From: a virus
DNA: 21,469 bases
IMG/VR virus record: IMGVR_UViG_3300044846_003145
Span: 1 to 21,469 of that record
Reading direction: 5' to 3' (one strand)
Shown here: positions 1 to 21,469 of the stretch, in pieces
Layout: every line of letters starts with the position of its first letter
Numbering within the stretch: position 1 is the first letter of the stretch
Made by a program: the position numbers and the translations under genes
Notes under the pieces: generated by a model
Told to the model about the DNA's origin: nothing
What the model saw: only the letters and a program-made list of their open reading frames with translations
The model's database searches: none

Positions 1-2
1 GG

Positions 3-77
3 GCTGAAAAATGGCAACCATTTTGGAGTGATTACTTTGCTAAGCAATCTAACAATTCCAGTACTGAATCGGTATGA
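3..77 (+). CDS. C-terminal end of an upstream gene (partial, tentative)
   Basis: A reading frame open from the window edge ends at TGA 75-77 and encodes a tryptophan-rich tail that begins AEKWQPFWSDYFAKQ and ends in a serine/asparagine-rich stretch. Its composition looks like the end of a real protein. It would overlap the following glycosyltransferase by about 40 nt, more than the usual overlaps here. No domain can be named from about 24 residues. Given the neighbours it may belong to the same sugar-modifying cassette, but that is inference. Confidence 0.35.
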   Translation, partial: AEKWQPFWSDYFAKQSNNSSTESV

Positions 78-687
78 CTTGCTCCAGCGTATGCTGGACA
101 GTATTGACCACCCAATTGAAAATTTGCTGATTATAGATAATGGTGGCGAACTTGATTCATTACGAATTCCGTCTAGTGTCAAGACACATAGGGTGTTGCA
201 GATGGTGTCAAATCTCGGTGTTGGAACTAGTTGGAATCTTGGAATCAAAAACTTTTATCAGTTACCTGTGTTTTATTTTGCCAGCGCAGATATGTGGTTC
301 GCCCCAGGAGACTTAGAAAAGCTTTCCACTGCTTCACCAAATCACATAAATCTTCACAAATCATTCCCACATTGGCAAGCATTTGCTATTGGGCAAAAAA
401 TCGTTGAACAAATTGGACTGTTCGATGAGGCACTTCATCCAATTTATTTTGAAGACAACGATTATGAGCGTAGAGCCAAAGCAAAAAACTTGGGAATACT
501 GCACCTAGATTTACAGGGTGGACATGACAACAGCTCTACAATTGCATCAGATAATCATTACCAACAGCGCAACAGCGCAACATTTCAAGACAATCAGGCC
601 TACTATCAGCAAAAAATTGCCAACAATGATTTTTCAGCTGGTCAGTGGGATATCACAAGAACGAGGAGAAACTCTTGGGCAAAGTAG
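37..687 (+). CDS. Family 2-like glycosyltransferase
   Basis: A 216-residue GT-A-fold glycosyltransferase that probably moves a sugar from a nucleotide-sugar donor to a virion protein or a cell-surface glycan. The N-terminus has the GT2 pattern (TIPVLNRYDLLQRMLDSI, then a LLIIDNGG strand). A SADMWF segment stands where the DxD region is expected. Near residue 140 is the family's FDEALHPIYFEDNDYERRA block. The frame is open to the window edge. I prefer TTG 37 because GGAG at 25-28 lies 8 nt upstream; GTG 28 would overlap that site. The gene runs 13 nt into the epimerase gene, so the two are probably co-translated. Family assignment is good; acceptor and donor are unknown. Confidence 0.75.
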   Translation: MLSNLTIPVLNRYDLLQRMLDSIDHPIENLLIIDNGGELDSLRIPSSVKTHRVLQMVSNLGVGTSWNLGIKNFYQLPVFYFASADMWFAPGDLEKLSTASPNHINLHKSFPHWQAFAIGQKIVEQIGLFDEALHPIYFEDNDYERRAKAKNLGILHLDLQGGHDNSSTIASDNHYQQRNSATFQDNQAYYQQKIANNDFSAGQWDITRTRRNSWAK

Positions 688-1682
688 TAATCACAGGTGT
701 GGCTGGATTTTTGGGCTCACATTTAGCAGATAAATACCTAGACAAAGGCTGGGAAGTTGTTGGCATAGACAACATGATTGGTGGCGACTGGGAGAACATT
801 CCAATTGGTGTGCAGTTTTTTGACCACGACCTTACAGACAGAACAATTATTGATAGAGGTTATTGGGCTGACACTGATTTGATTATTCACGCAGCTGCCT
901 TGGCTCATGAAGGTTTGTCAGTTTTTAGTCCTGCACTTATTGTTGAAAGCAATGTCATGGCAACTGTCAATGTTGCAACAGCAGCTGCAAAATACAATGT
1001 GAAGCGAGTTGTGTTTCTTAGTTCTATGGCTCGCTATGGTGATTTAGGAACACTGTTTGCAGAGGACATGACACCTCAGCCGAAAGACCCTTACGGAATT
1101 GCCAAACTGGCTTCAGAGAACTTGCTCAAAAACATCTGTGAAACACATGGGGTTGAATGGACAGTCATAGTTCCTCACAACATAATTGGAAGCAGGCAAA
1201 AATACGACGACCCCTACAGGAATGTGGCAAGCATTTTTGCTAACAGAATGTTGCAGGGCAAACAGCCCATTATTTACGGAGATGGAACACAAAAGCGGTC
1301 ATTTACATTTGTTGCTGATGTTGTAGAACCTCTGTATTTAGCCAGTCTGTCACCAGACACAAATGGCGAAATCATAAATGTTGGACCTGATAAAGAATCA
1401 AGCACCATCCTAGACCTCGCTGGGATGGTCGCCAGAAGCCTCAGATTCGATTTACAGCCACTTTTTGTAGAGGGTAGACCAAATGAGGTCAAGATTGCAC
1501 TTTGCTCGTCTGAGAAGGCAAAAAAGCTCTTAGGCTATGAAGCCAAAACTAGCCAAGAAGATGGAATTGCTGAATTAGTGGGCTGGATTGAATCAAATGG
1601 GGCAAAGCCTTTTGTCTATCATCTGCCGCTTGAAATTGTAAACGAAAAGACTCCACTTACCTGGGTCAAACGAATGATGTGA
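675..1682 (+). CDS. NAD-dependent nucleotide-sugar epimerase/dehydratase (extended SDR)
   Basis: A 335-residue extended short-chain dehydrogenase/reductase, probably acting on an NDP-sugar as UDP-glucose 4-epimerases or dTDP-glucose dehydratases do. It shows the Rossmann motif TGVAGFLGSHL at residues 7-17, a serine-rich SSMARYG segment near 116-122 and the catalytic YxxxK as Y140-GIA-K144. Length fits the family. A GTG at 645 would add ten residues, but TTG 675 is preferred: GAGGAGA at 663-669 sits 5 nt upstream and the Rossmann motif then starts at the usual distance. It partners the preceding glycosyltransferase and could supply its sugar donor. Exact substrate cannot be read from sequence. 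Confidence 0.85.
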   Translation: MGKVVITGVAGFLGSHLADKYLDKGWEVVGIDNMIGGDWENIPIGVQFFDHDLTDRTIIDRGYWADTDLIIHAAALAHEGLSVFSPALIVESNVMATVNVATAAAKYNVKRVVFLSSMARYGDLGTLFAEDMTPQPKDPYGIAKLASENLLKNICETHGVEWTVIVPHNIIGSRQKYDDPYRNVASIFANRMLQGKQPIIYGDGTQKRSFTFVADVVEPLYLASLSPDTNGEIINVGPDKESSTILDLAGMVARSLRFDLQPLFVEGRPNEVKIALCSSEKAKKLLGYEAKTSQEDGIAELVGWIESNGAKPFVYHLPLEIVNEKTPLTWVKRMM

Positions 1683-1700
1683 TTGGGATAGACTAGGAAC

Positions 1701-2297
1701 ATGGCAATCACAAATGGCTACTGCACACTAAATGAACTAAAAGCAAGCCTAAGAATCACTGACAACGTGGATGACACATTGCTTGAGCTTGCCATTGAAA
1801 GTGCCAGTCGTGAAATTGACAGCAGTTGTGAACGAACTTTTTACAACATGGGAACTGCAACAAGAAACTTTGTGGCACAAGACGCCTACTACACAGAGAT
1901 TGACGACCTTATTTCAATCACACATCTAAAGACTGACCCAGATGGTGACGGCAGTTACACAATCACCTGGTCAGCTAGTGATTATCAGCTCGAACCGCTA
2001 AATGGTTTTGTCAGTGGCATTGTTTCACCTTCAACAGGAATAAGAGCCAAAGACACCTACCTGTTTCCAGTAGAGGAAGGCGAAGCACTGGTTGAAGTTC
2101 GTGGTGTTTGGGGGTGGTCAGCCACACCAGTTGCAGTAAAACAAGCAACGATAATTATGGCTAGCAGACTTTACAAACGAAATGACAGCCCTCTTGGTGT
2201 TGCTGGTTTTGGTGACATTGGCGTTGTTCGTGTAGCAAAACTAGACCCAGATGTTGAAGCTCTAATCATGCCATTCAAAAAGCCCAGGTTTGCATGA
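1701..2297 (+). CDS. Head-tail connector (gp6-like adaptor)
   Basis: A 198-residue protein resembling the gp6/QLRG head-tail connector family, which forms a ring below the portal and links the filled capsid to the tail. The typical N-terminus is visible: TLNELKASLRI, then DDTLLELAIESASREIDSSCERTFY, a helical region with alternating acidic and hydrophobic residues. A beta-rich middle and a C-terminal helix (QATIIMASRLYKRNDSPLGVAGFGD) follow. AGGAA precedes ATG 1701. Its position before tail terminator and tail tube genes agrees. The capsid and portal genes expected upstream are displaced by the sugar cassette or lie outside the window. Confidence 0.75.
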   Translation: MAITNGYCTLNELKASLRITDNVDDTLLELAIESASREIDSSCERTFYNMGTATRNFVAQDAYYTEIDDLISITHLKTDPDGDGSYTITWSASDYQLEPLNGFVSGIVSPSTGIRAKDTYLFPVEEGEALVEVRGVWGWSATPVAVKQATIIMASRLYKRNDSPLGVAGFGDIGVVRVAKLDPDVEALIMPFKKPRFA

Positions 2298-2701
2298 GCA
2301 CTATAGATGACATGCGAACTGGTTTGGCAACAAACCTAGCAAGAATTTCAGGTTTGCGAACTGCAGGAGAATTGCCTGACAATCCCAGCCCACCAATTGC
2401 AGTAGTCAATCTGCGAAGCATCCAGTATGACCAAGCATTTGGCAAGGGGCTGGCAGTGTATAATTTCGTTGTCACAGTAATTGTTGGACGTGCAGCTGAG
2501 CGAATTGCACAGCGAAAGCTAAATGATTACTGCGACAACACTGGAAGTCAGAGTGTAAAAACAGCGATTGAGTTTGACAAAACTCTTGGCGGTTCTGCCT
2601 TTGACGTTCGCGTTGTTTCACTAGATAACATTGGGAACATTCAGTTGAATGAGGCAACTTATTTAGCTGCTGAATTCAATGTGAATGTTTACTCAAACTA
2701 A
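2294..2701 (+). CDS. Probable tail terminator / tail completion protein
   Basis: A 135-residue protein whose start overlaps the connector stop (ATGA). The layout (MSTIDDMRTGLATNLARISGLR helix, PPIAVVNLRSIQYD strand, a long VYNFVVTVIVGRAAERIAQRKLNDYC strand-helix unit, C-terminal LAAEFNVNVYSN strand) resembles the minor tail or tail-terminator proteins of actinophages. The place between connector and tail tube is where tail terminators lie. Such proteins cap the growing tail tube and dock it to the head. No catalytic motif is expected or seen. The assignment rests on context and general fold pattern. Confidence 0.6.
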   Translation: MSTIDDMRTGLATNLARISGLRTAGELPDNPSPPIAVVNLRSIQYDQAFGKGLAVYNFVVTVIVGRAAERIAQRKLNDYCDNTGSQSVKTAIEFDKTLGGSAFDVRVVSLDNIGNIQLNEATYLAAEFNVNVYSN

Positions 2702-2713
2702 GGAGAATAAAGA

Positions 2714-3121
2714 ATGGCAAAGTTTGTCGCCACAGACTACGCTATAACAATTGGCACTGCCAATTTCAGCCAGTCACTAGCTGCTGTGACCCTAGACATC
2801 ACAACTGATGAACAGGAAACAACTGCATTTGGTGACACTTACCGCACCAGAATTGCTGGTTTGCGTGACGCCTCTCTGACTCTCGACTTCCACCAGGACT
2901 TCGGCGCAGGCTCAGTAGATGCAACACTGTTCCCACTGCTTGGCTCAGCTGTAGCTTTTACAATCAAGCCAACTTCTGGAACTGTCACTGCAACAAACCC
3001 TAGCTATTCAGGAACAGCGCTAGTTACTCAGTACCAGCCATTTGCCAACAGTGTTGGTGACTTGGCTACTCTGTCTGTAACATGGCCTGTATCTGGTGCT
3101 GTAGCAAGAGCGACTGCGTAG
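2714..3121 (+). CDS. Major tail (tail tube) protein
   Basis: A 135-residue protein matching short siphovirus tail-tube subunits: beta-rich, with ITIGTANFSQSLAAVTLDITTDEQETTAFGDTY-type segments (residues about 10-45), a GLRDASLTLDFHQDF strand pair and a SVTWPVSG strand near the end. These subunits stack as hexamers to form the tail channel. AAGGAG lies just upstream of ATG 2714. The frameshifted chaperone gene follows directly, which is the standard order of tube, chaperones, tape measure. Confidence 0.8.
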   Translation: MAKFVATDYAITIGTANFSQSLAAVTLDITTDEQETTAFGDTYRTRIAGLRDASLTLDFHQDFGAGSVDATLFPLLGSAVAFTIKPTSGTVTATNPSYSGTALVTQYQPFANSVGDLATLSVTWPVSGAVARATA

Positions 3122-3131
3122 GAATAAAAAA

Positions 3132-3389
3132 ATGCAAATCAACCTACAGCTCGAATACACTGACGGCACTAAGAAAACTGTTACTGCTAGACCAAGTGAC
3201 TTTGTTGCATTTGAAACTAAGTTCAATCTCAGCATTGCAAAGCTAGAGCAAGAGGTGAAATTCACACACCTCTTGTTCTTAGCTTGGCATGTTGAAAAGC
3301 GAACCAAAGCAACTGAGTTGGAATTTGACAACTGGGTAGATTCAGTTGAAGTAATTCAGGCAGAAGAACAAAAAAAATCAAAGGGCTAG
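3132..3389 (+). CDS. Tail assembly chaperone, short (gpG-like) form
   Basis: An 85-residue acidic protein in the position of lambda gpG. It starts with a short beta segment (INLQLEYTDGTKKTVTARPSDFVAFETKF), has a helical middle (LLFLAWHVEKRTKATELEFDNWVDSVEVIQAEEQ) and ends in KKSKG at TAG 3387-3389. This is the product of normal termination. gpG-like chaperones coat the tape measure during tail assembly and are not in the virion. The run of eight A residues at its end is a frameshift site feeding the longer product. Confidence 0.75.
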   Translation: MQINLQLEYTDGTKKTVTARPSDFVAFETKFNLSIAKLEQEVKFTHLLFLAWHVEKRTKATELEFDNWVDSVEVIQAEEQKKSKG

Positions 3390-3535
3390 GTGCTAATTCA
3401 GCACATTGGTTGCTGGCAGTCCTAGCTTATGAATACAAAATCAGTCCACGTGAACTGATGGAACTAGAGCCACGCATGCTGTGGACAATGGGTCGTGTAC
3501 TAGAGCACATAAATAACCAACACCGCAAACGCTAG
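3132..3535 (+). CDS. Tail assembly chaperone, -1 frameshift fusion (gpGT-like)
   Basis: Ribosomes that slip back one base on A-AAA-AAA (3371-3377) read 3377-3535 in the -1 frame and give a 134-residue fusion. The first 82 residues are shared with the short form; 52 are new, beginning IKGLGANSAHWLLAVLAYEYK and ending NNQHRKR before TAG 3533-3535. The new tail looks like the usual C-terminal chaperone extension: PRELMELEPRMLWTMGRVLEHI is helical and suited to binding the tube protein. It has no start codon of its own near its beginning. The slip direction follows from the frame of the downstream coding stretch. Confidence 0.75.
3371..3428 (+). promoter_or_regulatory. Programmed -1 ribosomal frameshift site with downstream stem
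   Basis: The slippery heptamer A AAA AAA (3371-3377) is in the right register for -1 slippage. After a 7-nt spacer, GCTAGG (3385-3390) can pair perfectly with CCTAGC (3421-3426); two further G-U pairs (3383-3384 with 3427-3428) are possible. Inside this, TGCT (3391-3394) can pair with AGCA (3400-3403). Spacer and stem suit a stimulatory RNA structure. The structure is inferred by eye, not folded. Confidence 0.65.
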
Positions 3536-3559
3536 AATTGTTTGGGTTAGGAGAATCCA

Positions 3560-4069
3560 GTGCTTACAATTGAGGAAATTGACCCAAAAGCTTTTCGCAA
3601 AGCGCTGGCTGCTCTCAATGAAATTGAACCTGAAAGCAGAAAAAAACTAGAGCAAGAACTAAAAAGTTCTCTAAATTCTTATGCTTCTAGGTTGGCTGAC
3701 AGAATGCCTGAAATTTCACCGCTCAGAGGCATGAACCACAGCTTTGATACTGGTTACAACAAGCCAAAAGGTAAAGTTTCATTCACCCCTGGTTCAAGCA
3801 GAAAAACAGCTGGTCGTGTTTTGGCAATACAGCTGGATGCTGGCAGACAGCGTGGTTTTTACATTATGGAATTAGCTGGCACTAGGTCAAAAGGACAAAC
3901 CAGAGCTGGTCGCACAATGATTCAACGATTGAACCAGGACAAACCGCTAACAGGAAAACGTGGTGGTCGTTATGCCTGGCGTGAATTCCTAAAAATGTTT
4001 GGTGATGTGCAACGCATTGCAGACCAAGCAATAAATGAAGCACTAGCCAGATTGGAGAAAACTCTCTAA
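3560..4069 (+). CDS. Unknown protein between tail chaperones and tape measure
   Basis: A 169-residue basic protein starting at GTG 3560, with AGGAGA about 4 nt upstream; the next possible start would lose the opening helix. It opens with MLTIEEIDPKAFRKALAALNEIEPESRKKLEQELK, a helix typical of HK97-gp10-like head-tail or neck proteins, and has a basic middle (GTRSKGQTRAGRTMIQRLN) and a helical C-terminus. Its stop overlaps the tape measure start (TAATG). HK97-gp10-like proteins normally lie before the tube gene, so this assignment is doubtful. A tail-related role is inferred from position only. Confidence 0.6.
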   Translation: MLTIEEIDPKAFRKALAALNEIEPESRKKLEQELKSSLNSYASRLADRMPEISPLRGMNHSFDTGYNKPKGKVSFTPGSSRKTAGRVLAIQLDAGRQRGFYIMELAGTRSKGQTRAGRTMIQRLNQDKPLTGKRGGRYAWREFLKMFGDVQRIADQAINEALARLEKTL

Positions 4070-6555
4070 TGGCACTAAATCTAAATATTATTTCAAAATT
4101 CAACCCCAAAGGAATAAACGAAGCACAGTCTGCTTTTGGTTCAATTGGCGGTTCAATCAAAAAGTTTGCTGGTTTGGCAGCTACAGCATTCGCAACAATT
4201 GGCGCAGGTCAATTCCTAAAAGATTCAATCAAGCAGGCTTCAGACCTTGGCGAAAGCATAAACGCTGTAAACAAAGCATATGGAACTTATGCCAAAGATG
4301 TTTTGGCACTTGGTGATGATGTTGCTAGTCGCTTAGGTCTTGCAACAGTTGACTTCAATGCAGCTGCGGTTAGATTTTCTGCTTTTGCTGAAAGAGTTGT
4401 TGGTGAAGGTGGCAATGTTGCAGGCTTTGTAGATAGCCTAACCACCCGAGCAGCTGATTTTGCTTCTGTATTCAACATTGACGTTTCAGAAGCGTTGCAA
4501 GTATTTCAGTCAGGTTTGTCTGGTGAGGCAGAACCACTAAAGCGCTTTGGTATTAACCTGCTCGATTCTGAAGTAAAGGCTTATGCATATGCCAATGGAA
4601 TTGCTAAGGCTGGTGCTGCACTAACTGAAACTGAAAAAGTGCAAGCACGTTATGGGTTGCTGTTGCAATCCACTGCAAAAACTGCTGGTGACTTTGCAGA
4701 CACATCTGATGGATTGGCTAACTCACAGCGTATTTTGGCTGCGAATGTTCAGAACTTGCAGGCGCAGGTTGGTGAAGGCTTAGCACCAGTTATGGCAACA
4801 CTGACTAGCGCACTAGTTCCATTGGTTGAATTTGTTTTCCCACTTATAGCAGATTTTCTAAATAAATACATTGTGCCAGGAGCTGACAGGGCAGCTACGG
4901 CCTTCAAAGCTTTTACTGCTGGTGTGAAGGAAAATGGTTTTGACCTAGCAAACATTTTTGAAACTCTGAACACTGGTATCACCAGATTTTTGTCTGAGGG
5001 TGGGTTGCAGAAGGTTTTTGAGCGCATTGCACAAATGCGAACAGACTTTTTAGATTCAATAATGACAGCCTTACCAGGAATCATAGATGCATTTATTCAG
5101 TTCATTCCTGAAATAATAAGATTCTTTGCTAATGACTTATTGCCAATGTTGGTCAGGGAACTGTCAGGAATCATTACTCAATTGGCTAAGGTAATTGCTA
5201 CTGCTTTGCCAAAATTGGTAGAAGCCTTGCTATCACTTATGCCTGAAATTCTAAAAGCGGCTACGACTTTATTTCAGACCCTAGTTGAAGCAGTCATTGT
5301 CATTGTTCCTTCACTGATAAAAACAATTGGTGATTTGTTGCCAGACATTGTTAGGGCAATTTTGAAAATGTTGCCTGAAATAATCAAGGCAGCTGTTGAA
5401 CTCTTTACAGCGTTGGTCAAGGCAATCCCACAAATAATTCCGCCACTGATTACTGCAATTTTAGACCTGTTGCCAGTCATTATTGACACAGTAATTGACA
5501 TGTTGCCAGAACTTATTTCAGCAGCTTTTGATTTGTTTACTGGCTTGATTACTGGATTACTAAAAGCAACGCCAAGCCTTATTCAAGCAGTAATTGACTT
5601 GGTGCCTCAGATTACAGGTGCAATTCTTCAAAATATGCCCAAACTTTTAGCAGCTGGTTTTGAAATTGTAAAGGGACTGGCTGAAGGAATTATCAAAAAC
5701 GCCCCAACAATTTTGGCTGAAGCTGCCAAAACAATGGGAACAGTGCTAGTCAACGGCGTAAAAAGCCTGCTGGGCATCAAATCACCATCCACAGTTTTCT
5801 ATGATTTAGGTCTTGATGTTGGTGCTGGTTTTGTTGCTGGTATGCGAGCAAGTTTAGATGACATTTCAAAAGCTGCTGATGAACTAGCTTTAGCTGCAGC
5901 AAAAAAGGCACAAGAGGCTCTAAACAAAGCTGGCATAACAAATATCTACTCAAATTTTGGTGTGCCACAGCCTGCAACAACAAAGGCAGGAACACTTTTT
6001 GATGTTGGCAAAGCAACTGATGACTTAAATGCTATCTATGACTATATGAATGCTAAAACTGTTGAACAAATGCATGAAATTGAAAGATTTATTTTGGGCA
6101 TGACATTCCAAGAAGCATTAGACATACTGTTTGAAGGGGTAGATGACGGAACAGGCGCACTGATTGAATCTATAAACAACATTGCAAAAACATTTACTGA
6201 ATTATCTGCATCTGTTGCTCAAAAAGGTTTATTGCCATTTGAAGTTTTGGGCATTTCAGGTCAAGAATCTGGTGGTGGTGGGGTTGGCACTTTGTCAACT
6301 ATGGCTTTGGCAGCTGGTGGTTTTGTTCAGCAACCTGTCAATGCAATTGTTGGTGAAGCAGGTCCTGAAGTTGTCATGCCACTGGACAGATTTGAAAACT
6401 TGCTAAATACAAGCAACAGACAGCCATCAGTGAACCAATACGAAATAACAATCAACGCTGGTATAGGCTCAGACCCAGTAACAATTGGCAGATACGTCAC
6501 AGATGCAATCAAGCGTTATGAATCTGTATCTGGGAAAGTCTTTGCTAGTGCATGA
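4069..6555 (+). CDS. Tape measure protein
   Basis: An 828-residue protein that sets tail length and fills the tail lumen. It opens with an amphipathic region (FGSIGGSIKKFAGLAATAFATIGAGQFLKDS) typical of tape measures. A long hydrophobic, repetitive helical region around residues 330-530 is built from recurring LLPEII/LP-I-I blocks roughly every 18-20 residues. Two conserved tape-measure signatures follow: LLGIKSPSTVF near residue 570 and GGFVQQP...VGEAGPEVVMPL near residues 745-770. At about 1.5 angstroms per residue, 828 residues suggest a tail near 120 nm. No lytic or peptidase motif is visible. Coupled upstream by TAATG and downstream by ATGA. Confidence 0.92.
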   Translation: MALNLNIISKFNPKGINEAQSAFGSIGGSIKKFAGLAATAFATIGAGQFLKDSIKQASDLGESINAVNKAYGTYAKDVLALGDDVASRLGLATVDFNAAAVRFSAFAERVVGEGGNVAGFVDSLTTRAADFASVFNIDVSEALQVFQSGLSGEAEPLKRFGINLLDSEVKAYAYANGIAKAGAALTETEKVQARYGLLLQSTAKTAGDFADTSDGLANSQRILAANVQNLQAQVGEGLAPVMATLTSALVPLVEFVFPLIADFLNKYIVPGADRAATAFKAFTAGVKENGFDLANIFETLNTGITRFLSEGGLQKVFERIAQMRTDFLDSIMTALPGIIDAFIQFIPEIIRFFANDLLPMLVRELSGIITQLAKVIATALPKLVEALLSLMPEILKAATTLFQTLVEAVIVIVPSLIKTIGDLLPDIVRAILKMLPEIIKAAVELFTALVKAIPQIIPPLITAILDLLPVIIDTVIDMLPELISAAFDLFTGLITGLLKATPSLIQAVIDLVPQITGAILQNMPKLLAAGFEIVKGLAEGIIKNAPTILAEAAKTMGTVLVNGVKSLLGIKSPSTVFYDLGLDVGAGFVAGMRASLDDISKAADELALAAAKKAQEALNKAGITNIYSNFGVPQPATTKAGTLFDVGKATDDLNAIYDYMNAKTVEQMHEIERFILGMTFQEALDILFEGVDDGTGALIESINNIAKTFTELSASVAQKGLLPFEVLGISGQESGGGGVGTLSTMALAAGGFVQQPVNAIVGEAGPEVVMPLDRFENLLNTSNRQPSVNQYEITINAGIGSDPVTIGRYVTDAIKRYESVSGKVFASA

Positions 6556-7760
6556 GTGTAAAAGTTGAATTAGGCTTTACAGCTGACGGAGCAGGTGGTC
6601 CTTTCTTTACACTGGATGACCCTGTTTTGGGCAAACTAGATGACCCCAATGTTTTTTTGGGTGGCGGTGAGGTTTTTGCAGATGTTTCTGCTTACTTCAA
6701 ATCATTCCAAATTCGCAGAGGAAAATCTAGGGAATTAGACCGCTATCAGTCTGGGCAAGCCTCAGTAACATTTGACAATCAAGCAAGAGTGTTTGACCCA
6801 ACTTTTGAATCCAGTCCCTATTATGGGCAGATTGTTCCTAAACGCATGGTCAGAATAAGTGTGGACAATGTTATTCAATATGAAGGCACTGTGGATGATT
6901 GGAACTTGGAATATGAACCAGGCACAAACTCAGTTGCAACGTGCTACGCATTTGATTCATTTAGTTATTTTGTAAGCGCAGAACTTGGAACTGCTACTTA
7001 CAGTGTTGAAACTACAGCAAACAGACTAAATAATTTGCTAGACAATTTGAACTGGTCAGCAACTAAACGTGACATTGCTTTTACTGGGGCAACATTAGCT
7101 GGAACTGTAATTACTGAGGTTACAGATGCATTGCCAGTCATGCAAACTGTCGCATTGTCTGAGCCTGGTGATTTATTTATTTCAAAAGATGGTGATGTGA
7201 AACTTGTTGGACGAAACACAGGCTTTAGTTCTAGTGGCGCTATTTTTAGTGATTCTGGCTCTGGCATTCCTTACAAAACAATCAAAGCAATTTACGGCTC
7301 AGAATTGCTTTACAACATTGTAAATACAACCAGTTCAGTTGGAACAGCAACTGCTACCAACACAAGCAGTGTCACTTCTTATGGTCAGCGTGCATTGAAT
7401 CAGGAAACTTACTTAAGCACGACTGGACAACTAGAAGAATTAGCAGAATATTTGGTTAGCAGATATGGCAACCCTGAATACAGATTTGAAGGCATAACAG
7501 TTGACTTGCGTGCTATTTCATCTGGGCAAAGAGCTCAGGTTGTTGCGCTAGAACTAGGCGATGTGGTCAGGGTGGATTTTACACCTAGCAAAATTCCACC
7601 TGCGCTGACTAGATATGGCAAGGTTATTGGTCTAGGTCTAAGTGTCACTCCCCAATCTGAGGAAGTCTTCATTTCGCTACAATCCACACAGGGCTCGTTG
7701 TTTGTTCTTGATGACCCAATCTTTGGTAAGCTAGATGCAGGAAACATTTTAGGTTGGTAA
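6552..7760 (+). CDS. Minor tail (baseplate / distal tail type) protein
   Basis: A 402-residue, beta-rich protein directly after the tape measure, where actinophages place distal-tail and baseplate proteins. Residues about 45-130 (ADVSAYFKSFQIRRGKSRELDRYQSGQASVTFDNQARVFDP, then a YEGTVDDW strand) match the common minor tail fold. The LDDPVLGKLDDPNVFLG block near residues 21-37 returns in altered form at the C-terminus as LDDPIFGKLDAGNILGW, the last 17 residues. Overlaps the tape measure stop by ATGA. It probably forms part of the tail tip. No enzyme motif seen. Confidence 0.75.
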   Translation: MSVKVELGFTADGAGGPFFTLDDPVLGKLDDPNVFLGGGEVFADVSAYFKSFQIRRGKSRELDRYQSGQASVTFDNQARVFDPTFESSPYYGQIVPKRMVRISVDNVIQYEGTVDDWNLEYEPGTNSVATCYAFDSFSYFVSAELGTATYSVETTANRLNNLLDNLNWSATKRDIAFTGATLAGTVITEVTDALPVMQTVALSEPGDLFISKDGDVKLVGRNTGFSSSGAIFSDSGSGIPYKTIKAIYGSELLYNIVNTTSSVGTATATNTSSVTSYGQRALNQETYLSTTGQLEELAEYLVSRYGNPEYRFEGITVDLRAISSGQRAQVVALELGDVVRVDFTPSKIPPALTRYGKVIGLGLSVTPQSEEVFISLQSTQGSLFVLDDPIFGKLDAGNILGW

Positions 7761-7763
7761 TAA

Positions 7764-8141
7764 ATGCCGTATAAAGACTTCACAGTTGGTCAGACACTTA
7801 CAAGTGCTGAAGTAGATGACTACTTGATGAGACAAACTGTCATGGTTTTTGACAGTGCCAGCGCTCGTTCATCTGCTTTGGGGACTGTTGTTGCAGAGGG
7901 CATGGTTTCTTACTTGAAGGACACAGACATTGTGCAGCAATACAATGGCACAGCCTGGGCACCAGTTGGGGTAGATTCTTTCACAACGACAGGCACAGCA
8001 GGTAATTTATTGCTTTCAAATGGCACTGCTGGTGTCACTTGGTTTGCTAATGGACAAGCAGGTCAAGCTATAATAAGCAACGGAACGGCAGGACCTGCTT
8101 ATGAAAATAGAATTAGTCCGCTTTTACTTCTAGGAGTGTAA
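7764..8141 (+). CDS. Small tail-tip / fibre-region protein
   Basis: A 125-residue protein starting MPYKDFTVGQTLTSAEVDDYLMRQTVMVFDSASAR, an N-terminus common in small tail proteins of freshwater actinophages, followed by a YLKDTDIVQQYNGTAWAPVG motif of the kind used in structural tail proteins. The C-terminal half has short repeats (GTAGNLLLSNGTAGVTW, GQAGQAIISNGTAGPAY), which suggests a small trimeric fibre-like domain. Only a weak AGG lies about 10 nt before ATG 7764. Role inferred from position and composition. Confidence 0.6.
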   Translation: MPYKDFTVGQTLTSAEVDDYLMRQTVMVFDSASARSSALGTVVAEGMVSYLKDTDIVQQYNGTAWAPVGVDSFTTTGTAGNLLLSNGTAGVTWFANGQAGQAIISNGTAGPAYENRISPLLLLGV

Positions 8142-8474
8142 TTGGCTACAACATACAAAATACTTGGGCAACAAAGTCCAGCGAATACTAATAACGCCGA
8201 CCTATACACAGCGCCTGCCAGTACACAAACAATTGTTTCGTCTATTGTGATAACAAACACTAGTGGAACTGATACTACTTTTAGAATTTTTGCTCGAATT
8301 GCAGGGGCAACCGCTGGAACAGATAATGCTTTAGCCTATGACACAGCAATCTCTGCTAATAGCCAAGTATCTTTCACATTGGGAATTACACTGTCAGCTA
8401 CTGACAAAATTACAATTCGTAGTGCTGCTAGCGGTTCACTTACCTTTACTGCATTTGGAAGCGAGCTAACCTAA
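8142..8474 (+). CDS. Small beta-rich tail protein
   Basis: A 110-residue protein starting at TTG 8142 immediately after the previous stop; CTAGGAG lies about 7 nt upstream and supports this start. It has a beta-sandwich-like pattern: TYKILGQQSPANTNNADLY, SSIVITNTSGTDTTFRIFARIAG, SQVSFTLGITLSATDKITIR, ending SLTFTAFGSELT. Such small proteins often accompany phage tail fibres as decoration or adaptor subunits. Its stop overlaps the adhesin start (TAATG), so the two are probably made together. No name can be given. Confidence 0.65.
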   Translation: MATTYKILGQQSPANTNNADLYTAPASTQTIVSSIVITNTSGTDTTFRIFARIAGATAGTDNALAYDTAISANSQVSFTLGITLSATDKITIRSAASGSLTFTAFGSELT

Positions 8475-10120
8475 TGGGCATTTCAATCTTCCCAGCCCCC
8501 AGTGCCTCTACCAACAACGACTTTGTCGTTGACATGAATAACACAACTAACAATACGGCTGAGCTTGCAAGCAATTTTATAGCTGGAAGTTATGCAATTA
8601 CTCTTGCTAGTGGCGATACAACCTTTGACGTTTATCTAATAAAGGCTGACGGCACTCTAGTTGGTTATAGCAAAACAAATAGCATTGTTGCTAGTGACGG
8701 CTTCAATACAGTAGTTATTTTAGGTGTTTCTGCAACTGAAATTGTAAATTTCACATTCACAGGACCATCTACAAATGCAACCGCAGCTGGGCAAGAGGTT
8801 ACAGCAGGTGCCTACCTAAAATCTGTTTCGCCTAGCAATTTAGCAACTACAGACGCTACCGCTACTGTCTTGGGCGGTAATTTTTCAACAGCTGTTCAAA
8901 TCAATTTTACAAGTGGCACAGTTTCAACCGCAGCTAAAAACATTGTTAGAACTAACTCAACAGCTTTAGTTATAACACGACCAGATTCGCTACCTGCTTC
9001 ACTAAATCCCTGGAGTTTAGAGGCAATAAACCCTGGCGTAACGCCGCCGACAGGCTCAAATGCACACATTTTGGCTGGAACAATTACAGGCGGAAGTGGC
9101 GTTGTCTGGACAACTACTTCACCGCTTACTACTGGAACTGTGAATTCAGCTTACGCTGGAACCCTTGTCGCAACTGATGCTGACGGCGCTGTAACCTACA
9201 GTATTACAGCTGGAACTTTTCCTGGTTTGTCTCTTAATAGCACTACAGGTGTTCTTAGCGGAACACCAACAGCCGCTGGAACTGCAACAGTAAGAGCTTC
9301 AGACACAGGTGGCAATACAGCAGACCGCCAGTTTGTTTTGCCACTCGTTCTTGCAACTGGTGGTTCTATTACTACTGTCAATGGTTTTACAACGCACACC
9401 TTTACAACATCAGGTAATTTTGTAGCACTAGCTACTATTCCGAGTGCACAATACCTAGTTATCGCAGGTGGCGGTGGTGGCGGTAGCGGAGTTGGCGCAG
9501 GCGTTGGTGGCGGTGGCGGTGGCGGTGGCTACTTATCTTCTATAAGTGGTGAAACTGGTGCTGGTGGCTCTGCTGTTGCTTCTGCAATCAGCATAAGCGC
9601 AGGCACAGTTGCTATTACAGTTGGTGCTGCTGGAAATGGTGGCCTTGGTAATAATGGAAGCGGTGGTAATCAAGGCGGTAGTTCTACTATTGCTGGTTTC
9701 GCAACTGCTATAGGTGGTGGTGCTGGTGGTGCGCCAGGCGGTGGTGCTGGTGGTAACGGCGGTTCAGGCGGTGGCGGTGGAAGTTACAACACCAACAGCG
9801 GAACTCCAGCTGGTGCTGGTGGAACTGGAACGGCTGGGCAAGGATTCAATGGTGGAACTGGTGGCGGTGCTTCTAATACTCCGAACAGCGGTGCTGGTGG
9901 TGGTGCTGGCGGTGCAGGTGCGGCTGCTGGAACTGCTACAGCAGGAATTTCAAGCTCTGCTACTGGCACAGCCGTAACCTATGCGCAGGGTGGTGGCGGT
10001 GCACAAAGAAACATTTCAGGAGGAAGCCAAGCCAATAATGCAGGTTCTGGTGGCGGTGGCGGTCTGAATATCGGAAACGGTGGTGCTGGAATAGCTGGAC
10101 TTGTGATTGTGAGATACTAA
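8474..10120 (+). CDS. Glycine-rich tail adhesin with Ig-like domains
   Basis: A 548-residue probable receptor-binding protein. Residues 1-110 form a beta-rich tail-attachment-like region. Residues about 112-195 resemble an IPT/TIG-type domain (YLKSVSPSNLATTDATATVLGGNF). Residues about 215-285 look like a putative Ig/cadherin-like domain (LVATDADGAVTYSITAG, then LSGTPTAAGTATVRASD). From about residue 295 a TTVNGFTTHTFTTSGNF strand leads into a glycine-rich domain (about 331-545) with runs such as GGGGGG and GGAGGAPGGGAGG. The end, GLVIVRY, is the closing motif common in phage glycine-rich domain proteins. Polyglycine sandwich adhesins of this kind are known in T4-like phages such as S16; binding here is inferred. 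Confidence 0.7.
   Translation: MGISIFPAPSASTNNDFVVDMNNTTNNTAELASNFIAGSYAITLASGDTTFDVYLIKADGTLVGYSKTNSIVASDGFNTVVILGVSATEIVNFTFTGPSTNATAAGQEVTAGAYLKSVSPSNLATTDATATVLGGNFSTAVQINFTSGTVSTAAKNIVRTNSTALVITRPDSLPASLNPWSLEAINPGVTPPTGSNAHILAGTITGGSGVVWTTTSPLTTGTVNSAYAGTLVATDADGAVTYSITAGTFPGLSLNSTTGVLSGTPTAAGTATVRASDTGGNTADRQFVLPLVLATGGSITTVNGFTTHTFTTSGNFVALATIPSAQYLVIAGGGGGGSGVGAGVGGGGGGGGYLSSISGETGAGGSAVASAISISAGTVAITVGAAGNGGLGNNGSGGNQGGSSTIAGFATAIGGGAGGAPGGGAGGNGGSGGGGGSYNTNSGTPAGAGGTGTAGQGFNGGTGGGASNTPNSGAGGGAGGAGAAAGTATAGISSSATGTAVTYAQGGGGAQRNISGGSQANNAGSGGGGGLNIGNGGAGIAGLVIVRY
9466..10110 (+). repeat. Low-complexity glycine-codon repeat region
   Basis: Imperfect GGTGGC/GGTGCT units encode the glycine-rich domain of the adhesin. 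Base composition is clearly richer in G and C than the surroundings. The repeats are not evenly spaced and have no constant unit, so this is coding low complexity and not a CRISPR or satellite array. Such stretches allow in-frame expansion and contraction. Confidence 0.7.
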
Positions 10121-10365
10121 TGAAAACTTGGGCTAAATTAGATGAAAATAACATTGTTGTAGATGTTGTAAAAATTGCAGATGATATGGAAAACGCTGGT
10201 GACTGGCTAGCAAGTAATTTTGGTGACCACTGGCAACAGTCTTACGCTATTGAAGATGTTTTAGAGGGCACTGATGAGCCTAGATTTGGCGAGCCAGCGG
10301 GCATAGGTTTTTACTTTGACCCAGACGAAGAATTATTTATTCCACCTGCGCCACAGTCAGAATAG
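10120..10365 (+). CDS. Small fibre-associated protein of unknown function
   Basis: An 81-residue acidic protein whose ATG overlaps the adhesin stop (TAATG). The pattern MKTWAKLDENNIVVDVVKIADD, then WLASNFGDHWQQS, then EPAGIGFYFDPDEELFIPPAP, matches a small family often seen beside tail fibre genes in marine and freshwater phages. Its members share the AxLDENNxV opening and the PAGIGxxYDxxxxxFIPPxP ending. The function of the family is unknown to me; a role as fibre adaptor or fibre chaperone is inferred from its place. It ends the tail operon. Confidence 0.65.
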   Translation: MKTWAKLDENNIVVDVVKIADDMENAGDWLASNFGDHWQQSYAIEDVLEGTDEPRFGEPAGIGFYFDPDEELFIPPAPQSE

Positions 10366-10391
10366 TATTTGATTATTATTCATTTGTAGTT

Positions 10392-10397
10392 TATTGT
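10392..10397 (+). promoter_or_regulatory. Candidate -10 box for leaderless gene at 10404
   Basis: TATTGT fits TANNNT and lies exactly 6 nt before ATG 10404. The gap 10366-10403 is AT-rich and has no purine-rich ribosome site before the ATG. In mycobacteria this spacing marks transcripts beginning at the start codon. No clear -35 box is visible. Confidence 0.4.
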
Positions 10398-10403
10398 TTG
10401 AGA

Positions 10404-11096
10404 ATGAAAATCAACTTTAGACCAGATATTGAATATGCGTTAGAACCTGTTCCAGCAGTAAGTAAATTGCCTAACTGGTATAAAAAAATGTTGCCTTATT
10501 TTGACGGCAGAAACAAGCAAAAAACATATCCAGATGGAACTAAAAACATAACAATCAAAAGATGTAACCCCTTTGGTGATGCACTGGGTGCTGGTTATTT
10601 TATTTTGCTTGACCAAGATATTGAAGTAGAAAAAAAAGACGAAACACATAGCTTTGTCTGGCTTACAGGCGGTGAAGACACTATTTCCATACATGGACAA
10701 AGCCAGATAGATTCTGAAATGATTCCAGTGGGTTTCAGTCCACAGCCCTACAAATTCAAAAACAGATGGGGGATACAAACCCCAAAAGGATTTTCTGTTC
10801 TTATTACTCACCCACTCAATAGAGCTGAGTTGCCATTTTATACACTTAGCGGAATTGTGGACACTGATAATTATTCACAGGTTGTTGAATTGCCATTTTT
10901 GTTACGTTCTGATTTCGAAGGAATTTTAGAGGCTGGAACACCTATCGCCCAAATAATTCCGCTGAAAAGGCAGTCGTGGCATAAACAAATATTTCAATTT
11001 GACAATACCTATTTTCAGTCTAAAAAAAAGGAATTTGAAAGGATTATCACACGCGCTTACAAGCGGTTTTATTGGGTAAAAAAAGAATATAAGTAA
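10404..11096 (+). CDS. Unknown-function phage protein with dUTPase-like C-terminal pattern
   Basis: A 230-residue protein; ATG 10404 is preferred over TTG 10398 because of the -10 spacing. It contains LPNWYKKMLPYF, a strand region GAGYFILLDQDIEVE, WGIQTPKGFSVLITHPLNR, then LSGIVDTDNYSQVVELPFLLR and ILEAGTPIAQIIPLKRQSW. The last two resemble dUTPase/dCTP-deaminase motifs (GVIDxDYRG, GDRIAQLxxxP), but the catalytic spacing and the glycine-rich C-terminal motif are not evident. Similar proteins occur in marine phages with no known role. A sugar- or nucleotide-binding jelly-roll is one possibility. It sits alone between the tail and lysis genes. Confidence 0.6.
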   Translation: MKINFRPDIEYALEPVPAVSKLPNWYKKMLPYFDGRNKQKTYPDGTKNITIKRCNPFGDALGAGYFILLDQDIEVEKKDETHSFVWLTGGEDTISIHGQSQIDSEMIPVGFSPQPYKFKNRWGIQTPKGFSVLITHPLNRAELPFYTLSGIVDTDNYSQVVELPFLLRSDFEGILEAGTPIAQIIPLKRQSWHKQIFQFDNTYFQSKKKEFERIITRAYKRFYWVKKEYK

Positions 11097-11104
11097 TTAT
11101 TTGC

Positions 11105-11110
11105 TAGTAT
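11105..11110 (+). promoter_or_regulatory. Candidate extended -10 promoter of the lysis cassette
   Basis: TGCTAGTAT carries a TGN extended -10 followed by TAGTAT (TANNNT), which ends exactly 6 nt before ATG 11117. No ribosome binding site precedes this ATG. This suggests transcription starting at or next to the start codon. It would give the lysis genes their own promoter in a 20-nt gap. Confidence 0.45.
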
Positions 11111-11116
11111 TTATGC

Positions 11117-11362
11117 ATGCCAGAAGAAACAACATCTGTCCGTATTACACAAAAGGACATTTACGAAAAACTGCTTGAACTGCAAGCTGTTCAAATTGAA
11201 CTGGTGGCAGACATAAAGAATCTAAAAGACTTGCCTGCACGCATGAACGATGTTGAGCAACGACTAGCCAAATTTGAATGGATTGAAAAACTGGCTTTGA
11301 CCGCCTTGGGTTCAGGAATTGCAGGTTTTTTGGCTGCTTTTTGGGGCTTGCTTACAAAATGA
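11117..11362 (+). CDS. XhlA-like small membrane protein (lysis accessory)
   Basis: An 81-residue protein with an amphipathic coiled-coil N-terminus (DIYEKLLELQAVQIELVADIKNL, then MNDVEQRLAKFEW) and one C-terminal transmembrane helix (ALTALGSGIAGFLAAFWGLL). This is the layout of the XhlA/hemolysin accessory family, which helps holin and endolysin in lysis of Gram-positive hosts. The stop overlaps the peptidase ATG (ATGA), which supports a joint role. It may instead act as a holin or antiholin itself. Confidence 0.65.
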   Translation: MPEETTSVRITQKDIYEKLLELQAVQIELVADIKNLKDLPARMNDVEQRLAKFEWIEKLALTALGSGIAGFLAAFWGLLTK

Positions 11363-11769
11363 TTTGGCCTTTACCTCAAGTCTTTATTTCAAGTCGTTAT
11401 GGTGAAACTGAAAACAGGGTCACACCACACAGGGGCTTAGATTTTAGAGCCAAAGAAGGAACTCCAATAAAAGCGCCACAAAGCGGAACAATTGTTCTCA
11501 ATACTTGGTCTGATTGTTTGGGTTGGTGTTTAGTTTTGCGAAGCTGGAATGGCAAACGACCTATGTTCTGGGGTTTTGCACATCTGCAAAAAAAATCTAG
11601 GCTAAAAGTGGGAACAAAAATTGCTGAGGGTCAGCGCTTTTGTTTGGTCGGCAACACTGGTACTTGTTCTCGCGGTTCTCATTTACACTTAACTTATGGG
11701 CCTACAGTGCAACACATTTTTTTTGGGGCTACACTAGACCCTGAGAAGGTTCTGAAGGGAGAACTATGA
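11359..11769 (+). CDS. M23 (LytM) peptidase endolysin
   Basis: A 136-residue zinc metallopeptidase that would cut peptide cross-links in peptidoglycan. The metal-site motifs are present: H24-x3-D28 in THPHRGLDF-like context (here TPHRGLDF), and HxH as H108-L-H110 in GSHLHLTYG. A third histidine lies in the FAHLQKK segment, and the beta scaffold PIKAPQSGTIV is typical of the fold. ATG 11359 overlaps the previous stop (ATGA); an in-frame TTG at 11341 would add six residues but has no ribosome site. There is no signal peptide and no separate wall-binding domain, so it is a minimal, holin-dependent endolysin. Confidence 0.85.
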   Translation: MIWPLPQVFISSRYGETENRVTPHRGLDFRAKEGTPIKAPQSGTIVLNTWSDCLGWCLVLRSWNGKRPMFWGFAHLQKKSRLKVGTKIAEGQRFCLVGNTGTCSRGSHLHLTYGPTVQHIFFGATLDPEKVLKGEL

Positions 11770-12029
11770 GATTCACACCACAGGTTCGCAAAGCAATTTA
11801 TGCAGCTGCAGCTGCGCTAGTTCCAATGCTGGTTGCATTGGGTTTTATTACTGATGAGCAGTCACAGCACATACTGTCAGCAGTAGCCGCTAGCCTTGCT
11901 TTTTTTACTTCAATCATGGCTATCAAGAATGTTGCCCCAAATAACCCACAGGGCGAATTTGAAGATGTCACAATGGAATTTGAAGATGTCACAGAGGGAA
12001 CAGAAAAGCCAGTCATCCCAGGAACGTAA
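11766..12029 (+). CDS. Holin
   Basis: An 87-residue protein with two predicted transmembrane segments (about residues 10-28, AIYAAAAALVPMLVALGFI, and 36-53, ILSAVAASLAFFTSIMAI) joined by a short polar turn, followed by an acidic tail. This is the usual class II holin plan. It overlaps the endolysin stop by ATGA. The tail holds a duplicated EFEDVT peptide caused by a 21-bp tandem repeat. It would make membrane lesions that release the signal-less peptidase. Confidence 0.75.
   Translation: MRFTPQVRKAIYAAAAALVPMLVALGFITDEQSQHILSAVAASLAFFTSIMAIKNVAPNNPQGEFEDVTMEFEDVTEGTEKPVIPGT
11955..11993 (+). repeat. 21-bp tandem duplication in the holin tail
   Basis: GAATTTGAAGATGTCACA occurs perfectly at 11955-11972 and 11976-11993, separated by ATG. 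It duplicates EFEDVT in the holin frame. In the +1 frame it creates two ATG codons (11965 and 11986) in the same context, ahead of the zinc-ribbon gene. Confidence 0.85.
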
Positions 12030-12174
12030 AGTTCGCTGGGTGAATTACGTCTGCCCAGCAGGTCACAGACTGGCTCTTGGTCATTTGGTATCTGCCAAAG
12101 GAAAATTTCAGTCAGGTTCACCAGCCGCTTGTGGCTGTGGGCAGGTTTATCACCTAGCAGAGCTAAAAGACTAG
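11986..12174 (+). CDS. Small zinc-ribbon-like protein at the end of the lysis cassette
   Basis: A frame open across the holin end encodes WVNYVCPAGHRLALGHL, then CGCGQVYHLAELKD, before TAG 12172-12174. CPxGH and CxCG look like the two halves of a zinc ribbon. ATG 11986 (62 residues) or ATG 11965 could start it; both have only weak purine stretches upstream, and the GTG just before NYVCP is another option. It overlaps the holin by about 44 nt. Function unknown; it may bind nucleic acid or a cell-wall enzyme. Existence is supported by the cysteine pattern, the start is not. Confidence 0.55.
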   Translation: MSQREQKSQSSQERKVRWVNYVCPAGHRLALGHLVSAKGKFQSGSPAACGCGQVYHLAELKD

Positions 12175-12198
12175 TTCTGACAGCCTAGAAAGCCATTA

Positions 12199-12272
12199 GA
12201 CAGGTTTTTAGGTCATGCCATGTGTCATTGGGCATTCTAATAGTTGAACCTGTCAAATCGCCACACAGGGCG
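12199..12272. terminator. Inverted repeats in a convergent gap, possible bidirectional terminator
   Basis: The gap between the lysis genes and the converging whiB gene holds GACAGGTT (12199-12206) paired with AACCTGTC (12247-12254), with ATGCC/GGCAT (12215-12219 and 12231-12235) nested inside. CGCC-acacag-GGCG (12259-12272) directly follows the whiB stop. T-runs are short on either strand, so termination strength is uncertain. The nested arrangement could also be a protein-binding site. Confidence 0.4.
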
Positions 12273-12533
12273 TTAGCGCTCATTTGGCGAAGTTCCGCCC
12301 CAAATGCCATGTTTTTGCCCAGACTCAACTGCGTAGGTAAAGCAGTCCTTTTGTATTGGGCAGGTTTTACACAACCGCTTGGCATATGCTGTCACAACTG
12401 CTCTTAGTTTGGCTTCTGGGTAATCTTCAGGATAGAAAAAATCTGGGTGTTCTTCACATGGAACTGGGCTGGCAGCTTGTATCTTTCTGATAAACAACCA
12501 ATAGCCCTGTTCAAAATGTCCCTGGTTTGGCAT
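12273..12533 (-). CDS. whiB: WhiB-family iron-sulfur transcription regulator
   Basis: An 86-residue WhiB-like protein with all four iron-sulfur ligands: C26, C55-x2-C58 and C64, followed by the G76-I-W-G-G80 turn that contacts sigma factor region 4. Family members hold a 4Fe-4S cluster and act bound to the primary sigma factor. The protein stops at TSPNER, six residues after GIWGG, so the basic DNA-contacting tail of host WhiB proteins is missing. It may act through sigma binding alone, like other short phage versions. No ribosome site precedes the ATG; TAGAAT lies 6 nt upstream, which suggests a leaderless mRNA. Only minus-strand gene. Confidence 0.92.
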   Translation of the reverse strand: MPNQGHFEQGYWLFIRKIQAASPVPCEEHPDFFYPEDYPEAKLRAVVTAYAKRLCKTCPIQKDCFTYAVESGQKHGIWGGTSPNER

Positions 12534-12547
12534 AGGGTAATTCTATG
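12531..12547. promoter_or_regulatory. Interleaved divergent leaderless promoters
   Basis: CATAGGGTAATTCTATG carries two outward-facing start codons with 11 bp between them. On the plus strand TAGGGT (12533-12538) lies 6 nt before ATG 12545. On the minus strand TAGAAT (12545-12540) lies 6 nt before the whiB ATG (12533-12531). Each -10-like box overlaps the other gene's start codon. TAGAAT is the better match to consensus. Opposing initiation here would be mutually exclusive. An alternative for the plus gene is the weak AGGG at 12534-12537 used as a ribosome site. Confidence 0.5.
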
Positions 12548-13447
12548 AAGGAAAACATTCAAATAAGAACACACACACCCAAACAATTCAACGAGGCGAC
12601 ACTACTGCACACCGCAGAAACAGGTTCAGATGTTTGGTCAAATTGGAGAATGCAAGGTTTGGGGGGTAGTGAAATTGGCACAATTCTGGGGCTGAATGAA
12701 TACAAATCCCCTTACGCACTGTGGGCAGAACGCACAGGAAAAGTAGATGTTGAACCAGTAAACAATTGGTCAGTCAGGTTTGGCAATGCTTTTGAAGCTC
12801 CAATTTTGCAGATGTGGGCTGAGGACAATCCACAGTGGCAGGTTTATAAAACAGGCACATATGTAGACAATCAGTTCCCATTTATGCAAGCCAGTCCAGA
12901 TGCACTAGCCCAAAATAAGGAAACTGGTGAATGGATAATTTTGGAAGTCAAAACAGCTAGGTATTCATGGGATTATCTGCCACCTAGTTATCATGCCCAG
13001 GTAATGCACTACTTAGATGTGATGTCTATAAATCGTGGCATTGTGATAGCCATTGCAGGTTGGAACTGGTACGAACAGGAAATTGTCTATGATGAATGGC
13101 AAGCATTGGCACAGCGTGATTCTGCAAGTCATTTTTGGAATTTAGTTCAAACACAAACTGAGCCTGATTTTGATGGTGCAACGTCTACTTATGAAACTGT
13201 TAGAAAATTGCACCCAGACATTGACCTTGATTTGTCAGTTGAATTGCCAAATGGTGAACAGTTGGTTCTGATGCAAAAAGAACTTGACTGGGCGCAGAAA
13301 CAATTGAACTATGAAAAAACAATGGCTTTGAAAATTATGGACAAGGCAAAGCGTGGCTTTGTTGTTCGTGATGGTAAAGAAGTGACTGTTGCCACCAGGC
13401 GCAGTCGAGAAAATGGCTTGCCATTTTTAGTGATAAATAGCAAATAA
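12545..13447 (+). CDS. YqaJ / lambda-Exo-like recombination nuclease
   Basis: A 300-residue PD-(D/E)XK exonuclease that would chew 5' ends of double-stranded DNA to give 3' tails for annealing. It has GGSEIG (residues 40-45), the FGNAFEAPILQMWAE helix with the first acidic residue, the SPDA aspartate D119, the E134-V-K136 catalytic pair, and YHAQVMHYL, the Q-motif helix of the YqaJ family. The C-terminal third is helical. It partners the annealing-type protein that follows. It starts 11 bp from the whiB start on the other strand. Confidence 0.85.
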   Translation: MKENIQIRTHTPKQFNEATLLHTAETGSDVWSNWRMQGLGGSEIGTILGLNEYKSPYALWAERTGKVDVEPVNNWSVRFGNAFEAPILQMWAEDNPQWQVYKTGTYVDNQFPFMQASPDALAQNKETGEWIILEVKTARYSWDYLPPSYHAQVMHYLDVMSINRGIVIAIAGWNWYEQEIVYDEWQALAQRDSASHFWNLVQTQTEPDFDGATSTYETVRKLHPDIDLDLSVELPNGEQLVLMQKELDWAQKQLNYEKTMALKIMDKAKRGFVVRDGKEVTVATRRSRENGLPFLVINSK

Positions 13448-13459
13448 AAAAGGAAAAAA

Positions 13460-13966
13460 ATGAACAGATTCAATTTGGAAGATTACGAAACAGTAGAGGA
13501 AAGGATAAGAAAATTCTATGAAGCAAACCCAGACGGAAGAATCATCACTGACAATAAAACAACTCTTGAAGACAGGTCTGTCTCTACTTGGGTTGTTTTT
13601 GCGAGCATTTTTCTCACCGCAGCTGACCAAGCGAATCATCTACCAAAAGCTACTGGATGGGCATTTGAAATTGATGGCGGTAATGGTGCAAACAAAACTG
13701 CTGCTTTGGAGAATGCAGAAACTTCAGCAATCGGTAGAGCACTTGCAAACGCTGGATTCTCAGGCAACAAACGAACCAGTCGTGAAGAGATAGAAAAGGT
13801 TGAACGTGGTATCACACCGCAACCAGTTCGTGACTGGGAAACAGAGGCAAGCAAACTGTCCACAATCGAAGAGTTACGTGAACTGTGGAACGAGGCAAAA
13901 CGCAACAACGCCCCAGCTGCAACATTGTCAAAAATCAAAAAACAAGCTGATTTGTTAGGAGGATAA
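13460..13966 (+). CDS. Probable single-strand annealing protein (Sak3/ERF-like)
   Basis: A 168-residue protein after the exonuclease, with AAAGGAAAA before ATG 13460. It opens NLEDYETVEERIRKFYEANPDGRI, has a WVVFASIFLTAADQ-type beta strand, and ALENAETSAIGRALANAGF, a motif shared by phage annealing and recombination-associated proteins. SREEIEKV and a helical C-terminal tail follow; the tail (ASKLSTIEELRELWNEAKRNN) may bind partner proteins. Exonuclease plus annealing protein is the lambda Red-type arrangement. Which annealing family it belongs to is not certain. Confidence 0.6.
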   Translation: MNRFNLEDYETVEERIRKFYEANPDGRIITDNKTTLEDRSVSTWVVFASIFLTAADQANHLPKATGWAFEIDGGNGANKTAALENAETSAIGRALANAGFSGNKRTSREEIEKVERGITPQPVRDWETEASKLSTIEELRELWNEAKRNNAPAATLSKIKKQADLLGG

Positions 13967-14298
13967 TGACACTGACACCAACGGAAATCAGTGAGCAAAT
14001 TGTCTCACTGGTTGCTGAAAATCAACGTGGGGTTACAGCCGTATTCGAAGCAGAATCAAAGCTGGCACACTGTGAATACGATTTGGATTTGAAAGAACAA
14101 ACTGCATTCATAAAAGCTGACGGCAACATAGCTGAACGAAATGCAATTGCCAAATTGGAATCTGCAGAACTGCGATTACAAAGAGATTTGGCAAGAGCTG
14201 AATTGAACCGCATAAAGCTGAAACTAAAGGCTGTTGAATCTGCTCTAATGGCAAATGCAACGCAAGCAAAATTGCTAATGGTTGAAGCAAAACTGTGA
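13966..14298 (+). CDS. Unknown helical protein in the recombination operon
   Basis: A 110-residue, almost wholly helical protein starting at the TAATG overlap. Heptad-like alternation runs through EAESKLAHCEYDLDLKEQTAF, the conserved-looking GNIAERNAIAKLESAELRLQRDLARAEL and a long final helix. Proteins with an A-x-GN-x-AERNA block are common in actinophage recombination clusters, but I know of no assigned function. A role as helper of the annealing protein or as a coiled-coil scaffold is inferred. Confidence 0.7.
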   Translation: MTLTPTEISEQIVSLVAENQRGVTAVFEAESKLAHCEYDLDLKEQTAFIKADGNIAERNAIAKLESAELRLQRDLARAELNRIKLKLKAVESALMANATQAKLLMVEAKL

Positions 14299-14636
14299 AA
14301 AAATCACTGCTGAAACTACTGCTTGACAGGGACAAACACTGCTGGCACTGTGGAGATACAGAAACCCTAGTCCCCCATCACCGCAAGAATCGTGGAATGG
14401 GGGGCAGGGGCAACTCTTTGGACACACCAGCAAATCTAATTTTGGTTTGTGCCAAATACAACCTAGAGATGGAAGCCAATAGCAAGGTTATGGTCAGCGC
14501 TTTAGTGCGTGGTCATAAACTGCGACAAACAGATTCATTTTTTGAACCTGTTTTTGATAATGTAACAAACCAATGGTTCATTTTGGACAATGAAGGAAGA
14601 AAAAATGCCACTAATTCGAGGTCACCACAGTTTTGA
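14295..14636 (+). CDS. HNH-type endonuclease, degenerate
   Basis: A 113-residue protein starting at GTG 14295, overlapping the previous stop (GTGA). It shows C-W-H-C near residues 16-19, a V-P-H-H pair at about 26-29, RGMGGRG, and a PANLILVC segment typical of phage HNH enzymes. The second metal pair is incomplete: the usual CxxC is replaced by C-A-K-Y-N. The NLEMEANSKV segment supplies the final acidic helix. It could be an active variant or a structural zinc protein. Its last 32 nt overlap the replication gene. Confidence 0.65.
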   Translation: MKKSLLKLLLDRDKHCWHCGDTETLVPHHRKNRGMGGRGNSLDTPANLILVCAKYNLEMEANSKVMVSALVRGHKLRQTDSFFEPVFDNVTNQWFILDNEGRKNATNSRSPQF

Positions 14637-15333
14637 CCACAGTTTCACCCAAATACCAAATGCATGGGTAAGAGATTCACGACTGACTTTTCGTGCACGT
14701 GGCTTACTGTCAATGCTTTTGTCACATGCACAGGGTTGGTCATTGTCAATCAGTTCCCTGGCTAAAGACAATTTAGAGGGCAGTCATGCCATTCGTGAAG
14801 CAATCCACGAACTAGAAAAACTAGGTTATTTAGAACGCAAACAGCTCAACGAAAATGGAAGGTTTGGCGAGGCAATTTGGGAAACAAAAGACCCTGAGCC
14901 GTTGTCTGATTTTCCGTCGTCGGATTTTCCGAAGCATAAGAATACTATTAGTAAGAATACCAATAAGAATATTAAGAACACCAATCAGGATTTATTTGAT
15001 GAGTTCTGGAAGGAATACCCACAAAAGAAGGACAAAGGCGCTGCATTTAGAGCATTCAAATCAGCACTGAACAGAGCCAAATTTGAAGACATCATTGCTG
15101 GCGTAATCCGCTACAAAAATGACCCAACCAGAGATTCCAAATTCACCAAATACCCTGCCACTTGGCTAAATGCTGACAGTTGGGAAAATGATTACCAGAC
15201 CCCAGACGATTCTGCCCAGCGCAGGCGTGAGCTGGAAAAACAAAGGTCAAGAGAATTCTTAGATGAAATGGCACAAATTGCTGAACAGTCAGTGCCACTA
15301 ACACCAGAGCTGAAAAGGAAACTAGGATTGTGA
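14605..15333 (+). CDS. Replication initiator / helicase loader-like protein
   Basis: A 242-residue protein. ATG 14605 is chosen over ATG 14590 because AAGGAAG lies 4-5 nt before it. Residues about 10-85 form a winged-helix domain (FTQIPNAWVRDSRLTFRARGLLSMLLS, then REAIHELEKLGYLERKQL). An asparagine/lysine-rich linker (about 98-128) follows, then a C-terminal region DEFWKEYPQKKDKGAAFRAFKSAL with a KYPATWLNADSWEND block, as seen in phage replication proteins of the DnaT/O-like type. It would bind the origin or recruit the host helicase. The linker DNA contains four TAAGAATA-like repeats. Confidence 0.75.
   Translation: MPLIRGHHSFDHSFTQIPNAWVRDSRLTFRARGLLSMLLSHAQGWSLSISSLAKDNLEGSHAIREAIHELEKLGYLERKQLNENGRFGEAIWETKDPEPLSDFPSSDFPKHKNTISKNTNKNIKNTNQDLFDEFWKEYPQKKDKGAAFRAFKSALNRAKFEDIIAGVIRYKNDPTRDSKFTKYPATWLNADSWENDYQTPDDSAQRRRELEKQRSREFLDEMAQIAEQSVPLTPELKRKLGL
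14908..14980 (+). repeat. Iteron-like repeats inside the replication gene
   Basis: GATTTTCCG occurs at 14908-14916 and 14923-14931. TAAGAATA follows at 14937-14944, 14952-14959 and 14964-14971, with TAAGAACA at 14973-14980. The area is AT-rich and encodes the linker between the two domains of the replication protein. In lambda the origin iterons lie in the same place within gene O. All spacings are multiples of three, so protein low complexity is an alternative cause. Confidence 0.45.
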
Positions 15334-15623
15334 ACATGCCTGGTGTGATTGTTGAAGTCATTTGTGAACGTTGTGGGTTCAAATGGCTTGTGAACAGCAC
15401 CAGAAAACCGAATTCGTTGTGTTCTAGCTGTAGAGCAAAACGAGTGCAAACTGTCCAGAACAAAGAAGGCAAGTGCTACCCCTGGCATGGACATTTTGCA
15501 GCTGACATGGTGACACCCATTGCAGAAGATGGTGAGCCTGTCTTGCCAGGGGTCAGATTATGCGGTAACTTAGATTGTGTGAACCCATCACACGTGAAAG
15601 AAGGAAAAAATGGCATTCATTGA
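15330..15623 (+). CDS. Zinc-finger / HNH-like protein
   Basis: A 97-residue protein starting at GTG 15330 over the previous stop (GTGA), with AGGAAACTAGG just upstream. It has two CxxC pairs (CERC about residues 11-14, CSSC about 32-35), then GKCYPWHG and VRLCGNLDCVNPSHV. The last block resembles the C-x3-C-x2-P-x-H ending of phage HNH-like domains common in actinophages. Nuclease activity is uncertain, as the central histidine pair is not obvious. It lies among replication genes and its end overlaps the SSB-like gene by 14 nt. Confidence 0.65.
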   Translation: MNMPGVIVEVICERCGFKWLVNSTRKPNSLCSSCRAKRVQTVQNKEGKCYPWHGHFAADMVTPIAEDGEPVLPGVRLCGNLDCVNPSHVKEGKNGIH

Positions 15624-15885
15624 AGTACGTGATGCAGAAGTAACTCGCTTGATTCCAGGCTACGGCGCTGTTGTTGCTGAAGCTTACAAGGACAGAGATG
15701 GTGAAACTCGCAAAAATTACTACACAGTATGGACAAAAGAAAATCTAGCTGTTGGTGATTTGCTAAACATCAAGGGTGTTTTGTCAGTCAAACTAGACAG
15801 CTACGAAAAGAATGGGCAACAGCAATACAAGGCAGTTGCAAACATAAACAGCCCAGCCATTCAGAAAGTAGATGTGGAATTTTGA
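15610..15885 (+). CDS. Short SSB-like OB-fold protein
   Basis: A 91-residue protein with an OB-fold-like strand pattern: EVTRLIPGYGAVVAEAYKDRDGE, YYTVWTKE, VGDLLNIKGVLSVKLDSYE and QQYKAVANINSPAI. The VGDLLNIKG strand matches the step in single-strand DNA-binding proteins where strand 3 leads to a conserved glycine. It lacks the acidic C-terminal tail of host SSB. AGAAGGAAAAA precedes ATG 15610. The recombination neighbours support ssDNA binding; specificity is inferred. Confidence 0.65.
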   Translation: MAFIEVRDAEVTRLIPGYGAVVAEAYKDRDGETRKNYYTVWTKENLAVGDLLNIKGVLSVKLDSYEKNGQQQYKAVANINSPAIQKVDVEF

Positions 15886-16034
15886 TTGCAAATTTACTAG
15901 CACTTAGTTTTTCAGTGCTGTTCATCATTCTGGCAATGCAGGCAGAGCCAATCACTCAGGTGCTTGGCTTTACTGCAGGGGCAATGCTTGGGCTTGCTAC
16001 ACTTGCCAGATGGAACAAATCAGACTCAAAATAA
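15882..16034 (+). CDS. Micro-membrane protein (50 residues)
   Basis: A small gene starting at TTG 15882, whose last bases form the previous stop (TTGA), and ending at TAA 16032-16034. It encodes two hydrophobic segments (MIANLLALSFSVLFIILAM and VLGFTAGAMLGLATLA) with a short polar loop QAEPITQ and a basic tail RWNKSDSK. This is a hairpin membrane protein. It fills the otherwise empty gap before the resolvase gene and overlaps it by 25 nt. Function unknown. Confidence 0.6.
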   Translation: MIANLLALSFSVLFIILAMQAEPITQVLGFTAGAMLGLATLARWNKSDSK

Positions 16035-16411
16035 TTGGCGAACCTGCTCCACAGGGCAGCAAGAAAATTATTCATGGCAGACTGATTGAAGCCAGTGGTG
16101 CAAAACTAAAAAACTGGCGAAAAGCAATTGAAATTGCTTGCAGAAACTATCAAAACCAAAACATCATTTTGGGGCCTGTAGCGGTTGAGGTTCATTTTTA
16201 TCTAACCAGACCAGCCTCAGTCAAATTTAGTAAACGCCCACTGCCAATTGTTCCCCCAGACTTGGATAAACTAGCCAGGGGTTTATTGGATGGCATTGGT
16301 CAATCTGGCGTTATTTGGGGTGATGATTCCCAGGTAGTCCAACTAATCGCCTACAAATCGTATGCTGACCAGAACCCCCCAGGTGCATTGGTCACAATCA
16401 CCCAACTTTGA
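16010..16411 (+). CDS. rusA: RusA-family Holliday junction resolvase
   Basis: A 133-residue resolvase that cuts four-way DNA junctions as a dimer. It opens IRLKIIGEPAPQGSKKI, which matches the RusA start (GxPxPKxR/S type). VEVHFYLTRP is the central strand. The metal-binding and DNA-contact signature PDLDKLARGLLDGIGQSGVIWGDDSQV holds D-x-D-K, R, the second aspartate and the final DD pair. Length fits the family. It would clear recombination intermediates before packaging. ATG 16010 lies inside the end of the small membrane gene. Confidence 0.9.
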   Translation: MEQIRLKIIGEPAPQGSKKIIHGRLIEASGAKLKNWRKAIEIACRNYQNQNIILGPVAVEVHFYLTRPASVKFSKRPLPIVPPDLDKLARGLLDGIGQSGVIWGDDSQVVQLIAYKSYADQNPPGALVTITQL

Positions 16412-16532
16412 AAACCTGTTAGAACGCCAGCTAGCTGTTTATAACACTTTTATAACAACTGGCAGTACTTCCACATAGCACTGTGTCCTGTTTGTATGTT
16501 TGTACTAACCCAAAAGGGAAAGGACAAGGAAA
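16412..16532. promoter_or_regulatory. Repeat-dense intergenic region, candidate operator/promoter or origin
   Basis: This is the longest gap on the right side. It holds a perfect 10-bp palindrome CAGCTAGCTG (16428-16437), two TTTATAAC copies 11 bp apart (16438-16445 and 16449-16456), and GCCAG/CTGGC arms (16426-16430 and 16459-16463) around them. It also has CACA/TGTG (16472-16485) and two adjacent TGTTTGTA copies (16489-16504). A purine-rich ribosome site (AAAGGACAAGGAAA) precedes ATG 16533. TATAAC resembles a -10 box, but no fitting -35 is clear. No small gene is seen. Confidence 0.5.
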
Positions 16533-16958
16533 ATGACAAACAAAATCAAATACGAAATTGAAATCGAAGGCACATTCATTCAGTTCGAATCCACAAAAAA
16601 CAACTTGACAGAGGTTGCAGTTGTTAGATGGGAACACGATGACACGTTGGAAATTGTTTCCAAGACCACAGTTCCAATCTGGAAAGAGGGGAATGATTCT
16701 TGGACAGACCGCATAAATCGGGATTACAGACATTCAAACAACAAAGTATATTTCAGGGTTCCACGAAAGGTTCTAGATGTTGAATCAAAAATTGACCAAA
16801 TGTCGAGAAAATTTGTAGATGTTCGAATGGAACTAAACGCAGGTGATTTGGCACAGGCACAAAAAGAACTGCACGCACTTGAAATTATGTCAGTTGAAAT
16901 TCGCAAAGAACTTGACTTGCGAATCAAGCAACTTAGAACCTTAGAGCAGGTTGCATAA
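16533..16958 (+). CDS. Unknown protein with coiled-coil C-terminus
   Basis: A 141-residue protein with a strong purine-rich ribosome site. The first half is beta-rich (KIKYEIEIEGTFIQFES, VAVVRWEHDDTLEIVSK) and has a WTDRINRDYRHSNNKVYFRVP stretch. The second half is a long helix pair (VESKIDQMSRKFVDVRMELN, then AQAQKELHALEIMSVEIRKELDLRIKQLRTLE) with coiled-coil periodicity. It is the first gene after the repeat-dense gap and so heads a probable operon of small genes. I do not recognise the family. Confidence 0.7.
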   Translation: MTNKIKYEIEIEGTFIQFESTKNNLTEVAVVRWEHDDTLEIVSKTTVPIWKEGNDSWTDRINRDYRHSNNKVYFRVPRKVLDVESKIDQMSRKFVDVRMELNAGDLAQAQKELHALEIMSVEIRKELDLRIKQLRTLEQVA

Positions 16959-17074
16959 TGGATTTGCTTGGATTGGCTTTTGTTTTGCCATTTGTAATAG
17001 GTGCAGTAATGGCTCACTGTGGATTCAATTTCACAGACCCAAACATAAATTTAGAAAATGATTGGAAGGAATAA
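16958..17074 (+). CDS. Micro-membrane protein (38 residues)
   Basis: ATG 16958 overlaps the previous stop (TAATG), and the frame ends at TAA 17072-17074, just 3 nt before the next gene. The product has one hydrophobic helix (MDLLGLAFVLPFVIGAVMAH) and a polar tail CGFNFTDPNINLENDWKE. The tight coupling at both ends and the membrane helix support a real gene. The next gene's ribosome site (GGAAGGAA) lies in its last codons. Function unknown. Confidence 0.6.
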   Translation: MDLLGLAFVLPFVIGAVMAHCGFNFTDPNINLENDWKE

Positions 17075-17077
17075 AAA

Positions 17078-17464
17078 ATGATATCCCTGGCAGATGAAAA
17101 ACTATTAGCAAAATGGCTTATTGACATCTACAATCTTGGTGATGCTGATGAATGTAGTTGGAAACACATAGGGCACGGCATGGCAGCACTTTTGGCTTTT
17201 GACAATTGGAAACAAACAGATGATTACTCAAAGCCAACAGACCGCCAAATGACCAGACCAGAGCTAGTCAAACTAGGTGCATTGTGGGATTGTGTCAAGA
17301 AAATTGTTGTCAGGAATGGCAAGCAAAACATGCTTGATTCACTGCATGAAATTGCTCAAAAATACCCACAGCTTATGTATTTGGACACCTTCTTAGATTA
17401 TGACTGGCTGACTTACAAACATGGTTTGTTGGCTCAAAACTTAGTTGTCCGAGGTGACCAATAA
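17078..17464 (+). CDS. Unknown acidic helical protein
   Basis: A 128-residue protein with AAGGAA before ATG 17078. It is helical throughout: LADEKLLAKWLIDIYNLG, SWKHIGHGMAALLAFDNWK, RPELVKLGALWDCVKKIV, MLDSLHEIAQKYPQLMYLD. It has many tryptophans and aromatic pairs but no metal or catalytic motif that I recognise. It lies in the block of small early genes. An internal regulatory or host-interaction role is possible but unsupported. Confidence 0.65.
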   Translation: MISLADEKLLAKWLIDIYNLGDADECSWKHIGHGMAALLAFDNWKQTDDYSKPTDRQMTRPELVKLGALWDCVKKIVVRNGKQNMLDSLHEIAQKYPQLMYLDTFLDYDWLTYKHGLLAQNLVVRGDQ

Positions 17465-17465
17465 C

Positions 17466-17705
17466 ATGGCAAAAAACAATCTAAAACCTCAGCTTGTCAA
17501 ATACACATATGACGAACTGATGACAGATGCATTGAGAGAAAAACAGGATGGACTTATCAAACGGGGCAGAACTGATGTTTGGAATGATGTTTTGAATTAT
17601 TTGGAAACAAGTGTTTTACCAATGTTTGATTCTGAATCAGACAAAAAGAATGTTGAAATTGTAATTTTTGAACTAAAAGAAAGAAGGAAAGCAATTGGAG
17701 ATTAG
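17466..17705 (+). CDS. Unknown small protein
   Basis: A 79-residue protein. An in-frame TTG at 17445 would overlap the previous gene, but ATG 17466 is preferred because GAGGTGA (17451-17457) lies 8 nt upstream. It has a basic start (MAKNNLKPQLVKYTYDEL), a helix with RGRTDVWNDVLNYLETSVLPMF and a charged C-terminal helix (KNVEIVIFELKERRKAIG). I see no known motif. Its end carries the ribosome site of the next gene. Confidence 0.6.
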   Translation: MAKNNLKPQLVKYTYDELMTDALREKQDGLIKRGRTDVWNDVLNYLETSVLPMFDSESDKKNVEIVIFELKERRKAIGD

Positions 17706-17964
17706 ACCAACTGTCCACAAAATTGGACAAACAATTCTGAAATGGTTGGACAAAGTTTATTTCAGGCTAAAAAGGCACATGTTTCCACCAGATGATGTGG
17801 CTGCATTTGCAGATGGCTACATTGCAGGATTCAATGCTGGTCGCGGACGAATTCTGCGTGAATTGCAAGACAAATCACTACACAATTTCAGCAGTCCAGA
17901 ACTGCGAATTGGTTATGACTACGCCAGACATGTTGCAGAGAAAGTAGAACCAGCATGCCACTAA
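17695..17964 (+). CDS. Unknown protein, distant member of a local paralogue family
   Basis: An 89-residue protein starting at TTG 17695, with GAAGGAAA 5-6 nt upstream. After a basic N-terminus, the segment AAFADGYIAGFNAGRGRILRELQDK resembles SIGFTAGLKAGLRIGKQRVFEAI in the gene at 18541 and, more weakly, the gene at 18345. The shared pattern is aGf-aG...R-i-e-i. The rest (ELRIGYDYARHVAEKV) is helical. Function unknown. Stop and next start overlap (TAATG). Confidence 0.6.
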   Translation: MEIRPTVHKIGQTILKWLDKVYFRLKRHMFPPDDVAAFADGYIAGFNAGRGRILRELQDKSLHNFSSPELRIGYDYARHVAEKVEPACH

Positions 17965-18272
17965 TGAAAATAACAGTCTGGGAATTGCCTAACTGTGTGC
18001 AGTGTGACCAAACAAAAAAGCAACTTCAAAAACGTGGAATTGTTTTCACAACAAAACGCCTAGACAAGTCCAATAAAGCAATTGAAAAGTTTAGAGAACT
18101 AGGTTTGTTGCAAGCACCAATTGTGGAAACAGACACCAAACGCTGGTCAGGTTTCAGGTTGGAAAAAATCAAAAGCCTAGAACAGCACCTAAAAACTGAA
18201 CGCATGCATGGGATAAATGTGCCACTTGAACCAATCAAACAAGTTGCAGATGAAATTGGTGAAGATGATTGA
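17964..18272 (+). CDS. nrdH: NrdH-like glutaredoxin
   Basis: A 102-residue thiol-disulfide protein. ATG 17964 is chosen because it overlaps the previous stop (TAATG) as other genes here do; ATG 17955 is in frame and possible. It shows the redox motif C11-V-Q-C14 after a beta strand (ITVWELPNC), AIEKFRELGLLQAPIVE with the cis-proline region, and the NrdH mark W-S-G-F-R. Such proteins give electrons to class Ib ribonucleotide reductase. No reductase gene lies in this window, so it may serve the host enzyme. A 25-30 residue tail extends beyond the usual length. Confidence 0.75.
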   Translation: MKITVWELPNCVQCDQTKKQLQKRGIVFTTKRLDKSNKAIEKFRELGLLQAPIVETDTKRWSGFRLEKIKSLEQHLKTERMHGINVPLEPIKQVADEIGEDD

Positions 18273-18348
18273 ATACCTAATCATGTTTCAAGTAATAAAC
18301 ATTCTGATGACAGCAATAGCGATAACGATAATAAGGAAAAAAGGATGA
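18265..18348 (+). CDS. Micro-membrane peptide (27 residues)
   Basis: ATG 18265 lies 8 nt inside the previous gene and TGA 18346-18348 overlaps the next ATG (ATGA). The product is one hydrophobic helix (IEYLIMFQVINILMTAIAI) ending in the basic IIRKKG. This fits the inside-positive rule for a single-span peptide with a cytoplasmic C-terminus. The exact fit between two genes supports it; small size keeps confidence modest. Confidence 0.5.
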   Translation: MIEYLIMFQVINILMTAIAITIIRKKG

Positions 18349-18551
18349 ATGAACAACTGATGGAAAGCATTTCACTGGCAATCAAACGAGCATTTGATTC
18401 TGGTAGAAAATTTGAACACCAACTGATTTACGAAGCTATAAACATGTGCAGTACAGGAAATGAACATGGCGATTATGTGTATTTGGATGACTTGAAAGAG
18501 CACATTGACGAACTCAATGAAAAAAGAAAGGCTGAAAAAGTTGAACAGTAA
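18345..18551 (+). CDS. Small acidic protein, paralogue A
   Basis: A 68-residue helical protein with AAGGAAAAAAGG before ATG 18345. It resembles the next gene along its whole length: LAIKRAFDSGRKFEHQLIYEAI against FTAGLKAGLRIGKQRVFEAI, and HGDYVYLDDLKEHIDELNEK against NGAIVYVAELEELLEERDAQ. Both are 68 residues when the next gene starts at TTG 18541. This indicates a tandem duplication that has diverged. Role unknown. Confidence 0.65.
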   Translation: MNEQLMESISLAIKRAFDSGRKFEHQLIYEAINMCSTGNEHGDYVYLDDLKEHIDELNEKRKAEKVEQ

Positions 18552-18747
18552 TGAAATTGAGCAGGTAATGTCAATTGGATTCACAGCTGGTTTGAAGGCA
18601 GGTTTGAGAATAGGCAAACAGCGAGTTTTCGAAGCAATTGAAGACTTACATCTGCACACTGAAAATGGTGCTATCGTCTACGTGGCTGAACTTGAAGAAT
18701 TGCTAGAGGAACGAGATGCCCAACGAACTGAAGCCCAGTTGCCCTAA
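18541..18747 (+). CDS. Small acidic protein, paralogue B
   Basis: A 68-residue protein. TTG 18541 is chosen over further upstream starts because the product then aligns end to end with paralogue A (NSNEIEQVMSIGF with NEQLMESISLAIK) and has the same length; AAAGG lies about 10 nt upstream. The helix GLKAGLRIGKQRVFEAIEDL is followed by IVYVAELEELLEERDAQR. It overlaps the preceding gene by 11 nt and the peptidase gene by 32 nt. Function unknown. Confidence 0.6.
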   Translation: MNSNEIEQVMSIGFTAGLKAGLRIGKQRVFEAIEDLHLHTENGAIVYVAELEELLEERDAQRTEAQLP

Positions 18748-19078
18748 ATCGGTGCGTGTTGGTGTGCAAACATTTCAAATTGTTGAAACAGACCCTAAGG
18801 ATGACACCTTGCTAACTGAAGGCAATTCTGGTTACTGCCAAGATGCTAGAAACATCATTGTCATAGATAAAACACTGCATGACAGTAAGAAAAAAGTCAC
18901 TGTGTTTCACGAAATTATGCATGCAACCAGATTTACCTTTGAAAACACTAGACCAAATCACAAGACAGAATATGAGGACTGGGAACATCACTTCATTTCA
19001 GTATGGGAAAACTCAATGCTGATGGTGCTGAAGGACAATCCCAAACTAACCAAATGGCTATTAGACAATTCAGACTAA
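18716..19078 (+). CDS. HExxH metallopeptidase-like protein (ImmA/IrrE or SprT type)
   Basis: A 120-residue protein with the zinc-binding motif H65-E66-I-M-H69 in TVFHEIMHATRF. A strand-loop unit (VGVQTFQIVETD, then GYCQDARNIIVIDKTL) precedes it and gives the layout of ImmA/IrrE and related small peptidases. A downstream glutamate (NSMLMV helix preceded by WEHHFISVWEN) could be the third ligand. GAGGAACGAG precedes ATG 18716. ImmA-type enzymes cut repressors, but no partner repressor is seen here. Target unknown. Confidence 0.7.
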   Translation: MPNELKPSCPKSVRVGVQTFQIVETDPKDDTLLTEGNSGYCQDARNIIVIDKTLHDSKKKVTVFHEIMHATRFTFENTRPNHKTEYEDWEHHFISVWENSMLMVLKDNPKLTKWLLDNSD

Positions 19079-19263
19079 GCAAAAACGTAAAAGCAGACTT
19101 CATCACAGCTGCCAAATTATTGGAAGATGACAATCTAATCTGGTCAGCAGACTTGGATTCAATCAGACACTCACTAGCAAAATACCTGCGTGAAAAAGCT
19201 GAAAATGGCAATGAAAATAGCTGGCATTTGATAGATGTTGTGGATAGATTTATATCAGACTAA
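19054..19263 (+). CDS. Unknown small protein
   Basis: A 69-residue protein. ATG 19054 keeps the overlap with the peptidase gene to 25 nt; ATG 19003 is in frame but would overlap by 76 nt. Neither has a good ribosome site at the usual distance. The sequence (MAIRQFRLSKNVKADFITAA, LLEDDNLIWSADLDSIRHSLAKYLREKAENG, WHLIDVVDRFISD) is helical and acidic at the end. No known motif. Confidence 0.5.
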   Translation: MAIRQFRLSKNVKADFITAAKLLEDDNLIWSADLDSIRHSLAKYLREKAENGNENSWHLIDVVDRFISD

Positions 19264-19276
19264 AAAGGAAGGTCAA

Positions 19277-19522
19277 ATGCTAGAAGGATTGAAGCCACCA
19301 GTCAGGCAAAATTACATCTGCAAAGTGGCATTTTATTTGGGAACACTAAAACCAAGCGATAGTGAAATTTTGCAACAAGCAATTGACAACAAGGAATTGT
19401 GGCCTGCCAAAACACTAAGCAATGGATTGGCACAGCGAACAATCAAAATTGCAGACACGACAATAACAAAACACCGCAACCAATTGTGTGCATGTTTCCG
19501 AGATGACCCAACACTAGACTAA
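19277..19522 (+). CDS. Helix-turn-helix-like small DNA-binding protein
   Basis: An 81-residue protein with AAGGAAGG just before ATG 19277. The core (LKPSDSEILQQAIDNKELWPAKTLSNGLAQRTIKIADTTITKHRNQLCAC) has the build of a helix-turn-helix: short helix, turn, and a recognition-like helix TTITKHRNQ. Three cysteines (C14 in NYICKVAF and the C-A-C pair in the tail) could bind metal. Similar proteins occur beside nuclease genes in actinophages. It precedes the metallophosphoesterase with a TAATG overlap. Role likely regulatory, inferred. Confidence 0.6.
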   Translation: MLEGLKPPVRQNYICKVAFYLGTLKPSDSEILQQAIDNKELWPAKTLSNGLAQRTIKIADTTITKHRNQLCACFRDDPTLD

Positions 19523-20670
19523 TGCTAGAAAACCTACAACCAGCCCCAAAAATTACTGCACCCCAAAACTTTAGACCTGGGGTTGAATTTGATGGAACAG
19601 ATGGCATTGCCACCACACCAGGAATGACTGGACAGCCTGATTTCAGTGCATTTTTGCTTGAAGCAGGCTTTGACCCAGCAGAGATTGAAATTGTTGGAAC
19701 ACCAAGAACTTCACGTTGGCAAAAATACGACGGAGAATGGCTAACAGCCTACAGATTCAATTTCAAAAAGAGAAGTGCAATCACTGACTTGCCTTTGTTA
19801 TTGCAAGAGGCTAAGAAAAAAGCCAAAATTCAACCACTGCCAAAACCACAAGATAAAGCGCTAGTTGTTCTCTGGTCAGATTTACAGGTTGGCAAAGTGG
19901 ACTACAGGGGAAACTCACAGACACTGATTGAACGAATTGGGCTAATGCAAGCCAGGCTGATGGACAAAATCAAGACTGAAAAGCCCAAGAAAGTAGTGTT
20001 TGCAGATTTGGGTGACACAATTGAGGGGTTCAATAACGCCAGCCCAATGCAACAGGCAATGACCAACGACCTGAGCATTATGGAACAAGTAGATTTGGCA
20101 ACATCATTTGCTTGGCAAACATTGAAAATGATAGGTGAAAAGGTTCCACAAGTCATCTATGCATCTGTTGGCTCTAATCATTGCCAATGGCGAATGGGCA
20201 GGGAAGCAGTAGGCAAACCAACAGATGACTGGGCAGTGTTTATTGGCAGACAATTAGCCAGGCTTGCCACCGAATCAAGCATGGAACACATCAAGTTTTT
20301 AGAGCCACAGCCACAGGATGAATCACTAGCCATAGATGTTTTTGAAGATGGCTTCCACATTCTAGGCGTTGTGCATGGACACCAAGCCAAACGCCCTGAT
20401 GAAATGGGTCGTTGGTGGCGAGGGCAAGCATTTGGTAAGCAAGCAGTTGCAGACGCCACTATCTTGGTTCATGGTCACTGGCATCATCTGAGGCTGACTG
20501 AAATGGGTTCAACACCAAGGGGAACAAGCAGATTCGTCATCATGGCTTCAACCCTTGACAATGGGTCTGGATGGTGGAAAAGGGTGACAGGCGAAGATTC
20601 AGTGCCTGGATTGGTTACTTTTGCACTAGAAAAACAAGTGGACTTCACTGGGACTGTGTGGAAACTATGA
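19522..20670 (+). CDS. Calcineurin-like metallophosphoesterase
   Basis: A 382-residue two-metal phosphoesterase. Motifs in order: D120-L-Q122 (usual D-x-H, histidine replaced by glutamine), GD165T, S-N219-H220, V-H285-G-H287 and V-H317-G-H319-W-H321. The spacing fits the family. The first 100 residues form a separate domain with an IVGTPRTSRWQKYDGEWLTAYRF stretch. Phage members are thought to act on DNA (SbcD-like) or on nucleotides; target here is unknown. Coupled by TAATG upstream and ATGA downstream to the nuclease gene. Confidence 0.8.
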   Translation: MLENLQPAPKITAPQNFRPGVEFDGTDGIATTPGMTGQPDFSAFLLEAGFDPAEIEIVGTPRTSRWQKYDGEWLTAYRFNFKKRSAITDLPLLLQEAKKKAKIQPLPKPQDKALVVLWSDLQVGKVDYRGNSQTLIERIGLMQARLMDKIKTEKPKKVVFADLGDTIEGFNNASPMQQAMTNDLSIMEQVDLATSFAWQTLKMIGEKVPQVIYASVGSNHCQWRMGREAVGKPTDDWAVFIGRQLARLATESSMEHIKFLEPQPQDESLAIDVFEDGFHILGVVHGHQAKRPDEMGRWWRGQAFGKQAVADATILVHGHWHHLRLTEMGSTPRGTSRFVIMASTLDNGSGWWKRVTGEDSVPGLVTFALEKQVDFTGTVWKL

Positions 20671-21077
20671 TTCAGCCACATTTTGACTTTGATTTTTCCA
20701 GGGGAAAAGTTGGAGAAGATTTAGTGGAAACATTTTTAGCCGATTTGGTGGGCAAAAAAATTGAAGTCAAAACTGACCATCGTGTCAGTGAAACAGGCAA
20801 TGTCTACCTTGAAACATGGCAATACCACAAGCCAGACGAATCAGACAAGAAACCAAGTGGAATAAACATCACACAGGCTGAGTACTTTTGTTTTGCAAGC
20901 CCTACGGGGGATGGGTTCGTCATGATAAAGACTGAGGCGCTGAAACAAATACTAAGAGAAATACCCCCACGCCATGGCAGACAACCCCTCGCCAATGCCA
21001 ACAGCAATGCTTCGATAGGCAGACTAGTAAAAATGACTGACATCATGGCGAAGCTAAAACTATGGAAAAATGCCTAG
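20667..21077 (+). CDS. PD-(D/E)XK-like phage nuclease
   Basis: A 136-residue protein starting at the ATGA overlap. FDFSRGKVGEDLVETFLADL is the N-terminal helix with a glutamate, K-I-E-V-K-T-D supplies the E-x-K catalytic core, and ETGNVYLETW is the next conserved strand. This matches the small phage PD-(D/E)XK proteins with a VKTD...TGN-YIE pattern. The C-terminal half (ASPTGDGFVMIKTEALKQIL) completes the fold. It may act in recombination or DNA end processing with the phosphoesterase. Confidence 0.7.
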   Translation: MIQPHFDFDFSRGKVGEDLVETFLADLVGKKIEVKTDHRVSETGNVYLETWQYHKPDESDKKPSGINITQAEYFCFASPTGDGFVMIKTEALKQILREIPPRHGRQPLANANSNASIGRLVKMTDIMAKLKLWKNA

Positions 21078-21435
21078 ACAATTTGCTACCCCATGTTTGG
21101 TCTGTGGAACACTAACCAAACAAGGCAACCGCTGTGAAGTTCACCAAGCTGAAATGAACCAAGCCATAAGAAAAAGACTTGATGGATTGCCCAAACGACC
21201 TGACAAACGAGACAAATACGGCGGTGATTACAGAGCCAGAGCAAAAGCAGTCAAACAGTATGCCCTGGACAATAATCTTCCCTGTCCGCTATGCGGTCAG
21301 CCATTGTCAGTTGGTGGAATCATCCACGCAGACCATATCTATCCTGCTATGGGGCAAGCTAGCCCATTGCAAGCAGTCCACGCCAAATGCAATTTGTCCA
21401 AAGGCAACCGCCCCCCTGGTACGTCTATACCATAG
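21070..21435 (+). CDS. HNH endonuclease
   Basis: A 121-residue HNH nuclease starting 8 nt inside the previous gene. It has an N-terminal zinc knuckle (C9-x2-C12, C22, H25), KYGGDYRARAKAV, then CPLCGQPL, IHADHIYPA with the histidine pair, and HAKCNLSKG completing the metal site. In cos phages such an enzyme often lies next to the terminase genes and is needed for packaging in several systems. Terminase genes therefore probably follow the window. Its stop codon lies within the terminator stem. Confidence 0.85.
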   Translation: MPRQFATPCLVCGTLTKQGNRCEVHQAEMNQAIRKRLDGLPKRPDKRDKYGGDYRARAKAVKQYALDNNLPCPLCGQPLSVGGIIHADHIYPAMGQASPLQAVHAKCNLSKGNRPPGTSIP

Positions 21436-21447
21436 GGGGGTCTTTTC
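21411..21447 (+). terminator. Strong intrinsic terminator after the HNH gene
   Basis: CCCCCC (21411-21416) pairs with GGGGGG (21435-21440) and T21417 with A21434. After a 2-nt bulge (21432-21433), GGTA (21418-21421) pairs with TACC (21428-21431), closing a CGTCTA loop. TCTTTTC follows. The stem overlaps the HNH stop codon. The loop is complementary to 21450-21455. The last 22 nt of the window hold no gene that I can see. Confidence 0.75.
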
Positions 21448-21469
21448 ATTAGACGTTGTACTAGCGCAC

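Follow-up and report, generated by a model that had tools for sequence, protein, structure and literature searches.

The start region shared by a whiB-like gene and a recombination exonuclease gene in a viral genome is best explained as a leaderless, -10-only whiB promoter that overlaps a PafBC-type promoter of the recombination genes, a reading to which comparative sequence evidence gives a probability of about 0.68. Judged from its conservation, the pair of back-to-back promoters is real and is conserved in viruses of actinobacteria. The DNA-damage code of the exonuclease promoter suggests that the virus takes its cue from the single-stranded DNA (ssDNA) alarm of its host. Throughout, the window denotes the whole stretch of DNA that was analysed, 21,469 nucleotides of IMG/VR record IMGVR_UViG_3300044846_003145.

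Two genes with a common start region

The following features are given in window coordinates.

12273 to 12533, minus strand: whiB, encoding an 86-aa WhiB-like protein (Pfam Whib, PF02467, 3e-15; aligns with WhiB1, 6ono, 1.1e-9)
12517 to 12520, plus strand: putative PafBC-type -26 element TGTC of the exonuclease promoter, inside whiB codons 5-6 (GGA CAT)
12531 to 12547, both strands: shared core CATAGGGTAATTCTATG, holding the whiB start codon (complement), both -10 boxes and the exonuclease start codon
12533 to 12538, plus strand: -10 box TAGGGT of the exonuclease promoter, predicted +1 at 12545, leaderless
12540 to 12545, minus strand (5' to 3' from 12545): -10 box TAGAAT of the whiB promoter, predicted +1 at 12533, leaderless
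12545 to 13447, plus strand: YqaJ/RecE-type recombination exonuclease, 300 aa (YqaJ, PF09588, 1.5e-19; RecE-like phrog_434, 1.9e-53; TIGR03033)
13460 to 15333, plus strand: genes after the exonuclease, with matches to phrog_11717, phrog_1389 and phrog_270 (5e-37)
13460 to 13966 and 13966 to 14298, plus strand: two unknown genes directly after the exonuclease
14295 to 14636, plus strand: gene after the two unknowns
14590 to 15333, plus strand: replication-initiation-like protein gene

The whiB product conserves C26, C55, C58 and C64 together with GIWGG, as in WhiB-like (Wbl) proteins, and the basic tail after GxWGGxxxxER is absent. Its gene is a lone minus-strand gene and runs towards the plus-strand lysis genes. 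In the other direction, close packing indicates that the genes at 13460 to 15333 are probably co-transcribed with the exonuclease, for which a search of GTDB genomes returned no match. Some loci (L059, L099-L105, L107-L111 and L121-L123) contain a second WhiB-like ORF in tandem, about 300-500 bp beyond the first.

The core sequence was read directly. The start of whiB is at 12533 and that of the exonuclease at 12545, leaving 11 bp between the start codons. TAGGGT is followed by 6 nt and then the exonuclease ATG, while on the minus strand TAGAAT is followed by 6 nt and then the whiB ATG, and each -10 box has one base in common with the start codon of the opposite gene. The original prediction had described this geometry, including the 11-bp distance, the exact 6-nt spacing and the overlap of each box with the other start codon, and the direct reading agrees with it in every respect. 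A 6-nt spacing between TANNNT and ATG makes the A of the ATG position +1. Closely packed -10 elements place the predicted divergent start sites at a distance of 12 bp, within the approximately 10-23 bp typical of bidirectional promoters. Both genes have TANNNT 6 nt before their start and no Shine-Dalgarno site, as in leaderless promoters.

Across both strands of the window, TANNNT at the 6-nt spacing precedes 1.4% of 714 ATG trinucleotides, and positions 12531 to 12547 form the sole divergent double TANNNT-N6-ATG. Single boxes at this spacing also occur, without a clear ribosome site, before a RusA-like gene at 16010 (TACACT) and a gene at 11117 (TAGTAT).

Conservation of the divergent promoters

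Loci with whiB and the exonuclease diverging head to head were collected by protein searches of IMG/VR and reduced to 31 lineages with exonuclease identity below 80%. The divergent promoter architecture is common to all 31 of these loci, which differ by more than 20% in exonuclease sequence. In L003 and L004, all 17 bp of the core are identical although the coding DNA on either side has diverged. Conservation in related phages, which had been proposed as a check on the element, is found at two levels: the exact 17 bp in L003/L004, and the architecture in 31 independent lineages.

On the whiB side, 21 of the 31 lineages have an in-frame whiB start preceded by TANNNT at a distance of 6 or 7 nt. 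Counts of TANNNT are low at other spacings, except at spacer 0, where the box arises as a side effect of the opposite one. Four of the remaining lineages carry a 3-nt insertion that brings the whiB box spacing to 9 or 10. In four of the 31 lineages the two -10 boxes are about 30 bp apart and strict interleaving is absent. The cultured temperate phages PFR1 and Mellie have their exonuclease inside a plus-strand operon, with no divergence from whiB.

With the exonuclease +1 set 7 nt after the -10 box, 16 of the 31 exonuclease starts lie no more than 1 nt from the predicted position, all of them lacking a Shine-Dalgarno site. The other 15 genes have a leader, mostly of 13-20 nt, and a scan detected a Shine-Dalgarno-like site in 13 of them; one of the two exceptions (L110) also has such a site when its start is read correctly. 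The window exonuclease belongs to the leaderless class. This split supports the predicted start sites, and with them the earlier proposal of leaderless or near-leaderless starts on both sides. In the exonuclease leaders of L131 and L136, downstream of the promoter, a G+C-rich hairpin precedes a T-rich stretch, a possible attenuator.

A TGTC element at a fixed distance from the exonuclease -10 box

For the 31 lineages, all 4-mers at all distances ahead of TANNNT were counted without bias and compared with shuffles. TGTC exactly 12 nt before the box led by far, occurring in 24 of 31 lineages (shuffles reached at most 5), or in 27 when the first base of the box was left free as NANNNT (shuffles at most 9). 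With a single TGAC variant included, TGTC is found at N12 in 28 lineages, and AGTC in the other three, so that with one-base variants all 31 carry the element. Relative to the exonuclease +1, it occupies positions -28 to -25. In the window, AAAA at 12513-12516 precedes TGTC and the exonuclease promoter reads TGTC-CCTGGTTTGGCA-TAGGGT, with the N12 spacing and direction of a PafBC promoter. TGTC is the most informative part of the promoter element. It was missed by the original prediction, which was confined to 12531-12547 and ended 11-14 bp short of it.

In most lineages, TGTC falls within whiB codons 3-7. All 24 in-frame overlaps use GGA (Gly) or CGA/AGA (Arg), codons expected at 20% and 27%, respectively (P ~8e-16 from codon usage). 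TGTC is also kept in place where it is intergenic, as in the long-spacing group, or out of frame, as in L123 and L131. The forced synonymous codons, together with the intergenic and out-of-frame copies, argue for selection on the DNA and not only on WhiB, and rule out WhiB coding constraint as the cause of TGTC.

Match to the PafBC promoter code

Mycobacterial PafBC promoters respond to DNA damage independently of RecA/LexA. Their motif in Mycobacterium tuberculosis and M. smegmatis reads TGTCGG-N10-TANNNT; its orientation is indispensable, and GG can be replaced by AG or AC (PMC8151990). PafBC sits between promoter DNA and domain 4 of SigA, with PafB on the -26 motif, and is activated by ssDNA (PMC11804915). 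The exonuclease promoters share core, spacing, direction and position with the mycobacterial PafBC promoters. GG follows TGTC in about half of the 31 lineages. The window copy reads TGTCCC, not TGTCGG, and CC is also found in three relatives; by its sequence it is a divergent copy, for which the PafBC match is limited to core and spacing. A preliminary search in Streptomyces venezuelae recovered no PafBC motif (PMC9380542), indicating that not all actinobacteria use the code.

The element in other phages

A blind DNA search of IMG/VR for TGTCGGTGG-N7-TANNNT-N6-ATG matched at least 120 stretches, with scans at the wrong spacings TGTCGGTGG-N8 and N5 as controls (70 and 101 matches, 171 in total). 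Among the matches listed for the correct spacing, 87 of 128 ATGs (68%) opened a frame of at least 60 aa, compared with 17% at each wrong spacing. The listed matches also included at least 19 exonuclease loci, 17 of them with a divergent whiB; there were no exonuclease loci in the 171 control matches.

In some large actinophage records (L402, L409/L421, L410, L413, L423, L439 and L469), TGTCGGTGG-N7-TANNNT recurs 5-16 times, always on the same strand and in most cases ahead of a leaderless ATG or of a short leader with a Shine-Dalgarno site; the reversed pattern is absent from these records. Several of these multi-copy actinophages encode WhiB. No phage record matched the small protein that lies behind a motif in L398, an isolate-derived viral record.

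The same layout occurs in the cultured Pontimonas phage phiPsal1 (MG835450). Its whiB arm is TAGACT-N6-ATG, while the other strand has TGTC-N12-TATAGT and a short leader with AGGAGG, followed by the gene that precedes its exonuclease.

L169, 3959 to 4231 (MG835450, complement of about 19223-19495): unannotated whiB of phiPsal1, opposite the annotated hypothetical gene 031

Freshwater actinobacteria as a host-side test

PafBC has been studied mainly in mycobacteria. WYL proteins were found in seven of eight genomes of freshwater acI actinobacteria (Nanopelagicales) that were checked, each time as an adjacent pair, and the pair of acI LanE-43 matches the PafB/PafC structures 7p5x, 9fnd and 6sj9.

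L188, 1060 to 2920: PafB and PafC of acI LanE-43, between trmI and the tat genes (tatC)

In this order, TGTCGGTGG-N7-TANNNT precedes recA (L516) and also leaderless genes. It further precedes a conserved small gene with a LexA box and a LysM gene, likewise with a LexA box, that resembles Rv2719c, a known PafBC target (PMC8151990). Across acI genomes the extended motif outnumbers its reversed control only about twofold, so that the support lies in the identity of the genes behind it. Its placement before recA and LexA-box genes amounts to a DNA-damage promoter signature in acI, and the window phage likely infects an acI-type host carrying PafBC.

Proposed mechanism

Leftward, RNA polymerase with the housekeeping sigma factor would use the -10-only TAGAAT to produce a leaderless whiB mRNA. 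Rightward, the -26 TGTC and the -10 TAGGGT at PafBC spacing would direct an exonuclease mRNA that begins at its ATG. Host PafBC, activated by ssDNA, would link the -26 element to domain 4 of sigma; ssDNA from phage replication or DNA damage would thereby turn the recombination genes on. Since both -10 boxes and both starts lie within 17 bp, a polymerase engaged at the exonuclease promoter would keep whiB from being transcribed, while whiB transcription would pass through the -26 element. We infer host PafBC binding at this site, the ssDNA trigger, mutual exclusion and a PafBC-bearing actinobacterial host.

Mutually exclusive transcription, as originally predicted, follows from the overlap and fits what is known of bidirectional promoters (PMC12825309). 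Strict interleaving is lost in four of the 31 lineages. At bidirectional promoters of Escherichia coli, the two directions did not compete because basal transcription was too weak (PMC12825309); exclusion should thus become important only where one direction is strongly activated. Wbl proteins bind domain 4 of SigA (PMC10245118), the domain on which PafC docks (PMC11804915). The whiB product could therefore oppose or modulate the neighbouring promoter, which is speculation.

Alternative readings

The strongest competitor, although much less probable than host PafBC, is that an activator encoded by the phage and mimicking PafBC recognises TGTC-N12-TANNNT. The many one-strand copies in some actinophages would be expected of a phage's own regulon, and the nucleotides after TGTC drift in the lineage of the window. 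However, neither the window nor ten phage records, multi-copy or related, contained a WYL protein. The same motif also marks host DNA-damage genes, including recA, and the published PafBC motif is identical in sequence and spacing.

Less probable again is a constitutive bidirectional promoter with symmetric -10 elements, served by the housekeeping polymerase and no dedicated activator. Such promoters are common, -10 symmetry is enough to form them and the 12-bp distance between starts is compatible with them (PMC12825309); a search for a sigma-70 promoter with a -35 element also found none at the site. Yet this would leave unexplained both the forced whiB codons and the invariant distance at which TGTC is kept across 31 lineages.

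It is improbable that the upstream element is a WhiA/WhiB site (GACAC on the other strand) through which phage WhiB and host WhiA activate the exonuclease. TGTC is the complement of GACA, whiB always adjoins and WhiA and WhiB are known to co-control promoters via GACAC (PMC4850268, PMC3781837), but the fifth base, C, follows GACA in only one of 31 lineages, which is why this candidate was rejected, and WhiA motifs have no fixed direction whereas the phage element is fixed in both direction and spacing.

Least probable of all is the switch originally proposed, in which sigma-bound WhiB flips transcription between the lysis and replication halves: leaderless divergent starts do overlap and Wbl proteins do bind sigma domain 4, on which PafC also docks (PMC10245118, PMC11804915), but whiB is monocistronic, faces the lysis genes on the other strand and yields a transcript without a lysis gene, on which ground the switch was rejected, and the overlap is lost in long-spacing lineages.

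Implications

A PafBC-type exonuclease promoter overlapping that of whiB also allows a broader, tentative reading, to which we give somewhat less than even odds. Many actinophages, with copies ranging from the one promoter here to 16 in larger phages, may place recombination and other early genes under host PafBC and so time their programme by their own replication intermediates. Here, this promoter would be coupled with a divergent promoter for WhiB, a protein that would bind the sigma domain used by PafBC, giving a one-or-other feedback unit. In the literature searched, the coverage of which is incomplete, no paper was found on phage use of the PafBC DNA-damage pathway or on a link between PafBC and phage promoters.

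If true, this would provide a sequence-readable rule for early promoters in the largely uncultured freshwater actinophages and account for recombination genes and whiB standing back to back. It would be directly testable in cultured phages such as phiPsal1 and the Planktophila phages E7/F5. Relatives of WYL-domain ssDNA sensors regulate anti-phage defence, and a second role would be suggested for these sensors.

Comparison with known systems

The phage element shares with PafBC-dependent (RecA-NDp) mycobacterial promoters the TGTC at -26, the 12 nt to TANNNT, the fixed direction and the association with DNA repair and recombination genes. It differs in that it overlaps a divergent leaderless whiB promoter and is embedded in whiB codons, and in that the window has TGTCCC in place of TGTCGG; PafBC dependence of the phage promoter is putative. 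Like leaderless mycobacterial TANNNT promoters, both window promoters place TANNNT 6 nt ahead of the ATG and lack a ribosome site, but here two of them face each other with bases in common.

Bidirectional promoters, as described by Warman and colleagues, often have divergent starts 10, 18 or 23 bp apart (PMC12825309). The phage pair has similarly closely packed -10 elements. In contrast to the symmetric type, however, its -10 boxes are adjacent and not shared, both transcripts are predicted to be leaderless and one direction has its own putative activator element.

Finally, phages that read the DNA-damage signal of their host through LexA-regulated, SOS-controlled promoters are known. While those promoters use the repressor LexA, the one proposed here would use an activator, PafBC, that senses ssDNA.
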